From an uncultured Bacteroidota bacterium (GTDB lineage: Bacteria; Bacteroidota; Bacteroidia; Bacteroidales; P3): DNA of 64,000 nucleotides. Made by a program: the position numbers and the translations under genes. Location: contig CACYKY010000005.1 in assembly GCA_902775135.1 (NCBI GenBank), forward strand, positions 62,001 to 126,000, written 5' to 3'. Below, in pieces: positions 1 to 64,000 of the stretch. A model generated the notes under the pieces. The model was not told the origin of the DNA, did no database searches, and worked only from the letters and a program-made list of their open reading frames with translations. Numbering within the stretch: position 1 is the first letter of the stretch; each line of letters starts with the position of its first letter.

Positions 1-567
1 GCCAGCAACGAGCTGGAGAACGACTGGTGGTCGCCCGACTGGCGTATCGGTGTCCGTGTGCTCCGTGCCTTCAGCAAGAGCTACTGTCTCGGTATGTCGT
101 TCGAATTTGGCACCTCGCGCTTCCGCTACAACGACCTCCCCGTCAACGGCCTCGAGGCCGACCTCGGCATCACCCAGGCCCAGATTGACAACTTCGACGA
201 AGTTGAAACTCGCAGCGCCTCCCTCAACGAATTCTCCATCGAGCTCTTCCAGCGTGTGCGACTGCTGCCCCTCGGCATCATGGGCAAGGGTCTCCATTGG
301 GACCTCGGAGTCTATGGCTCCTATGGCAGTTACGACTATACCTTGGAGGGCGAGGATCCCGCCATCCATGCCTCGTCGGTAGAGTACACCTTCTCCGATG
401 TCGACGCCCTCGACGGCTACCGCTGGAACTTCGGTGCTGTCACCCGCCTCACCTATGACTGGATTGGCATCTACGCCCGCTACCGCCTCAACGGCATCGG
501 CTCCGACCCCGACGCCGGCAAGTTCCTCCTGCCGCGCCTCACCCTCGGCCTCCAGTTCATGTTCTAG
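1..567 (+). CDS. Outer-membrane beta-barrel protein, C-terminal part
   Basis: The reading frame is open from the first base of the window, so the start lies upstream; about 188 residues are visible. The protein alternates short amphipathic strands rich in Tyr/Phe/Trp with polar turns and ends in LGLQFMF, the aromatic-terminal strand that BAM substrates carry. It is most likely a surface-exposed barrel of unknown ligand. An internal GTG at 58 could be mistaken for a start, but the upstream codons encode equally barrel-like sequence. A strong terminator follows directly. Confidence 0.75.
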   Translation, partial: ASNELENDWWSPDWRIGVRVLRAFSKSYCLGMSFEFGTSRFRYNDLPVNGLEADLGITQAQIDNFDEVETRSASLNEFSIELFQRVRLLPLGIMGKGLHWDLGVYGSYGSYDYTLEGEDPAIHASSVEYTFSDVDALDGYRWNFGAVTRLTYDWIGIYARYRLNGIGSDPDAGKFLLPRLTLGLQFMF

Positions 568-589
568 TCCCCCCTCATCCCTACATAAG

Positions 590-615
590 AGCCCCTGCCG
601 CAGCAGGGGCTTCTT
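590..615 (+). terminator. Rho-independent terminator
   Basis: A 9-bp perfect stem AGCCCCTGC / GCAGGGGCT with a four-base loop is followed by TTCTTTGT. It closes the transcript of the barrel gene. Confidence 0.8.
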
Positions 616-738
616 TGTGTTCGCACCTCTGATTGACGGCTGGGGGGAAGGAACGGGACGAGGAAGGTGGTGGGGATGGCGCAGGGCGTTGATTGCGATA
701 GCTTTATGAAAAAAAGAGGGGAGGAGGATGTTTTTCTC

Positions 739-769
739 TTGGTCATGTCGGCCAAAATGTGTATCTTTG
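739..769 (+). promoter_or_regulatory. Bacteroidetes-type promoter for hutU
   Basis: TTGG at 739-742 and TATCTTTG at 762-769 are separated by 19 bp, matching the primary-sigma pattern of Bacteroidota. A 70-base leader follows before the urocanate hydratase start. Confidence 0.65.
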
Positions 770-840
770 CAATCGTACATGCGCCGCGCCGTTGGGTGGT
801 GGTGTATTGGTAATGTATTAAAATATAAAAAGATAGCAAT

Positions 841-2841
<2,001 letters not shown>

Positions 2842-2856
2842 GTGATATTAAATAAA

Positions 2857-2893
2857 GCAATCGCCCCTTGTCCTAATGTCAAGGGGCGATTGC
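2857..2893. terminator. Bidirectional terminator
   Basis: A perfect 14-bp stem GCAATCGCCCCTTG / CAAGGGGCGATTGC with a 9-base loop, flanked by A-rich and T-rich sequence on both sides. It serves hutU and the convergent gene, whose stop codon at 2894 touches the right arm. Confidence 0.9.
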
Positions 2894-3523
2894 TTATTTG
2901 TGGACGGCGGCGCTGTCAGGTGGGGGAGGGGTGTGGTGTTTGCGGCGGGGAGTGGCGGGGATGGGGTCGGTGTACCATAGGTGGCGGTAGGATTTCTTTT
3001 TTTCCACTTCGGCATGGTACTGGAGACCGGCGTTTTCTCCTCGGGAGAGGTCGGCGCAGGCGGGACCGGAGTCGGTCATCTTGCCGCTGAAGTTCCACAG
3101 TCGATAGTCATCGGTATTGACGATTAGTTCTTGGCCCAGATTGTGCTCCGGCATTGGGGGCACCCAGCGGCGGGCGTTGATGGTGACGGTGCGCAGGTTG
3201 ATGAGCTGCAGGGTGTCGACGTAGATGCTGAGGTTGGCAGGTCCGCGCAGTTCGAAGTCGTTTTGGAAGAGCGTTACGCTCCCTACTCCCACGCGCAGCG
3301 TATAGATGCCTGTCGGCAGGCTGTCGACGACGAAGAATCCTTCGTTGTCGCACACGCGGACGGCCTTGGCGACACTGTCCTGCACCAGTTGCACCAGGCA
3401 GTAGGGCTCGGGCTTATTGGTGTGCAGATTGTATACCGTGCCGGTGACGATGATGGTATCGCTCTGCGCGAGGCAGAAGCCTGTGGCAGCCAACAGCAGG
3501 AGGATTGTCATGATGCGTTTCAT
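2894..3523 (-). CDS. Secreted carboxypeptidase-regulatory-like domain protein
   Basis: A 209-residue exported protein. Residues 1-19 form a signal peptide (MKRIMTILLLLAATGFCLAQ). Residues about 24-105 look like a carboxypeptidase-regulatory/CNA-B-type beta-sandwich: TGTVYNLHTNKPEPYCLVQL, then DNEGFFVVDSLPTGIYTLRV. The C-terminal 60 residues are Pro/Lys/His-rich and low complexity. It overlaps the upstream gene by ATGA, so the two are translationally coupled and probably act together in the envelope. Function is unknown. Confidence 0.75.
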   Translation of the reverse strand: MKRIMTILLLLAATGFCLAQSDTIIVTGTVYNLHTNKPEPYCLVQLVQDSVAKAVRVCDNEGFFVVDSLPTGIYTLRVGVGSVTLFQNDFELRGPANLSIYVDTLQLINLRTVTINARRWVPPMPEHNLGQELIVNTDDYRLWNFSGKMTDSGPACADLSRGENAGLQYHAEVEKKKSYRHLWYTDPIPATPRRKHHTPPPPDSAAVHK

Positions 3524-4824
3524 CGTTTCGGATGTTTTTTTAGCTTCAGCTCCAACAGTTGCACGACGTAGGAGTCGATGGGTATGGTGTTATAGTGGCC
3601 CCAGAAAGCAGGACTGAAGTCGCTCTGTCCGAAGGCGCGGTCGAGGGCCACAGGGCGGCTGTCGAGGGTCTCGCCCTCGGGGGCGGTGGGTTCGGTGGCG
3701 AAGGAGGTAAGGGTCCAATCCACGCTGTGGCGCCAGCGCTGTTCCTCGCCGTCGTGTCCGCGCCCCTTGGAGGTGAGCAGCAGGGTGGTGGTGGAGTAGT
3801 AGCGCGCGAGGGTCAGCTTGCCGTCGCGCTCGTCGTAGATCCAGGTGGTGGAGTCGGCCTCGATGGACATGTGGGTGAAGTAGGTCTTCACCCAAGCCTC
3901 CTCGGGAGCCAGTTTCTTGAGGGGCTCCGCAATCCACGAGGTGATGCGCACCAGCGCAAGGCCGCGTTTGCGGATGACATACTCGTAGTTCGTCTCGCGC
4001 GAGAGGCGGCTGGCGCCGATGGAGCGCACCAGGTAGTAGCCTTCGCCGCCGTCGTCGAACTCCATGAGGGGCAGGAACCGCTGGCGCATGAGCATGCTCC
4101 GCGAGAGGCCGTAGCTGGCGTTGGGCGCCGCCACAGGGTCGTAGAAGAGCTCCTCGTCGGCATACTGCATCATCTCGTCGATGCCGTCCTCCTTGCCCAC
4201 CTTCTCTTTCAGCAGGCTGCGGTCGTTCACCAGCAGGCGGTGGCGCAGGATGGTCTTGTAGTTGGTCTCCATCTCGCGGAAGGATGACTTGAAGTTGAAG
4301 CTGCGCTTCTCGGCGTATTGGTTGTAGGGACCGCGTTCCACCTCCATGACGGATTCGTCGAAGAGGTATATCTCGTCGTCTACGGCGCGCCAGTCGCGAT
4401 AGAAGAAGGTGGAATAGGCCGTCTGCTGATGGAAGTTGTGGTCGAGGCTGCGCAACACGTCCAGCATGAGGTCCAGGCTGTGTTGGTAGCGCGAGATATT
4501 CACCTCGCGCAGTTCGATGGCCTGCGACTTGAGTCTGATGCGGCTGCTGCCTTCGAGGTCTTTCACGCTCAGGCGCAAGGGCTCGTAGCCCACCGAACGC
4601 ACCAGCACGCTGTCGCCCTCGAGTCCGGCGGGGACCTTCAGCTCGTAGTCGCCAAGGTCGTTGCAGCAGACGCCGATGGTGCTGTTGCCCAGCTGCAAGG
4701 TGGCATAGGGCACGCCGTTGCGCCCGTCCACCACGCGCCCCTTCAGCACCAGCACTTCCTGAGCCAACGCGGTGCCAGCCGTTGCCAGCAGCAACAATAG
4801 CAGTATGAGCCCCTGTCGAATCAT
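3520..4824 (-). CDS. Secreted protein with N-terminal carboxypeptidase-regulatory-like domain
   Basis: 434 residues. I place the start at 4824, where a good signal peptide begins (MIRQGLILLLLLLATAGTALAQ); the frame could be extended to 4926, but that extension covers the promoter. Residues about 24-105 carry the regulatory-like beta-sandwich (LKGRVVDGRNGVPYATLQL ... GDYELKVPAGLEGDSVLVRSVGYEPL). The remaining 330 residues are a mixed alpha/beta region with many aromatic and charged residues that I do not recognise; many Bacteroidota proteins share this layout. It is first in a two-gene operon. Confidence 0.75.
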   Translation of the reverse strand: MIRQGLILLLLLLATAGTALAQEVLVLKGRVVDGRNGVPYATLQLGNSTIGVCCNDLGDYELKVPAGLEGDSVLVRSVGYEPLRLSVKDLEGSSRIRLKSQAIELREVNISRYQHSLDLMLDVLRSLDHNFHQQTAYSTFFYRDWRAVDDEIYLFDESVMEVERGPYNQYAEKRSFNFKSSFREMETNYKTILRHRLLVNDRSLLKEKVGKEDGIDEMMQYADEELFYDPVAAPNASYGLSRSMLMRQRFLPLMEFDDGGEGYYLVRSIGASRLSRETNYEYVIRKRGLALVRITSWIAEPLKKLAPEEAWVKTYFTHMSIEADSTTWIYDERDGKLTLARYYSTTTLLLTSKGRGHDGEEQRWRHSVDWTLTSFATEPTAPEGETLDSRPVALDRAFGQSDFSPAFWGHYNTIPIDSYVVQLLELKLKKHPKR

Positions 4825-4896
4825 AGTCCTTTTATATCCAGATACACATTTTTCGTCCGAAATCTGACATCCCCCCGTGAAAAAAAATTCCAAGTG

Positions 4897-4927
4897 CAAA
4901 GGTACGAAAAAAACTTGGATGGACAAA
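4897..4927 (-). promoter_or_regulatory. Promoter of the minus-strand two-gene operon
   Basis: On the minus strand, TTTG (4924-4927) and TACCTTTG (4897-4904) are separated by exactly 19 bp. This is the canonical -33/-7 arrangement of Bacteroidota and supports the 4824 start. Confidence 0.8.
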
Positions 4928-4943
4928 TGATTGTTTTTTTTCG

Positions 4944-4951
4944 TAACTTTG
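4944..4951 (+). promoter_or_regulatory. -7 box of the ion-channel gene
   Basis: TAACTTTG fits TAnnTTTG and lies 43 bp before the ATG of the channel gene. No good -33 box is visible at the normal distance, because that position overlaps the divergent promoter. Confidence 0.5.
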
Positions 4952-4994
4952 CACAGCCTACACTATTAAGGGGCGTTGCTGTAAAAATCTTGTT

Positions 4995-5762
4995 ATGAAG
5001 AAGATACTGCTTAATGAGAAACTGATATTGGCCATTGTTGTCATCAATGTGGTGGTGATTTTTGTGCAGGAGTGCGGGGTGGACCACCTGGCTTTGAGTC
5101 TGATTGATATCGTCTGCACATTGATTTTTGTGGCGGAGATGGTGGTGAAGCACCGCGAGTACGGCCTCAAAGGCTACTGGAGGGATCGGTGGAACGCCCT
5201 CGACGGCATCGTCACCCTCCTCTCCGTTCCTGCTTTGCTGGCCTATGTCATCCCCGCTGTCGCCAGCGTCAACACCATCATCATCTTCCGTGCCCTGAGG
5301 GTCTTCAAGCTCTTCCGTACCGCCCGCCGGTTCCCCCATCTCACCGAGATATGGGCCGGATTCAAGCTCGCTCTGCGCCAGTCAGCAGGCTTCCTGTTGG
5401 GCTATTTCATAGTCATTGTCGTCATCTCCATGTTCAACAGCGCCCTTTTCGGCAAAGTGGCGCCGCAGTATTTCGCCACCCCGTTGGATGCCATCTACTC
5501 CGTCTTCCGCTTCTTCACCGTCGAAGGCTGGTATGAGATACCCGAAGCTGTGGTGGGCAACCTCGCACCCGTATGGATGCATGTCATCCGCCTCTATTTC
5601 TGTCTGTTGCTCATCGGTGGCGGCATCATCGGCATGTCCCTCATCAACTCCATCTTCGTCGACGCGCTGGCGGCCGACAACAACGACGACGTCAAAGCCA
5701 AACTCGACGACATGGAACGGAAACTCGACCGCCTGCTGGAACAGCAGAAGAAAGACGAATAG
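4995..5762 (+). CDS. Voltage-gated cation channel, BacNav/ion-transporter family
   Basis: 255 residues with six predicted membrane segments. S4 is obvious: Arg99, Arg102, Lys105, Arg108 and Arg111/112 recur every third residue. The pore loop carries FTVEGW (residues 174-179), aligning with the FTLESW-type selectivity filter of bacterial sodium channels, where Glu sets cation selectivity; the Gly in place of Ser is unusual. After S6 a charged heptad-like tail (about 230-252) resembles the C-terminal coiled coil that tetramerises this family. Sodium versus calcium preference cannot be read from sequence. Monocistronic, divergent from the secreted-protein operon. Confidence 0.85.
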   Translation: MKKILLNEKLILAIVVINVVVIFVQECGVDHLALSLIDIVCTLIFVAEMVVKHREYGLKGYWRDRWNALDGIVTLLSVPALLAYVIPAVASVNTIIIFRALRVFKLFRTARRFPHLTEIWAGFKLALRQSAGFLLGYFIVIVVISMFNSALFGKVAPQYFATPLDAIYSVFRFFTVEGWYEIPEAVVGNLAPVWMHVIRLYFCLLLIGGGIIGMSLINSIFVDALAADNNDDVKAKLDDMERKLDRLLEQQKKDE

Positions 5763-5853
5763 GCCTTCCCCCTCGGGGAAAATATTGTCTCCGCATCACA
5801 ATAAACCATCCGTTGGCAGCGTTATTTGAATAAGTTTTAAAAACATCTATACT

Positions 5854-6558
5854 ATGGAAAACGCAGTTTCTCTCAAGAAAAACATGATTCTGGGCGGAAG
5901 CCTTGTGCTGGCGGCCCTGCTGCTGGGTATCTTCATGGTGTGCACCGTGAAGACGCTGAAATCCTACGACGACACCGTCAAGGTGCGCGGCCTCTGCGAG
6001 AAAGAGGTTCCTGCCGACCGTGTGGTGTGGCGCATCAGCTACAGCGAGAAGTCGAACGACCTCTCCGACCTCCGCAACACCATCCGCAAGAACAACGACA
6101 TCATCGTCAAACTGCTGCGCGACGCCGGCTTCTCCGAGGACGAGATCAAGGTGGCCAACGCCAGCTACGACGACCGCTACAACTGGAGCAACAATGTCTC
6201 GCAAATCACCTTCCGCTACCAGGTGAACCAGACGGTCACCGTCTTCACCAAGAACCTCGACCTCGTGCGCAAGCTGCAGCAAACGCTCGAGACCGACCTC
6301 GTGAACCAGAACATCCTGGCCAACAGCTACGCCGACTACCAGTATCTGGGTCTCAACGACATCAAGCCCGAGATGATCCGCGAGAGTTTGGAGAACGCCC
6401 GTGTGGCTGCCGACGAGTTTGCCAACAACAGCCATAGCAAGATTGGCAAGATGCGTACCGCCTCGCAGGGCTATTTCGAGGTGGAGGACCTCGACGAGAA
6501 CACCCCGCAGGTGAAGAAGGTCCGCGTTGTCACCACGGTGGAATACTACCTGAAATAA
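5854..6558 (+). CDS. SIMPL-domain (DUF541/YggE-like) membrane-anchored protein
   Basis: 234 residues. One N-terminal transmembrane segment (about 10-33, MILGGSLVLAALLLGIF) anchors a periplasmic SIMPL domain that begins VKVRGLCEKEVPADRVVWRI and shows the usual alternation of beta strands with the helix SLENARVAADEFANNSHSK and closing strand KVRVVTTVEYYL. The family is linked to stress tolerance and oligomeric ring assembly, but its molecular role is not established. It sits alone between the channel gene and a terminator. Confidence 0.8.
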   Translation: MENAVSLKKNMILGGSLVLAALLLGIFMVCTVKTLKSYDDTVKVRGLCEKEVPADRVVWRISYSEKSNDLSDLRNTIRKNNDIIVKLLRDAGFSEDEIKVANASYDDRYNWSNNVSQITFRYQVNQTVTVFTKNLDLVRKLQQTLETDLVNQNILANSYADYQYLGLNDIKPEMIRESLENARVAADEFANNSHSKIGKMRTASQGYFEVEDLDENTPQVKKVRVVTTVEYYLK

Positions 6559-6589
6559 AAAAAGGCATCTCCATCCTGCATCATCCCCT

Positions 6590-6620
6590 AGAGGAGACCC
6601 CCGCCGGCCTCCTCTTTTTT
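6590..6620 (+). terminator. Rho-independent terminator
   Basis: AGAGGAG / CTCCTCT stem around a CG-rich loop, followed by six T residues, just after the SIMPL-domain gene. Confidence 0.7.
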
Positions 6621-6640
6621 CGTCCCCGTAAAATCTAACC

Positions 6641-6664
6641 ATAACCTTAACGCTAACCTTAACG
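6641..6664. repeat. Short tandem repeat
   Basis: Two adjacent copies of TAACCTTAACG separated by one base, preceded by a degenerate copy. It lies in intergenic DNA after a terminator with no visible coding role. Confidence 0.6.
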
Positions 6665-6765
6665 TATAGTATATGAATACAATATTATAAGGCTATAGGA
6701 TGGCTAAGGGGGAAGGAAGGGTGGGAGAGAGAGGGGACGGCAATGTGGAGGTGGGGAAAAATATA

Positions 6766-6795
6766 TTGGCGTGTCGCAAAATATTCGTATCTTTG
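6766..6795 (+). promoter_or_regulatory. Promoter of the que operon
   Basis: TATCTTTG at 6788-6795 with TTGG at 6766-6769 (18 bp spacer). Transcription would begin near 6800, placing the riboswitch-like leader at the very 5' end of the message. Confidence 0.7.
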
Positions 6796-6805
6796 CAGCG
6801 CAATA

Positions 6806-6842
6806 CAGGGGTACTTGACAACCCCCTTTAACAAAACAAGAA
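6806..6842 (+). promoter_or_regulatory. preQ1-I riboswitch, predicted translational control of queC
   Basis: The leader forms a compact H-type pseudoknot. P1 pairs GGGG (6808-6811) with CCCC (6823-6826), plus an A-U pair outside it. The loop contains CTTG (6814-6817), which can pair with CAAG (6837-6840) just before the start codon. The tail TTAACAAAACAAG is nearly identical to the A-rich tail I recall for the crystallised Thermoanaerobacter preQ1-I aptamer. It directly precedes queC. P2 lies in the ribosome-binding region, so ligand binding should block initiation. Sequence and context agree; a covariance search was not run. Confidence 0.85.
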
Positions 6843-6843
6843 T

Positions 6844-7542
6844 ATGACAGACAACAACTTATCGGCTTCCGTCGGGCTGAAGGATTCGATGATAATCTAT
6901 TCCGGTGGGCTCGATTCCACCACCCTGCTCTATGAGGAGCAGGAGCGTATTGCATTGGCCGTCACCTTTGCCTACGGCAGCAATCATGGTGCCCGCGAGC
7001 AGGCCTGTGCCGAGTGGCACTGCCGTCGGCTGGGCCTCGAGCATGTGGTGGTGGACCTCGCTTTCATGGGGAAGCTCTTCCAGTCGTCGCTCCTCAGCGG
7101 CGCAGATGCTATCCCCGACGGCCGCTACGACGAGGACAACATGAAAAGCACGGTGGTGCCCTTCCGCAACGGCATCATGCTCAGCGTGGCCTGCGGATTG
7201 GCCGAGAGCCGCGGGTTGGCACGTGTGCTGATGGCCAATCACGGCGGCGACCACGCCATCTATCCCGACTGCCGTCCGGAGTTCGTCGAGGCTATGGATG
7301 CCGCCATGCGCGCCGGCACCTATGCCGGTGTCGCCATCGCGGCCCCCTACACGCACCTCAGCAAGTCCGACATCATACGTCGCGGTGCGGCGATGGGTGT
7401 CGACTACGGCCACACCTATTCGTGCTATCGCGGCGGCGAGCACCACTGTGGCACCTGCGGCACCTGCACCGAACGCCGCGAGGCCTTCCGCGAAGCTGGC
7501 ATCCCCGACCCCACACAATACGAAACCGATCATTTGGCTTAA
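6844..7542 (+). CDS. queC: 7-cyano-7-deazaguanine (preQ0) synthase
   Basis: QueC converts 7-carboxy-7-deazaguanine to preQ0 with ATP and ammonia, in queuosine biosynthesis. The PP-loop IIYSGGLDSTT lies near the N-terminus, and the zinc-binding end CYRGGEHHCGTCGTC followed by TERREAF is intact. Length, 232 residues, is normal. First gene of queC-queD-queE-queF behind the predicted preQ1-I riboswitch. Confidence 0.97.
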   Translation: MTDNNLSASVGLKDSMIIYSGGLDSTTLLYEEQERIALAVTFAYGSNHGAREQACAEWHCRRLGLEHVVVDLAFMGKLFQSSLLSGADAIPDGRYDEDNMKSTVVPFRNGIMLSVACGLAESRGLARVLMANHGGDHAIYPDCRPEFVEAMDAAMRAGTYAGVAIAAPYTHLSKSDIIRRGAAMGVDYGHTYSCYRGGEHHCGTCGTCTERREAFREAGIPDPTQYETDHLA

Positions 7543-7583
7543 CTACTTAACTCCGATCTACTTAACTACTTAAAAAAAAGATT

Positions 7584-7919
7584 ATGTATTACGTCAAAAA
7601 ACAAATAGAAGTCTCCGGCGCCCACCGCCTGGAATTGGACTATCCGAGCAAGTGCACTCAGCTGCATGGCCACAACTGGCTGATCACCATCTACTGCCGT
7701 TCGCGCCAGTTGGACCACAACGGTATGGTGGTGGATTTCTCCCACATCAAGAAGAGCATCGTCGACAAGCTCGACCATCAGGTCGTCAACGACGTCATTG
7801 GCTGCAACCCCACGGCCGAGAACATCGCCCACTGGTGCCAGCAGCAAGTGCCCAACTGCTACCGCGTCGACGTGCAGGAAACCACCGGCAACACCGCCAC
7901 CTACGAGGTCGACGAATGA
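7584..7919 (+). CDS. queD: 6-carboxy-5,6,7,8-tetrahydropterin synthase
   Basis: QueD makes 6-carboxytetrahydropterin from dihydroneopterin triphosphate, the first pathway-specific step of deazaguanine synthesis. In 111 residues the zinc ligands His14, His28 and His30 (within LHGHNW), catalytic Cys24, and the motifs DHQVVND and PTAENIAHW are present. It sits 41 bp after queC in the same operon. Confidence 0.95.
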   Translation: MYYVKKQIEVSGAHRLELDYPSKCTQLHGHNWLITIYCRSRQLDHNGMVVDFSHIKKSIVDKLDHQVVNDVIGCNPTAENIAHWCQQQVPNCYRVDVQETTGNTATYEVDE

Positions 7920-7955
7920 CAACGAAGATATTTTCCATTTTTAAGAATAGGCTGT

Positions 7956-8540
7956 ATGAAAGTGAATGAGATATTCTATTCCCTCCAGGGCGAAGGCTAC
8001 CATGTGGGTACTGCGGCGACCTTTGTGCGCTTCAGCGGATGCAACCTCCATTGTCCCTTCTGCGACACGCAGCACGAAGAGGGCACCGAGATGACCGACG
8101 AGGAAATCGTGGAGGCCGTGCGCCCCAACCCCGCCCGCCTGGTGGTCATCACCGGCGGCGAGCCCTCGCTGCAGCTCACCAAGAGTCTCGTCAATGCCCT
8201 CCACGACGTTGACAAGATGGTGGCTGTGGAGACCAACGGCACACGCAGACTGCCGGGCAATGTGGACTGGATTACCCTCTCGCCCAAGGACAAATACCTC
8301 GGAGGCGAGGCCAAGGTGGTGCTCACCATCGTCGACGAACTCAAGGTGGTCTTCGACGGCATCCATGCTCCCGATATGTACGGCGACATCATGTGCACCC
8401 ACGGTCGCTTCCTGCAGCCCCTCGACACCGGCGACGCCGAGCGCAACGCGCAGATCCGCAATGCCGCCATCGAGTACATCAAGAAAGACCCCCGCTGGAA
8501 GCTCTCGCTCCAGACGCATAAAATGCTTAATATCCGTTGA
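7956..8540 (+). CDS. queE: 7-carboxy-7-deazaguanine synthase (radical SAM)
   Basis: QueE rearranges 6-carboxytetrahydropterin to 7-carboxy-7-deazaguanine. The N-terminus [14 protein letters not shown] and the canonical CxxxCxxC cluster (Cys29, Cys33, Cys36 in [11 protein letters not shown]) are present, followed by [11 protein letters not shown]. At 194 residues it is a compact version. The stop codon is two bases from the queF start. Confidence 0.95.
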
Positions 8541-8542
8541 AT

Positions 8543-9001
8543 ATGAATCGCGAACAAGACCATCTGCAATCCCTTGGCCACAAGACCGAGATACCTACCG
8601 ACTATAATCCCGCCGTCCTCGAGGCCTTCGAGAACCGCCATCAGGAGCGCGACTACTGGGTGCAGTTCAACTGCCCTGAGTTCACCACCCTCTGCCCCAT
8701 CACCGGGCAGCCCGACTTCGCCGAGCTGAAGATTATGTACATCCCCGACAAGATGATGGTGGAGAGCAAGAGCCTCAAGCTCTACCTCTTCTCCTTCCGC
8801 AATCACGGCGACTTCCACGAGGACTGCGTCAATATCATCATGAACGACCTCATCCGCCTGATGGATCCGCGCTATATCGAGGTGATGGGCCTCTTCGTTC
8901 CCCGTGGAGGCATCAGCATCCACCCCTATGCCAACTACGGCCGCCCCGACACCCGCTACGAGGAACTGGCCGAACACCGTCTGCGCAACTACAAGATTTG
9001 A
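8543..9001 (+). CDS. queF: preQ0 reductase, type I (NADPH-dependent 7-cyano-7-deazaguanine reductase)
   Basis: QueF reduces preQ0 to preQ1, the base inserted into tRNA and the riboswitch ligand. In 152 residues the catalytic motif [13 protein letters not shown] (Cys51, Asp58) and the later [10 protein letters not shown] are intact, and the size is that of the short homodecameric type. I use ATG at 8543; a TTG two codons upstream overlaps the queE stop and is less likely. Confidence 0.95.
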
Positions 9002-9879
9002 TGAAACAGATACTCCTCATCAACGACGTCGTCGGCCACAGCCACGTGGGCATGGTGGCCATGCTGCCCATCCTCACCTATCAGGGCCACTCCGTCTTCA
9101 ACCTGCCCACAGCCCTCGTCTCCAACACCCTCGACTACGGCCACTTCAACGTGCTGGAGACCACCGACTACATGCGCGGCACGCTGCCCGTGTGGCAGCA
9201 GCTGGGCTTCCGCTTCGACGCCGTCTGCACGGGCCTTATGTTCAGCGAGGAACAGGCCCGCCTCGTGGTTGATTATTGCAAGAAGCTGAAGGACTCAGCC
9301 ACTCAGCCACTCAGCCACTCAGCCACTTCTCCTACCACTGTCTTCGTCGACCCCATCATGGGCGACGGCGGCCGCCTCTACAACGGCATGGGGCAGCGCC
9401 AGGTGGAGCTCATGCGCGAGATGGTCTCCGTCGCCGACCTCACCTTCCCCAACTACACCGAGGCCTGCTACCTGGCCGATGTGCCTTTCCGCCAGGAAGG
9501 GCTCTCGTGGGATGAGGTCTGCGCACTCCTCGACACCATCGTGGCCCTCGGCGCACGCTCGGTGGTGATCACCAGCGCCAAGGTCGACGGCCACAGCTGC
9601 GTCGTTGGACGCCGCAGCGACAAACCCCTGTCAGGGTTCCCACAGCACCACGACGATGGCCGTTATTTCCGACTCGACTACGAGGAGATCCCCCTCGCCT
9701 TCCACGGAACGGGCGACATCTTCTCCGCCGTCCTCATCGGGCGCCTCATGAACGGCGAGCCCCTGCGCGACAGCACCCAGGCGGCCATGCGTGTCGTCAG
9801 TCGCCTCATCGACCGCAACCGCGACCAGAAGGATCTCTGCTTGGGCATTCCGATAGAGAAGTGTCTGGATTTATTATAG
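9001..9879 (+). CDS. Pyridoxamine/pyridoxal kinase-like (PfkB-type vitamin kinase)
   Basis: 292 residues of the ribokinase-like fold used by PdxK/PdxY and ThiD. Signatures are the N-terminal LLINDVVGHSHVGMVAMLPIL, FVDPIMGDGGRLYNGM, LTFPNYTEACYLADV and the anion-hole motif FHGTGDIFSAVL. The substrate is most likely pyridoxal/pyridoxamine. The ATG at 9001 overlaps the queF stop (TGATG), so it is translationally coupled to the que operon. An ACTCAGCC 8-bp tandem repeat at 9293-9327 encodes an unconserved loop with DSATQPLSHSAT; one-unit slippage would frameshift the gene before its catalytic Asp. The 3' end overlaps the convergent gene by 6 bp. Confidence 0.85.
   Translation: MKQILLINDVVGHSHVGMVAMLPILTYQGHSVFNLPTALVSNTLDYGHFNVLETTDYMRGTLPVWQQLGFRFDAVCTGLMFSEEQARLVVDYCKKLKDSATQPLSHSATSPTTVFVDPIMGDGGRLYNGMGQRQVELMREMVSVADLTFPNYTEACYLADVPFRQEGLSWDEVCALLDTIVALGARSVVITSAKVDGHSCVVGRRSDKPLSGFPQHHDDGRYFRLDYEEIPLAFHGTGDIFSAVLIGRLMNGEPLRDSTQAAMRVVSRLIDRNRDQKDLCLGIPIEKCLDLL
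9293..9327 (+). repeat. ACTCAGCC tandem octamer, four copies, intragenic
   Basis: Four perfect copies of ACTCAGCC plus a partial fifth, inside the kinase gene. The same unit recurs at 17154-17182 inside an unrelated gene. Confidence 0.95.
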
Positions 9880-10482
9880 TTCTACCTGTACGCCAAAGCT
9901 GAAGCGGGTGTTGAGGTCCAGGTGCCAGTCGGGGTCGATGAGGCGGTTGTAGGTGCGGCCGAAATAGAAGCTGCCGAAGTCGAGGCTGGATGAGAGGGCC
10001 ACGTGGCGCGAGAGGCTGTAGGTGTACCGCACTCCGCCCCAGAAGTTGTCGGCCTCGGCCTCGCCGAAGTCGAAGCCCAGGCGCAGCGTCATGTCGAGGC
10101 CCATTTCGTGGCGGAAGCGGTAGGGGATGATGTGGAACTGTGCCGTGACGCCCCAGCCCACTTCGTATCCGTTGGTGACAAATATCCATTGCAGGCTCTG
10201 CCCGTTCCCGATTTCCTGTCCGCCGCTGCTCATGGCGTTGGAACCCACCAGGTTGGCGTAGAGGCCCACCTCCCAGTGTTGCCATAGGCGGTAGTTCACT
10301 GCCAGGCTCACGCTGCGGTTGGGACGGTTGGCCAGCACGCCGGAGCCGAGCTGCAGCACGCTGGTTGCGGTAAGCTGGGTCGAAGCGTCGACCGCAATGT
10401 TGAAGCGGTGCCAGTCGAACCCTTGGGCCATGGCCATATTGCCCATCAATACTATCAGTCCTGTTAGAAATATCTTTTTCAT
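9874..10482 (-). CDS. Outer-membrane beta-barrel protein
   Basis: 202 residues with a signal peptide (MKKIFLTGLIVLMGNMAMAQ) and about eight amphipathic strands such as FNIAVDASTQLTATSVLQ and LDLNTRFSFGVQVEL. It looks like a small OmpW/OmpA-type barrel with no periplasmic domain. It is the last gene of the four-gene sigma-factor operon, 18 bp after the previous gene. Ligand or partner is unknown. Confidence 0.7.
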   Translation of the reverse strand: MKKIFLTGLIVLMGNMAMAQGFDWHRFNIAVDASTQLTATSVLQLGSGVLANRPNRSVSLAVNYRLWQHWEVGLYANLVGSNAMSSGGQEIGNGQSLQWIFVTNGYEVGWGVTAQFHIIPYRFRHEMGLDMTLRLGFDFGEAEADNFWGGVRYTYSLSRHVALSSSLDFGSFYFGRTYNRLIDPDWHLDLNTRFSFGVQVEL

Positions 10483-10500
10483 ATACTTAAACTGTTTGAA

Positions 10501-11835
10501 TCAATAATTGAGACTTATGCCCAGGCAGAGGGGGTAAACCTTGGTGTCGAGGGTGGGGAGGTCGTCCTTGCGGGCGGTGCGGAAGAGGGGCGTCAGCGAC
10601 CCTTTGACGAAGAACGACAGGCGGTTCCAGCCGATGTCCAGCCTCAGGTCGAGGCGGAAGCGGTTCCAGATGTCGCCGATGGTGTCGTTCAGGATGTCTA
10701 TGCGTCCGTTCTCGGCCTCGGGGCCTTCGGTCCATGTGCACTGGCTGCGCATGAAGGCACCATCGGTGGAGAGCTGTATGGCGGGCCTGAGCTCGGCGCT
10801 GATGCGCAGGCCGCGGTAGTCGAGGCGGCGGTGCCACTCCACCCGCAGGGGCAGGCTGATGGGAAGGACCTGCAGGGAGCTGCGCCACACGCGCTTCTGT
10901 CCGGCGTAGAAGGGCTTGTTGTAGTAGGCTGGCTCGTCGACGGGGCCGAAGTGGGTGAGGCCCGTGGCGGGGTCGACGGTGGTGCCCATCAGGCGGGGAA
11001 AGATGTAGACCTCAGTGGTAAAACCTATACCCACGCCGAAGTCCCAATGCTTCAGTCGGAGGAAGTTCCATCCGAGCCGGAGGTCGTAGCAGCCCAGGGA
11101 GGCCGTGGGGTTCATCTGGTAGTCGTCCATGGCCACCGCCGCGCCGCCGAGGGGACGCAGCGACCATCCGCTGATGCCGATGCCTATGCCGCCGAACAGA
11201 CGGTGGATGGTGGGCGAGAGGTTGAGTTGGAAGGCTTCCTCCTGATCCTCCACGCCCATCTGCTCCGTGCGGCTCTCGCCTTTGACGGTGCGGGTGAGGT
11301 CGTCGCTCGCGATGCCTCTGTGGCGCAGGGTGGCGAAGTCGTCGCTCTGCACCCATGCCTGCTGGGCCTCGACGGGCTGCAGCAAAAGCAGGGTGCTGTG
11401 GCCGCGGGCTTCGAGGACGAGCATCTCCAGGTGCAGGGTGTCGCGGCTGGGATTGGAGAGCCACAGGCGGCTGTCGTCGTAGCTGTGCAGGTAGAGGCGC
11501 TGCGAGGTGGTGTGGATGTCGATGCCGTTCAGGTAGGGGAAGCTGGCGGGAATGTCGAGCACACCGCCGCTGACGGTCATGTTCTTCAGCGGCATCCGCA
11601 GCGAGTCGGCCTGCGACAGGCTGCCGTTGACGGTGGTCTGGATGTAGTCCGTGGTGTCGGGGATGACGTTGACGTTGTGCAGACCGTAGACATTCACCGT
11701 GTTGATGCTCTGGCCAAGGTCTTGCCGCAGCACCAGGGTCTGCTTCTGTTCTTGCGCCTCGGCGGCGACGGCCACGGCGAAGAGCATCGCGAAGAGGCAG
11801 AGGGCTGCCACGAGGGGTTTTGGATTGTGTTTCAT
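10501..11835 (-). CDS. Exported protein with beta-rich N-terminal domain and C-terminal barrel-like region
   Basis: 444 residues. A signal peptide (about 1-27) precedes a beta-helix-like region with repeating polar strands (INTVNVYGLHNVNVIPDTTD, LRMPLKNMTVSGGVLDIPAS), which may be a GIN/DUF2807-type adhesin head. From about residue 215 the sequence turns into paired amphipathic strands and ends LDTKVYPLCLGISLNY, as expected for an outer-membrane barrel. It is third in the sigma-factor operon, 11 bp after the anti-sigma-position gene. The domain assignment is tentative. Confidence 0.6.
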   Translation of the reverse strand: MKHNPKPLVAALCLFAMLFAVAVAAEAQEQKQTLVLRQDLGQSINTVNVYGLHNVNVIPDTTDYIQTTVNGSLSQADSLRMPLKNMTVSGGVLDIPASFPYLNGIDIHTTSQRLYLHSYDDSRLWLSNPSRDTLHLEMLVLEARGHSTLLLLQPVEAQQAWVQSDDFATLRHRGIASDDLTRTVKGESRTEQMGVEDQEEAFQLNLSPTIHRLFGGIGIGISGWSLRPLGGAAVAMDDYQMNPTASLGCYDLRLGWNFLRLKHWDFGVGIGFTTEVYIFPRLMGTTVDPATGLTHFGPVDEPAYYNKPFYAGQKRVWRSSLQVLPISLPLRVEWHRRLDYRGLRISAELRPAIQLSTDGAFMRSQCTWTEGPEAENGRIDILNDTIGDIWNRFRLDLRLDIGWNRLSFFVKGSLTPLFRTARKDDLPTLDTKVYPLCLGISLNY

Positions 11836-11846
11836 ATATATCTATT

Positions 11847-12503
11847 TTATCTGTTTGCCACAAGGGATTCGAGCCAGGGGTTGACGGCCAGGCGGGCGTT
11901 CTCTATCACCGGGGCTACGGTAACGGTGGGCTCCGGCAGCGAAATGGGGATGATTCTATTCTCGACCAGCGGAGTCTCTTCTGGTTGCGTCTGGGGCAGG
12001 GAAGCGGCCTCCTCCGCCAAAAGGGGAGATTCTTTTATAGAGGGGATGGAAGGAATAGTGGCGATAGAATTGACAGGAAGAATGGACCGGATAGAAGCAG
12101 AGTCTATCCCCTCTATCGCCTCTATTTCTTCTATCGCTTCTATCGTATCTATCAAATCTATTCTCTCTGTCGCCCTACTCCCGCTCTCTTTGGCTATCAT
12201 CGGACCTCCTTCGATAGGCTTGCGGTTTATCACCAGCAGGGTTGTCCCCACCACAGCTAGCAACACCACAGCCGCTGCCACGCGCCACCAGGTAAAAGCA
12301 GACTCCTCTTTGTGAAGCATGCTCTCCTTGCCGGGCAGGGTGGCCATCACGGGCGTCACCTTCACGGCAACCACCTCTTCCATCTCCTCCCGAAGCTCGG
12401 GGTGAAGTGAAAGGAATGCCTCCACGGCCTCGCGCTCTTCGCGGGTCAATGCGCCGTCAGCATAGCGCATCAGCCAGCCTTCGTAATTTTCCATCGTTAT
12501 CAT
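11847..12503 (-). CDS. Single-pass membrane protein in the anti-sigma position
   Basis: 218 residues. The cytoplasmic N-terminus (about 1-70; YEGWLMRYADGALTREEREA) resembles a short zinc-free anti-sigma domain. It is followed by one transmembrane helix (about 73-92) and a periplasmic part with a three-residue pattern (IDLIDTIEAIEEIEAIEGID), encoded by degenerate 9-bp DNA repeats at about 12050-12165. Its ATG overlaps the sigma-factor stop (ATGA), so the two are coupled. Role as a sigma regulator is inferred from position and topology; no known anti-sigma motif is seen. Confidence 0.6.
   Translation of the reverse strand: MITMENYEGWLMRYADGALTREEREAVEAFLSLHPELREEMEEVVAVKVTPVMATLPGKESMLHKEESAFTWWRVAAAVVLLAVVGTTLLVINRKPIEGGPMIAKESGSRATERIDLIDTIEAIEEIEAIEGIDSASIRSILPVNSIATIPSIPSIKESPLLAEEAASLPQTQPEETPLVENRIIPISLPEPTVTVAPVIENARLAVNPWLESLVANR
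12050..12165. repeat. Degenerate 9-bp repeats in coding sequence
   Basis: Variants of TCTATCGCT and TCTATC-type units recur across this stretch on the plus strand and encode an Ile-acid-x pattern on the minus strand. A similar 9-bp family occurs at 28993-29103. Confidence 0.6.
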
Positions 12504-13003
12504 CGGTAGTCCTCCAGTTGTTTCTTCAATTGTTTGCGTGCGCGGAACAGGTAGACGCCCACCTGTTGCTCGCTGAGTCCGGTCAGCCGAGCCATTTCCG
12601 CGTATTCATATCCCTCCAAGTCGCGCAGCAGCACCAGCATGCGCAGCTGTTCCGGCAGGGAGGCCAGAGCTTTGGCCAGAGCATCCTTCAGCTCGAAGCG
12701 CTCGTGCTGGCAGTATTCCTCGTCATGCTCCACCCGCGCCTGCCACACCACCGTGTCATGTCTGTGCAGGTCCACCAGCCGCCGGTAGAGTGCCCGTATG
12801 AGCCATCCTTTGGCTCCCGAAAACTCCACTTCGTCGCGCCGTTCCCAGAGGTCGGCGAAGACGTCCTGTACGGCATCCTCGGCAGCGGCGCTGAAGTTGG
12901 CATAGCGCAGCGCGAAGCGGTAGAGGTCGTCGCCCAGGTGGCGTACACAGTGGTTATATTCTTTGGCGTCCATTCTGCACAATATACGTCCACCTATATT
13001 CAT
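12500..13003 (-). CDS. ECF-family RNA polymerase sigma factor
   Basis: 167 residues. Region 2 is visible as DLYRFALRYANFSAAAEDAVQDVFADLWERRD and region 4 as ALASLPEQLRMLVLLRDLEG followed by YEYAEMARLTGLSEQQVGVYLFRARKQLKKQL, the helix-turn-helix that reads -35 elements. It heads a four-gene operon with a membrane protein and two outer-membrane proteins, consistent with an envelope-responsive regulon. Start may be 13003 or the internal ATG at 12973 (MDAKEY); both leave the domains intact. Confidence 0.9.
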   Translation of the reverse strand: MNIGGRILCRMDAKEYNHCVRHLGDDLYRFALRYANFSAAAEDAVQDVFADLWERRDEVEFSGAKGWLIRALYRRLVDLHRHDTVVWQARVEHDEEYCQHERFELKDALAKALASLPEQLRMLVLLRDLEGYEYAEMARLTGLSEQQVGVYLFRARKQLKKQLEDYR

Positions 13004-13075
13004 TTATTACACCCTGCCGAAAAAAAAAGTTTTCATACACCCCGGAGGCCGTTTCGTACACCCAGCGCACGGCGG

Positions 13076-13107
13076 CCTTCGGGGCATTGTTTTTTTGTTT
13101 ATTTTTG
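13076..13107 (+). promoter_or_regulatory. Promoter of the exported-protein pair
   Basis: TATTTTTG at 13100-13107, with a weak TTCG at 13076-13079 (20 bp spacer). It lies 14 bp before the lipoprotein start, implying a very short leader. Confidence 0.5.
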
Positions 13108-13120
13108 CACCCCGAAATAC

Positions 13121-14056
13121 ATGACGAAAATGAAAAACATTTGCTATCTTGTGCTTGTGGCCTTGCTGTTGGCGGGCTGCTCCGACGGCTCCTCGGAGCC
13201 CGTACGCGCCATCTACCATTGGAAGACCACCTACAACCCCACCGACTATGAACTGCAATGGTTGCGCGACCACCGCGTGCAACGCCTCTACCTGCGCCTG
13301 TTCGATGTCGATGTCTACGACAATGACGACTACGGCAATGCCGCTCCCATCGCCACCACGCGCTTCCTCCAGCCCCTGCCGGACGACATGGAGATCGTCC
13401 CCGTGATCTACATCACCAACGAGGCTATGGGCCGCATGTTGGGCTACCGTGTGGCCGAACTCATCGCCGAGCGTGTGGCGAAGATGGCCGACTGCAACGG
13501 CTTCGAACTGAAGGAACTCCAGGTCGACTGCGACTGGACCGAGCGCACCAGGAGCGACTACTACTACTTCTGCCGCAGTCTCCGCGAATGCCTCCACGAG
13601 AAGGGCGTCCGCCTCAGCTCCACCGTGCGCCTCCACCAGGTGGACACCACCTTGGCCGACCTCCCCGTCGACGGCAAGGTGCTCATGCTCTACAACACCG
13701 GAAACCTCCGCTCGCCGCACACCGAAAACTCCATCCTCGACGATGCCGACGTCAAGCCCTATTTGCGCCACATCGACGCCTCCATGCTCGACAGCATGGA
13801 TTTCGCCTGGCCGGTCTTCGGGTGGGGCGTGGCCTTCAATGCCGATGGTCGATTCCAGCGGCTGGTGCCCTCGTCGGCCATTGCCGCCGACACCTCAGCC
13901 CACCTGCGCGAGGAGTGGGGCCGGGTCGAAGAAATTCAACTCCTGCAGCGCAAGCTCCCTATGCGCGGCAACCACACCACCATCCTCTATCACCTCGATT
14001 CCCTCAACCTTTCAAAATACACTTACGATGAAATCGAAGAAATCTATTCCCGATAG
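13121..14056 (+). CDS. Lipoprotein of unknown function, possibly a TIM-barrel glycosidase-like protein
   Basis: 311 residues, starting at ATG 13121 (alternative ATG 13130). The signal ends in the lipobox LLLAGCSD. The mature part contains LQVDCDWTERTRSDYYYFCR and LSSTVRLHQVDT, then DFAWPVFGWGVAFN. The buried strand ending in acidic residues is reminiscent of DUF3142-type or other glycoside-hydrolase-like barrels, but I cannot confirm the family. It overlaps the next gene by 29 bp, so the pair is probably coupled. Confidence 0.7.
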   Translation: MTKMKNICYLVLVALLLAGCSDGSSEPVRAIYHWKTTYNPTDYELQWLRDHRVQRLYLRLFDVDVYDNDDYGNAAPIATTRFLQPLPDDMEIVPVIYITNEAMGRMLGYRVAELIAERVAKMADCNGFELKELQVDCDWTERTRSDYYYFCRSLRECLHEKGVRLSSTVRLHQVDTTLADLPVDGKVLMLYNTGNLRSPHTENSILDDADVKPYLRHIDASMLDSMDFAWPVFGWGVAFNADGRFQRLVPSSAIAADTSAHLREEWGRVEEIQLLQRKLPMRGNHTTILYHLDSLNLSKYTYDEIEEIYSR

Positions 14057-16412
14057 TGTCTCGTCCTGTGGCAGGACCCTTGCCCTCTGCGCCCTCTTCT
14101 TGATGGCCTCCCTCCGCGCGGCAGCTTGCGGCCCCGGCCCCTTGGTGGCCCCTGACGACTTCGACCTCTACCGCATCCTGCCCTACTACGCCGAGCTTCA
14201 AGAGCCCGACGACGGCCGCCGCGAAGCCAACTGCCTCGCTTGGCAGCGCGCTGTGGGAGGCAAGGTGCCCCTGGAGGCCATCCGCCAGGCACTCTACGAC
14301 CTCTCCCTCCGCGACTGGCTCCGCGTGCAGCAGGGCGACGCCCTCGGCAATGCCTTCTGCCTTCGCCTCCTGAACACCCGCGACACTGCCGCCCTGCAGC
14401 TCCTTGTTTGGAGCAAATACTACGAGCAGTGGAGCGAACAGATGCGCTCGCCGTGGTACTACGGCTGCGGCATGGACCAGGCCGACGGCATCGCCGTCGA
14501 CACTATCGCCGCCGTGGCGGCCACCTATCGTGGCCGCTACGAAGACCGCTATGTGCTGCTGGCCATGAAATGCCTCTACCGTTCGGGCCGCAACGAGGAG
14601 TGCGATGCCCTGTGGCAGAAACGCAGGGGCGCCATTCGCGGAAGCCACCTGCACGACCAGGCCGAAGGCTACCGCGCCGCCTGCCTCAACCGCATGGGCC
14701 GCCGGAAGGAGGCCGTCGACATCTACTCGCGCCTGGGTGATGCTGCCTCGCTCTTCCTCTTGCTCGACGACCGCGTGGAGGTCTTCGAGCGTGTGTTGAA
14801 GCACCAGCCCAACTCGCCCTTCTTTCCTGTGGCGCTGCAAAGGGTGCTCTTCGTGGCGGAAAACTTTGTTTCCAACGAGCAACTGACGCTCTATGCCCTC
14901 GACTCCTTGCAGCTGCGCCGTCTGGCCATGCTGGCCCGCCGCGCCGGCAACGACCCCCGGGTGGAGAACAAAGCCATGTGGCGCTATGTCGCCGCCTGCC
15001 TGCTCGACCATCTCGGCGACCGACGCCAGGCCCTCGCACTGGTGGAGCATCTCGGTGCCAAGGACGATTACCTCAATACCTCCATCCGCACGCTGCGCAT
15101 CTACCTGCATTCGCGGCTCGACCCTATAGGCGATGCCTACGAACAACGCCTGCTGGCCGAACTCAAATGGCTCGACACCCGCATGCAGCATGAATGGGTT
15201 GCTGCCGACGACGAGACACGCTTCCGCCTGAGCCACATCGACGGCTTCGGCTACAACTACACCGTCTTCCGCACCCTCTATTCCTACGACGCCCTGCGAC
15301 GCATCATCCTCTCCGAGGGTGGCCTCTACGACCGCTTCCGCCTCGCCGGACGCACCGTGCGCGCCCTCCAGCTGGCCAATATGGCCGACAACCGTTTCCT
15401 GCAAATCACGGCCAACCCCATCGTGGCCCTCTGCCGTGGCGGCGAAAGCGAACAGAAACTCTACTGCACCGACCTCGAAGAGGCCCCAACCTACAATGCC
15501 TTCTACAGCTGGTTCCCCGTCTACCTCACCGACACCACGGGCCTCTCCAACTCCTTCTTCCTCCGCATAGAGCACTACAACCCCCTCCGCGACTTCGATG
15601 GTGAGGACAACCGTCGTGGGAACTACTTCAATGCCCACGATTTCAGCAATATCCTATTCATACGCGTCGACCGCCTCAAGGCCGACACCCTTGCCGCCTA
15701 TTGGCGCCGCGTCGAGAAGCCCCGCGACGCCATGGACCGCTGGCTCAACGTCCGCGGCTACACCGACGCCGACTATTGGTGCGACATCATAGGCACCCAC
15801 TGCCTGCGCGAAATGCGCTTCGCCGAGGCCTACGACTGGCTGCGGCAGGTGGGCGACAACTATGGCGACCGCCTCAACACCACGCCCTGGATGCAGTACG
15901 ACCCGCTGGAATATGACGCAGTGGCCATCCGCCCCGCCGATCGCCGAGGCTACAAACTGCGCTTCGCTATGGCGATGGGCCACCAGGAGACCTATATGAA
16001 AGAAAAAACCGACCCCAACGACCGCGCCGACGCCATGCTGCAGCTCTCCATCGGTCTGCGCAACGCCTTCGGCTACCGCGCCTGGCCATTGGTGGCCTAC
16101 GGTTACAGCGGATTCTACATCTGGGAAGAGGAACGCCCCTACTACAACGACCCCCTCCACGACGGCTCCTACTATAGTCCCTACATGTTGGCCGACGATG
16201 CGGCAGCCCCCTGTGCCGATGCCGCCGAAAAACGCGCCGCTGACCTCCGCCGTCAGGCTTTCGCCACCTACAACGACCCCGAGCGCAAGGCCCTGGCCCT
16301 CCGCCGCGTGTGCGAGTTCACCTACCTCATGCACCACTATGCCGACACCCCCACCGGACAGGACATCGCCCGCCATTGCGACCGCTGGAAAGACTACCGC
16401 AAAACGTACTAA
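14028..16412 (+). CDS. Large exported protein of unknown function
   Basis: 794 residues. The ATG at 14028 lies inside the 3' end of the lipoprotein gene; the open frame extends upstream to 13743, but that part is out-of-frame shadow of the lipoprotein gene. Residues about 15-33 form a signal segment (TLALCALFLMASLRAAAC). The rest is largely helical, with TPR-like pairs (RYVLLAMKCLYRSGRNEECD; EGYRAACLNRMGRRKEAVDI) and Tyr/Trp-rich later segments. I do not recognise the family. The overlap suggests joint function with the lipoprotein. Confidence 0.75.
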   Translation: MKSKKSIPDSVSSCGRTLALCALFLMASLRAAACGPGPLVAPDDFDLYRILPYYAELQEPDDGRREANCLAWQRAVGGKVPLEAIRQALYDLSLRDWLRVQQGDALGNAFCLRLLNTRDTAALQLLVWSKYYEQWSEQMRSPWYYGCGMDQADGIAVDTIAAVAATYRGRYEDRYVLLAMKCLYRSGRNEECDALWQKRRGAIRGSHLHDQAEGYRAACLNRMGRRKEAVDIYSRLGDAASLFLLLDDRVEVFERVLKHQPNSPFFPVALQRVLFVAENFVSNEQLTLYALDSLQLRRLAMLARRAGNDPRVENKAMWRYVAACLLDHLGDRRQALALVEHLGAKDDYLNTSIRTLRIYLHSRLDPIGDAYEQRLLAELKWLDTRMQHEWVAADDETRFRLSHIDGFGYNYTVFRTLYSYDALRRIILSEGGLYDRFRLAGRTVRALQLANMADNRFLQITANPIVALCRGGESEQKLYCTDLEEAPTYNAFYSWFPVYLTDTTGLSNSFFLRIEHYNPLRDFDGEDNRRGNYFNAHDFSNILFIRVDRLKADTLAAYWRRVEKPRDAMDRWLNVRGYTDADYWCDIIGTHCLREMRFAEAYDWLRQVGDNYGDRLNTTPWMQYDPLEYDAVAIRPADRRGYKLRFAMAMGHQETYMKEKTDPNDRADAMLQLSIGLRNAFGYRAWPLVAYGYSGFYIWEEERPYYNDPLHDGSYYSPYMLADDAAAPCADAAEKRAADLRRQAFATYNDPERKALALRRVCEFTYLMHHYADTPTGQDIARHCDRWKDYRKTY

Positions 16413-16590
16413 CTTTTACCACGGCAGAGGATGGAAGGAAAATGTTAAAAAGAAGGGAAGAAGATGGGAAGAAGATGGTGGGTGGAAGAGCTGGAAATGA
16501 GTGGGTTGGAAATGTTAAAAAAATTATGTTTCTCAGGGAGATTTCCACTCGTCGGGTAATAAAAAAAGAGAGGTTGCGTTATAGAGGAAA

Positions 16591-16959
16591 ATGGTTCAGA
16601 ATGAACATATAGTCATCACCACCAGTGTCGACCTGCTGCGCGTGGCAGCGGACGAGTTGGTTTATGCCGAGGCCGACGGCAATTACACCACCCTGGTGCT
16701 CGCCGACGGAGACCGTCGTGTTGTGACGTTGCAGCTGGGCCAGCTGGAACGCCTCATGGCGCAGCAGATGCCCCGGGCTGCGACAGGCTATGTCCGTATT
16801 GGCAAGAGCTTGATTGTCAGTCTGGCCAATGTGCGCTATATCCACCCGGGCAAGGGTGTTCTGGAGCTCCGCAACCCCGCGGGCGCCAAATATGGGCTCT
16901 CGGCCTCGCGCGAGGCGCTGCGGGCGCTCAAAGAAATGATGGAAAGGAACATGAAATGA
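16591..16959 (+). CDS. Stand-alone LytTR DNA-binding protein
   Basis: 122 residues that are almost entirely a LytTR domain: LLRVAADELVYAEADGNYTT, YVRIGKSLIVSLANVRYIHP and the closing ELRNPAGAKYGLSASREALR. There is no receiver domain, so activity must be set by expression, ligand or partner. The start of the next gene overlaps its stop (ATGA), which suggests that the downstream membrane protein is its partner. Confidence 0.9.
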   Translation: MVQNEHIVITTSVDLLRVAADELVYAEADGNYTTLVLADGDRRVVTLQLGQLERLMAQQMPRAATGYVRIGKSLIVSLANVRYIHPGKGVLELRNPAGAKYGLSASREALRALKEMMERNMK

Positions 16960-17798
16960 AAGAAATCAACGATAACGAGATACGTGTCATCGGCTCCACC
17001 GGCAACATGAAACGTCGCCGCTGGCCTTGGTACGGATGGCTGGCCGTCGGCGTGGTGCTGGCGGCGCTGGTGGCGGTGGTGGCAACGGTGCTGCTCCTCC
17101 AGACGCCCAATAAGGTGGAATCTGTAGAGTCCCCTGTCGACAACTGCTCGGCCACTCAGCCACTCAGCCACTCAGCCACTCATCTACTCACCATCTCCGA
17201 TACCATCGTCGACGATGTCCCCCTGACCCTATACATGCTCAACTGCCTCCTTCCCGACTGCCCCCGCGCCTCTCTGCAGGTGGGCTCCCCGGATGTGGAA
17301 GATTCTTCTCTGCTGCTGGCCGTGATGGCCGCCGACGTGCGGGCCGACAACGGTGGCGTCGTGGGCGACTTCGTGGTCGATGGCCGTCAGCTGGCACGCG
17401 GCGAGAAGAAAGAGGGCTACTGCTCCATCCTCGACGGTGTCCCCGCCATCGGTCGCGGGGGAGATGCCGCTTTGGAGCAGGCGCTGAACGCGAAGGGCTT
17501 CTTCTTCCGCCAGTATGTGCTGGTGAGCAACGGCGAGGCGGTACCGCCTAAGCCCAAGGGTAAGAACCACCGACGCGCCTTGTGTGTCGTCGGCCACTCG
17601 GTGTTTGTGGTCGCCTCCGGCGACCGCGAGTCCTACCACGACTTCGCTACGGCGTTGGCCGACCTCGGTGTCGACAACGCCATCGCCCTCGTGGGCTCCG
17701 AGTCGCTGCTCATCTACCGCACCGCAGGAGGCCTGCTGCACAGCATCGGCACAAGCCTGGATGCCGACAACGCCAACTTCATTGTCTGGCGGCGCTAG
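16956..17798 (+). CDS. Membrane-anchored phosphodiester-glycosidase-like (DUF2233-like) protein
   Basis: 280 residues. A short cytoplasmic lead precedes one transmembrane helix (about 25-48), then a linker encoded by ACTCAGCC octamers (SATQPLSHSAT), then a periplasmic domain. The patterns VGDFVVDGRQLARGEKKEGY, VVGHSVFVVASGDRESYHDF and LGVDNAIALVGSESLLIYR resemble NAGPA/phosphodiester glycosidase proteins, although the usual catalytic residues cannot be assigned by eye. The octamer repeat sits between anchor and domain, so slippage would leave the anchor but remove the domain. Confidence 0.65.
   Translation: MKEINDNEIRVIGSTGNMKRRRWPWYGWLAVGVVLAALVAVVATVLLLQTPNKVESVESPVDNCSATQPLSHSATHLLTISDTIVDDVPLTLYMLNCLLPDCPRASLQVGSPDVEDSSLLLAVMAADVRADNGGVVGDFVVDGRQLARGEKKEGYCSILDGVPAIGRGGDAALEQALNAKGFFFRQYVLVSNGEAVPPKPKGKNHRRALCVVGHSVFVVASGDRESYHDFATALADLGVDNAIALVGSESLLIYRTAGGLLHSIGTSLDADNANFIVWRR
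17154..17182 (+). repeat. ACTCAGCC tandem octamer, three copies, intragenic
   Basis: Three perfect ACTCAGCC units plus a partial one, preceded by a unit with two mismatches. The same octamer at 9293-9327 gives the same peptide in an unrelated protein. Confidence 0.95.
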
Positions 17799-17801
17799 TC
17801 A

Positions 17802-17832
17802 TTTGTTCGGTTTGTTTCGGTTTGTTTCGGTT
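17802..17832. repeat. Tandem TTTGTTTCGG-type repeat between convergent genes
   Basis: Two and a half copies of TTTGTTTCGG occupy the gap between two convergent genes. No hairpin terminator is apparent here. Confidence 0.6.
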
Positions 17833-17834
17833 AG

Positions 17835-20453
17835 CTACACTTGGCGTATCTTCCCGTCGCTGCCGCGTTTGTACACCGTGAAGTGTTTCCTTACCTTCTC
17901 CAGGAAGGGACTCAGGGCATGGGTGCTCCGTCCATAGTATTCGTCGTAGAGGACGCAGAGGCGTTTCTTCGACCGCGATAGCGCCACGAAGAGGCGGCGG
18001 GCATCTTCCTGTATCTGTTTCTCGGTCCAACTGCGTGAGCCCGGATAGACGCTGTCGATGGCCCTGTATACGATTACCGTGTCAAACTCCAGCCCCTTGG
18101 CTTTGTGTACGGTGGAGATGATGTAGCGCTCCTCCAGCGAACTGCCGCACATGTCGGCCTCCTTGCAGGTGTTCAGGTCGGTGACGTAGCGCTCTAGCTG
18201 CTGCCGCAGGGTGGGGTAGAGGTCCGTGCGGATGAGGTCGGTGTCGAGGAAGTGCATCAGGTGCTGCCACTTCTCCACGGGGTCGATCATCCCGCCGGCC
18301 ACCATGCGCATGTAGACAAATTCCAGCTCCTCCGTGAGCGCCACTTCCCGGTGCTCGTTGCCGAGGCCGTGAAGGTAGATCTCCGCATAGCGGGAGTGGA
18401 ACTTGTCCACCTGCCGCTGGTGGTCGGCAATGAAAAGGCGCTGCTCCGCAATGAGCTGCGTGGCGTTGAGGTGGCAGAAGTTCAGCAGCGACAGGGTGGC
18501 CATGATGTCGTCGTCGGCCTGGTGGCTGTTCTGCCCCTCGAGGTGGAGCACCTCTAGCAGGTGGCCCAGCTTGTACTGCCGCAGGCGCGGACGCACCAAC
18601 CGGATGTATTTCAGGGTGTCGAAGTAGCGCGGACAGAGCGCCTCGAGGTCCAGCTCCGGACAGCTCCGCCGCAGGTTGTGCAGCAGTATCTGGTAGTCGT
18701 AGTTCACGTTGTGCCCCACAAGCACCTTGCCCTTGCAGTATTCCATGAAGAGACGCAACCCCTCGGCACGCCCGTGGCGCTTGCTGTTGCGGTACACCTC
18801 CAGCATGGGGTTGGGGTGGCCGCCAACGGTGGCCGGCAGCTCGCGGTCGGTCTCGAGGATCACATTGAAGGGCTTGCCCACCACCTTGCCTTCTCGCACT
18901 CGCACGGCGGCAATCTGGATGATGTCGTCCGTCCGCGTGTCGAGGCCCGTGGTCTCCGTGTCGAAGATCACCAGTTCCTCGCTGTCGTAGGCACGGACCA
19001 TCTCCTGCAGGTAGCTGCTGTCGGGGTGCAGGAGGAAGTCGGTGGGCAGCAGGGCCACGCGTCGCATGTCGCGCATGAAGTTGCGCGCGGCGGTATAGGT
19101 GGGCATCACACGCAGGCCCCACAGCAGGCGCGCCCAGGCAATGAAGACCATCTCGTCGGTCAGCACATTCATGTGCGCCAGCATCAGCCGCATCGAGGGC
19201 AGCGAGAAGAGGTCGGTGCCGCTGATCTTGAAGTGGCTGATGCCCATGCCTCTCATCACCTCGCCGATGTCGTCGGCTTCGCGGTTGGTGCTCACCAGGA
19301 TGGCCACTCTCCCCTCGGGGTCCATCTCGCCGTAGCGCTTGGCGAAGCGGGCGGCATAGTAGCTCTCCATCTGGGCGTCGCCGACGTTGAGCAGGCAGAG
19401 GTCCTCGGGAGCATGCGTGGGGTTGTGCTCCGTGGTGGGAAGCATATCGCGCCCGATGCCCAGGTTGGTGACGGCGAAGTCGTTCTGCAGGTCCAGCAGG
19501 TAGCGCGGCGAGCGGTAGTTGGTGTGCAGGTAGTGGATGCTCTTGCTGCAGCGGCGCTTCAAGGCCTCGAGGGTCTCTAGCTTGGCGCCGATGAAGGAGA
19601 AGATGGCCTGCTGCTCGTCGCCGAGGTACACGATGGTGGCGTCCGGTGTCGCGAGGAGGTCCACCAAGGCGAACTGCAACGCATTGAGGTCCTGCACCTC
19701 GTCCACCTCTATCCAGCGGTATTTCCTGGCGTTCTCCGCCTCATGCGTCAGGTATTGGTAGGCTTTTATCAGCAGGTCGTCGTAGTCAAGGAGGTCGTTC
19801 TCCGCCTTGTATCGCTCATAGGCTTTGGCCAGCACCATCATGTTGGCCGCCGGAAGTTCGGCAAGGGTGCCGTAGCGCAGCATGAGGCTGTCGATGTTGC
19901 TGTATATCGTCGCCAGATGCTCCTCGTCGAAGGGCATCCCCAGCACGTCGCAGAGCTTGGCCAAGCTGCCGGCGCGGAACAGTTCGTTGTGCAGCACCAG
20001 CTCGCCCCTCATCCCCAGCACCATCTGCTGCAATCCGTGCTGGAAGCGCATCAGCTCCGTCGTCCGACTGGTGATGTTCAGCCGCTTGCAGAGCTCCTCC
20101 TGGACGATGCTCTCCACGTCGCCCTCGTCGATGATGGCGCTGTTGTGGTTGACGATGCCCTGGTTGAAGAGCAGCTGCGAGCAGTAGCGGTGGATGTTGC
20201 CCACGAAGAGGTCGTCGGGCACAGGGTTCTCCGTGCGGTCGGCTATGCGCTGCGCCATCCCCTTGGCGGCGCGGTTGGTGAAGGTGAGACACAGCATGTC
20301 GCCGTACTCCACGCCGCATTCGTGCGCATGCACCACGCGCTCCGTCAGGATGTCCGTCTTGCCGCATCCCGGCGGCGCCAGCACCAGGTGCCGTCCACCT
20401 TGGATTTCAATGGCTTCCTGCTGCCAAGGGTCAAAATGTCGCTGCTGCATCAT
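17835..20453 (-). CDS. UvrD/Rep-type helicase with inserted DnaQ-like 3'-5' exonuclease
   Basis: 872 residues. The N-terminal half is superfamily-1 helicase: Walker A LAPPGCGKTD (Lys32), IEVDEVQDLNALQ and YLGDEQQAIFSFIGA. At about residues 490-660 a DEDD exonuclease is inserted, with IFDTETTGLDTR, LVGHNVNYDYQILL and HQADDDIMATLSLL. The C-terminus resumes the helicase with STVHKAKGLEFDTVIV and RRLFVALSRSKKRL. Unwinding and exonuclease trimming in one chain suggests a DNA-repair role. I choose ATG 20453; a GTG at 20480 would overlap the upstream gene. Confidence 0.88.
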   Translation of the reverse strand: MMQQRHFDPWQQEAIEIQGGRHLVLAPPGCGKTDILTERVVHAHECGVEYGDMLCLTFTNRAAKGMAQRIADRTENPVPDDLFVGNIHRYCSQLLFNQGIVNHNSAIIDEGDVESIVQEELCKRLNITSRTTELMRFQHGLQQMVLGMRGELVLHNELFRAGSLAKLCDVLGMPFDEEHLATIYSNIDSLMLRYGTLAELPAANMMVLAKAYERYKAENDLLDYDDLLIKAYQYLTHEAENARKYRWIEVDEVQDLNALQFALVDLLATPDATIVYLGDEQQAIFSFIGAKLETLEALKRRCSKSIHYLHTNYRSPRYLLDLQNDFAVTNLGIGRDMLPTTEHNPTHAPEDLCLLNVGDAQMESYYAARFAKRYGEMDPEGRVAILVSTNREADDIGEVMRGMGISHFKISGTDLFSLPSMRLMLAHMNVLTDEMVFIAWARLLWGLRVMPTYTAARNFMRDMRRVALLPTDFLLHPDSSYLQEMVRAYDSEELVIFDTETTGLDTRTDDIIQIAAVRVREGKVVGKPFNVILETDRELPATVGGHPNPMLEVYRNSKRHGRAEGLRLFMEYCKGKVLVGHNVNYDYQILLHNLRRSCPELDLEALCPRYFDTLKYIRLVRPRLRQYKLGHLLEVLHLEGQNSHQADDDIMATLSLLNFCHLNATQLIAEQRLFIADHQRQVDKFHSRYAEIYLHGLGNEHREVALTEELEFVYMRMVAGGMIDPVEKWQHLMHFLDTDLIRTDLYPTLRQQLERYVTDLNTCKEADMCGSSLEERYIISTVHKAKGLEFDTVIVYRAIDSVYPGSRSWTEKQIQEDARRLFVALSRSKKRLCVLYDEYYGRSTHALSPFLEKVRKHFTVYKRGSDGKIRQV

Positions 20454-20461
20454 GTTCGGGT

Positions 20462-21589
20462 TTAGAGTTGTTTGAGCCACTGGTTGAGGAATCGGTCGTA
20501 GACAATATATCCTTCTGGCTGCCTATAGGCCAGCTCTTTCTCGAGGAGCGTTTCGAGTACGGTTTTAATGCTGCTTGCGCTGGCAAGTCTGTGCCTTTTC
20601 ATGAAATCCTTTCCCGTGGGCTCTTTGACAATGCCGTCGCGGGCAATTGCCTTGAGTACTGCAAACTGGTTAATGGTCAAGAATTGCGACAGACTTTCGT
20701 ATTGGGGAGCCTTGCTGGCAGTCACCGAGAGAATTGCACTATGAAGTTGTTCGGGGGTTTCCACAGCCTTATGGCATTCGTACAGCCTGTTCAGTATCGA
20801 TTGGATGTACCAAGTGTATCCATCGAAGTTCGTGTATAGTTTGTGGAACACCTCCCTGTCTATGTGTCCTCCCTTGTTTTCAAAGAAATTGTTTGCAAAT
20901 TGGTAGTATGTCGACTCCTCTATCGGAGTCAGGTTCATGATGTCTGTGCTTTGGTAAAAAGGTCGTTGGGGAGAAACGAACATCTCGGACATCAGGTGTT
21001 GTTTGCTGCCGGAGAAAATGAAGTGGATGTTTCTGAGAAATTGTATGTTCGACCTCAGCAAGGCTTCGGTTCCGTTTTCGGGATAAGTGGTTATTTGCTG
21101 GAATTCGTCAATGGCTATGAAGATTTCTTTGTCGAGGCGGTTCAACTGGTTGAAGGTGTTCTTCAACGATATCTCAGACTCTTTAGGGTCAATGTTGACG
21201 GTCACATTGGGAAGGCCTGTCATGTCGTCAATACCCACCACGGGCCTCAATGCTCCCATGAAGTCCAACACCTTTCGGCCAAAGGCTTTCCCTTTAGACA
21301 ATGCTGTGTTCAGCACTTCCGTTCCCAGCATGTTGACGAACTCGTGCTGATTTTTGGTCGGAAAGATGTCGATATACAGACACAATGCGTCCTTGTTTTC
21401 CGAGAGGATGTGCTGGAAAGTGTGCAAAATAAGTCCTGTTTTCCCCATTCTTCTTGGCGAAATTAGGGTGATATTTCGCCCATTATAGAGTGCAGAAGCC
21501 ATCGTTTTGGTCTCTTCTTCCCGATCGCAGAAGTATTTTGGACTTTCGTAACCTTGACAGATAAAGGGATTTATGTTTCTTCTCTTCAT
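20462..21589 (-). CDS. AAA ATPase of the archaeal-ATPase/STAND-like family
   Basis: 375 residues. Walker A is LISPRRMGKT (Lys50) and Walker B IFIAIDEFQQ (Asp161, Glu162); the sensor-like segment IHFIFSGSKQHLMSEMF follows. The C-terminal part looks like a winged helix (SQFLTINQFAVLKAIARDGI). Such proteins are common in Bacteroidota accessory DNA, often of unknown function. Only 8 bp separate it from the helicase gene, so they share a transcript. Composition is more AT-rich than the helicase, hinting at acquisition. Confidence 0.85.
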   Translation of the reverse strand: MKRRNINPFICQGYESPKYFCDREEETKTMASALYNGRNITLISPRRMGKTGLILHTFQHILSENKDALCLYIDIFPTKNQHEFVNMLGTEVLNTALSKGKAFGRKVLDFMGALRPVVGIDDMTGLPNVTVNIDPKESEISLKNTFNQLNRLDKEIFIAIDEFQQITTYPENGTEALLRSNIQFLRNIHFIFSGSKQHLMSEMFVSPQRPFYQSTDIMNLTPIEESTYYQFANNFFENKGGHIDREVFHKLYTNFDGYTWYIQSILNRLYECHKAVETPEQLHSAILSVTASKAPQYESLSQFLTINQFAVLKAIARDGIVKEPTGKDFMKRHRLASASSIKTVLETLLEKELAYRQPEGYIVYDRFLNQWLKQL

Positions 21590-21618
21590 ATTGTGGTCTG
21601 TTTTAATTGTTTATATGT

Positions 21619-21661
21619 CATTACGTAAATTCCGTTACGTAAATTCCGTAATGCAAAGATA
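21619..21661 (-). promoter_or_regulatory. Promoter with tandem operator-like repeat upstream of the ATPase gene
   Basis: A minus-strand -7 box TATCTTTG lies at 21654-21661. Immediately downstream are two adjacent 14-bp copies of TTACGTAAATTCCG (21621-21634, 21635-21648), bounded by inverted CATTACG / CGTAATG ends (21619-21653). The repeats would cover the transcription start, a typical repressor position. Confidence 0.6.
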
Positions 21662-21782
21662 CAACTTTTTTTGAAAACGAAGCGCGTGAGAGTGAAAATT
21701 ATTGAAATTATAATTATTACTTTTATAATAATTGCAAAAGTAATAAAAATATTCAAACTGGCAAAAATTAATTGAGTCTACG

Positions 21783-21827
21783 GGAAAAAACAAACCGCTG
21801 CCTAGCGATGTTGTGCCGGGCAGCGGT
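21783..21827 (-). terminator. Minus-strand terminator
   Basis: ACCGCTGCC / GGCAGCGGT stem; on the minus strand it is followed by TTGTTTTTT. It ends the transcript of the small gene at 21855-22070. Confidence 0.8.
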
Positions 21828-21854
21828 CGTGTGTAGACGATACTTCTGCTATCT

Positions 21855-22070
21855 TTACAATTTCTTTACATCAAAATTGCCGGAAGCAAGGCCGCTGATT
21901 ACCTTTGCACCTTGTTTCTGAAAATGTGCTTTAATGTGATCGAGCATCCCAGCAGGTGTTGGTGTGCCGGAACTGGGATAGTCAACTACAAAAGAGTCTC
22001 CCTTCTTGTAGTATTTTCCGTCTACATAAAATTGGTTGTTGCAAGTTACGGTTACTAAAATTTTGTACAT
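21855..22070 (-). CDS. Small hypothetical protein
   Basis: 71 residues, beta-rich at the start (KILVTVTCNNQFYVDGKYYK) and helical near the end (LDHIKAHFQKQGAKVISG). No family is recognised. ATG start, its own terminator downstream, and codon use consistent with translation. It lies downstream of other accessory genes on the same strand. Confidence 0.6.
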   Translation of the reverse strand: MYKILVTVTCNNQFYVDGKYYKKGDSFVVDYPSSGTPTPAGMLDHIKAHFQKQGAKVISGLASGNFDVKKL

Positions 22071-22232
22071 GATGCTATTTTTTTTTATTGGCCTACTCTT
22101 TTATTGGATTTTCGGCTTCCTCCATATTTGTAAGTTTCTAAACTTCTTTTTTCGTCAGCTCCATTCAGTTGGATGAATCTATGTCTTGCGACGTCTTCCT
22201 CTTTGTGCATGCCGGCCGGCTTCTTGCATTGT

Positions 22233-22967
22233 CTACTTTTTCTTAATATCGGGGTGGTGCGGCCGTTTGGTTTCGCGGACGTTATAGAGTGGCGTATTGT
22301 CGGGTGGTTGCCACGCAAAGCGGCAGTCACGGATGCGTACGGTGAGACCGAAGTTATCGTGCATACGCTTGACGATGTCGCCCACTTGGTCTGTGCCTCT
22401 GACACAGAGTGTGTCGCTGGTAACGGTGCCAAACTCCTCTATGCGGCGGGGGTCGTGTCTAATTCGCTTCATGCCTTCGTATATCCACAAGTCGGCCTCG
22501 AAAGCCACGTTGAAACGTACTTCTAGTTCTTCAAGAGTCCAGCTGCGCTCGATAGTAAGTCCAGCATTGGCGATATCCTCGCGGTGGAAGTAGATGAGAA
22601 CATCGCGCAGGATACGTTCAATGACTAAGGGGACTATGGCATTCCAGAAGTATGCATTTTCGTCGTCTTGCTCTATCAGTTTCGCTGGACACACGTAGTA
22701 ACTGTCTGTCACTTCTCTGCTTGATTCATCCTGGGTTATTAATTCTAGCTGAAGGCTATGCCCGTCGTAGTAGCAATCGTCAATCAGAATATGGTATATG
22801 GCTCCATCTTCGGCTCTCCACTGGGCAAGTTCATATTTTGCGGTGCAGTAGTCGAGTGGAAGTCTCACCAATTTCCAATCAAAGGCGCAGAAATGTTTGA
22901 TGTTACGGAGATCCATCTGACGCTCTACCTCCGCTATCAGCTCAAGAATAATTGCTTTGCTGTCCAT
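22233..22967 (-). CDS. Hypothetical protein with a C-terminal small-domain relative
   Basis: 244 residues from ATG 22967 (the frame extends to 23015 without a convincing start). The body is mixed alpha/beta with no known motif. The C-terminal segment VGDIVKRMHDNFGLTVRIRD has the pattern V-x2-I-x3-M-x3-FG-x-T-V-R-I, which matches the remnant at 24577-24663 and, from memory, small proteins common in Bacteroidota. The same small domain near two neighbouring genes suggests a shared system. Function unknown. Confidence 0.65.
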   Translation of the reverse strand: MDSKAIILELIAEVERQMDLRNIKHFCAFDWKLVRLPLDYCTAKYELAQWRAEDGAIYHILIDDCYYDGHSLQLELITQDESSREVTDSYYVCPAKLIEQDDENAYFWNAIVPLVIERILRDVLIYFHREDIANAGLTIERSWTLEELEVRFNVAFEADLWIYEGMKRIRHDPRRIEEFGTVTSDTLCVRGTDQVGDIVKRMHDNFGLTVRIRDCRFAWQPPDNTPLYNVRETKRPHHPDIKKK

Positions 22968-23065
22968 ATTGATAGAATAATATGTTTTGTCAAAGTTTTT
23001 TGGCAACAACTTCACCGAATCTGTGCATCAGGTTGATGGTGTCTAATCTCTCTAAGAAGAAAGTA

Positions 23066-23743
23066 TTAATAATAATTGACTTGGTTTTCGAATTCTTTTT
23101 CAATTTCCCACCCGTAATCCTGCTCGCCTTTCACTATTATTTTATACCTCGGATCGTCCAAATTGTACTCCCAATTTTCACCTTCTTCAACATCTCTGAT
23201 ATAGTGTCCACGGTATGTGATATGCCAGGGGTCGGACCAATTGGAATACAGAAGTCCGTTGAAATTGTCCATTCTCTGAAATTCGAGCTGGTTGATATCA
23301 AACATGGTGTCTTCAATATGGAATTGGAATAACATCATATCGCAATACTGCTCAATTAAAAGATATTTCCCGGCCATAAAACTGGGTCCATCTTCAATCT
23401 CTTCCTGCGGCTTGGTGTTACTACTAATTTTGACAAACTTATTAAAAATAAGATCGACATCTTCTGTATGATAGACTTCTTCGCCCTTTGGAGATGTACT
23501 TTCATCTTCGTTTAGTCCTGTCACATCGTAAACCGTCAATTTAAAATCCTCGGGGATAGCATTGTCGCTAATGCCATAAGTCATAGCAAAATCTTTCCCC
23601 TGAAGTTCAAAGCTTATGGGTTGAACATCTTCTGCGGTCTTTATCTTTCTCATCTTTAATTTTTTGTATGCTGCGTCGTTAAGCTCGCGCAATTCCATAA
23701 AAGTCGTACCCTTTAACTGTAATTCGACCCTGAATCTTTTCAT
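23066..23743 (-). CDS. Hypothetical protein
   Basis: 225 residues, acidic, cytoplasmic by appearance, with no signal peptide. It contains long beta-like stretches (MKRFRVELQLKGTTFMELRE; YLLIEQYCDMMLFQFHIEDT). No family is recognised. AT-richer than the core genes and part of the minus-strand accessory cluster with the flanking unknown and nuclease-like genes. Confidence 0.6.
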   Translation of the reverse strand: MKRFRVELQLKGTTFMELRELNDAAYKKLKMRKIKTAEDVQPISFELQGKDFAMTYGISDNAIPEDFKLTVYDVTGLNEDESTSPKGEEVYHTEDVDLIFNKFVKISSNTKPQEEIEDGPSFMAGKYLLIEQYCDMMLFQFHIEDTMFDINQLEFQRMDNFNGLLYSNWSDPWHITYRGHYIRDVEEGENWEYNLDDPRYKIIVKGEQDYGWEIEKEFENQVNYY

Positions 23744-23799
23744 TGTGTTTTTATTTATTTAAATTCTTGTTAATTTCACTATGAGATGCTATCTCTATG

Positions 23800-24537
23800 T
23801 CAGATTGTTACCATACAGTATCTGAAGTTGGCTTTGTCGCGTGGCGTGCTGTGTGCTCCGTCGGGTTCCCAATGGATAGTGTACTGACCGTCCAGTTTGA
23901 ATGCCGGGTAACTGGCGGCAATCTTGCTGTTTCTGTTCTTCCAAGCCATACGTCCTGATGCTGTGCGGCCTTCCGTCATACGGAATGCATAGTAGTTGAC
24001 CTTGTCGGCCTCTTTGCCTTTGGGACTTTCGACGTAGTATGGGTCGTTGGTGACAAAAATGGCAATGCCGTTCTTGACGGTGGGATAGGTTTTGCGGAGC
24101 ATCTCTACTCGGCGCACGTCTTTCCAAAACCCGTACATCCCTAGGTCTTGAGCCCCCTGGTTTTTGAGGATTGTCATCTGCTTCTCTTGGCGGCCGAAGA
24201 GCATACCGTCTGCCACCAAGCCTTTGGTTTTGTACTTGATTTCGATGGGCAGGTATTCTTCGCCGTCGCTGACCACCAAGTCGACATACATTTCCTGCAA
24301 GTCGCCCTCCTTGGTGCGCCAAGGGAAGTCTTCATCGGATTTCACATTATCCTTGAATGTTTTGCTGTTGGTGGGCACCCATTGCTCGAAATAAAGTTCC
24401 CACTTCTTCATCAGATGATTCGACAAACGCATCTGCAAGTGCAACTCGTTGGCGAAAACAACTTTTTTCTCGTCGCATTCTTTGAAGTATTGCTCAATGG
24501 ATGCAGCCACTTCCTTTGTAAAGTCTGATTGTTTCAC
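23800..24537 (-). CDS. PD-(D/E)XK nuclease-like protein
   Basis: 245 residues with a GTG start at 24537. The arrangement MYVDLVVSDGEEYLPIEIKY gives Asp86 and the Glu99-x-Lys101 pair typical of the restriction-endonuclease fold, preceded by an acidic helix (VVFANELHLQMRL). That supports a metal-dependent nuclease or a degenerate relative. It is not clearly tied to a methylase here. The C-terminus (HWEPDGAHSTPRDKANFRY) is conserved-looking but unfamiliar. Confidence 0.6.
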   Translation of the reverse strand: MKQSDFTKEVAASIEQYFKECDEKKVVFANELHLQMRLSNHLMKKWELYFEQWVPTNSKTFKDNVKSDEDFPWRTKEGDLQEMYVDLVVSDGEEYLPIEIKYKTKGLVADGMLFGRQEKQMTILKNQGAQDLGMYGFWKDVRRVEMLRKTYPTVKNGIAIFVTNDPYYVESPKGKEADKVNYYAFRMTEGRTASGRMAWKNRNSKIAASYPAFKLDGQYTIHWEPDGAHSTPRDKANFRYCMVTI

Positions 24538-24576
24538 TTATTCTATACTTTTGGTTGTTAATATAAAAACAAATAT

Positions 24577-24663
24577 TTAACACGCGCAGCGTGCCACCGA
24601 ATTCTTCTTTGAAGCGCTCGCAGAGCGTCGACACCCAAAGCGTCCGTCCACTTTGATTTCCAT
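24577..24663 (-). pseudogene. Frameshifted remnant of a small-protein gene
   Basis: On the minus strand the sequence reads MEIKVDGR and then, one base shifted, VSTLCERFKEEFGGTLRV. Joined, this matches the V-x2-L-x3-F-x3-FG-x-T-L-R-V pattern of small Bacteroidota proteins that I recall, and of the C-terminus of the 22233-22967 gene. A single frameshift and a missing 3' half mark it as decayed. Confidence 0.55.
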
Positions 24664-24835
24664 AGTTGTTTTGTTAAATGTGATGAATATAGTATTTGTT
24701 GTTTTTTTCATTACCGGTTCTTGCAGAGCAACAGTATGAACGTGCCTTTCATGATTTCCGACTGCAAATGTATGAATATAACATTCTCTTTGCAAATCCG
24801 TTTTGGTCCGTTTTGCAATCTGCTCAGTTTCAATG

Positions 24836-24867
24836 GCACAAAAATAGGGTTCCCGTCTTGGAACCCT
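24836..24867 (-). terminator. Minus-strand terminator
   Basis: AGGGTTCC / GGAACCCT stem (24846-24867) followed on the minus strand by ATTTTTGTG. It ends the transcript of the 24926-25507 gene. Confidence 0.7.
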
Positions 24868-24925
24868 GTCGTATGGTGTCAAAATTGCAGTCGCCGTTTC
24901 GTTTTTCCCCTGCCGGCCGCTGAGC

Positions 24926-25507
24926 CTATTCCTCTTTGGCCGGCAGCTGGCGCACCAAGGTCAGCCCTCCAAGCTGCCCTATCTCGTACAGCGGCCAGCT
25001 GGAATCTCCATGGATCACGTTGGCTAGCATCGCAGGGTGCCCCAGGGCGAAAAATGCCGCCTGGAAGGTGTCGTCGGCCCTCAGTTTGCTGCCCTCACTC
25101 ATAACGACCCTGAAGGTGCTGTTGCCCAGATATTCCACCACCACCTCGCGCCCGGGGTTCCAGCGCAGCTGCAGGTACTCGCCTGGCAGCAGGTCGGCTA
25201 CCTTGACGCCCTGCCCGAGAACGGGGTCGCTCGAGGGCGTGTTGTCGCCGTGGTGCTCGCAGAAGTCGTCATAGTTGCGGTAGCCTATCGAACGCGCCAA
25301 CAGGTTCAGCGTCCCCCGGCGCGGGACGGAGCTCATACCGCCATACTGCCATAAGCGCTTCACCGTAGTGAGCCCAATCGGCTCGCGCGTGCGCCCTTCT
25401 ACAAATGCCGTCAGGGTGTAGAAGTCGCCAGGCGTACGCGCCTCGCAACCCGCCGCCTCGCAGACAAGGCGGCGCAGGGTCTCCAGATGGGTGTCGTTGT
25501 TGTCCAT
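24926..25507 (-). CDS. Hypothetical cytoplasmic protein with HTH-like N-terminus
   Basis: 193 residues. The N-terminal half (TPGDFYTLTAFVEGRTREPI, then GLTTVKRLWQYGG and GTLNLLARSIGYRNYDDFCE) looks like a helix-turn-helix or linker arrangement often seen in Bacteroidota. The second half is a beta-barrel-like fold (LLPGEYLQLRWNPGREVVVE; FRVVMSEGSKLRADDTF). It is divergent from the receptor-kinase gene, so a regulatory link is possible. No family name can be given with certainty. Confidence 0.65.
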   Translation of the reverse strand: MDNNDTHLETLRRLVCEAAGCEARTPGDFYTLTAFVEGRTREPIGLTTVKRLWQYGGMSSVPRRGTLNLLARSIGYRNYDDFCEHHGDNTPSSDPVLGQGVKVADLLPGEYLQLRWNPGREVVVEYLGNSTFRVVMSEGSKLRADDTFQAAFFALGHPAMLANVIHGDSSWPLYEIGQLGGLTLVRQLPAKEE

Positions 25508-25518
25508 ATTTTCGGCTG

Positions 25519-25550
25519 CAAAATTACACTTTTTTCTTCAATCGCACAAT
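25519..25550 (-). promoter_or_regulatory. Promoter of the minus-strand HTH-like gene
   Basis: TAATTTTG on the minus strand (25519-25526), with a partial TTG box (25547-25549) about 20 bp upstream. Confidence 0.55.
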
Positions 25551-25601
25551 ATCCGTTTTGGTCCGCATTGTTTTTTCCCCCTTGCTCTTGCTTTTTTTTC
25601 G

Positions 25602-25609
25602 TATCTTTG
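25602..25609 (+). promoter_or_regulatory. -7 box of the kinase gene
   Basis: TATCTTTG, 35 bp before the ATG at 25645. The candidate -33 box (CTTG, 25581-25584) is 17 bp away, slightly short. Confidence 0.55.
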
Positions 25610-25644
25610 CATCCTCAAAATGCCCTTGTCCGAAGTGTAGCGCA

Positions 25645-27450
25645 ATGAATATCAACTCAAATACTGCCAATTCTGCCAATCACCCCTCGTCGCTCGTCGA
25701 TGGCCCGTCGGGGCTCGTCTCCGGCGGCAGCGGCATCACCGAGCCTTTCTTCTCCAACTATGAGGAAATCGCACGCGGCTCCACGCATGTGCTCTTCCGC
25801 GCCCGCCGCTACGGCCGTTGGTATGTGCTCAAGGGCATACGCGACGAGCTGCGCTCCAACCCCCTCTACGACGAGTGGCTCTACAAGGAATACAGCGTGG
25901 GGGTCTCTCTCGACCATCCCGCCATCGTCCGCGTGGAAAGCCTCGAGGACGACAACGTGGTGGGCCGATGCATCGTGATGGAATGGGTGGAGGGTCAAAC
26001 CCTCGACCAATGGAGGCAGGGGAAGTCTGCCGCCGACGTCCGCGCGATGTTCTCCCAGTTGCTCGATGCCGTCGATTATCTCCACCACCACGGCATCTAC
26101 CATCACGACATCAAGCCTTCCAATATCATCATCGCCCACGACGGCCGCCTCAAACTCATCGATTTCGGCCTCAGCGACGGCCCACAGTACGCCGCCTTCA
26201 AGCACAGCGCCGGCAGCGACGGCTTCGCTGCTCCCGAACAGAAAGCCGGCACCACAGCCGACCACCGCGCTGACATCTACGCCCTGGGATGCATCCTTCT
26301 CTCCCTCTTCGGCCGCCGCTACCGCCATGCGGCACGTTGCGCCATGCGCGAGGACCCGCAAAAGCGGCCCCAGTCGGTGGCCGCGTTGCGCCGTCTTATG
26401 CACCCCCGATGGTGGATCTCGCTACTGGTGCTCCTCCTGCTGGCAGCAGCGGTCTTCCCCGTACTCTTCCCGCTCCCCATCGTCCACAGCTTCGTCCTGC
26501 CTTCCGGCCAGACGGTCTACTACCGTGTCCTGCAGCATGTGCCGCATCGACAGGTGGCTTTGGTATACGCTGGCACCGATGATCAGGAGTGGCCGGGCGA
26601 CCTCGAGATGCTGCAGGGCCACCTCGACATTCCTCCCACCATACGCCATCTGGGGTTGGATTACGACCTCGTCGCAATCGGCGAGCACTCGTTCCATAAC
26701 CAGAGCTTCATCACCGGCGTGACTCTTCCCGAAGGGCTGCTGCGCATCGGCGACGGCGCCTTCGCCGGCTGCCCGGCCATGAAGGATACCCTCGTCATCC
26801 CAAGCTCGCTGCGTCTGATTGGCGACGACGCCTTCACCGACTGCAGCGGCATCCCCGCCGTACGTTGGCTGGCCGACAGCTGCAACGTCTCAAATGAGGC
26901 TAAGCAATGTTTCTATCGCTGCCTCTCCTTGCGTAAGGTCGTCATCGGCCCTGGTGTCTCGGTGGCAGCAACGAGGACATTCAACAACATCCGCGTGCTG
27001 GAGTCGGTATACTTCGCCGACGGCGTCGTCACCATCGGGCGCGACGCCTTTGCTATGGATAGCAGCCTCTCCGCTGTGCGCTGGCCCTCGTCGCTGCGTG
27101 TCATCGAGCACGCTGCCTTCTACGAATGCGACCTGCGCGAGATCGTGCTCCCCGACTCCCTGCAGGTCGTCGGCACCTATGCCTTCGCCTACAACAACCA
27201 CGTGCGCCGCATCGCACTCGGACCTGCTGTCAGCTTCGTGGGCACCTATGCCTTCGCCGACTGCTATGAGCTCGAGGAAGTCACCGTCCAAGCCTCCCTA
27301 CCGCCCCAGGTGGTGGTAACCTCCTTCGACGGCATGCCCGACGGCGTACGCCTCCGCGTCCCCAAGGCCTCCGTCAACGCCTATCGCAGCGACCCCGTCT
27401 GGAACCGCTTCACCATCGTCGGCTATCCTTTAGTGAATGGTGATGAGTGA
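25645..27450 (+). CDS. Membrane-spanning Ser/Thr protein kinase with BspA-like leucine-rich repeats
   Basis: 601 residues from ATG 25645. Residues about 35-250 are a Hanks-type kinase: Lys63 (WYVLKGI), Glu82, catalytic loop YHHDIKPSNIII (Asp155, Asn160), IDFGLSD (Asp173) and APEQKAG. The residue before the catalytic Asp is His rather than Arg, so it is a non-RD kinase. One transmembrane helix (about 257-275) follows. The outer part contains LRR_5/BspA-type units such as IGEHSFHNQSFITGVTLPEG, IGDGAFAGCPAM and VGTYAFAYNNHVRRIALG. This gives a receptor-kinase layout: cytoplasmic kinase, surface or periplasmic LRR. Target is unknown. Confidence 0.85.
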   Translation: MNINSNTANSANHPSSLVDGPSGLVSGGSGITEPFFSNYEEIARGSTHVLFRARRYGRWYVLKGIRDELRSNPLYDEWLYKEYSVGVSLDHPAIVRVESLEDDNVVGRCIVMEWVEGQTLDQWRQGKSAADVRAMFSQLLDAVDYLHHHGIYHHDIKPSNIIIAHDGRLKLIDFGLSDGPQYAAFKHSAGSDGFAAPEQKAGTTADHRADIYALGCILLSLFGRRYRHAARCAMREDPQKRPQSVAALRRLMHPRWWISLLVLLLLAAAVFPVLFPLPIVHSFVLPSGQTVYYRVLQHVPHRQVALVYAGTDDQEWPGDLEMLQGHLDIPPTIRHLGLDYDLVAIGEHSFHNQSFITGVTLPEGLLRIGDGAFAGCPAMKDTLVIPSSLRLIGDDAFTDCSGIPAVRWLADSCNVSNEAKQCFYRCLSLRKVVIGPGVSVAATRTFNNIRVLESVYFADGVVTIGRDAFAMDSSLSAVRWPSSLRVIEHAAFYECDLREIVLPDSLQVVGTYAFAYNNHVRRIALGPAVSFVGTYAFADCYELEEVTVQASLPPQVVVTSFDGMPDGVRLRVPKASVNAYRSDPVWNRFTIVGYPLVNGDE

Positions 27451-27475
27451 CTAGTGATGAGTGATTAGTGAATGG
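27431..27475 (+). repeat. TAGTGATGAGTGA-type tandem repeat
   Basis: Imperfect repeats of TAGTGAATGG and TGATGAGTGAYTAG overlap the stop codon of the kinase gene. Low-complexity DNA, no clear function. Confidence 0.6.
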
Positions 27476-27483
27476 TCGCCTTA

Positions 27484-27516
27484 GCCCTGAAAGGGCAACA
27501 TAACCTAGCACAGGGC
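27484..27516 (+). repeat. REP-like element, copy A
   Basis: Begins GCCCTGAAAGGGCAACATAA and continues CCTAGCACAGGGC. Further copies lie at 31520-31563 and 31587-31632. Contains the self-complementary GCCCTgaaAGGGC. Confidence 0.8.
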
Positions 27517-27706
27517 CGTCAGCCATATCACGCTGAGGTCATACCCCTCCAAAAGCACCCTGTTTCAGTTCCGGTTCCCCAAGCGCTACGGCAAAATCCT
27601 CATAGTGAGTATGCTACGCGATGAGCACCTCTCCGTCCTCTCTTTCCTCAAGTCCTACCGCAATCTCTATAAGCCTCATAGAATGAAGTATTTATCCACC
27701 ATCTAA
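27509..27706 (+). pseudogene. Possible coding remnant
   Basis: An open stretch without an ATG-proximal start reads KSTLFQFRFPKRYGKILIVS, continues MLRDEHLSVLSFLKSYRNLY and ends KPHRMKYLSTI before a stop. It looks protein-like and may be the end of a decayed gene fused to the REP-like element. The family is not recognised. Confidence 0.35.
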
Positions 27707-27725
27707 TCAAACCCTATGCGTGACA

Positions 27726-27858
27726 GTTCCAGTTGTTCCAATTAAAAAATGCGTGACACAATCCCCTTCTTATAATATATAACTAATTAATAATTAATAA
27801 TATAAGTATAGAATAGGGGAATTGGTACCCCTCAAAAAACAACTGGAACAACTGGAAC
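27726..27858. repeat. Inverted repeat pair with AT-rich core (upstream pair)
   Basis: Perfect 15-bp arms GTTCCAGTTGTTCCA (27726-27740) and TGGAACAACTGGAAC (27844-27858) enclose about 100 bp of almost pure A/T in the middle. It lies directly upstream of the truncated gene at 27916. Confidence 0.85.
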
Positions 27859-27915
27859 TGGAACGGAAAGCCAAAATTTTCACAATCATTTTCCAACCTA
27901 AAAAGCAACAAATCA

Positions 27916-28200
27916 ATGAAATACGACATCAGCAACACCTCGGCACCTAAGATGCCAACCCTCGGAAAAGGGACAGAATGTATCCAAATTCTCCTCTCTC
28001 AGGCCTCAAAAGACATACACGAACCCCTCGTTCCGATGCTTTTCCCCGTTCTGGGAGCACACATGAGCGGTTCTGAATTTCAGTATCCGGACCTCACTTG
28101 GAAGGAAATCTGTGGCCAAATGGCCAATCTCGTGGCCCTCCCCCTCTTCTCCTCTTCTTACAGATCGATGTCCCCGGTCTCAAATCTCAGTCTCAGTTGA
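27916..28200 (+). pseudogene. Truncated N-terminus of a DUF3987/VirE-like protein
   Basis: The first about 74 residues (MKYDISNTSAPKMPTLGKGT, LLSQASKDIHEPLVPMLFPV, PDLTWKEICGQMANLV) match, from memory, the start of a long Bacteroidales mobile-element protein of the DUF3987/VirE type. After NLVA the sequence becomes a short Ser/Leu-rich tail and stops, so roughly the last 400-600 residues are missing. The stop lies inside the left arm of the second inverted repeat. The homology is recalled, not searched. Confidence 0.55.
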
Positions 28201-28329
28201 AAAAAAGGTCACTCCCCAACTCCATTCCTATCCTTTATTTCTTATTTAATTATTTAATAATAAGATATATATGATATAAAAGATGATAAAATGATGCAAT
28301 GTGAATATGCCTTTTTTTCAACTGAGACT
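28189..28329. repeat. Inverted repeat pair with AT-rich core (downstream pair)
   Basis: Perfect 20-bp arms AGTCTCAGTTGAAAAAAAGG (28189-28208) and CCTTTTTTTCAACTGAGACT (28310-28329) enclose about 100 bp, most of it AT-rich. Similarity extends outward by AATCTC-type sequence, interrupted by one extra CTGAGACT unit on the right. Confidence 0.85.
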
Positions 28330-28671
28330 CTGAGACTGAGATTCTCTTCTTTCTTCTATCCTTGTAACTCATTGTGCCTCAATTGGAATGAATTCGTTTT
28401 TCGCCCGTTGGAATCTCACCATCTTCTAGAAAACCATCAAAATCGTGCTCCAAACCATTCATTTTTCCTCCTAAAAAGCCTCCCCAACGCTCCCCAAAGT
28501 CCTCTTCCTGTCCCTTCCCCTCCCATTTCCGGTTCGTACCTTCGTCGTAAAAAATACGGTTCCGGCCCCATTTTGAAGTCTCATTGTCCCAAAAATCCGT
28601 CTCGAAACTGAAAATATGCCAATGTTCCACCCTTTTTGAGCCTGTCCGTCGCAAACGCACACCCATGCAGC
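28330..28671. other. Non-coding or decayed stretch
   Basis: Frames on both strands are short and low complexity. I see no promoter, RNA or recognisable domain. Confidence 0.5.
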
Positions 28672-28920
28672 CCTGCGACGTTAGCTGGGGATATGCAGAG
28701 GGCTGGAGCAAACTCCATATCCTGCCTGGCTCCGAAGGAGACATGGCCTGCGACGTTAGCTGGGGATGTGCAGAGGACTGGAGCAAACTCCATATCAACT
28801 CCGAGTCAAGTCCGAGTCAACTCCGACTCCAAAGGGACCAACGCCCACCCCTGCCTGGCTCCGAAGGAGACATGGCCTGCGACGTCAGCAAGGCCCTGAG
28901 CAGAGGGCTGGAGCAAACGC
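28672..28920. repeat. Three degenerate long repeats
   Basis: Units beginning CCTGCGACGTTAGC start at 28672, 28747 and 28876, and share GGCTCCGAAGGAGACATGG and CTGGAGCAAACTCC sub-blocks. Between the second and third lie three 11-bp units of AACTCCGAGTC type (28797-28829). Confidence 0.8.
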
Positions 28921-28981
28921 CCACCTAAAGCCCACCTAAAGCCCACCCAACGCCCACCTAAAGCCCACCCAAAGCCCACCC
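28916..28981. repeat. 11-bp tandem repeat, six copies
   Basis: Six contiguous units of AAAGCCCACCT with C/T variation at the end and an AAC variant. The period is not a multiple of three. Confidence 0.9.
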
Positions 28982-28992
28982 CTGCCGGCTCC

Positions 28993-29103
28993 TTAGGAGA
29001 CACGGCCTTATCGGCCTTATGGGCCTTATCGCCCTTAATGCCCTTATCGCCCATATCTCCCATATTGCCCATATCGCCCATATCATCCCTATCGCCCTTA
29101 TCC
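28993..29103. repeat. 9-bp degenerate tandem repeat, about eleven copies
   Basis: Units such as CTTATCGCC, CATATCGCC and CTTATGGGC follow each other. On the minus strand one frame gives Gly-Asp-x triplets next to a hydrophobic segment; whether it is translated is unknown. Confidence 0.85.
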
Positions 29104-29201
29104 CCCGCCAACCATAATACAAATAATCGCACAAATATTAAGCCTCCCAACACAATAATAAATGGCAATCTACGTTATTAAAAGAAAACACTTTTTGCAT
29201 C

Positions 29202-29801
29202 ATGAAGAAATCAACTATTACGATTATCGCTGTCGTCGGTGTGCTGGCCGTCATCGTGCTGTGGGGCATCGGCGTGAACAACAAACTCGTCACCCAGGAA
29301 GAGAATGTGTCGAAGGCTTGGAGCCAGGTGGAGAACGTCTACAAGCGCCGCATGGACCTCATCCCCCAGCTCGTGAACACCGTGCAGGGCGCCGCCAACT
29401 ACGAGAAGAGCGTGCTGACGGAAGTTACCAACGCACGTGCCGGCGTACAACAAACCCAAGTGGATCCCTCACAGCTCAGCGAGCAGCAGATAGCCGCCTA
29501 CCAGAAGGCTCAGGACAACCTCAGCAAGGCACTGGCCACCACCATCAAGGTCACCGTGGAACGCTATCCTGAACTCACCGCCACACAGGGCTTCCGCGAC
29601 CTCCAGACACAGCTTGAGGGCACCGAGAACCGCATCGCCGTCGAACGCGCCAAGTTCAACGAGGCCGTCCAGGCCTACAACACCAAGCTGCGCCGCTTCC
29701 CCACCAGCCTCATCGCCGGCATGCTCGGATTCGAGAAGAAGGGCTACTTCACCGCCCCCGAGGAAGCTGCAGAGCCTGTGAATGTGGAGTTCAACTTTTA
29801 A
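29202..29801 (+). CDS. lemA: LemA family protein
   Basis: 199 residues. An N-terminal membrane helix (MKKSTITIIAVVGVLAVIVL) is followed by the LemA signature NNKLVTQEENVSKAWSQVEN and VYKRRMDLIPQLVNTVQGAA, and the conserved segment YPELTATQGFRDLQTQLEGT. LemA proteins are membrane-anchored helical bundles, usually next to TPM/YgcG-type proteins as here. Molecular function is not established. No strong promoter motif precedes it. Confidence 0.92.
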   Translation: MKKSTITIIAVVGVLAVIVLWGIGVNNKLVTQEENVSKAWSQVENVYKRRMDLIPQLVNTVQGAANYEKSVLTEVTNARAGVQQTQVDPSQLSEQQIAAYQKAQDNLSKALATTIKVTVERYPELTATQGFRDLQTQLEGTENRIAVERAKFNEAVQAYNTKLRRFPTSLIAGMLGFEKKGYFTAPEEAAEPVNVEFNF

Positions 29802-29802
29802 T

Positions 29803-29900
29803 ATGAGAATTGAAAATTGAAAAGATGATACAGAAATTTTTGCGACTTATTGCCTGCGCAAGCATTATTCTCACTTCTCAATTTTCAATTTTCAATGTTG
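29803..29900 (+). repeat. Inverted GAATTGAAAATTGAAA element spanning the signal-peptide codons
   Basis: GAGAATTGAAAATTGAAA near 29804-29822 is complementary to TTCAATTTTCAATTTTC-type sequence near 29880-29898. The arms flank the translation start and first codons of the next gene; the right arm encodes SQFSIFN. Confidence 0.7.
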
Positions 29901-30646
29901 CGCAGGCGCAGACAGGTTGGCTGCCCGAGAAGAGCAACCGGCTGGTGAACGACTACAGCGGCATCCTGTCGGAAAGCCAGCGCGGCTCGCTCGAACAGCG
30001 CCTGGTGGCTTTCAACGACTCTTCGTCGAACCAAATCGTCGTGGTCATCACCCCCACTCTCGGCGGCGACGAGGAGAACGCTGTGGCTCAGCGCATAGGC
30101 CAGAGCTGGGGCGTGGGTCAGAAGGCTTTCGACAACGGCCTTGTCATCCTCATCAAGAGCAAGACCGCTGAGGAAAACTGGGGCGCTGTGGCTATCGCCA
30201 CAGGCTACGGCCTCGAGGGAGCGCTGCCCGACGTCGCCTGCAAGCATATCATCGACGAGGAAATGCTCTCCCGGCTCGGCGACGGCGACTACTACGGCGC
30301 CATCAACAACGCCCTCGATGTCATAGAGCCCATCGCCAGCGGCGAATACAGCTATGCTCAGTACCGCGCCAACGAACGTCGCAACGCACTCGTTGGCCTC
30401 GGTATCTTCGTGGGCCTCATCGCCCTGGTCGTGGGTCTCCTGGTATACTACGCCAAAAAACACCCCGACGAGTTCAACAACCGCGGCGGCGGCAGCAGCG
30501 GCAGCAACGGCGGCATCTTCTTCGGAGGCTTCCCCATAGGGATGGGCGGCAGCCGCGGCGGCGGCTTCGGAGGCTTCGGAGGCGGCGGCTTCGGTGGCTT
30601 CGGAGGTGGCGGTTTCGGAGGCGGCGGCGCCTCCGGACGATTCTAA
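29825..30646 (+). CDS. TPM-domain (YgcG-like) membrane protein
   Basis: 273 residues from ATG 29825; an upstream TTG at 29810 is a less likely start. A signal peptide is followed by a TPM domain (LVNDYSGILSESQRGSLEQR, NQIVVVITPTLGGDEENAVA, IATGYGLEGALPD), one transmembrane helix (about 185-208, VGLGIFVGLIALVVGLLVYY) and a Gly-rich tail with FGGFGGGGFGG repeats. Pairing with LemA is typical. The TPM domain has been linked to phosphatase activity and to photosystem repair in plants; the role here is unknown. Confidence 0.85.
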   Translation: MIQKFLRLIACASIILTSQFSIFNVAQAQTGWLPEKSNRLVNDYSGILSESQRGSLEQRLVAFNDSSSNQIVVVITPTLGGDEENAVAQRIGQSWGVGQKAFDNGLVILIKSKTAEENWGAVAIATGYGLEGALPDVACKHIIDEEMLSRLGDGDYYGAINNALDVIEPIASGEYSYAQYRANERRNALVGLGIFVGLIALVVGLLVYYAKKHPDEFNNRGGGSSGSNGGIFFGGFPIGMGGSRGGGFGGFGGGGFGGFGGGGFGGGGASGRF

Positions 30647-30660
30647 AATAAGAAAAAAAA

Positions 30661-30692
30661 TTTGCACGGTTCAAAAAATGTTAGTATCTTTG
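30661..30692 (+). promoter_or_regulatory. Near-consensus promoter of the 45-residue protein gene
   Basis: TTTG (30661-30664), 20-bp spacer, TATCTTTG (30685-30692). This is one of the two best -33/-7 pairs on the plus strand of the window. Confidence 0.8.
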
Positions 30693-30767
30693 CAGCACGT
30701 TTGTTTTGGGGAGAATTCCAATTACAAGCTGACAATCAGGTAAATAAACAATAAAAAAGTATACACC

Positions 30768-30905
30768 ATGGGTATCAATGCTAACAAAAAAGTGAAGAGA
30801 AGAAAAGTCCGCATCAACGGCAACAAGAACTCCACCAACAACTGGGGTATCACCGCCGCTGGCTGGAATGCTGTGCACAAAGCCATCATCAACGCCGAGG
30901 ACTAA
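30768..30905 (+). CDS. Small basic protein, 45 residues
   Basis: ATG at 30768, TAA at 30903. The sequence starts MGINANKKVKRRKVRINGNK, strongly basic, then a less charged end with NNWGITAAGWNAVHKAIINA. A near-ideal promoter lies 75 bp upstream, a strong terminator 25 bp downstream, and the codons are those of the high-GC core genes. The basic N-terminal half would suit nucleic-acid or ribosome binding. No family name is known to me. Confidence 0.75.
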   Translation: MGINANKKVKRRKVRINGNKNSTNNWGITAAGWNAVHKAIINAED

Positions 30906-30929
30906 AAACTCATCTACGAGTTAATTATT

Positions 30930-30970
30930 AAGAGTCATGAGTATCCCTCGTGACTCTTGATTTTTTTTCT
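30930..30970 (+). terminator. Rho-independent terminator
   Basis: AAGAGTCATGAG / CTCGTGACTCTT stem (one wobble) followed by a long T-run. Confidence 0.9.
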
Positions 30971-30995
30971 CTGAACCCATAACCGCTCATCTGCT

Positions 30996-31493
30996 ATGAA
31001 ACAGACAACGCTTTGCTATATCGACAACGGCGACAGCTACCTCATGCTGCACCGCGTGAAGAAGGAAAACGACGCCAGCCACGGGAAATGGATCGGCGTG
31101 GGCGGCAAGTGCGAGGCCGACGAGAGCCCCGACGAGTGCATGCTCCGCGAGGTGAAGGAGGAGACAGGCCTGGCAATCACTAGCTGGCACTACCGCGGTA
31201 TCGTCACCTTCATCTCCGACACCTGGCCCAACGAGTACATGCACCTCTTCACCGCCGACCGCTGGGAGGGCCAACCCGATATGAGCATCGACGCCGAAGG
31301 TACCCTCGCATGGATCCGCAAGGACGACCTGCCCGTTCTTCCCGGCACCGGCAACCCCGCCCTCACCCTCTGGGAGGGCGACAAAATATTCCTCCGCCTG
31401 CTGATGGACGATCAGCAGCCCTTCTTCTCCCTCAAGCTCGTCTACGTGCAAGACGAGATGACATCCGCCTCCCTCAACGGCAATCCGCTGTGA
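30996..31493 (+). CDS. Nudix hydrolase, MutT/8-oxo-dGTP diphosphatase-like
   Basis: 165 residues. The Nudix box is complete at residues 37-59: GKCEADE, then REVKEETGL. The flanks KWIGVGGKCE and the DUF-like C-terminus with ALTLWEGDKIFLRLLMDD resemble MutT-type oxidised-nucleotide hydrolases of Firmicutes and Bacteroidota. The substrate cannot be assigned from the motif. Confidence 0.88.
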   Translation: MKQTTLCYIDNGDSYLMLHRVKKENDASHGKWIGVGGKCEADESPDECMLREVKEETGLAITSWHYRGIVTFISDTWPNEYMHLFTADRWEGQPDMSIDAEGTLAWIRKDDLPVLPGTGNPALTLWEGDKIFLRLLMDDQQPFFSLKLVYVQDEMTSASLNGNPL

Positions 31494-31519
31494 GGTCTGC
31501 AGGCTCTCACCCGACTTCT

Positions 31520-31563
31520 GCCCCGAAAGGGCAAAATAACCTGGCACAGCCCCCCCCTGTGTG
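31520..31563 (+). repeat. REP-like element, copy B
   Basis: GCCCCGAAAGGGCAAAATAACCTGGCACAG-type sequence, a diverged copy of the 27484 and 31587 elements, followed by CCCCCCCTGTGTGA. Confidence 0.75.
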
Positions 31564-31586
31564 ACAACACACGATAATCAAAGAAT

Positions 31587-31632
31587 GCCCTGAAAGGGCA
31601 ACATAACCTAGCACAGGGGCTTGCCCCTGTGT
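31587..31632 (+). repeat. REP-like element, copy C
   Basis: Same 33-base core as copy A, then a hairpin CACAGGGGC / GCCCCTGTG. The most complete copy in the window. Confidence 0.85.
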
Positions 31633-31657
31633 AAACGGGTATACGTTTTATATTTCC

Positions 31658-31680
31658 GCCCCTGTAGGGGGCACATAACC
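31658..31680 (+). repeat. REP-like fragment, copy D
   Basis: GCCCCTGTAGGGGGCACATAACC repeats the hairpin-plus-CATAACC layout in shortened form. Confidence 0.5.
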
Positions 31681-31899
31681 GATGTCCTCAATTCGACTTC
31701 TCTTAATTATCAGTATATGTAGTTCTCGTACATTCCCTATTATGCTGTATATAAGTACAATATGGGCGAGAAGTGTAGGAGAAGTGTATGTAGAGAGTGA
31801 CCGAAATGGCTTTTAGGGTGGCTTCACATCCGTGATGCTCAGCCTTCAAGGTGATGACTGCGTTTCCCCTTCGGGTAAGCAAATGAGTGTCTTCTCCGC

Positions 31900-33426
31900 T
31901 CAGCCTTCGCGGTGCTCTTTGCGAAGTAGGTCGTTGACAGTCTTGACGGGGTTGAAGGTGGCTACGGGTACCTCGACAAAGAGTGTGATCCAATGGGCCA
32001 TAGCACCATTCCAGAGGCCGGGAAGTTCCTGCGATTTGACGGTGAGGGCTCCTTTGGTCTTCTTGCTGATGAATCCGGTTTGCGGGTCGACATACTTGCG
32101 GAGGTCAAAGTAGCGTCCATGATAGTTCTTGGTGCTGCAAACGAGGTCGACGGGGTTGAAGTGGGTAGAGGCTTGGAAGATGGCTTCTTGCTGCGGGTCG
32201 TTATGGTTGACCTGGGCAGATTCAACCACCTGAAGACTTCTAGTTCCCATGGAATCAATGGTGTAGAACGGACCGCCACCGGGTTCGCCAAGGTTCTTCA
32301 CCATACCGCAAATGCGCATGGGGCGGTTGAGGAGGTTGCGCAGCGTTCGGGCATCGCAACCCTCTGGTACCATGATGTTAAAGTCTTTCTTGGCGGTACG
32401 GATGAGCTTGGCAAGGGTCTTGCTGTCGGGATGGGTGTCCAGGGTGCGGAGCATGTCGAAACATTTCTCGCGCAGTTCGAGGAGCATGCCGGCCAATACT
32501 TGCTTGTAGATCACGGTGGTATGCTTCATCCAGTCGGGCACGACGTTGTCAATGTTCTTCACGAAAATGATGTCGGCACGCTGCTCGTTGAGGTTCTCAA
32601 TAAGGGCTCCGTGTCCACCGGGACGGAAGAGGAGGCGTCCTTCTTCGTCGCGGACGGGGTTGTTCTGTTCATCAACGGCGATGATGTCGGTGTAATGTTT
32701 TTGCTCCGAGAAGGTTATGTGGAGTTTGATGCCGAAGGTGCTTTCGTAGTATTGCTTCACTTCGGCAATCTTGCGGCGGAAGGCTGCACGGTGCTCGGGG
32801 GAGATGGTAAAGTGCAGGTTGACAGTGCCATCGCTACTTTTGGCGTAGAGGGCACCCTCTACGATGTGCTCCTCAAGGGGGGTGCGCTGTACGGCACCGT
32901 AGCGGTGGAATTTCAGCAGGGCTTTGGGCAGGCTTCCGTAGCCGAGGTATTGCTCCTTGAGCAGGAAGTTGATGACGGTGCTGTAGTCGCCGCGGTGGAG
33001 GTAGTCTTCGATGTCGAGGTCGGCGGTTGCCATCTGGGCTTTCAGGTCGTTGAAGAAAGCAAAGGTGTGGATGTTTTCCAGGAAGGTCTTCACCTCTGGG
33101 AACTCCTTGCCGAAGTTGCCCGCAACGCCGAAGTAGGTGGCGGTGAAACTGTAAAGGTCTTTGAACATGCGCGTGGCAGCTCCAGAGGCGGGGACGAACT
33201 TCAGCAGTTTCTTGCCGTTGCTAAGGGTGCTGTATTGTTTTTCGTAGCGCGCTATTTCCTTGTCGCTTAAACGGATGATGCCGTTGTTGTCGGGAGTGGC
33301 AGCGGCATCGAGGTGGCTCTTGGGGAAGCCTTGTTTGAAATTGTCTATCTGGTGCTGTACAGCATCGGGGGTCAAACCCATCTGTCCGAGCTGTTCAAGG
33401 TCTTTTTCAGTCGGTGTAAACTTCAT
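31900..33426 (-). CDS. DUF4301 family protein
   Basis: 508 residues. The conserved N-terminal KFVPASGAATRMFKDLYSFT, and the later RPGGHGALIENLNEQRADII and IFVKNIDNVVPDWMKHTTV, are characteristic of DUF4301, a Bacteroidota family with a nucleotidyltransferase-like look. The catalytic role is unproven. It lies 18 bp downstream of a lipoprotein gene on the same strand and probably shares its transcript. Confidence 0.88.
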   Translation of the reverse strand: MKFTPTEKDLEQLGQMGLTPDAVQHQIDNFKQGFPKSHLDAAATPDNNGIIRLSDKEIARYEKQYSTLSNGKKLLKFVPASGAATRMFKDLYSFTATYFGVAGNFGKEFPEVKTFLENIHTFAFFNDLKAQMATADLDIEDYLHRGDYSTVINFLLKEQYLGYGSLPKALLKFHRYGAVQRTPLEEHIVEGALYAKSSDGTVNLHFTISPEHRAAFRRKIAEVKQYYESTFGIKLHITFSEQKHYTDIIAVDEQNNPVRDEEGRLLFRPGGHGALIENLNEQRADIIFVKNIDNVVPDWMKHTTVIYKQVLAGMLLELREKCFDMLRTLDTHPDSKTLAKLIRTAKKDFNIMVPEGCDARTLRNLLNRPMRICGMVKNLGEPGGGPFYTIDSMGTRSLQVVESAQVNHNDPQQEAIFQASTHFNPVDLVCSTKNYHGRYFDLRKYVDPQTGFISKKTKGALTVKSQELPGLWNGAMAHWITLFVEVPVATFNPVKTVNDLLRKEHREG

Positions 33427-33444
33427 GTTCTATGGTGGTTAGTA

Positions 33445-33858
33445 TTAGTAGTATACTTGGCTGCTGAGGGTGATCTGGGCGGTAAGGGTTTCACCTTCCT
33501 GGAGGCGCACGGAGGTCTCGCCGCGACGTTCGCCGGCAGCCTGTCCGGCATCGTTGTAGAGCTGGAGGCGAGCCTTGATTTTCACAATGGCGGGGGCGTT
33601 GAAATAGGTGGAATAGACGCCGTCGCTACCGGTGATGCCTTTGGCATACACGGTGCCGCCATCTTGATAGACCTCCACTTCGGCTCCGGCAATGCCGTGA
33701 CCGGGAATCATTTCGCCCGAAATTGGATTTATCGTGCCTTCGTCAACCACTTTGACATCCAAATAGCAGTTGGTGTCCTTGTCGCAAGAAGTGAAAAGTG
33801 CCATCGGTAAAATGCTGAAAAACAGCACGACGGAGAATAACAAATTTTTTTTCTTCAT
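33445..33858 (-). CDS. Lipoprotein with carboxypeptidase-regulatory-like domain
   Basis: 137 residues. Signal peptide with lipobox LFTSCDKD. The mature part (CYLDVKVVDEGTINPISGEM, GIAGAEVEVYQDGGTVYAKG, TGSDGVYSTYFNAP) is a CNA-B/carboxypeptidase-regulatory-type beta-sandwich. First gene of the operon with the DUF4301 gene. Function unknown. Confidence 0.75.
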   Translation of the reverse strand: MKKKNLLFSVVLFFSILPMALFTSCDKDTNCYLDVKVVDEGTINPISGEMIPGHGIAGAEVEVYQDGGTVYAKGITGSDGVYSTYFNAPAIVKIKARLQLYNDAGQAAGERRGETSVRLQEGETLTAQITLSSQVYY

Positions 33859-33898
33859 AAATCTATGATTTTTTGCTCGTTGTTTCTATTTTTATTCT

Positions 33899-33906
33899 TA
33901 TTTTTG
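33899..33906 (+). promoter_or_regulatory. -7 box of the cyclophilin gene
   Basis: TATTTTTG, 34 bp before the ATG at 33940. A TTG at 33880-33882 is the nearest -33-like element. Confidence 0.5.
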
Positions 33907-33939
33907 CATGCAAAATTAGTAAAATTATTCTATAGAGAA

Positions 33940-34623
33940 ATGAAAAAGTTGTTTTTTTGTGCATTTTTTTTGTTAGCGGCACTCTGTGGAAACTCACAAG
34001 TTGCTGTGGGACAGAAGGCTAAAGAGGTTAAAGGTATCCGTGTGGAAATGACCACCAACTATGGTAAAATAATGCTTTTGTTGTATGATGAGACCCCGTT
34101 GCACCGCGACAATTTCATAAAATTGGCTGGTAAAGGAACCTTCGACGGGCTCCTTTTCCATCGTGTCATAGGGAAGTTCATGATTCAGGGAGGCGACCCC
34201 GACTCGCGCAATGCTGAGCCTGGCAGGATGCTGGGCGAAGGCACTTTAGGCTACAATATCCCCGCCGAGTTCCGTCCCAATCTCTTCCACAAACGCGGGG
34301 CCCTCTGCGCCGCCCGCGAAGGCGACCAGGTGAACCCCAAGAAGGAATCGTCGGCATCGCAGTTCTATATCGTCCAGGGCCGCACGTGGAGCGACGAGGA
34401 GCTCGACATGATGGAGCAGCGCATGGGCAAAAAAATTGGCCCTGAACAGCGCGAGATCTACACCACCGTCGGCGGCACCCCGCACCTCGACGGCGAATAT
34501 ACGGTGTTTGGCGAAGTGATTGAAGGTATGGAAGTTGTGGACAAAATCGCCGGCGTGGAGTGCGATAAGTACGACCGCCCACTGGAGGATGTCGTCATTA
34601 AAAAAGTCAGAGTGATAAAATAG
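33940..34623 (+). CDS. Exported cyclophilin-type peptidyl-prolyl isomerase
   Basis: 227 residues from ATG 33940, where a signal peptide begins ([20 protein letters not shown]). The isomerase core shows [35 protein letters not shown] and [18 protein letters not shown], then [14 protein letters not shown]. It catalyses proline isomerisation in envelope protein folding. It sits 11 bp before pheS, so co-transcription is likely although no functional link is evident. Confidence 0.93.
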
Positions 34624-34634
34624 TTATTTGCAAT

Positions 34635-35687
34635 ATGTTGAAAGATCTTATTTCTCAGTACATTGAAGAGATTCGTTCCACCCGCATCGAGGAGTTCAAG
34701 GACAAGGCTGCTGAGGTGGAACAGTTCAGAGTGAAGTTCCTTGGCCGCAAGGGGGTGATGAACGAGCTGTTCGAACAGTTCAAGGCACTGCCCAACGACC
34801 AGAAAAAGGAGATGGGTATTGCCCTCAATGAATTGAAAAACGCCGCGTTGGCCCGCGTCGAGGAATTCAAGAATTTCGTAGAGGAAAAAATGGATGCCGA
34901 AGAGCATCATGATTTGACGCTCCCCGCCGACTTCGCTGGACGTGGCAGCCGCCACGTACTATCGGTGACAATGAACGAGATAGCTGAGATTTTCGCCCGG
35001 ATAGGTTTTACCATAGAGGACGGCCCTGAAATCGAGGATGACTACCATGTGTTCACAGCGCTCAACTTTGCCCCCGATCACCCGGCACGCGACATGCAGG
35101 ACACTTTCTTCGTGGAGAAAGACCCTAGCGTCAATAAACCCAACGACGTGCTGCTCCGCACGCATACATCAGGCGTCCAGGTCCGTGTGATGGAACGCCA
35201 GAAGCCCCCCATCAGGGTCATTATGCCCGGCCGCGTCTTCCGCAACGAGGCCATCAGCGCCCGCGCTCATTGCATCTTCCATCAGGTTGAGGGTCTGTAT
35301 ATTGACAAGAATGTGTCGTTCGCCGACCTCAAGCAGACGCTGCTCTATTTCGCCAAAGAGATGTTCGGCGCCGATACCCAGATTCGCCTGCGTCCCAGCT
35401 ACTTCCCCTTCACCGAGCCTAGCGCCGAGATGGACATCTCATGCAATATCTGTGGCGGCAAGGGCTGCAATATCTGCAAGGGTACCGGCTGGCTCGAAAT
35501 CCTCGGCTGCGGCATGGTCGACCCCAATGTCCTCGAGGCTTCGGGCATCGACAGCAAGGAGTATTCGGGCTTCGCTTTCGGCATGGGTGTGGAACGCATG
35601 GCTATGCTGAAATACCAGATCCGCGACCTCCGTCTCTACTTCGAGAACGACCTGCGCTTCCTGCACCAGTTTGACAATATCATCTAA
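34635..35687 (+). CDS. pheS: Phenylalanine--tRNA ligase alpha subunit
   Basis: 350 residues. The N-terminal coiled coil ([20 protein letters not shown]) binds tRNA; the catalytic class II motifs are [20 protein letters not shown] and [15 protein letters not shown] four-cysteine knuckle, [12 protein letters not shown], lies in the Bacteroidota-type insertion. pheT is not adjacent. Confidence 0.97.
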
Positions 35688-35696
35688 TCGAACCCA

Positions 35697-36047
35697 TTGG
35701 CTACCATCACAATAAACGATATGCGCTTCTATGCGCATCATGGCTGTTTTGAACAGGAACGGGCCATCGGTACCCACTTCCGCGTGGATGTGGTCTTCGA
35801 GACCGATACATCGCAGGCGGAAGTGTCTGACAATATCGGCGATACGGTGAGCTATCTGGATGTTTATCAGGTGGTGAAGCGCGAAATGGAAATCCCCTCC
35901 AACCTGCTCGAGCATGTGGCTCGGAGAATAGGGGAGGGGATAAGGATCGATTTCCCGTCCGTGACGGCGGTGCGGGTGAAGGTCAGCAAACTCAATCCAC
36001 CCTTGGGTGGACAGATGGAGTCGGTGAGCGTCGAAGTTTCTCTATAG
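35697..36047 (+). CDS. folB: Dihydroneopterin aldolase
   Basis: 116 residues, forming the folate intermediate 6-hydroxymethyl-dihydropterin. ITINDMRFYAHHGCFEQER and the C-terminal VRVKVSKLNPPLGG fit FolB. The start appears to be TTG at 35697: the next ATG (35721) would remove the first conserved strand. It ends overlapping radC tail-to-tail by 6 bp. Confidence 0.9.
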   Translation: MATITINDMRFYAHHGCFEQERAIGTHFRVDVVFETDTSQAEVSDNIGDTVSYLDVYQVVKREMEIPSNLLEHVARRIGEGIRIDFPSVTAVRVKVSKLNPPLGGQMESVSVEVSL

Positions 36048-36755
36048 GTGTCCGTTGTCGTGGAAACTGTAATAGTCGGCCTTGCCCCCAGGTCCAATGG
36101 CTATAATCAGGTGGTCCTGTAGCTTGATTTCCAGGAGTCTGCCTCCTTCTTGTATTCTTTTTGTCAAGTCTTTGTCTTCGCGGCTTGCAACGAGTGAGCC
36201 GGAGGGATGGTTGTGGGCAACCATGAGGTACACGGCTTTGCACTCAATGGCACCCCGGAAAAGCACGCGCAAGTCGACAGGTGTGCCGGTGATGCCTCCC
36301 ATGGAGATCCGCTGACGCCCCAACACCTTGCCTCGATTGCTCAGGTAGACGGCCCAGAACTCCTCGTGGTCGAGGTCGGCAATGAAGGGCGATATGTAAG
36401 TGAAAAAGGTCCGACTGTCGTTGATAATCACCTCTTTGTCATCTCCGATTTCACCATGCATACGCCATCCGAGCTCAAGGGCGGCCATGAGGGTGGTGGC
36501 TTTGGCTGGCCCTACGCCTTTGATGGTGCTCAACTGACTGAATTCCATCTGGGAAAGGTTGGTGAGGCGGTTGCCTGCCGAGGAGAGGACCTCCTTGGCA
36601 ACCTCAACGACACTTTTGCCTCGCAATCCGCTTCGCAATAGGATGGCTAGAAGCTCGGCATTGGTCAGCTCCTTTTTGCCCTTGTTGAGCATCTTTTCAC
36701 GGGGTTTGTCCTCGTCGGCCCATTCCTTGAGTGTGAGAGAAAAATTTTCAATCAT
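36042..36755 (-). CDS. radC: RadC family JAB-domain protein
   Basis: 237 residues from ATG 36755. The N-terminal helix-hairpin-helix part (LTNAELLAILLRSGLRGKSV, LSTIKGVGPAKATTLMAALE) precedes the JAMM metal site VAHNHPSGSLVASREDKDLT. Named for DNA repair, but the biochemical activity of RadC is not settled. Confidence 0.93.
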   Translation of the reverse strand: MIENFSLTLKEWADEDKPREKMLNKGKKELTNAELLAILLRSGLRGKSVVEVAKEVLSSAGNRLTNLSQMEFSQLSTIKGVGPAKATTLMAALELGWRMHGEIGDDKEVIINDSRTFFTYISPFIADLDHEEFWAVYLSNRGKVLGRQRISMGGITGTPVDLRVLFRGAIECKAVYLMVAHNHPSGSLVASREDKDLTKRIQEGGRLLEIKLQDHLIIAIGPGGKADYYSFHDNGHL

Positions 36756-36783
36756 ATCTTGCTGTAACTCTATAATTTTTGTG

Positions 36784-36791
36784 CAAAGATA
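36784..36791 (-). promoter_or_regulatory. -7 box of radC
   Basis: TATCTTTG on the minus strand, 28 bp before the radC ATG. Confidence 0.55.
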
Positions 36792-36811
36792 CATGTTTTT
36801 TTTCGATTTCC

Positions 36812-36842
36812 ATTGCTATGTCAAATATTTTTCTTATTTTTG
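36812..36842 (+). promoter_or_regulatory. Promoter of secDF
   Basis: ATTG (36812-36815), 19-bp spacer, TATTTTTG (36835-36842), 47 bp before the secDF start. Confidence 0.6.
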
Positions 36843-36889
36843 CACATTCAAAGTGAATATAATAAAAAACATAAATTTATAGATAAAGT

Positions 36890-39800
36890 ATGCAGAATAA
36901 AGGACTTATCAAATTTTTAGCTTGGGCTTTTGCTCTGGTTTGTTTGTTCCAATTGTCGTTTACGATTGCGACAAATGTTGTTCAGAACAAGGCCAAAACT
37001 GATGCCAAAAACTACGTTAACAGTGAGCAGGTGCAAAAACTGATTGCCAACAGATGCAAAGATCAGGTCGAAGCTCAGATTCTTACCGATTCGCTCCAGA
37101 ATGCCCGCGAAGCTCACTACCTTGACTCCATGGCTACTGAGAAAGTTTATCTCGGCTATACCTACCGCGAATGTCAAGGTCGCGAAATCAACCTCGGTCT
37201 TGACCTGAAGGGCGGTATGAACGTGATGCTCGAGGTCTCCACCGTCGACGTTGTGCGTGCTCTGGCCACCACCAATGCCGAGGACCCCACCTTCAAGCAG
37301 GCTGTCGACAACGCCCTCGCCAAACAGAAGGTGACCACCAACCGCGACTTCGTCTCCCTGTTCTACGAGGAAATCGTTGCCCTCGACCCCAACGTCTCTC
37401 TGGCCTCCATCTTCAGCAGCGGCGATCTCCGCGACAAAATCAAGATGGGTGACAACAACGATGACGTCATCAAGGCTGTCCGCGCTGAGGCTTCCGATGC
37501 CTACGACCGCACCTACCAGATTATCAGCAAGCGTATCGATAAGTTCGGCGTCGCTCAGCCGACCATCCAGAAGCTGAGCGCTTCGGAACGCATCCTCGTT
37601 GAGCTGCCCGGTGTCAAGGAGCCCGAGCGTGTCCGCAAACTCCTCAAGGGTACTGCCCAGCTCGAGTTCTGGCAGACCTACGACAATACCGAGGCCATCC
37701 GTTTCCTCGAGGCCGCCGACCAGTACCTCGCCTCTATCAACGCCGGTGCCGAAACGGTGGAGAATGACACCACCAATCAGGCTGAGGTCGCCGACAGCAC
37801 CTCGCTGGTCGACCAGCTGGCCGTTGACAATGCATCGACCCAGAACGCCGGTTCCGAAAATATGGCTAAGACCAACCCGCTGTTTTCTCTGTTAATGCCC
37901 TATGTGTCGCAGAACAATCAGCCCGTTCCCGGCCCCATCGTGGGTCTCGCCCACGACAAGGATCGCGCCGCCATTGATGCCATGCTGGCTCAGGCTGCCG
38001 CCCGCAAGGTGTTCGACACCCGCTCGGTGAAGTTCCTCTGGTCCAATAAGGCCGACGAACATTTCCAGGGTGGCGATATCTTCACCCTCTATGCCATCAA
38101 GATTACAACCCGTGACGGTGCTGCCCTCCTGGATGGTAGCTGCATCTCCGACGCCCGTCAGGATTTCTCCACCAACGGCAAGAGCGAGGTCTCTATGACA
38201 ATGAATAGCGCGGGCGCGCGCGATTGGAAACGCATCACCGGCGAGAATGTCGGCAAATGCATCGCCATCGTGCTGGACGACCTCGTCTATTCCGCCCCCA
38301 CCGTGAATGGTGAGATCGCCGGTGGCCGTTCCTCCATCACTGGCGACTTCTCGCTCGACGAGGCCAAGGACCTCGCCAACATCCTGAAGAGCGGTAAGCT
38401 CCCTGCCCCCGCCAATATCGTTTCCGAGGCTGTGGTTGGTCCTTCGCTGGGTCAGGAGTCTATCCACAACGGTCTGATCTCCTTCATCCTTGCTTTCATT
38501 GTGGTGCTGATCTACATGGTCATCTTCTACAACCGTGCCGGTTGGGTGTCCGTGGCTGCACTTATTACTAATATATTCCTTCTTATTGGAGTTCTCGCTT
38601 CGATTGGCGCTGTTCTTACCCTCCCCGGCATCGCCGGTATTGTGCTGACAATGGCAATGGCAGTCGACGGCAACGTTATTATCTACGAGCGCGTGAAAGA
38701 AGAGCTTCGCGCCGGTGCCAGCCTCTCCACTGCTGTCGAGAACGGCTTCAAGAACGCCTACTCCGCTATCATCGATGGTCAGGTGACTACTTTCCTGCTG
38801 GGTATCGTGCTGATCATGTTCGGCTCGGGTGCTGTCCAGGGTTTTGCTGTGACGCTCTGCATCGGTATTGTGACCTCCCTGTTCACCTCCATCTTCATTA
38901 CCCGACTGATTATTGACTCCCGTCTGAACCACAAACGCTCGATGAACTTCTCCTTCTCGTTCTCGGAGAATTTCCTGCGTAATGTTCATTTCGACTTCCT
39001 TGGCAAGCGCAAGATGTTCTATACCATCGCCGCTGTCGCCATCGTTATTTGTGTTGCCAGCCTTGCTTTCCGTGGCATGAGTTTCGGTATCGACTTCACC
39101 GGTGGTCGTACCTATGTGGTGCGCTTCGACCAGTCGGTGGATATGCTCGATGTCCGCGCCGACCTCGCCAAGCAGTTTGACGAGGCTCCCGAGGTGAAGA
39201 CCTACGGCCCCTCCAACCAGTTGAAGATTACCACCAAGTATAAGATTGATCAGGATGGTGACGAGGTGAAGGACGAGATCGTCGACAAGCTGTATGCTGC
39301 CGCTAGCAAGTACTACGCCAACCCCATCACGAGAGCCGAATTCCAGTCGACCGAGACCAATCCTCTCGGCATTATCCAGGCCGACCAGTTTGGCAAGGGC
39401 GTCGCCCACGACAATCTGGTGCACTCCATCTGGGCTGTCATCGGCGGCCTGCTCGTTATGTTCGTATACATCGGTATCCGTTTCCGTAGCTGGCGTTTCG
39501 GTATCGGTTCCGTTACCGCTCTGGCTCACGATACACTCCTCGTTATCGGTGTCTTCTCCCTGCTCCATGGCCTCCTGCCTTTCAACCTCGAGGTTGACCA
39601 GTACTTTATCTCGGCAGTGCTGACGGTCATTGGTTACTCCATCAACGCCACCGTGGTTATCTTCGACCGCGTCCGTGAGTATCGCAAACTCTATCCGAAG
39701 CGCGACCTCATGACTCACATGAATGATGCTATCAACTCCACTTTGGCTCGTACGGTCAACACTTCCGGCACCACCTTCGTCACCCTGCTGATGATGTTCA

Positions 39801-39946
39801 TCTTCGGCGGTGAGGTGATCCGTGGATTCATCTTCGCCCTCCTCGCAGGTGTCCTCGTCGGTGTCTTCTCCTCACTGTGCATCGCTTGCGCCGTGGTGTA
39901 CGAGATTTCCGGCAAGGAAAAGACCAAGGCTGTGGTTGAGAAATAA
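36890..39946 (+). CDS. secDF: Fused protein-export membrane protein SecDF
   Basis: 1018 residues joining SecD and SecF, proton-driven partners of the Sec translocon that help release exported proteins. The SecD half has REINLGLDLKGGMNVMLEVS and, after the periplasmic domain, GIVLTMAMAVDGNVIIYERV; the SecF half has FRGMSFGIDFTGGRTYVVRF and VIGYSINATVVIFDRVREYR. A region with low complexity and Asn/Asp-Ser (about 280-330) is typical of Bacteroidota versions. Codons are strongly biased, as in highly expressed genes. Confidence 0.97.
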   Translation: MQNKGLIKFLAWAFALVCLFQLSFTIATNVVQNKAKTDAKNYVNSEQVQKLIANRCKDQVEAQILTDSLQNAREAHYLDSMATEKVYLGYTYRECQGREINLGLDLKGGMNVMLEVSTVDVVRALATTNAEDPTFKQAVDNALAKQKVTTNRDFVSLFYEEIVALDPNVSLASIFSSGDLRDKIKMGDNNDDVIKAVRAEASDAYDRTYQIISKRIDKFGVAQPTIQKLSASERILVELPGVKEPERVRKLLKGTAQLEFWQTYDNTEAIRFLEAADQYLASINAGAETVENDTTNQAEVADSTSLVDQLAVDNASTQNAGSENMAKTNPLFSLLMPYVSQNNQPVPGPIVGLAHDKDRAAIDAMLAQAAARKVFDTRSVKFLWSNKADEHFQGGDIFTLYAIKITTRDGAALLDGSCISDARQDFSTNGKSEVSMTMNSAGARDWKRITGENVGKCIAIVLDDLVYSAPTVNGEIAGGRSSITGDFSLDEAKDLANILKSGKLPAPANIVSEAVVGPSLGQESIHNGLISFILAFIVVLIYMVIFYNRAGWVSVAALITNIFLLIGVLASIGAVLTLPGIAGIVLTMAMAVDGNVIIYERVKEELRAGASLSTAVENGFKNAYSAIIDGQVTTFLLGIVLIMFGSGAVQGFAVTLCIGIVTSLFTSIFITRLIIDSRLNHKRSMNFSFSFSENFLRNVHFDFLGKRKMFYTIAAVAIVICVASLAFRGMSFGIDFTGGRTYVVRFDQSVDMLDVRADLAKQFDEAPEVKTYGPSNQLKITTKYKIDQDGDEVKDEIVDKLYAAASKYYANPITRAEFQSTETNPLGIIQADQFGKGVAHDNLVHSIWAVIGGLLVMFVYIGIRFRSWRFGIGSVTALAHDTLLVIGVFSLLHGLLPFNLEVDQYFISAVLTVIGYSINATVVIFDRVREYRKLYPKRDLMTHMNDAINSTLARTVNTSGTTFVTLLMMFIFGGEVIRGFIFALLAGVLVGVFSSLCIACAVVYEISGKEKTKAVVEK

Positions 39947-39985
39947 ATATTATTGTATACAATATTATAATAAGTAAAGAACAAA

Positions 39986-40336
39986 ATGAGTTTTACTACC
40001 ATACTGCTCCTCCTGCTGGTTGTTGGCTATTCGCTCTATACGAAAGCCAGCAAGACCGCCGCTGCTGCGATGGAGTCCACCGGAAGAGACTCTTCCGAAG
40101 AGGAGCAGGATGGTATGCTCTTTGATGAAACCCCGCTGCCTGAAAACGACAACGAATACTTTACCTATGAGACTGAGGTTTCGACGACCCCTAAACGCAA
40201 AGTCAGCGAGTATAAGCCCCGTCCGGCAGCTGCCGCGATAGTGGAAGAGCCCGCTGCCCCGCAGTTCGACCTGCGACAGGCCGTCATCGCCCAGGTAATA
40301 TTGGACAATAAATATATTAATGAAATAAATCAATAA
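39986..40336 (+). CDS. Small single-pass membrane protein
   Basis: 116 residues: an N-terminal helix (FTTILLLLLVVGYSLYTKAS) and an acidic, disordered-looking cytoplasmic or periplasmic tail ending FDLRQAVIAQVILDNKY. Placed 39 bp after secDF and 26 bp before the TonB-receptor-like gene, so it is probably co-transcribed. Function unknown. Confidence 0.7.
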   Translation: MSFTTILLLLLVVGYSLYTKASKTAAAAMESTGRDSSEEEQDGMLFDETPLPENDNEYFTYETEVSTTPKRKVSEYKPRPAAAAIVEEPAAPQFDLRQAVIAQVILDNKYINEINQ

Positions 40337-40362
40337 AATCAATAACTTAACATGTAAACGCA

Positions 40363-43300
40363 ATGAGAATGTTTAGAAAAGTACTATTGACATTCGGACT
40401 CTTGCTGATGGCGGAAATGGCTGCCCTCGCTCAAGGCACTATGAAGGGAACCATTACCGACAAGAAGACTAACGAGCCACTTCCGTTCGTTAATGTCGTC
40501 GTCAAGCAAGATGGCAAACAAGTGCAAGGCGCTACGACCGACTTCGATGGTATCTTCACCATCAAGGGTCTGGCTGTCGGCTCGTATGACATCGAGGTTT
40601 CCTCGGTGGGTTACAACCGATACCAGCGTACCGGCATCCAAGTGAAAGCTTCGGGTTTCACCGTGGTCGACATCCAGCTCTCGTCTGGCGCCACTAACCT
40701 TGATGAAGTCACGATTGAGGCCGACAAGGTGCCCATCATTGAAGTGGGTACGCCTGAGTCGGGTCAGCGTATGTCTGCTGAAGATATCCAGCACATGCCA
40801 GGTAACTCCGTCGACGCTATCGTTGCTGCCGTTGGTGGTATGGGTTACAACGACGGTGGTACCAGCTCGGCTCGTGGTGAGGGCGGCATGGTGACCATGC
40901 AGGGTGGTGTTCGCAAGCGTACCGGTATCAATGTGCCGAAGGACGCTATCGCCGAAATCCAGGTTATCCTTGGTGGTACGCCCGCCAGCATCGGTGAGGC
41001 TATCGGTGGTACACAGATTATTACCCTCAAACCTCCGACCAGCACCTTCCAGGGTTTGGTCCGTTGGGAAGGCTACCTCGACTATCGTCTGCTCAACACC
41101 CTCGTGGTTTATCTGACAGGTCCTGTCTACAAGATCCCCATCAAGGATGAGAATGGCAGCGTCACTGGCGATCGTACCCTCGTCGGTTTCCGCTTCACGG
41201 GTCAGGGCTCCTATCGCAATTGGCCTTACTACCGTGCCAGTGGCTACGAGTTCCAGATCGTCAAGGACGACATCGTGAGATATATCGAACAGAATCCTCT
41301 GAGTTACGACCCCCTGACGGGTGGTACCAACTATACGGCTGAGACCATCCTCCGTCGCAACTCGTTCCACAGTATTACTCGTCTCACCTCCGACGATTTC
41401 ACTACGGCTAGCCGTGTCCCCGACCTCCAGGCCTATAGCATTGCCCTCGAAGGCGCTCTCGACTTCCGCTTCTCGGAGTATACGAGCCTCATTGTCACTG
41501 GCGAGTTCAGCGCTTCCCACTCCCCCGGAGGCGGAATCTCTCCTCTGACCATGCCTCTTGTCGGTAATGGTGTTGGTGAGTCCAAGAACATGGTCCTCAC
41601 GGTCGACTTCACACAGCGTTTCAAAGACGCCCAGGTCTCCAACGAAGAAGAGGCTCAGGCTTCTTCGCCCATCAAGAACGTGATGTACAACATCACCGCT
41701 ATGGTCAACCGTGCTACTTCCAAGTCCTATAACGAGGCCTTTGGTTCTTCGATTGATGACATTTTCAAGTATGGTTACATCGGCAAGTTTATCACCGAGC
41801 AGACCCCCAGCTGGGAAGACAAGGTTATCGACTACTATGGCACTCAGCGTCTGGCCAAGGTCCAGAATGCTTGGCGCGACAATGTGACCTATGTCTCCGG
41901 TAGCGGTATCTACAACCCGATTCTCGCCAACTACAATGAGCAGCTTTTCAATAGCTCCGAGTTTGAGGACATCCGTGCTAACCTCTTCACAATGGACTAC
42001 ATCCGTATGTACAAGGGTTTGTACAATGGCGATTCTCCCAACAATATTTATGGTCGCCTCAACAATGTCGGTGTCCAGACGGGTACCTTCTCCTTGAGCC
42101 AGGATGACTATCTCTTCGTTTCTGCAAAGGCTTCTGCCGACGTCTTCGGACACGAAATCGAGATCGGTTTCCAGTATGACCAGATGTGGAACTCCTCCTT
42201 CGGTGTGAATGCCTATGGCCTCTGGACGCTCATGCGTAACAATGCCAATACCCACATCCAGCAGCTCGACCTCGACAATCCCATCTATGAGACTCGCGGC
42301 TCGCAGCTCTATGTGCGTTACAACCGTCTGCTTGACGCCGACCAGCAGACCCACTTCGACCAGGCTTTCCGTAATTACCTTATCAGTCACGGCTTCACCC
42401 AGACCAATGGCAGCCCCATCGATGAGTACACCTGGATCGATATCGACCGTTACATGCCTGACGATTTTGCCAATGCCGGCGGTCTCAGCATGTTCTCCTC
42501 CGATGAACTTTTCAACAGCGGTAATGGCGCCTATGTCTCTTACATCGGTTATGACCACACCGGTGAGAAGTATAGCGGTTCCAACTGGAGCCTCAACGAT
42601 TTCTTCAATCCTTCCGATGGCAAGTATCGTTACCTCCCCGCTTTCTCTCCCATCTATGCCGCTGGTTATATCCAGGATAAATTCTACTTCCAGGATCTTA
42701 TCTTCAACGTCGGTGTCCGTGTTGACTACTTCAACGGTAACCAGTATGTGCTGAAAGATCCTTACCTGCTTTATGAGTCCTACACTGTTGCCGACCTCCG
42801 TGCCAATCCCAGTCTTATCGGTGGTGGCGGACAGTACCTGAACAATGCTGGTGACGATTGGGTGCCCTATGTGGACCAGGTCTCAAATGCCGAAGGTTCC
42901 AACAAACCCGTCATCAAGGGTTATCGTGACCAGGCTGGCAAATGGTACAACGCCGATGGTGTCGAGCAGATCAACACCTCTGCTATCAATGGTAACTCCG
43001 GTAAGCCCACTCCTTATTATACGGATCGCGGTCTTGCCGCCATCACCAACCGTACCGTCGGTACCGAGGCTTTCGAGCGCTACACTCCCCAGATTGTGGC
43101 TATGCCCCGTATCGCTTTCTCCTTCCCCATTGGTGAGAAATCCCAGTTCAAAGCCAGTTACGACATTATCGCCCGCCGTCCTTCCGGTGGTTGGGCTGCC
43201 AACTATGTGGACTATCTCTTCATGTCGCAGATTTCTTCCACGAACAACCCCAACCTGAAACCTGAGCGTATCACCAACTATGAGCTCGGTTTCCAGCAGG

Positions 43301-44160
43301 CTCTCAACGACAACTCTGCCATCAGCGCTTCGGCCTACTACAAAGAGACCCGCGATCTGATTCAGCTTGTCCAGTATGCCGGTGCTGACCCCAACCCCAA
43401 CTACTACAGCTACGACAATAAGGACTTCCGTACCATCAAGGGTGTCACCTTGGCTTATGACCTCCGTCAGACCAAGAACATCCGTATCAACGCCAACTAC
43501 ACCCTTCAGTATGCTGAAGGTACCGGCCTCTCCAGCGGTACTATGACCGAGCTCATCAAGGAAGGTTACACTACCCTTAAGATGCTCAACCCCATCGCAG
43601 ACGACCGCCGTCACGAGTTCAAAGCCAATGTCGACTTCCGTTATGGCATGGGTGCCCAGTATAATGGCCCCGTCATCAAGCGCGTTGTGACCGACAAGGA
43701 AACGGGTGAAAAACGTAAGAAAGAGATTAAGCTCCTCGAGAACTTCGGTGTCAACTTTATGGCTGTTGCCCAGTCGGGCCGTCCTTACACCAAAGCTTTC
43801 TCCAACTCGCAGTACACCATCGTTGGTGGTTACAACGGTGCCCGTCTGCCTTGGGGCTTCTACTTCAATATTGTTGTTGACAAAATGTGGCCCATCCAGG
43901 TTGGCAAGCGTACCACCTTCATCAAGGCCGACATCACCATCAACAACCTCTTCGATATCCGCAACGTGCTCGATGTCTTCAATGTCACTGGCAACCCCGA
44001 GGACAATGGCTATCTGACTGACCCCGAAATGCAGCAGACCATCAATGCCTACCTCGACCCGCTGGCATATCGCGACATCTACGCTATCACTCACCGCAAT
44101 TCCACTTGGAAATACTCCAGTCCTCGTACCATTCGCGTATCTGTATCTTATAACTTCTAA
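40363..44160 (+). CDS. TonB-dependent-receptor-like outer-membrane protein
   Basis: 1265 residues. Signal peptide (1-23), a carboxypeptidase-regulatory-like domain (about 25-108: TMKGTITDKKTNEPLPFVNV, TTDFDGIFTIKGLAVGSYDI), a plug-like region (AEDIQHMPGNSVDAIVAAVG, IQVILGGTPASIGEAIGGTQ) and a large barrel with many Tyr-rich strands ending in TIRVSVSYNF. A SusC-type partner gene is absent; instead the next genes are a very large secreted protein and a PorV-like barrel. Codon use avoids TTA, CTA and TCA over long runs. Confidence 0.85.
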   Translation: MRMFRKVLLTFGLLLMAEMAALAQGTMKGTITDKKTNEPLPFVNVVVKQDGKQVQGATTDFDGIFTIKGLAVGSYDIEVSSVGYNRYQRTGIQVKASGFTVVDIQLSSGATNLDEVTIEADKVPIIEVGTPESGQRMSAEDIQHMPGNSVDAIVAAVGGMGYNDGGTSSARGEGGMVTMQGGVRKRTGINVPKDAIAEIQVILGGTPASIGEAIGGTQIITLKPPTSTFQGLVRWEGYLDYRLLNTLVVYLTGPVYKIPIKDENGSVTGDRTLVGFRFTGQGSYRNWPYYRASGYEFQIVKDDIVRYIEQNPLSYDPLTGGTNYTAETILRRNSFHSITRLTSDDFTTASRVPDLQAYSIALEGALDFRFSEYTSLIVTGEFSASHSPGGGISPLTMPLVGNGVGESKNMVLTVDFTQRFKDAQVSNEEEAQASSPIKNVMYNITAMVNRATSKSYNEAFGSSIDDIFKYGYIGKFITEQTPSWEDKVIDYYGTQRLAKVQNAWRDNVTYVSGSGIYNPILANYNEQLFNSSEFEDIRANLFTMDYIRMYKGLYNGDSPNNIYGRLNNVGVQTGTFSLSQDDYLFVSAKASADVFGHEIEIGFQYDQMWNSSFGVNAYGLWTLMRNNANTHIQQLDLDNPIYETRGSQLYVRYNRLLDADQQTHFDQAFRNYLISHGFTQTNGSPIDEYTWIDIDRYMPDDFANAGGLSMFSSDELFNSGNGAYVSYIGYDHTGEKYSGSNWSLNDFFNPSDGKYRYLPAFSPIYAAGYIQDKFYFQDLIFNVGVRVDYFNGNQYVLKDPYLLYESYTVADLRANPSLIGGGGQYLNNAGDDWVPYVDQVSNAEGSNKPVIKGYRDQAGKWYNADGVEQINTSAINGNSGKPTPYYTDRGLAAITNRTVGTEAFERYTPQIVAMPRIAFSFPIGEKSQFKASYDIIARRPSGGWAANYVDYLFMSQISSTNNPNLKPERITNYELGFQQALNDNSAISASAYYKETRDLIQLVQYAGADPNPNYYSYDNKDFRTIKGVTLAYDLRQTKNIRINANYTLQYAEGTGLSSGTMTELIKEGYTTLKMLNPIADDRRHEFKANVDFRYGMGAQYNGPVIKRVVTDKETGEKRKKEIKLLENFGVNFMAVAQSGRPYTKAFSNSQYTIVGGYNGARLPWGFYFNIVVDKMWPIQVGKRTTFIKADITINNLFDIRNVLDVFNVTGNPEDNGYLTDPEMQQTINAYLDPLAYRDIYAITHRNSTWKYSSPRTIRVSVSYNF

Positions 44161-44186
44161 TCCTAACGTGATAAAATATTATAAAG

Positions 44187-47100
44187 ATGAAAAGTATATA
44201 TAGCAAATTAGTATTGGTCTCTTTGCTACTCGTCACTTTCGCGCCGACAGTCTCTGCACGCGAGTGCATCGAGTGCAAGAAAACCAACGCGAGAAACGCT
44301 GCTGTTCAAACCAAGGCTGCTGCATGTAAGCGTGCACAGAGTACCGCTGAGTTGAACATCAACAACGTCCGTGCCCTTATCAATGGCTACGGCAACATGT
44401 GGTACGACGGCAGTATCGCTCAGTACCATCTGCCCAAGACCAGCAACACGAGCCCCATGTTCTGCGCCGCTCTGTGGATTGGTGGTAATGACGTCAACTC
44501 CCAGTTGCGTATTGCCGCTCTCCGTTTCGGTTCGGAAGGTGATGACTACTGGCCCGGCCCTCTGAAAATCAACGGTACGGCCTCTATCGACCTTCCCGTC
44601 TGTAACTATTATGACAAGCACTACATCATCACCAAGGCTGAGGTTCTCGCCTTCATGGATCACTTTGAGTATTCCGTCGACGAGAACGGTCACCACTCTG
44701 TTTCCATGATCAGCGATCCCGGTGAAGACCTCACTGAGGTTATCCTCAATTGGCCTGCTAAGGGCGACGGCGGTGAAGACCTCACCAGCTACCTTGCTCC
44801 TTTCTATGATGCTGACGATGACGGTGTCTACAATCCCCACAATGGCGACTATCCTTACTACGACTTCAACAACGACCTCTGCCCGCGCACCATCAAGCAG
44901 CGTTTCCCTGAGCGCGCCAATGTCTCCATCCCCACGATGGAAACCGAGCAGGAGATCGTCAGAGGCGGTATTCTCTCCGACCAGGTGCTGAAGGGCGACC
45001 AGACCATTTGGTGGGTCTTCAACGATATGGGTAACGTCCATACCGAAACCAACGGTCAGCCCATCGGTCTTGAAATCCGTGCTCAGGCTTTCGCCTTCGC
45101 CACCAACGACCGTATCAACGACATGACCTTCTACTCCTACGAGATTATCAACCGCTCCTCCTATGAGTTGCAGGAAACCTATTTCAGCCAGTGGGTGGAC
45201 CCCGATCTGGGTTACGCACATGACGACTTCGTCGGCTGCGATGTCCGTCGTGGTCTCGGCTACTGCTACAACGGCGATGAAAGCGATGGCCCCGGTTCCG
45301 GTAGCTATTCCGGCATCCCCCCTGCAGTCGGTATCGACTTCTTCCAGGGTCCCTACATGGATGCCGATGGCAAAGACAACCCCAAGATTGACATTGCTTA
45401 TATCCTCTCTCGTCCTGCCAATGAGCCTGTCCGCAAGCTCCTCGACCAGTATAAGATGAAGAAGAAGGGTACCAATGTCGACTCTCTCGACGCCAATGGC
45501 CGTCAGGTTTATGACACTATCGACATCTCCTACCATGCCGACGACTTCTTCGCTTTGGATGTCAAGAGTTGGTATTTTGTTCCCGGTGACGTCATCGGAA
45601 ACTGCGCTATCAATGGTGTCAACTTCGGCAACAACATTGTCGACGATGAGCGTTTCGGTATGCGCCGCTTCGTGTATTATAACAACTCCACTGGTAACAA
45701 CGGTGAGCCTTCGAAGGCTAGCGACTACTACAACTATCTTACCGGTCGTTGGAAAAACAATCAGCGCATGAAGTTTGGTGGTGACGGTTATCTCACTGGT
45801 ACGACCAACCTCGATTGCGACTTCATGTTCCCCTACGACAGCGATCCTTGGCATTGGGGCACAGATGGTACCGAACCCTCCATCAATCCTAATGATTGGA
45901 ACGAGGTTTCTGCCGGTAACACTCCTGCCGACCGTCGTTTCATGCAGTCCGCTGGTCCCTTCACCCTGAAACCCGGTGCTCTGAACTATATCACCGTTGG
46001 TATTCCTTTCGCTCAGGCCACCTCCGGCAACGCTTGGTCTTCTGTCGAGCTGCTCCGTCAGGTCGATGATATCTGCCAGCGCCTCTTCGAGAACTGCTTC
46101 AAAGTTCTTGATGGTCCCGATGCTCCCACGCTCACCGCTCAGGAACTCGAGAACGAGGTTATCCTCTATCTCACTTATGACAACCCCAGTTCCAACAACT
46201 ACGGCGAGTCCTATATCGAGGCTTCTCCCGCCATCCCCAACGGCTACACTGACGACAAAAACAAGTTCCATTCTTACGATATTTTCTATCGCTTCGAGGG
46301 CTACCAGATCTATCAGCTGAAGGATGCTAACTGCTCCGTTGCCGATATCGAGGATCCCACCAAGGCCGCCCTTGTCGCCCAGTGCGATATCGAGAACTAC
46401 TATGATTCTGTTACCTATGAACAAAAGGTCGTGAATGGTGACACTGTTGATGTTCCTGTTCCTGTCGACAACCCCAACTTGCCTATCGGAACCCTCGTCA
46501 ACTATACCAGCGACACCCGTACCGGTATCCTTTCCGGTACTGTCAAGGTCCAGGGCGCCAATGCCGGTATCCAGCATGTGTTCCGCCTCACCTACGACGC
46601 TTTTGCTTCGGGCAACAACACCAAGCTTGTCAACAACCGCGAATACTATTATGTTGCCATCGCTTATGCTCACAACCGCTACAAGGAGTATTCCCAGACC
46701 GAAGGTGCCTACCTCGATGGTCAGAAGGAACCCTACCTCGCCGGTCGTAAGAACGAGCGTGGCGGTAGCATCACTCCCATCACCGTCATACCTCACAGCC
46801 CCTCTGCCGAAGCCGGTGGCCGTTTGGCCCAGTCCGAGTTTGGCATGAACCCCCGCATCATCCGTCTGGGTGGCTATGGTAACGGTGGTTCCATCCTCCG
46901 TCTCAGCCAGGCTTCCATCGATTCTATCATGGGCGATCCTGCCCAGGGTCTGCTCCCCAAGGCTCCCGGTTTCTTCAACTCCCGCGTTCTCGCTTCGGGT
47001 GCCGACTACAGCGTCATGAACAACCCCTGCATCATTGCCAATCCTGTCTACGAAGAGAACTACGGCCCCATCAATGTCCGCGTCATCGACCCGCTCAAGA

Positions 47101-49178
47101 TTCACGAAGGCCGCTTCAACATCCTCTTCAACAATGCCGACAATGATACCACTACCATCGAGTCTGCCACTCGTTGGTGCATCGTCCGCGATGGTGGCGG
47201 TCACCTCGATTCCACCTATATCGATGGCCACTGGACCTATCGCGACACTATCTGGTCCGACTTCTCCATCTCTCGCTACAATGAGCAGCTCTTCCTCGAC
47301 CTTGGCATCGCCGTTACACTGGTCAACCCCAAGAGCATTGCTTCCGAGGTTATCTACAACCAAGCCAACAAGCAGGGCAAGTTCTGGCAGGGTGCTGCCT
47401 CCAAGGGCTCTGTCCTCGGCTCCGAGATGGTCTTCGCCGATGAAAACCTGCAGTGGCTGTCCGGTCTGCCCGACAACGATTCCTACTTCCTCTACAACTG
47501 GATCCGTTCCGGTTCCCAGTTCGCTGCCGGTACCTACAGAAGCTTCCGCAGCAGAAATACTAAATATAATGTTGCCGAACCTTATCTTGACGAGGACTAC
47601 TTCCACGCTTTGAGTGGTAGTGAATCTCCCGGAGCAGCTGTCAACACCGATCCTCTCGACAAGGAACAGGAATTCGAAAGTGTTGTCTATGGTATGTGGA
47701 GCCCCTATGGCCTCACCTCCACGCAGCCCTTCCACCCCGGCTTCAACTACTCCTATTATATGGCCAACGACGACACCCTTGCCGCCCTGGGTATCAACAA
47801 GAACCGTCTTGAGCGTATGCTCATGATCAACTCCACCAACAAGTCGCTCCATTACAGCGCTCTGGCCAATGTGCCCAGTGTCAGCATCGTCTTCACGGCC
47901 GACACTTCCAAGTGGACCCGTTGCCCGGTCATCGAGCAGTGCGACGACTACACTCAGGCCGAAGGCGAAGCCCGTCGTTTCAGCGCACGTCGTCATGCCT
48001 CTGTCAACAAGGAGGGTAAGACTTGCGCCGACCTCGGCATTGCCCCCGATGTCAACGATCCCTCCAACCCCGCTTACATCAGTGCCAATGGTATGAGCTG
48101 GTTCCCCGGCTATGCCATCAACACCGTCACCGGCGAGCGTCTCAACATCATGTTCGGTGAGGATTCGCGCTATGTCCAGCACAATGGTGCCGACATGATG
48201 TGGAACCCCGATGCCTCCACTACTGAGGGCACCCAGAACTATGTCATCGGTGGTCGCCACTACATCTATGTGATGAACGCCACCCGCCTGCCCTTCTACA
48301 ATATTAAACGTCGTCAGGTTGAAACCACATCGCAGGGTGAAATTATCAATACCTACTACTATACTCCTTCTTACGATGCCGGTCGCTGGTGCATGCAGAT
48401 GCTCTCTTCGGTCGACCGCATGATGGAGTCCACTTTCGACAATGGTGGTAATTTCATGCTCAAGAAGGGTGTCACCTCCTCCGCCGATGACGGTCTGATT
48501 CCCGTTCGTGACTCCATCTCGATGCTCTATGCTTCGGTTGCATGGGTCAACATGCCCCTCGTCAATCGCCGTTATCAGTTCACCAATCCTATGGACATCC
48601 CCTGCGACGTCACCATCAACATCGACGTCCGTGCGCCCTATGGCACTTATATGTCGTCCAACAGGACCTCCTCTGTCAATTCCGGAGCGGTCCTGAAGAA
48701 CCATGAGATGCCTGCCTACCAGTTCGTGCTTGGTCCCGAAGATGCCGTTCTCGAGAACCTCGCCACGCGTAGCAATGCCCGCCAGGATTATATCGATTCC
48801 CTCCTCGGACGTATCAATGTCGTCCCGAACCCCTACTACAGCTATTCCAATTATGAGACCGCGAGCCAGCTCGAAACCAAGGTCCGCATCATCAACCTGC
48901 CTACCGGTATTGAGAAAGGCCAGCCCCAAGGCTGTACCATCCGTATCTACACCGTCGACGGCACCCTCGTGCGTACCCTCGGTCCTACGGCCGTCACCCG
49001 CGATGCCAGCATTGGTGCCGAGAACACCACTGTCGATTGGGATCTCCACAACCAGTCCGGTATCCCCATCGCAGGCGGTATGTATCTTATCCATGTGTCT
49101 GTCCCCGGTATCGGCGAACGAGTCATCAAGTGGTTCGGAACCATGCGTCCCGTCGACCTCAACTCTTTCGGTTTCTAA
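44187..49178 (+). CDS. Very large secreted protein with C-terminal FlgD-type Ig-like domain
   Basis: 1663 residues. Signal peptide (about 1-25), then a Cys-rich start (RECIECKK). The body has many repeated beta motifs with Tyr-Asp/Asn loops (IWWVFNDMGNVHTETNGQPI, YFSQWVDPDLGYAHDDF) of unknown fold. The C-terminus carries VVPNPYYSYSNYETAS and MYLIHVSVPGIGERVIKWFG, the NPYY/'MYLIHV' layout of Ig-like domains found at the ends of Type IX-associated secreted proteins. Classical CTD sorting-signal residues are not certain. An antisense frame is open over almost the whole gene because the gene lacks TTA, CTA and TCA codons. Confidence 0.8.
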   Translation: MKSIYSKLVLVSLLLVTFAPTVSARECIECKKTNARNAAVQTKAAACKRAQSTAELNINNVRALINGYGNMWYDGSIAQYHLPKTSNTSPMFCAALWIGGNDVNSQLRIAALRFGSEGDDYWPGPLKINGTASIDLPVCNYYDKHYIITKAEVLAFMDHFEYSVDENGHHSVSMISDPGEDLTEVILNWPAKGDGGEDLTSYLAPFYDADDDGVYNPHNGDYPYYDFNNDLCPRTIKQRFPERANVSIPTMETEQEIVRGGILSDQVLKGDQTIWWVFNDMGNVHTETNGQPIGLEIRAQAFAFATNDRINDMTFYSYEIINRSSYELQETYFSQWVDPDLGYAHDDFVGCDVRRGLGYCYNGDESDGPGSGSYSGIPPAVGIDFFQGPYMDADGKDNPKIDIAYILSRPANEPVRKLLDQYKMKKKGTNVDSLDANGRQVYDTIDISYHADDFFALDVKSWYFVPGDVIGNCAINGVNFGNNIVDDERFGMRRFVYYNNSTGNNGEPSKASDYYNYLTGRWKNNQRMKFGGDGYLTGTTNLDCDFMFPYDSDPWHWGTDGTEPSINPNDWNEVSAGNTPADRRFMQSAGPFTLKPGALNYITVGIPFAQATSGNAWSSVELLRQVDDICQRLFENCFKVLDGPDAPTLTAQELENEVILYLTYDNPSSNNYGESYIEASPAIPNGYTDDKNKFHSYDIFYRFEGYQIYQLKDANCSVADIEDPTKAALVAQCDIENYYDSVTYEQKVVNGDTVDVPVPVDNPNLPIGTLVNYTSDTRTGILSGTVKVQGANAGIQHVFRLTYDAFASGNNTKLVNNREYYYVAIAYAHNRYKEYSQTEGAYLDGQKEPYLAGRKNERGGSITPITVIPHSPSAEAGGRLAQSEFGMNPRIIRLGGYGNGGSILRLSQASIDSIMGDPAQGLLPKAPGFFNSRVLASGADYSVMNNPCIIANPVYEENYGPINVRVIDPLKIHEGRFNILFNNADNDTTTIESATRWCIVRDGGGHLDSTYIDGHWTYRDTIWSDFSISRYNEQLFLDLGIAVTLVNPKSIASEVIYNQANKQGKFWQGAASKGSVLGSEMVFADENLQWLSGLPDNDSYFLYNWIRSGSQFAAGTYRSFRSRNTKYNVAEPYLDEDYFHALSGSESPGAAVNTDPLDKEQEFESVVYGMWSPYGLTSTQPFHPGFNYSYYMANDDTLAALGINKNRLERMLMINSTNKSLHYSALANVPSVSIVFTADTSKWTRCPVIEQCDDYTQAEGEARRFSARRHASVNKEGKTCADLGIAPDVNDPSNPAYISANGMSWFPGYAINTVTGERLNIMFGEDSRYVQHNGADMMWNPDASTTEGTQNYVIGGRHYIYVMNATRLPFYNIKRRQVETTSQGEIINTYYYTPSYDAGRWCMQMLSSVDRMMESTFDNGGNFMLKKGVTSSADDGLIPVRDSISMLYASVAWVNMPLVNRRYQFTNPMDIPCDVTINIDVRAPYGTYMSSNRTSSVNSGAVLKNHEMPAYQFVLGPEDAVLENLATRSNARQDYIDSLLGRINVVPNPYYSYSNYETASQLETKVRIINLPTGIEKGQPQGCTIRIYTVDGTLVRTLGPTAVTRDASIGAENTTVDWDLHNQSGIPIAGGMYLIHVSVPGIGERVIKWFGTMRPVDLNSFGF

Positions 49179-49212
49179 CACACAGTATGATAACAACTAA
49201 ATTAATACAGAG

Positions 49213-50289
49213 ATGAAAAGAATATTAAGAATATTTGCTGTAGTTGTGATTCTCACGGCGCTTTCTGCTCCGTCAGCCCAGGCTGGCAACGATGAACGTC
49301 GTGGCACGGCGGGCGCCTCTGAATTGCTTATCAATCCCTGGACCCGTAGTAGCGGTTGGGGTGGTGTCAACATCGCCAATGTGCGTGGTCTCGACGCCAT
49401 GTTCAACAACGTTGCAGGTCTCGCCTTTGTCGATGGTGTCGAGGTGGCTTACTCCAACACCATGCTCTATGGTGGCCGTAGCGGTCTCTCCAGTGGCGCT
49501 ACCATCAATGCCTTCGGTCTCGGTATCCGAGTCTTCGAAGCTGGCGTCCTTGGCGTCTATGTCATGTCCATGGGCTTTGGCGATATCGATGTCACCACTT
49601 ATTCCAGCCCCGAGGCCGGTCTCAATGGTACATTCTCGCCCAGTTATATGAACATCAACGTGGGTTATGCCCATAGTTTCACCCGCAGTATCCACGGCGG
49701 TGCCGTTGTCAAACTCATCACTGAGAGTACCGACAACGTCTCCTCTTCGGGATTCGGCATCGACGCAGGTATCCAGTACGTCACCGGTGAGTTCGACCAA
49801 CTCAAGTTCGGTATCTCCCTCAAGAACTGGGGTCCCTCAATGAAGTTCGATGGCTCTGGACTTTCTCTCCAGATGGTTAACAATGCCGGCAACAACTTCA
49901 CCGTCCAGACCCGTTCCGCTGAGATGGAGCTTCCCACTTGCCTCAACATCGGTCTCTCCTACGACTTCCTTTTTGACAAGTGGGATCAGCGCCTCACCGT
50001 CGCCGCCTCCTTCACCTCTAACGCCTTCCTGCGCGATAACTACACTCTTGGTCTCGAGTATAGCCTTCTGAACATGGTTCAGCTTCGTGCTGGCTATATC
50101 TTCCAGCCTGGTCTGTGGACCAACGACGCTGCCACCGCCAACAACGGTATCTGCGCCGGCGCCTCGGTCGACGTTCCCTTGCACAAGAAGGATTCCGACA
50201 GCAAGACAGGACTCACCATCGACTACTCCTATCGTTCGGCCGACCCCCTCAAGGGCACCCACTCGATTGGAGCCAGTTTCCGGTTCTAG
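49213..50289 (+). CDS. PorV/PorQ-family outer-membrane barrel
   Basis: 358 residues. After the signal peptide come RRGTAGASELLINPWTRSSG and NIANVRGLDAMFNNVAGLAF, hallmarks of the PorV/PorQ group (FadL-like barrels; PorV shuttles Type IX cargo). GIDAGIQYVTGEFDQLKFGI and the terminal HSIGASFRF complete the barrel. With the preceding two genes it forms a probable surface export or assembly unit. A good terminator follows. Confidence 0.85.
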   Translation: MKRILRIFAVVVILTALSAPSAQAGNDERRGTAGASELLINPWTRSSGWGGVNIANVRGLDAMFNNVAGLAFVDGVEVAYSNTMLYGGRSGLSSGATINAFGLGIRVFEAGVLGVYVMSMGFGDIDVTTYSSPEAGLNGTFSPSYMNINVGYAHSFTRSIHGGAVVKLITESTDNVSSSGFGIDAGIQYVTGEFDQLKFGISLKNWGPSMKFDGSGLSLQMVNNAGNNFTVQTRSAEMELPTCLNIGLSYDFLFDKWDQRLTVAASFTSNAFLRDNYTLGLEYSLLNMVQLRAGYIFQPGLWTNDAATANNGICAGASVDVPLHKKDSDSKTGLTIDYSYRSADPLKGTHSIGASFRF

Positions 50290-50318
50290 TTCCTGGATAA
50301 CGACACATAAACCTTTGT

Positions 50319-50353
50319 TGGGAAAGGCTTGAACAAAGCCTTTCCCACTTTTT
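50319..50353 (+). terminator. Rho-independent terminator
   Basis: TGGGAAAGGCTT / AAGCCTTTCCCA stem with a short loop, followed by CTTTTT, after the PorV-like gene. Confidence 0.85.
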
Positions 50354-50380
50354 AAAACCCTTATAAAAAACACCGATAAA

Positions 50381-50854
50381 ATGGCAGAAATTAAATATTA
50401 CAGTGAAGAGGGCCTGCAAAAACTCAAGGACGAACTCCATCATCTCATCGCTGTGGAGCGTCCCGCCGCTTCGGCAGCCATCGCTGAAGCACGCGATAAA
50501 GGCGACCTCTCCGAAAACGCAGAGTACGACGCAGCCAAGGAGGCCCAAGGTCACCTAGAGGCTCGCATCTCCAAACTCCAGGACCTTGTGGCCAATGCAC
50601 GCCTTCTGGATGAGAGCAAAATCGACACCTCCAAGGTGCTTCTTCTCTCCATCATCACCATCCGCAACACCAAGAACAACCTCAAGCAGACCTACACCAT
50701 CGTTCCCGAAAGCGAAGCCAACCTCAAACAGGGCAAGATCAGCGTCACCTCGCCTTTTGCCTCCGCTTTCCTCGGACACAAGGTGGGCGATATTGTAGAG
50801 GTGAATGTCCCTGCAGGTAAAATGAACTTCGAACTTATCAAGATCGAACGCTAA
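50381..50854 (+). CDS. greA: Transcription elongation factor GreA
   Basis: 157 residues, the expected size. It rescues backtracked RNA polymerase by stimulating transcript cleavage. The coiled-coil tip carries KGDLSENAEYDAAKEAQG, with the acidic residues that reach the active site; the C-terminal domain includes ITVTSPFA-like SVTSPFASAFLGHKVGDIVE. Confidence 0.95.
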   Translation: MAEIKYYSEEGLQKLKDELHHLIAVERPAASAAIAEARDKGDLSENAEYDAAKEAQGHLEARISKLQDLVANARLLDESKIDTSKVLLLSIITIRNTKNNLKQTYTIVPESEANLKQGKISVTSPFASAFLGHKVGDIVEVNVPAGKMNFELIKIER

Positions 50855-50867
50855 AATCCCATTCGTT

Positions 50868-51257
50868 ATGACCATTTTCAGCAAGATCGTTGCAGGTGAA
50901 ATTCCCTGCTATAAAGTGGCCGAGACGGAACATTGCTTCGCCTTCCTCGACATCAATCCTGTCGTCCCTGGACACGTCCTCTGCATACCCAAAAAGGAAG
51001 TGGACTATATTTTCGATCTCGATGAGGAACTCTTCACCGAGTTGCACCTCTTTGCACGTCGCGTCGCCAAAGGACTTAAGAAGGTCTGCCCCTGCATCAA
51101 AATCGGCGAGGCAGTGGTTGGCATCGACGTTCCACATGTCCACATCCACCTCATGCCTCTCAACAAGCCTGGGGACCTCAATTTCAGCCATCATGTCGAG
51201 ATGACTCCCGAAGAGCTCTCCTCCCTAGCAGCACGTATTGCTGCCGCCATCGAGTAG
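50868..51257 (+). CDS. HIT-family (Hint-like) nucleotide hydrolase/transferase
   Basis: 129 residues. The histidine triad is HVHIHL at residues 90-95; upstream are IFSKIVAGEIPCYKVAE and FLDINPVVPGHVLCIPKK. Such proteins hydrolyse AMP-linked substrates. It lies 13 bp after greA, so it shares its transcript. Confidence 0.92.
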   Translation: MTIFSKIVAGEIPCYKVAETEHCFAFLDINPVVPGHVLCIPKKEVDYIFDLDEELFTELHLFARRVAKGLKKVCPCIKIGEAVVGIDVPHVHIHLMPLNKPGDLNFSHHVEMTPEELSSLAARIAAAIE

Positions 51258-51352
51258 TCTCCAACCGGGAGAAAATCCCTTGGTCTGCCATTCCTGACGG
51301 AATGATCCTTCGCCAGGAAATGCTCTCCGGATGACTGTTCATACATTTAGAT

Positions 51353-51396
51353 AAAGGCACGTCGACAAGTTTTTCTCTTGTTGGCGTGCCTTTTTT
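51353..51396 (+). terminator. Rho-independent terminator
   Basis: AAAGGCACG / CGTGCCTTT outer stem with further ACAAG / CTTGT pairing inside, then a T-run. Confidence 0.85.
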
Positions 51397-51527
51397 ATAC
51401 ACTAACCATGTTTGGTGGCTCTTATTCTTGGGATTTATCCAAAGAATTATAGAATGTACAAAACATGATTTCATGACCTTTCGATTTTCTTAACAAAAGT
51501 TAAAATAGCTATTTTCTGTAAAAATAT

Positions 51528-51558
51528 TTTGTCAGTTCCGGAAAAAGTCGTAATTTTG
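51528..51558 (+). promoter_or_regulatory. Promoter of rpsO
   Basis: TTTG (51528-51531), 19-bp spacer, TAATTTTG (51551-51558): a canonical pair, as expected for a ribosomal gene. Confidence 0.8.
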
Positions 51559-51607
51559 CAGCCGAAAACAAGAACAAAATAATAGACAAAAACAAACATA
51601 ACCCGTT

Positions 51608-51877
51608 ATGTATCTGACAAAAGAAAAGAAAGAAGAAATATTTGCCAAGTATGGCAAATCGGCCCAGGACTCTGGCAGCGCTGAGGGACAGATTGCCCTT
51701 TTCACCTATCGCATCCAGCACCTCACCGAACTGATGAAACAGCACAAGAAAGACCAGGTCTCCGAGCGCGCTCTCGTGAGCCTCGTCGGTAAGCGTCGCA
51801 AGATGCTCGATTACCTGAAGGAAACCGACATCGAGCGCTACCGTGCCATCGTCAAACAGCTTGGCCTGCGTAAATAA
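51608..51877 (+). CDS. rpsO: 30S ribosomal protein S15
   Basis: 89 residues, full length. DSGSAEGQIALFTYRIQHLT and the C-terminal LVGKRRKMLDYLK are family hallmarks. It binds 16S rRNA in the platform. Monocistronic, with its own promoter and terminator. Confidence 0.98.
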   Translation: MYLTKEKKEEIFAKYGKSAQDSGSAEGQIALFTYRIQHLTELMKQHKKDQVSERALVSLVGKRRKMLDYLKETDIERYRAIVKQLGLRK

Positions 51878-51928
51878 GGCTACATCACCAGAAAAAAATA
51901 GTTTTTCATATTTATTTGGTTATGGTTG

Positions 51929-51965
51929 GGATTCCTGGCGTTTCTGCCGGGAATCCTTTTTTTTG
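51929..51965 (+). terminator. Rho-independent terminator of rpsO
   Basis: GGATTCCTGGC / GCCGGGAATCC stem with one mismatch, then a run of eight T residues. Confidence 0.9.
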
Positions 51966-52139
51966 CGCCCGTTTTATTTTATCGAAGGACGTAGACTCAG
52001 CCATCAGGTGCGACGCAATATTTTTTGCGAATTTGCGTTGTATAGGCATACATTTAAGACGGTTTGAAGTATGATACGACTGAATTGTTTTTTCCAGGCC
52101 CATGACGGCGAGCAGTACAAGACCGCGCTGGAGGCCGCC

Positions 52140-52307
52140 AAGGGTGTAGAAGGCGAGGCTGCTCTCGACACCAAGGGCATGCAGACTATGCGCGCCCTGG
52201 GACGCAACATGGCTTTTTTGCTGAAGAGCATCCACTCGCAGGAACCCATACCGTACCCTGAAGTGGAGCCGTGGGAGCCAATGCACTTCATCAGACAGGG
52301 TGTTTAG
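52140..52307 (+). pseudogene. C-terminal remnant of a flavodoxin-family reductase gene
   Basis: Residues VEGEAALDTKGMQTMRALGR, then NMAFLLKSIHSQEPIPYPEV and EPWEPMHFIR, align almost residue for residue with the C-terminus of the gene at 63502 on the opposite strand. The flavin-binding N-terminal two thirds are absent. The open frame can be entered at 52071, but the preceding codons do not resemble the family. Confidence 0.8.
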
Positions 52308-52321
52308 TGGCTTGAGAAAGG

Positions 52322-53587
52322 ATGGATAAGATGACGACTGATCAGGAACGGGCATTACGGTTGGCTGTGGAGGCAGGTCATATCCTGCTGGAGAACGGGG
52401 CTGAAATCAGCCGCGTGGAGGAGACCATGCGGCGAATCTCGTCGCACTACGGGGTGGAGGAACAGAGTTTCTTCGTGCTGAGCAACGGCATTATCGCCAC
52501 AGGTCAGCAGTACGCCAGCGCGAAGTTCATCCCCATCAAGGGCATGCAGTTGTCTCGTGTGGCAGAAGTGAATCAGTTGAGTCGCGATATTGCCAACGGT
52601 AAGCACGGAGTGAGTCTCGACGAGCTGGCGTCGCGTCTGAAGTCCATCCGTTCCAGCAAGGGCAAACCTTGGTGGGAGTATATGCTTGGCGTTGCCTTCG
52701 GGGTGGCGACTTTCTGCCTCCTCTTTGGCGGCAGCCTTCTCGACGGGGCGGCCACCTTCGGCTGCGGTCTTTTGCTGGGACTCTTCATGGCGTTTGTCAT
52801 CCCCCATATGTCGCGCCTGATAGGCAACCTCACCGGGGGACTTGTCGGTGGCCTGCTGTGCATCGCCGCCTACCATCTTGCGCCTGATGTCTTCCACCTG
52901 CCGAACATGATTATCGGCACCATCATCGCCTTGGTGCCCGGAGTGCCTTTTACCAACGGTATCCGCGACTTGGCCAACGAGGACTATATCGCTGGAACGA
53001 CGCGTCTGCTCGACGCTTTTTTGGCGTTCCTCAGCATTGCCCTCGGTGTGATGGTGGCACTCATACTCTATGGCACCCTTGCGGGTGGCTTGACGCAGCT
53101 GGGCATGCCGACGGTCGACAGTGTGGCGGCAGCGTGGTACATACAGCTGCCGGCGGCCTTCATTGGCACCCTGGGATTTTCGGCACTGTTCGGTGTTCCA
53201 AGGAAATACTACCTCTCCTGCGGAGTGACGGGCATGCTCGGGTGGGGGCTCTTCCTGCTGCTGGTACCCCTGTTGTCGGTGGCGGGCGCTGCTTTTTTTG
53301 CAGCGCTGTTGGTGGCCATGGTGAGTCATCTATTGGCGTGGGCGCGTTGCTGTCCTGTGACGTTGTTCCTTATCTGCGGCATCATCCCTCTGGTGCCGGG
53401 AGGCGGCATCTTCTGGACGGCCTACCACTTGGTGGCCAACCACCTGCAACTAGCAGCCTCCACGGGCTTCATTGCCCTGAAGGTTACTATCGCCATTGCC
53501 GGCGGCATCATCATCGCCACTGCCATTGGCACCCGCATCTATCGAAAAATACGTGTTGGAAACTTCATTTCGGATATGTCAAAATAA
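52322..53587 (+). CDS. Threonine/serine exporter family protein (fused ThrE type)
   Basis: 421 residues. The N-terminal cytoplasmic part (ALRLAVEAGHILLENGAEIS, RVEETMRRIS, FFVLSNGIIATG) is the DUF1212 domain, followed by about ten membrane helices in two groups (DUF1212 and DUF3815) as in the one-piece ThrE exporters. VPGVPFTNGIRDLANEDYIA is the conserved signature. It exports small amino acids such as threonine or serine; substrate is inferred. Confidence 0.88.
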   Translation: MDKMTTDQERALRLAVEAGHILLENGAEISRVEETMRRISSHYGVEEQSFFVLSNGIIATGQQYASAKFIPIKGMQLSRVAEVNQLSRDIANGKHGVSLDELASRLKSIRSSKGKPWWEYMLGVAFGVATFCLLFGGSLLDGAATFGCGLLLGLFMAFVIPHMSRLIGNLTGGLVGGLLCIAAYHLAPDVFHLPNMIIGTIIALVPGVPFTNGIRDLANEDYIAGTTRLLDAFLAFLSIALGVMVALILYGTLAGGLTQLGMPTVDSVAAAWYIQLPAAFIGTLGFSALFGVPRKYYLSCGVTGMLGWGLFLLLVPLLSVAGAAFFAALLVAMVSHLLAWARCCPVTLFLICGIIPLVPGGGIFWTAYHLVANHLQLAASTGFIALKVTIAIAGGIIIATAIGTRIYRKIRVGNFISDMSK

Positions 53588-53681
53588 ATTTTGCCATGTC
53601 GCTCAACTTTGACTTCGTCTTAATTATGGCACCTCGGAAAAGAAAATGAATTTTCTTTTCTCTCGGTTTGGAAAATTTTCG

Positions 53682-53689
53682 TATCTTTG
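53682..53689 (+). promoter_or_regulatory. -7 box of pnp
   Basis: TATCTTTG with a long leader of about 115 bp to the pnp ATG. The -33 box is weak. The leader contains a GGTCTCGGGGACGGTCCCCGAGGC hairpin-type stretch that could fold. Confidence 0.5.
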
Positions 53690-53754
53690 CACTTTCTTTT
53701 TGCCGGTCTGTAGATCCCGACGATAGAGATAGTAATTTGAATATTAACACTTTT

Positions 53755-53783
53755 ATGGGTCTCGGGGACGGTCCCCGAGGCTG
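53755..53783 (+). other. Strong hairpin in the pnp leader
   Basis: CTCGGGGAC / GTCCCCGAG is a 9-bp perfect stem (53760-53780) about 30 bp before the pnp start. It is not followed by a T-run, so it looks like an mRNA structure rather than a terminator; in other bacteria pnp is controlled through a leader hairpin cleaved by RNase III. Confidence 0.5.
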
Positions 53784-53812
53784 CGGTAAAGTAATAGAAA
53801 ACAATAAAAAAC

Positions 53813-56092
53813 ATGAACGAACACATTATCACTAAACGTTTCGACCTCGGCGACGGCCGCATGATCGAAATCGAGACCGGCAAGCTGGCCAAACAGGCCG
53901 ACGGCGCTGCCGTTGTCCGCATGAACGACACGATGCTTCTGGCCACTGTTTGCTCCAAGAAAGAGGTGGGCGAGAACGTCGACTTCATGCCCCTCACCGT
54001 TGACTACCAGGAAAAATACGCCGCCATGGGTCGCTTCCCCGGCGGTTTCTTCAAGCGCGAGGCCCGTCCCTCGGAGCATGAGATTCTCATCGCCCGTCTG
54101 GTCGACCGTGCCCTGCGTCCCCTCTTCCCCGACAATTTCCACGCCGAGGTGCAGGTCAACATCACCCTCATCAGCGGCGACAAAGACACCATGCCCGACC
54201 AACTGGCCGCTTTGGCTGCCGCGTCGGCCCTCGCCGTCAGCGACATTCCCTTCAACGGTCCTGTCAGTGAGGTGCGCGTGAGCTACCTCGACGGCAAGTA
54301 TGTTATCAACACCCCCATGGAGGACATCGAGCGCGCCGACCTCGACCTCATCGTGGCCGCCACCGCCGACAACATCATGATGGTGGAAGGCGAGATGAAG
54401 GAAGTGGGCGAAGAGGTGATGCTCAACGCCCTCAAGGCCGCCCACGAGGCCATCAAAATCCAGTGCCGCGTGCTCGACGAGCTGACCGTCGAAGCCGGCA
54501 AGACCGAGAAGCGCGAGTACTGCCACGAGGTGAACGACGAGGAGCTGCGCCAGCGTGTGCGCGACGCCGTCTACCAGAAATGCTACGATTTTTCTAAACA
54601 GGGCATCGCGAATAAACATCAACGTGAAGATGGTTTTGCAGCAATTAAACAAGAGTTTATTGACGCAAATTACACCGAAGAGACCCTCACCGACGAGGTG
54701 AAGTTCATGATCGACCGCTACTATCACGACACCGAGCGCGAGGCAATGCGCGACATGGTACTCAACGAGCGCACCCGTCTCGACGGCCGTCAGCTCGACG
54801 AAATCCGCCCCATCTGGTGCGAGACCGACTACCTGCCTTCGGCTCACGGTAGCGCCATCTTCACCCGCGGCGAGACCCAGTCCCTCTCCACCTGCACCCT
54901 TGGCACCAAGCTCGACGAGCAGAAGATCGACGGCGCCGTCATCGAGGGCATGCGTCGCTTCCTGCTGCACTACAACTTCCCCGGCTTCGCCACCGGCGAG
55001 GTCAAGCGTTCCGGTAGCACCAGCCGCCGCGAGGTGGGTCACGGCCATCTGGCCTGGCGCGCCCTCAAGGAGGTCCTGCCCACCGAGGAGGAGTGCCCTT
55101 ACACCATCCGCGTGGTCTCCGACATCCTCGAATCCAACGGCTCCAGCTCCATGGCCACCGTCTGCGCCGGCTGCATGGCGCTGATGGATGCCGGCGTCAA
55201 GCTGCGCAAGCCCGTGGCTGGTATCGCCATGGGTCTCATCTCGAAGGGTGACAAATGGGCAGTGCTGAGCGACATCCTCGGCGACGAGGACCACCTCGGC
55301 GACATGGACTTCAAGGTCTGCGGCACCCGCGACGGTATCACCGCCTGCCAGATGGACATCAAGGTCGACGGCCTCAGCTACGACGTGCTGGCCAAGGCCC
55401 TCGAGCAGGCCCGCCAGGGTCGTCTCTACATCCTCGACAAGATCCTCGAGACCATCCCCGAGCCCCGTCAGGACTACAAGGATTTCGTGCCCCGCATCGA
55501 GCAGATCAAGATTCCGAAAGATTTCATCGGTGCTGTCATCGGCAAGGGTGGCGAGGTCATCCAGAAGATTCAGGCCGAGACCAACACCATCATCAATATC
55601 GAGGAGGAAGGCGAGTTCGGTATCGTCGACGTCGCCTCGTCGAACAAGGACGACATCGCCGCCGCCCTCAAGTGGATCAAGGACATCTGCACCGTCCCCG
55701 AGGTGGGCGACGTGTACAACGCCAAGGTTGTCAGCATTGTCGAGTTCGGCGCCTTCATGGAGTTCCTGCCCGGCAAGGAAGGCTTGATGCACATCAGCGA
55801 GTACGAGTGGGGTCACCCCGCCACGCTGGAAGGCCTCATCAAGGAGGGCGACGAGTTCCAGGTGAAGGTCATCGCCTTCGACGAGAAGAACGGCAAGATC
55901 AAGCTCAGCCGCAAGGCCCTCCTGCCCAAGCCCGAGGGTTATGTGGAGGAGAAGCCCGCCCGTGGCCCGCGCCGCGAAGGTGGTGACCGTGGTCCCCGCA
56001 AGGACGGCGACCGTGGTGGTCATGGCCGTCGCGAAGGTGGCAATGGTGGCGAGCGCCGCAGCTCCGGCAACGGCGAAGGCCGCCGTCACTAA
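53813..56092 (+). CDS. pnp: Polyribonucleotide nucleotidyltransferase (PNPase)
   Basis: 759 residues. Two RNase PH-like domains ([40 protein letters not shown] and [20 protein letters not shown]), a KH domain ([20 protein letters not shown]) and an S1 domain ([20 protein letters not shown]) in the usual order. It degrades RNA 3' to 5' by phosphorolysis. After S1 a tail rich in Arg, Gly and Asp ([20 protein letters not shown]) resembles RGG RNA-binding tails. Confidence 0.97.
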
Positions 56093-56118
56093 ACCGAAGT
56101 GAGAACCAGCAAATAGAC

Positions 56119-56146
56119 AAGGGCATCCCGCGGGATGCCCTTTTTG
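56119..56146 (+). terminator. Rho-independent terminator of pnp
   Basis: AAGGGCATCCC / GGGATGCCCTT perfect stem, two-base loop, then TTTTTG-type run. Confidence 0.9.
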
Positions 56147-56336
56147 TTATCATTTAATAAAGGATATATATTCTTGATAGAATGCTATATAGCTCTCTAT
56201 TGGTTTTGCTCCCCTATTGCTCCCCTGTTGTCCCCCTTTTGGGTGCCTATATGGTAACTCTATACTAAATATACTGTTCCTCCGTTCTTCATTATATCAG
56301 ATCGTATTCAGATTCCCTTCGGGTAATACCTATACT

Positions 56337-57125
56337 ATGGCAAAGGTCAAACCATCCATCATTGAGCAGACAGGCACCATCGGTGACCGTGTCTTCTACA
56401 CCCGTTTCGGCAAGCAGTTCAGTCGCAGCAAGGCCACGTCGTTCAACGACAACAAGTCGGAGGCACAGCTGCGGCAGCGTGCGCTTTTCAAGGCCATGCA
56501 GCACACCTCCTCCATCCTCGGCTCCGTCATCCAGCGCGGCCTCGCCAAGGAAGCCCACGCCCACGGGCATGTCGAGAACAACGAGTTTGCCAGAATCAAC
56601 AAGCAATGCTTCACCTACGACGACGGCACGGTGCAGATCGACTATCCCCGCCTGATACTCTCCACTGGTCCGATAGCCCGCGTGGATTTTACCAATTGCC
56701 ATGTCGATGGCTTGCATGTTGAGCTTCAGTTCGAACCCTGCAGTAGTGCCGCTCATTCCAATCCCGACGATGTAGTCTTCATCTATGCCGTAGAGTTCCA
56801 GACGGAGGTCTGCCAACTCGTGGCCTTTGCCGAACGGCGAGCTGCTGGCGTCGTCTTCGACCTGCCCGACCTCAGCGAGGAGATAGAATCAAAATGCAAG
56901 AATGAGTCAAAGGACAAACAAGCAAATCGGACTAACGCACTATCACATTCACACGATAACACAATCAATTATTCCCTCTATGCCATCGTCGAGGCCGCCA
57001 ACACCGCCTGTGTCTCGACCCTTTCCCCCGACGAGAAGAAAGCCGACAAAAACCACCGCAATATCAACAGGCGTGTGTCGCCGTCGGTATTCATCGGCAC
57101 CATTACCGTTGGCTCAGATAATTGA
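56337..57125 (+). CDS. DUF6266-like hypothetical protein
   Basis: 262 residues from ATG 56337; the frame continues upstream to 56217 but without coding character. The start MAKVKPSIIEQTGTIGDRVF and the FGKQFSRSKATSF that follows resemble the DUF6266-type proteins of Bacteroidota, which are common in accessory DNA and lack a known role. An internal low-complexity stretch at about 195-215 (Lys/Asn/Ser) separates the last domain. Confidence 0.55.
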   Translation: MAKVKPSIIEQTGTIGDRVFYTRFGKQFSRSKATSFNDNKSEAQLRQRALFKAMQHTSSILGSVIQRGLAKEAHAHGHVENNEFARINKQCFTYDDGTVQIDYPRLILSTGPIARVDFTNCHVDGLHVELQFEPCSSAAHSNPDDVVFIYAVEFQTEVCQLVAFAERRAAGVVFDLPDLSEEIESKCKNESKDKQANRTNALSHSHDNTINYSLYAIVEAANTACVSTLSPDEKKADKNHRNINRRVSPSVFIGTITVGSDN

Positions 57126-57126
57126 T

Positions 57127-57157
57127 TTCGCCGTTACAGAAAAAATGTGTATCTTTG
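57127..57157 (+). promoter_or_regulatory. Promoter upstream of the WG-repeat gene
   Basis: TTCG (57127-57130), 19-bp spacer, TATCTTTG (57150-57157). The following leader of about 200 bp is long and has no clear gene. Confidence 0.55.
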
Positions 57158-57359
57158 CAGTGTGAAAACAATATTGAATATGCATGATTGCGTTAATGAA
57201 GAAATGTGTTAGTGAATGACTGGAATAAAAATAACGGGAATATGACACAGCAGATCGCCATACAGATATCTGAAGGTAATTAGGTTTGAGTTGCTTGAAT
57301 AAGGAGCAATCTGTTGAGTTGCTTACAAATTGTAAGCAGTTGAAATAATTGATTTGGAA

Positions 57360-59399
57360 ATGAATGATTTGAAGATAAAATACGATGGGAGATACTATGG
57401 TGTTGTTGGAAATAGGAACGCTGTGGTTGTCCCATTCATATATGACGAAATATTGCGGACGTTTTCCTCGGGACTAATAAACGTTTGCAAGAATGATAAA
57501 TGGGGATGCTTGGATTTGGAAGGCAATGTTGTGATTCCAATCGGATATGATTGGATTGCTCCTTTTGGAAAAGATGTTTTGAGTACATCAAATGTTAGAA
57601 AAAATGGCAAATGGGGCATTCTAAATCGCAGGGGTGAGGAGATAATACCATGTATATATGATGAAGAGATTGTATTTAAAGACAATTGCGCAATTGTATC
57701 TAAGAATGGCAAAATGGGTATTATTAACAAAAAGGGGGAAAGTTTAATCCATTGTTGCTATTCCTATTTAAAACCTTTTGTTAATTCGTCTAAACTATTC
57801 AAGGTTACACGGAATAATAAATATGGTGTTGTGGATATTATGGGTGATATTATAACTCCACTGGATTTTGATGAAATAGGCGAATTATATGGTGAGGCTA
57901 TTGTTGTAAAACGGGATGGCCTCTATGGGCTGATTAGCATAATGGGGGATATTATTATTCCTATCGAATATGAGGGGATTGATAAATCTTATCATGACAT
58001 TAACCATTTTGAAATTGATTTAAAAAGTGATTTTTATTCTGTGAAAACAAAAGGTAAATGGAAATACATTCTTGCTAATAATGATTATAAAAACAATAAT
58101 CGATATGACTGGATATCTGGACCATGGGGGGATAATTATATTGTTAAGTTAGAGAACAAGTATGGTATTATTAGTAGACTTGGTAGAAATATTGTTCCTA
58201 TAATTTATTCGGAAATATTTGTCGAATATGAATATTATGTTCTAAATTTAAAAGGGCAAAAAGGTATATGTGATAATAATGGAGAATTATTATATTCAAT
58301 ATCATGCAGTGACATTCAAATTCTTTCAAGGAAATCAGCGATAATCGAGAAAGACAAACGCTTTTTTCTTTTTTTCTTTGGCAAAGACAAAGCATCCATA
58401 GAATATGATGAGATTCGTCGTTTTGGTGGTACATTTTGCAAAGTAACCCAAAACGGGAAATGTGGTGTCATTAATGATGAGGGAGGAGTTATTATCCCAA
58501 TAATCTATGATTATATAAATTATAAAGGGAGAAAAAAAGTTGAGGTTATAAAAGATAATAAATTTGGAATAATAGACTTAGCAGGAAATACAGTTCTTCC
58601 AATCAAATACGGTGTTATTAAGAAGATGGAAGGAATTGTTGAAACAGATGATAAAACCGAAAAATGGTCGGCATTTGTTGGTCAAGAGAAAATCCCACCA
58701 ATTTATGGCGATGCTATGATTATGCAATTAAATGGGAAATACGGTGTTGTTAATTCCAGGGGGATAGAGCTGATTCCATTCAAATATGATATGATTGATT
58801 TTTTCAAGGGTATTTTTATTGTAAATTCGAGAAAAAAATTTGGCGTAATCGATATTAACAATAATCGAATATTTCCAATAATATATGATGAAATTATTCC
58901 CCAACAAAAAGAAGGTCTTCTTTTGGCAAAAGAAAAGAAACTATGGGGGGTGTTAAGTATAACAGGGAATGAGGTAATTCCTCCAAAATATACCAAAATA
59001 AATTTAGTGGGTAAAAAACTTATTGTTAAGCTGGATGACAAGTATGGTGTAATTGACATTAATAACCGGCAAATTATTCCAACTATTTACGATGAAATCA
59101 TACATGACCATACAGAAGACTTATTTTTGGTAAAAGATGATAAACATTGGGGCATACTTGATAGTAATGGGGCTGAAATAATTCCATTAAAATATGAAAA
59201 AATGGATGATTGTTTCTCTTGCCATCGACTTGCCGTTTCCCATGATAGTAAATGGGGGTTTGTTAATGAAAAAGGAGTTGAAGTAATCAAATGTATTTAT
59301 GATGGAGTTTTATCAGAGTGTTTTGAAGATAATAAGTGTTTCGTGAAACAAAATGGTGAAATAATAGAAATTGACATATACGGTATCATGATAAAATAA
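57360..59399 (+). CDS. WG-repeat protein
   Basis: 679 residues from ATG 57360. About sixteen WG repeats follow one another, each a variant of KYGVIDINNRQIIPTIYDEI: KWGCLDLEGNVVIPIGYDWI, KWGILNRRGEEIIPCIYDEE, KFGVIDINNNRIFPIIYDEI and so on. No signal peptide or membrane segment, so the protein should be cytoplasmic. The gene is strikingly AT-rich, with codons such as ATA, TTA, AAA, unlike the GC-rich neighbours, which suggests recent acquisition. WG repeats are predicted binding scaffolds; the partner is not identifiable. Confidence 0.88.
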   Translation: MNDLKIKYDGRYYGVVGNRNAVVVPFIYDEILRTFSSGLINVCKNDKWGCLDLEGNVVIPIGYDWIAPFGKDVLSTSNVRKNGKWGILNRRGEEIIPCIYDEEIVFKDNCAIVSKNGKMGIINKKGESLIHCCYSYLKPFVNSSKLFKVTRNNKYGVVDIMGDIITPLDFDEIGELYGEAIVVKRDGLYGLISIMGDIIIPIEYEGIDKSYHDINHFEIDLKSDFYSVKTKGKWKYILANNDYKNNNRYDWISGPWGDNYIVKLENKYGIISRLGRNIVPIIYSEIFVEYEYYVLNLKGQKGICDNNGELLYSISCSDIQILSRKSAIIEKDKRFFLFFFGKDKASIEYDEIRRFGGTFCKVTQNGKCGVINDEGGVIIPIIYDYINYKGRKKVEVIKDNKFGIIDLAGNTVLPIKYGVIKKMEGIVETDDKTEKWSAFVGQEKIPPIYGDAMIMQLNGKYGVVNSRGIELIPFKYDMIDFFKGIFIVNSRKKFGVIDINNNRIFPIIYDEIIPQQKEGLLLAKEKKLWGVLSITGNEVIPPKYTKINLVGKKLIVKLDDKYGVIDINNRQIIPTIYDEIIHDHTEDLFLVKDDKHWGILDSNGAEIIPLKYEKMDDCFSCHRLAVSHDSKWGFVNEKGVEVIKCIYDGVLSECFEDNKCFVKQNGEIIEIDIYGIMIK

Positions 59400-59600
59400 C
59401 TGATGATTATCAGCTAATTCGACAGATGGCCTATCATTATACCAGCATTTGTGGGCATCAAGTCATTATTACTATGGCTTTATCTATCAAATAGATGATT
59501 GTGTATTCACAATCATCCTTAAAAAAAGAATAACAACCGATTATAGACTTTGTTGACATTGTTGTCTAGGGGGAAACGAGGTCTTCATTATGTCGATATC

Positions 59601-59678
59601 ATGGCAATTGAAACCGACAAATTAGTCTACCAACTCTACAACCTAACCCCCGAAGAAATAGCTATAATCGAACAATAA
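59601..59678 (+). pseudogene. C-terminal tail of a restriction-modification gene
   Basis: The last 25 codons read MAIETDKLVYQLYNLTPEEI and end AIIEQ before TAA. The pattern x-T-D-x-LVY-x-LY-x-LT-x-EEI-x-I-x-E is the C-terminus of Type IIG/Eco57I-like and PglX-type DNA methyltransferases and of related specificity subunits. The rest of the gene is absent, so a methylase gene has been lost next to the surviving defence-like genes. Confidence 0.6.
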
Positions 59679-60163
59679 CGTGTAGAGCACAGCATTTTTA
59701 CGTATTTCTACAAAGATACACGCTTTGTAATATTGAACTTGAATTCGGTGGTGAGGTGGGTTGGTCTGTTTTCTAAAGTACCACATCATACCGTTCAACT
59801 AAAGAGGAGATGTGATTGCAATATCCATTTCCAATAAACGAACGTAACTGTCGCTGACACAGTTGTTACAAACAAAAAGAACTACGTTCAGTCAGCTTTT
59901 CCTGTAAAAAACGTGTAAGAGACATCACAAACAGCATTTTTTGCAGCCGTTATACTTTCTCCCAAACGTTAAATAATTATAATTTTAATTCGTAAACATC
60001 TATGGATGAGTACGAAAAATAATTTTCGCATTGGAACTGTAACTTAATCTGAGTAATTCACTTAAGAAGATGGTTTTTTTTTTCTGATAAATTCTTTTAC
60101 CATATTTATTTTGAAATACTTATATTTTTTGAACAAAGTTATGATTGAATTAAAATAAAGTCG

Positions 60164-60171
60164 TATTTTTG
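60164..60171 (+). promoter_or_regulatory. -7 box of the AbiH-like gene
   Basis: TATTTTTG, 18 bp before the ATG of the AbiH-like gene; no convincing -33 box. Confidence 0.5.
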
Positions 60172-60188
60172 CAAAAAAAATAATTATT

Positions 60189-61139
60189 ATGGAACGAAAC
60201 AATAAGACCACATTAAAAGCAATGATATTCGTAGGCAATGGATTTGACGTTGCACACGGATATAAAACTAAATATATAGATTTTTATACCAACAGCATTG
60301 AATTAAAAGAGCTGGCGAGTAAGGGAAATGTTTTATGTCAGCACATTTTAGACAATATCAAAGGTGATTTATGGCAAGATTTGGAATGTGGACTATATGA
60401 ATATTCAAAAAGTCTTACATTAAAGCATGGTGAAGGAGATAAAAAGTCCTCGACAGTTTTTAAACAAGAGTTTAGTGAACTACGTTCTGCCCTTTTCAAT
60501 TATTTAAAGAAGGCTTCCAATGTTAGCATCACGAACAATCCTGGCTACTTTGTTGGAGAACTATCAAAAGTCTGGGCAAGGTTGGATTATCAGATTGTGT
60601 CATTTAATTATACGCCTATTGTCGCTGCATATACAAATGATGCAGATCTGTATAGCTCAAATCTATCCTTTAATAAAGAAAAAATAGTATATCAGCATGG
60701 ATGCATGTATAATCCCGAACGGGGAATTGATAATACTGCTGAGGATATAGTCTTGGGCATTGATGATAACCAAAAGGTTGAACGGTTACATTCCTTTTTG
60801 TACAAATCTCTTCAAAAAATATCTGACAATACTGACCTTGTTGATGCAATGAGGGAAAAGAATATTTATATCGTTTTTGGGTGTTCTTTGGGACCATCGG
60901 ACCATAATTACTTCAGTACATTATTTGATGCGAATATGCGGGACAAGACATACATTATTTATGGCCATGGAAATGATGCGTTGGAGTCCATAAAGGGATA
61001 TGCAATGGAATATACAGGAGGCATATATAACTTCCAAACAAAAAACCATAATAAAATACATTTCATTGATGATAGTATTCAACAAAGCGCCATGTCGGAA
61101 ACAAAAAATGTAATTGATGGTCTTCTGACAACGAAATGA
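60189..61139 (+). CDS. AbiH-family abortive-infection protein
   Basis: 316 residues. The N-terminus MIFVGNGFDVAHGYKTKYID matches the GNGFDlahg-x-T-x-Y signature of AbiH (Gly16-Asp20, Thr27-Tyr29), and YQIVSFNYTPIVAAY and IYIVFGCSLGPSDHNYF are further family landmarks. AbiH proteins reduce phage multiplication in lactococci by an unknown mechanism. First of three co-directional AT-rich genes, 99 bp before the HNH gene. Confidence 0.85.
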   Translation: MERNNKTTLKAMIFVGNGFDVAHGYKTKYIDFYTNSIELKELASKGNVLCQHILDNIKGDLWQDLECGLYEYSKSLTLKHGEGDKKSSTVFKQEFSELRSALFNYLKKASNVSITNNPGYFVGELSKVWARLDYQIVSFNYTPIVAAYTNDADLYSSNLSFNKEKIVYQHGCMYNPERGIDNTAEDIVLGIDDNQKVERLHSFLYKSLQKISDNTDLVDAMREKNIYIVFGCSLGPSDHNYFSTLFDANMRDKTYIIYGHGNDALESIKGYAMEYTGGIYNFQTKNHNKIHFIDDSIQQSAMSETKNVIDGLLTTK

Positions 61140-61238
61140 CAAAGTTGATCCTATAGAAATTCCTCTATTACGTTAGATGGTCGTTTTTGCTAAAATAATC
61201 GAATCATATAAAAAAAACCTTTGCAAAAAAATATTGAT

Positions 61239-61904
61239 ATGGGTATTACAGATAAAGTACGGAAAGACCTTTGGGCTAAATCTGGCAATAGATGTGCAAT
61301 ATGTAAAAAAGAATTCTTCACCAGTATCGATACGGACGACTTTAATATCGGCGATGAATGTCATATTGTAAGTTCTAAACCTAATGGACCACGACATATT
61401 GAGAACTACGGTGATTATGACGCATACGACAACATCATATTATTATGCAAGAATCACCATAAGGAGATAGATGATCCTGCTAATCTTAACATATACACCG
61501 TTGCGAAACTCACTGAAACAAAAAAGGAACATGAAAAATGGGTCAGGCAGAGCTTAAACCCTGAAAAGATAGAGGTTTTCCCATTAATAAGTAATGGAAC
61601 TGATTTGGTTTCTATCATTGGGGGAGCGGTTGTGGTTTACAAGTTCAATGATGAGATAAAATCAGAGAATGAGGCTGAACTTGTAGGGGGATTTTGGCAA
61701 GAAATAACTGATTTTATGGATATTTTCTTAGATTTAGAACCCATAGAAATTACACGTACAGAATTCTCGTATTCCAAATTAATAAATGAGTTAAACGAAT
61801 CAGGGTTTCTGGTTTATGGAAGAAAAATAAAAATTCCTTTTCTAAAAAAGTATGGAGACGAAACGCTGTATAGTGCGGCTAAAATATATATAAAGCGAAA
61901 GTAA
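61239..61904 (+). CDS. HNH endonuclease-like protein
   Basis: 221 residues from ATG 61239. The zinc-bound HNH module is visible: Cys19-x2-Cys22 (NRCAICKKEF), ECHIVSSKPNGPRH (His42), YDNIILLCKNHHKEID (Asn65, Cys70, His73/74). About 130 C-terminal residues are acidic and have no known motif, possibly a sensor or partner-binding domain. It lies 23 bp before the DUF4062 gene, so these two are almost certainly one transcript. Confidence 0.85.
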   Translation: MGITDKVRKDLWAKSGNRCAICKKEFFTSIDTDDFNIGDECHIVSSKPNGPRHIENYGDYDAYDNIILLCKNHHKEIDDPANLNIYTVAKLTETKKEHEKWVRQSLNPEKIEVFPLISNGTDLVSIIGGAVVVYKFNDEIKSENEAELVGGFWQEITDFMDIFLDLEPIEITRTEFSYSKLINELNESGFLVYGRKIKIPFLKKYGDETLYSAAKIYIKRK

Positions 61905-61927
61905 TTCATAATTAGAAAACCGACAAT

Positions 61928-63097
61928 ATGTCAAAGATAAATATATTTATAAGCTCTACCTGCAAAGACTTACACCAAGACCGTTTGGTCTTAAAGAGTA
62001 AAATTGAGAATTTAGGACACAATGTGATCCTTTCGGAATCATTTACATTCCCTATTGATCCGTCTAAGAACACTATAGACAACTGCATTGACATTGTCCG
62101 TAATGAGGCTGACATCTTTATTCTCATAATAAAAGACAACTACGGGAACATTGTTCCGCGAACGGGTCGCTCTGTTACACATATGGAACTCCAAACAGCA
62201 CAGGATAAGGGTATACCAATTTACACATTCACTCATAGCGAGACTCTACGACAGAAAGTGTTGTTAGAAGGTCAGCTTAATGAAGGCTCTGAATTTCTAA
62301 AAGTATGCAAGTTTATTGATGAGGTTAGACAAGAGAGAAGTCTTTGGAATTTCGAATACAACGGTGTTGAAGATATTCTAAATACAATTAAAACACAGTT
62401 GTCCATTCTGATGAAACACTCTTTATCGGTGCGAAACAAGGTTGATGCCATTGATAAAAAATGGATATTCCCTCATATCTCACCAGAGGCATATCGCTTG
62501 CTTGTCTATAAAGAGAAAAACTATGTGGAACGATTCTTCTTCCAAGTGATGAAAGATGAGATGGAACGCCATGTGGACTTGAAACTTGACTACAAATATT
62601 CTCACCTTCTCAACGCCGGTTATACACAGAAAAGCCTACGTGAGTTTGCCAGATGGATTAAGGATATTTTTGATGAGATTGCTTTCTTTTTCAGATCTGA
62701 AATAAAGTTGGAAGAAGAATTCTTCGATTCCTATAAAAAGGATGACTCTGATTTCCGTCAACTGTACCATGTGGCAAAACGATTTGCAAATAGATATGCA
62801 GATATTCTGGAGTTGGGGATACATCTGAAATCAGAATATGTATATCCTGAATATGCCTCGATACAAGGCAGAATAACGGGAATGGTTGATAATGCCATTT
62901 CTCAACTGGAGAATATGCCACAGTCCGCTCTGGATGCCATTGACAAAAATGTCAAAGACGAAATAGCTTCAAAGTCTGAGATATCAGCGAGTATGGATTT
63001 TCCCAGCATTATAGATGTTTCAGATGAAGAAATGGAGGAAATATTTAGAGAGATAAAACAAATTGCGGAACAAATTAAGGCAAGAGCAAAAGAATAG
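61928..63097 (+). CDS. DUF4062 (TIR-like fold) protein
   Basis: 389 residues. The N-terminal about 110 residues match DUF4062: INIFISSTCKDLHQDRLVLK, NEADIFILIIKDNYGNIVPR, VTHMELQTAQDKGIPIYTF. This fold is related to TIR and nucleoside-deoxyribosyltransferase domains and appears in immune-type receptors. The C-terminal two thirds are long helices (VKDEIASKSEISASMDFP) with no motif I can name. Co-transcribed with the HNH gene; with the AbiH-like gene they form a candidate defence cassette. Confidence 0.75.
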   Translation: MSKINIFISSTCKDLHQDRLVLKSKIENLGHNVILSESFTFPIDPSKNTIDNCIDIVRNEADIFILIIKDNYGNIVPRTGRSVTHMELQTAQDKGIPIYTFTHSETLRQKVLLEGQLNEGSEFLKVCKFIDEVRQERSLWNFEYNGVEDILNTIKTQLSILMKHSLSVRNKVDAIDKKWIFPHISPEAYRLLVYKEKNYVERFFFQVMKDEMERHVDLKLDYKYSHLLNAGYTQKSLREFARWIKDIFDEIAFFFRSEIKLEEEFFDSYKKDDSDFRQLYHVAKRFANRYADILELGIHLKSEYVYPEYASIQGRITGMVDNAISQLENMPQSALDAIDKNVKDEIASKSEISASMDFPSIIDVSDEEMEEIFREIKQIAEQIKARAKE

Positions 63098-63501
63098 TGT
63101 GAGATGATTTCATAGAACCCACAAAGAAGGATCGTATAACCCACAAAGAAGGGGTGAAGAAGCCACGAAGAAGGGATGAGGAATGCGTTAGCGTGTTAAT
63201 GCGTTAGTGCGTTAGTGATAATACACGAGGTTCCGCCGTGGTGTGCCGTCGGCTTAGCTGACTGGTATGCCGTCAGCTCGGCTGACAACTGTCGTCGAGA
63301 CATCGCCGAAGGCTACAGGAGAACAGGACTTGTTAGTAGGTTAGTCCGAACAACCAAAGTGGCAACTTTTTGCCGTAAGGGTATTTTGTTTAATATGCTA
63401 AACAAAAATTTAAAAAAATGTTTAACGCATTAAACATAAATAGTGATAAAGCAATATTCACAGGAGCATAAAGAAGAATGCATTCTGGAGTATGTGCGGC
63501 T
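63098..63501. other. Intergenic stretch with repeats
   Basis: Three copies of CCCACAAAGAAGGG-type sequence (about 63117-63177), four TGCGTTAG-type units (about 63185-63220) and two palindromic GTCAGCYxxGCTGAC blocks (63248-63262, 63272-63286). No gene seen. Confidence 0.6.
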
Positions 63502-64000
63502 TCAGCGGATGAAGTGCATGGGGTTCCAGGGCTCTCGTTCGGGGTAGGACGGATTGTCTGAGTGGATGCGTTGCAGGAGGAAGGCCATGTTGCGGCCGAG
63601 GGCACGCATGGTCTGCATGCCTTCGGTGTCGAGTGCGGCCTCGCCTTCGGCTCGGCCGTAGACGATATTCCAATACTGCGACGTGACCATCGGCATGTGC
63701 TGCAACTGGAACACCATGGTGAGCGACTGCAGGGCGGCCGTGGCGCCACCACGGCGGCAGACGGCGATGCCGGCTGCGGGCTTGTTCATCGCGAGGTCGG
63801 AACGCGAGTAGAACAGACGCTGCATGACGGCGAGCAGGGCACCGTTGGGCTGGCCGTAGTAGGTGGGGGTGCCCACGATGAGGGCGTCGCTCGCGGCGAG
63901 TTTCTCCGAGAAGAGGTTGCAGGGGTCGTCGTCGAAGACGCAGCGTCCGAGCTCGCGGCAGCGTCCGCAGGCGATGCAGCCGTGCACGGGTTTCGGGCCG
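63502..64000 (-). CDS. Flavodoxin-family NAD(P)H-dependent reductase, partial
   Basis: The gene enters from beyond the right edge; 166 residues are visible. CIACGRCRELGRCVFDDDPC is the cysteine-rich loop of this flavoreductase group, followed by SDALIVGTPTYYGQPNGALL (flavin-binding) and KPAAGIAVCRRGGATAALQS. The C-terminus EGEAALDTEGMQTMRALGRN and EPWNPMHFIR repeats the remnant at 52140-52307. A GTG at 63987 could be an internal start but the frame is open to the edge. Confidence 0.85.
   Translation of the reverse strand, partial: GPKPVHGCIACGRCRELGRCVFDDDPCNLFSEKLAASDALIVGTPTYYGQPNGALLAVMQRLFYSRSDLAMNKPAAGIAVCRRGGATAALQSLTMVFQLQHMPMVTSQYWNIVYGRAEGEAALDTEGMQTMRALGRNMAFLLQRIHSDNPSYPEREPWNPMHFIR

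What the first reader, a model, noticed from the sequence alone, without database searches (positions are those of the whole stretch)
60189..63097. AbiH / HNH nuclease / DUF4062 cassette: candidate undescribed three-gene defence system
Seen: three co-directional AT-rich genes with gaps of 99 and 23 bp, next to a restriction-modification gene tail and a WG-repeat gene. Known: AbiH is an abortive-infection protein described as acting alone, HNH nucleases are frequent effectors, and the DUF4062 fold is related to TIR-like domains of immune receptors. Inference: the HNH and DUF4062 proteins (both with unassigned long C-terminal regions) may act as effector and sensor, with AbiH as a partner or as an independent neighbour.
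Basis: partly seen in the sequence, partly recalled or inferred. Interest (0 to 1): 0.75.

Follow-up and report, generated by a model that had tools for sequence, protein, structure and literature searches.

The report
Nuclease plus TIR-like NADase defence pair
In a gut-type Bacteroidales genome, a small nuclease gene travels together with a gene for a recently recognised NAD-destroying immune enzyme (DUF4062, 'Swarozyc'-like) as a two-gene anti-virus cassette, while the AbiH gene beside them is an unrelated neighbour in the same defence hotspot.

Summary
The three genes are real and correctly placed, but they are not a three-gene system. AbiH is absent from the four other genomes of the genus that carry DUF4062. 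HNH and DUF4062 form a ~2 kb two-gene block (90-93% DNA identity, gap 23-27 bp) found in four genomes, with the DUF4062 gene in four chromosomal contexts; both genes are under purifying selection. A fifth genome keeps DUF4062 and only the last codons of HNH, behind a PARIS system. In the genus, HNH never occurs without DUF4062. Outside the genus the two occur apart: DUF4062 with a Fic gene on Enterococcus plasmids, HNH relatives in type I R-M, retron-like and other loci.
DUF4062 is not merely a sensor. A May 2026 preprint shows that this domain is a TIR-like NADase acting in a single-gene abortive-infection system (Swarozyc). The catalytic Glu aligns (window E87 with KpSwz E97). The helical C-terminus differs from KpSwz and is probably the sensor. 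HNH resembles the nuclease domain of CBASS SAVED-HNH effectors but has another C-terminal domain.
Best reading: a Swarozyc-like NADase with an accompanying DNase, in a defence hotspot behind pnp that is empty in a relative. New variant of a known kind; interaction untested.

The parts
60189..61139 (+). AbiH-family gene (316 aa); independent neighbour, not part of the module; TATTTTTG -7-like box at 60164-60171 just upstream
   Evidence: PF14253 E=8e-24; absent from the other four carriers of the module
61216..61223 (+). remnant of the module's own promoter -7-like box (AACCTTTG here; TATCTTTG in L012, L014 and L039)
   Evidence: leader comparison; Bacteroidota -7 consensus TAnnTTTG is own knowledge
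61239..61904 (+). HNH nuclease (221 aa): HNH domain 1-107 plus about 110-aa C-terminal domain of unknown function
   Evidence: PF13391, PADLOC SAVED_HNH 3.6e-27, PDB 9om4 4.9e-14 and 7rwm 7.9e-14, invariant C19 C22 H42 N65 C70 H74 across divergent relatives
61928..63097 (+). DUF4062 TIR-like (Swarozyc-like) NADase (389 aa): TIR-like domain about 1-160, catalytic Glu87, predicted helical C-terminal putative sensor domain
   Evidence: PF13271; profile match to KpSwz 10wc_A E=6.7e-5 with E87 aligned to the E97A position
59610..59678 (+). 3' tail of a lost type IIG R-M methyltransferase, a remnant of the earlier island content
   Evidence: 86% to the C-terminus of L012 MTase, E=1e-8
57354..59399 (+). 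WG-repeat protein (681 aa), variable cargo of the same hotspot
   Evidence: PF14903, 12 repeats; a related 815-aa gene at the same site in G008
56145..63481 (.). whole variable island between pnp and an FMN-reductase gene; absent in relative G009, where the two flanks lie 54 bp apart

Best explanation
HNH plus DUF4062 is a two-gene anti-phage cassette. The DUF4062 protein is a Swarozyc-like sensor-executioner: its helical C-terminal domain (residues about 165-389) recognises an infection signal, possibly a phage structural protein, clusters the TIR-like domains and triggers NAD+ hydrolysis with Glu87 as catalytic residue, causing abortive infection. The HNH protein is a DNase that accompanies it as a second effector, probably held in check or activated through its own 110-residue C-terminal domain. 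AbiH upstream is a separate system. Shown here: gene content, pairing within the genus, catalytic-residue conservation, purifying selection, mobility as a unit. Inferred: NADase activity of this protein, the trigger, DNase activity, and any functional coupling between the two proteins.
For: Block of ~2 kb at 90-93% DNA identity starting at or just before the HNH leader and ending about 100 bp after DUF4062, in four genomes with different upstream neighbours. HNH in 4 of 5 DUF4062 carriers and in no genome of the genus without it. dN/dS 0.11-0.19 (HNH) and 0.14-0.22 (DUF4062). DUF4062 = TIR-like NADase, defence shown for homologues, NADase and abortive infection for KpSwz (PMC13174449); window E87 aligns with KpSwz E97. 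HNH domain closest to nuclease domains of CBASS SAVED-HNH effectors. Known defence genes at the carrier loci: PARIS, type IIG R-M with PLD-SNF2 helicase, HEC-04-like ATPase.
Against: The pair is known from one genus only: 65 other DUF4062 loci (most with only about 1.5 kb flanks) have no such HNH, and HNH relatives elsewhere lack DUF4062. G038 keeps an intact DUF4062 after losing HNH, so DUF4062 may work alone. The genes have partly different recombination histories (W vs L012: dS 0.52 in HNH, 0.09 in DUF4062). The KpSwz sensor domain is not detectably similar to the window's C-terminus. No experiment.
Confidence: 0.5

Rival explanations
1. Two independent single-gene defences that happen to be neighbours: a stand-alone Swarozyc-like NADase and a stand-alone HNH restriction-type nuclease, co-transmitted by linkage in hotspots.
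For: Both families occur apart outside the genus; DUF4062 survives alone in G038; Swarozyc works as a single gene (PMC13174449); HNH allele exchanged separately.
Against: Same order and 23-27 bp gap in four genomes and three chromosomal contexts while everything else around them turns over; HNH never without DUF4062 in the genus.
Confidence: 0.33
2. Thoeris-like signalling: DUF4062 makes an ADP-ribose-derived signal and the HNH protein is the effector that it switches on through its C-terminal domain.
For: Canonical TIR proteins do this in Thoeris (PMC12578639); HNH with its own extra domain resembles ligand-gated SAVED-HNH effectors; the preprint notes DUF4062 genes in operons with diverse enzymes.
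Against: KpSwz yields ADP-ribose and nicotinamide, and the TEP1 domain gave no further ADP-ribose derivatives; the HNH C-terminus matches no known ligand-binding family; the same HNH family occurs without any DUF4062 nearby.
Confidence: 0.1
3. Three-gene system including AbiH.
For: Co-directional, 99 bp gap; the HNH promoter box is degraded in the window, so AbiH read-through may help to transcribe the pair.
Against: AbiH is absent from all other carriers, whose upstream slot holds other genes; the homology block starts downstream of AbiH.
Confidence: 0.03
4. Toxin-antitoxin-like pair in which one protein (most likely HNH or DUF4062) restrains the toxicity of the other until infection.
For: Small gap, single leader, toxic activities on both sides are plausible; a homologous DUF4062 is paired with a Fic gene on Enterococcus plasmids.
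Against: DUF4062 persists intact without HNH in G038; KpSwz is autoinhibited without a partner.
Confidence: 0.04

Closest known systems
Swarozyc (KpSwz, DUF4062 TIR-like NADase; PMC13174449, PDB 10wc/11cq/11cv)
   Same: DUF4062/TIR-like N-terminal domain, catalytic Glu at the same alignment position, long C-terminal auxiliary region, defence-island setting
   Different: Window protein is 389 aa with a predicted helical C-terminus not detectably similar to the KpSwz auxiliary domain, and has an HNH gene directly upstream; Swarozyc was tested as a single gene
DUF4062-Fic operon on Enterococcus plasmids (NZ_KJ645709, NZ_CP078506, NZ_CP040462, LR962858)
   Same: DUF4062 protein homologous over 310 residues at 33%, into the C-terminal region; partner gene directly upstream with about 20 bp gap
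   Different: Partner is a Fic-family protein, not HNH; function untested
CBASS SAVED-HNH effectors (Cap5 type, e.g. PDB 7rwm)
   Same: HNH nuclease domain, 3-107 of the window protein
   Different: No SAVED domain, no CD-NTase beside it; other C-terminal domain
Thoeris (TIR signal producer plus separate effector)
   Same: A TIR-like enzyme with a partner enzyme in one operon
   Different: No ThsA/SIR2-SLOG; DUF4062 homologues shown to hydrolyse NAD+ to ADP-ribose; no evidence of a signal
AbiH
   Same: The neighbouring gene belongs to this single-gene family
   Different: Not a component of the module

Membership tests
Swarozyc / DUF4062 TIR-like NADase | DUF4062 domain | tested here: met
   PF13271 E=1.2e-17; profile to KpSwz E=6.7e-5
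Swarozyc / DUF4062 TIR-like NADase | catalytic glutamate (KpSwz E97) | tested here: met
   E87 aligns with the mutated (E97A) position of chain 10wc_A; invariant in window, relatives and Enterococcus
Swarozyc / DUF4062 TIR-like NADase | C-terminal auxiliary sensor domain like that of KpSwz | tested here: inconclusive
   A long, predicted helical C-terminus exists, but the profile finds no match to KpSwz beyond residue 104; AF2 model too poor for a fold comparison (pLDDT 48)
Swarozyc / DUF4062 TIR-like NADase | NAD+ hydrolysis and abortive infection on a phage trigger | not testable with these tools
   needs biochemistry and phage assays
CBASS SAVED-HNH effector | HNH nuclease domain | tested here: met
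   PADLOC 3.6e-27, PDB 7rwm 7.9e-14
CBASS SAVED-HNH effector | SAVED domain and CD-NTase gene | tested here: not met
   no SAVED match beyond residue 107; no CD-NTase match among the island proteins scanned
Thoeris | ThsA effector (or variant) with TIR ThsB | tested here: not met
   no ThsA or ThsB match in PADLOC
AbiH | AbiH family protein | tested here: met
   PF14253 E=8e-24 over 14-254; PADLOC AbiH only weak and partial (1.4e-5)

The most novel reading that the evidence does not exclude
DUF4062 (TIR-like) proteins with this helical C-terminus form modular two-gene immune systems with exchangeable partner effectors (HNH nuclease in Bacteroidales, Fic protein in Enterococcus), in which the DUF4062 reaction or complex switches the partner on: a Thoeris-like branch built on DUF4062 instead of canonical TIR.
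Probability: 0.15. Interest if true: 0.75.

Novelty: new variant of a known kind. Interest (0 to 1): 0.45.

Why it matters
DUF4062 proteins are a freshly recognised NADase branch of immunity shared with the human vault protein TEP1. The preprint itself says that operons of DUF4062 with other enzymes may involve more than NAD+ loss. This locus gives a concrete, compact two-gene example (HNH plus DUF4062) with natural HNH-minus and allele-swapped versions, and a second one with Fic, so partner dependence can be tested directly.

Tried and rejected
Three-gene system with AbiH: rejected by gene content of the other carriers. SAVED/CBASS and Thoeris membership: no defining partner. Broad conservation of the pair: rejected; none of 65 other DUF4062 loci has the HNH, though many were seen with only about 1.5 kb flanks. 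AlphaFold2 models of both proteins were poor (pLDDT 48 and 52, alignments of 5-6 rows), so no fold search was run. Viral contig scans: no DUF4062 relative, two HNH-domain relatives only. Phage records: only the DUF4062 domain in an Acinetobacter phage, two records. The genome-contig scan reached only close relatives. No Rfam match in 56-64 kb. Sigma-70 and terminator scans gave no more than chance.

Full report
Observation. The three ORFs, their order, strand and gaps (99 and 23 bp) are as described. Domain searches give AbiH (PF14253, 8e-24), HNH_2 (PF13391, 8.6e-5) and DUF4062 (PF13271, 1.2e-17). PADLOC 2023 has no DUF4062 model that matches, but relates the HNH domain to SAVED-HNH effectors of CBASS (3.6e-27, residues 3-107). 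The island is AT-rich (30-38% G+C from 57 to 63 kb against 51-63% in most flanking kilobases). The R-M tail at 59610-59678 is real.

Which genes belong together. In a census of the genus (120 genomes) the full-length DUF4062 protein occurs in five: the window genome, G018 (UBA2714, L014), G023 (RUG061, L012), G038 (RGIG2786, L013) and G892 (L039/RUG197 by matching coordinates and identity). Four have HNH directly upstream with 23-27 bp between. The fifth, G038, has an intact DUF4062, but only the last codons of HNH remain (GGCTAAAATATATATAAAGCGAAAGTAA), shortly after a PARIS AriA/AriB pair. A search of 99 genomes of the genus found HNH at full length only in DUF4062 carriers (more distant HNH proteins in G001 and G004 have another C-terminus and other neighbours). 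AbiH homologues occur in two other genomes of the genus at 25-29% identity, neither a carrier. DNA identity of 90-93% starts at or just before the HNH leader (window 61202-61219) and ends about 100 bp after DUF4062. So the unit is HNH-DUF4062, and AbiH is cargo of the same site.

Its own leader. In L012, L014 and L039 the HNH gene starts behind CGTATCTTTGCAAAAAAA, a good TAnnTTTG box; in the window this is AACCTTTGC. AbiH has its own TATTTTTG box at 60164-60171. That these are promoters is inference.

Hotspot. The island lies between pnp and an FMN-reductase gene. In relative G009 the same flanks are 54 bp apart (window 56144 and 63482), an empty site. G023 carries, at the same place, a PLD-SNF2 helicase, a type IIG-like R-M protein, a DUF2971 gene and HNH-DUF4062. 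G047 carries the R-M genes and other cargo without the pair; G008 carries a WG-repeat gene. L013 and L014 are on contigs other than that of pnp, and L039 has different flanking genes. This gives four contexts for DUF4062 (three for the intact pair) and explains the R-M tail in the window as a remnant.

Selection and exchange. dN/dS is 0.11-0.19 for HNH and 0.14-0.22 for DUF4062, so both genes are maintained. The copies are mosaics: W and L012 are 99-100% identical from about 62165 to 62914 and 83-93% over most of HNH, so alleles are exchanged within the module.

What DUF4062 does. PMC13174449 (May 2026 preprint) shows that DUF4062 is a TIR-like domain. Five bacterial proteins were tested for defence, KpSwz (Swarozyc) hydrolyses NAD+ when its auxiliary domain binds a phage portal protein, and E97 is required. 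The profile of the window family matches the deposited KpSwz chain (10wc_A, E=6.7e-5) and places window E87 exactly on the mutated catalytic position (chain residue 84 equals residue 97 if the first residue of the 15-C construct is an added one, which is my count). The C-terminal 225 residues are predicted helical and show no similarity to the KpSwz auxiliary domain. They are partly shared with an Enterococcus plasmid protein (33% over 310 residues of the whole protein; C-terminus alone E=1e-4). There the gene directly upstream is a Fic-family protein.

What HNH is. Residues C19, C22, H42, N65, C70 and H74 are invariant in an alignment with relatives from Bacteroidota and Actinomycetota; that they bind zinc or catalyse is by analogy with HNH nucleases. 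The 110-residue C-terminal domain recurs in those relatives (20-30 identities in about 100 positions) and has no Pfam or PADLOC match. These relatives sit in a type I R-M operon (L117), beside a retron-like reverse transcriptase (L116) and in other loci, not with DUF4062. Labels for L116 and L117 are my reading of the ORFs, not family searches.

How widely the pair occurs. Of 65 other DUF4062 loci collected here none has this HNH nearby (many with only about 1.5 kb flanks). The pairing is therefore a clade-specific association, strong within the genus and unproven beyond it.

Mechanism. Most likely a Swarozyc-like sensor-NADase with an accompanying DNase (0.5); next, two independent single-gene defences travelling together (0.33); a signalling pair is possible but has no direct support (0.1).

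Novelty. DUF4062 defence is known since 2026, and the preprint mentions operons with diverse enzymes; HNH and AbiH are not named in its main text. The HNH-DUF4062 cassette is thus a new variant of a known kind.

Noticed in passing
L042/L043/L044/L045 (Enterococcus plasmids), L042:6266-8161: DUF4062 protein homologous to the window's, directly downstream of a Fic-family gene (about 20 bp gap) on four plasmids, 93-100% identical DUF4062; the Fic motif reads QIFGDGNKRT, with Gln where the catalytic His is expected.
   Followed up: partly
window 56145-63481: Variable island behind pnp; empty site in G009 (54 bp between flanks), R-M based cargo in G023 and G047, WG-repeat cargo in G008.
   Followed up: yes
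L013:6682-8917: PARIS-like AriA/AriB pair lies just upstream of the last codons of HNH in front of an intact DUF4062 gene.
   Followed up: yes
L116:2756-6137 and L117:111-5990: Relatives of the HNH protein with the same C-terminal domain beside a retron-like RT with a possible phosphoribosyltransferase gene, and in a type I R-M operon: perhaps a nuclease that joins many systems.
   Followed up: partly
window 52071-52355 and 63502-64000: A second, truncated copy of the FMN-reductase 3' part lies 11 kb away (39-nt inverted match; the similarity extends in translation).
   Followed up: no
window 63107-63216: Short repeated motifs (CCACAAAGAAGG, AATGCGTTAG) downstream of the module, shared with L012, L013 and L039; the homology of the module ends within them.
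   Followed up: no
window 57354-59399: WG-repeat gene of 681 aa with a related 815-aa gene at the same site in G008; function unknown, recurrent cargo of this hotspot.
   Followed up: no
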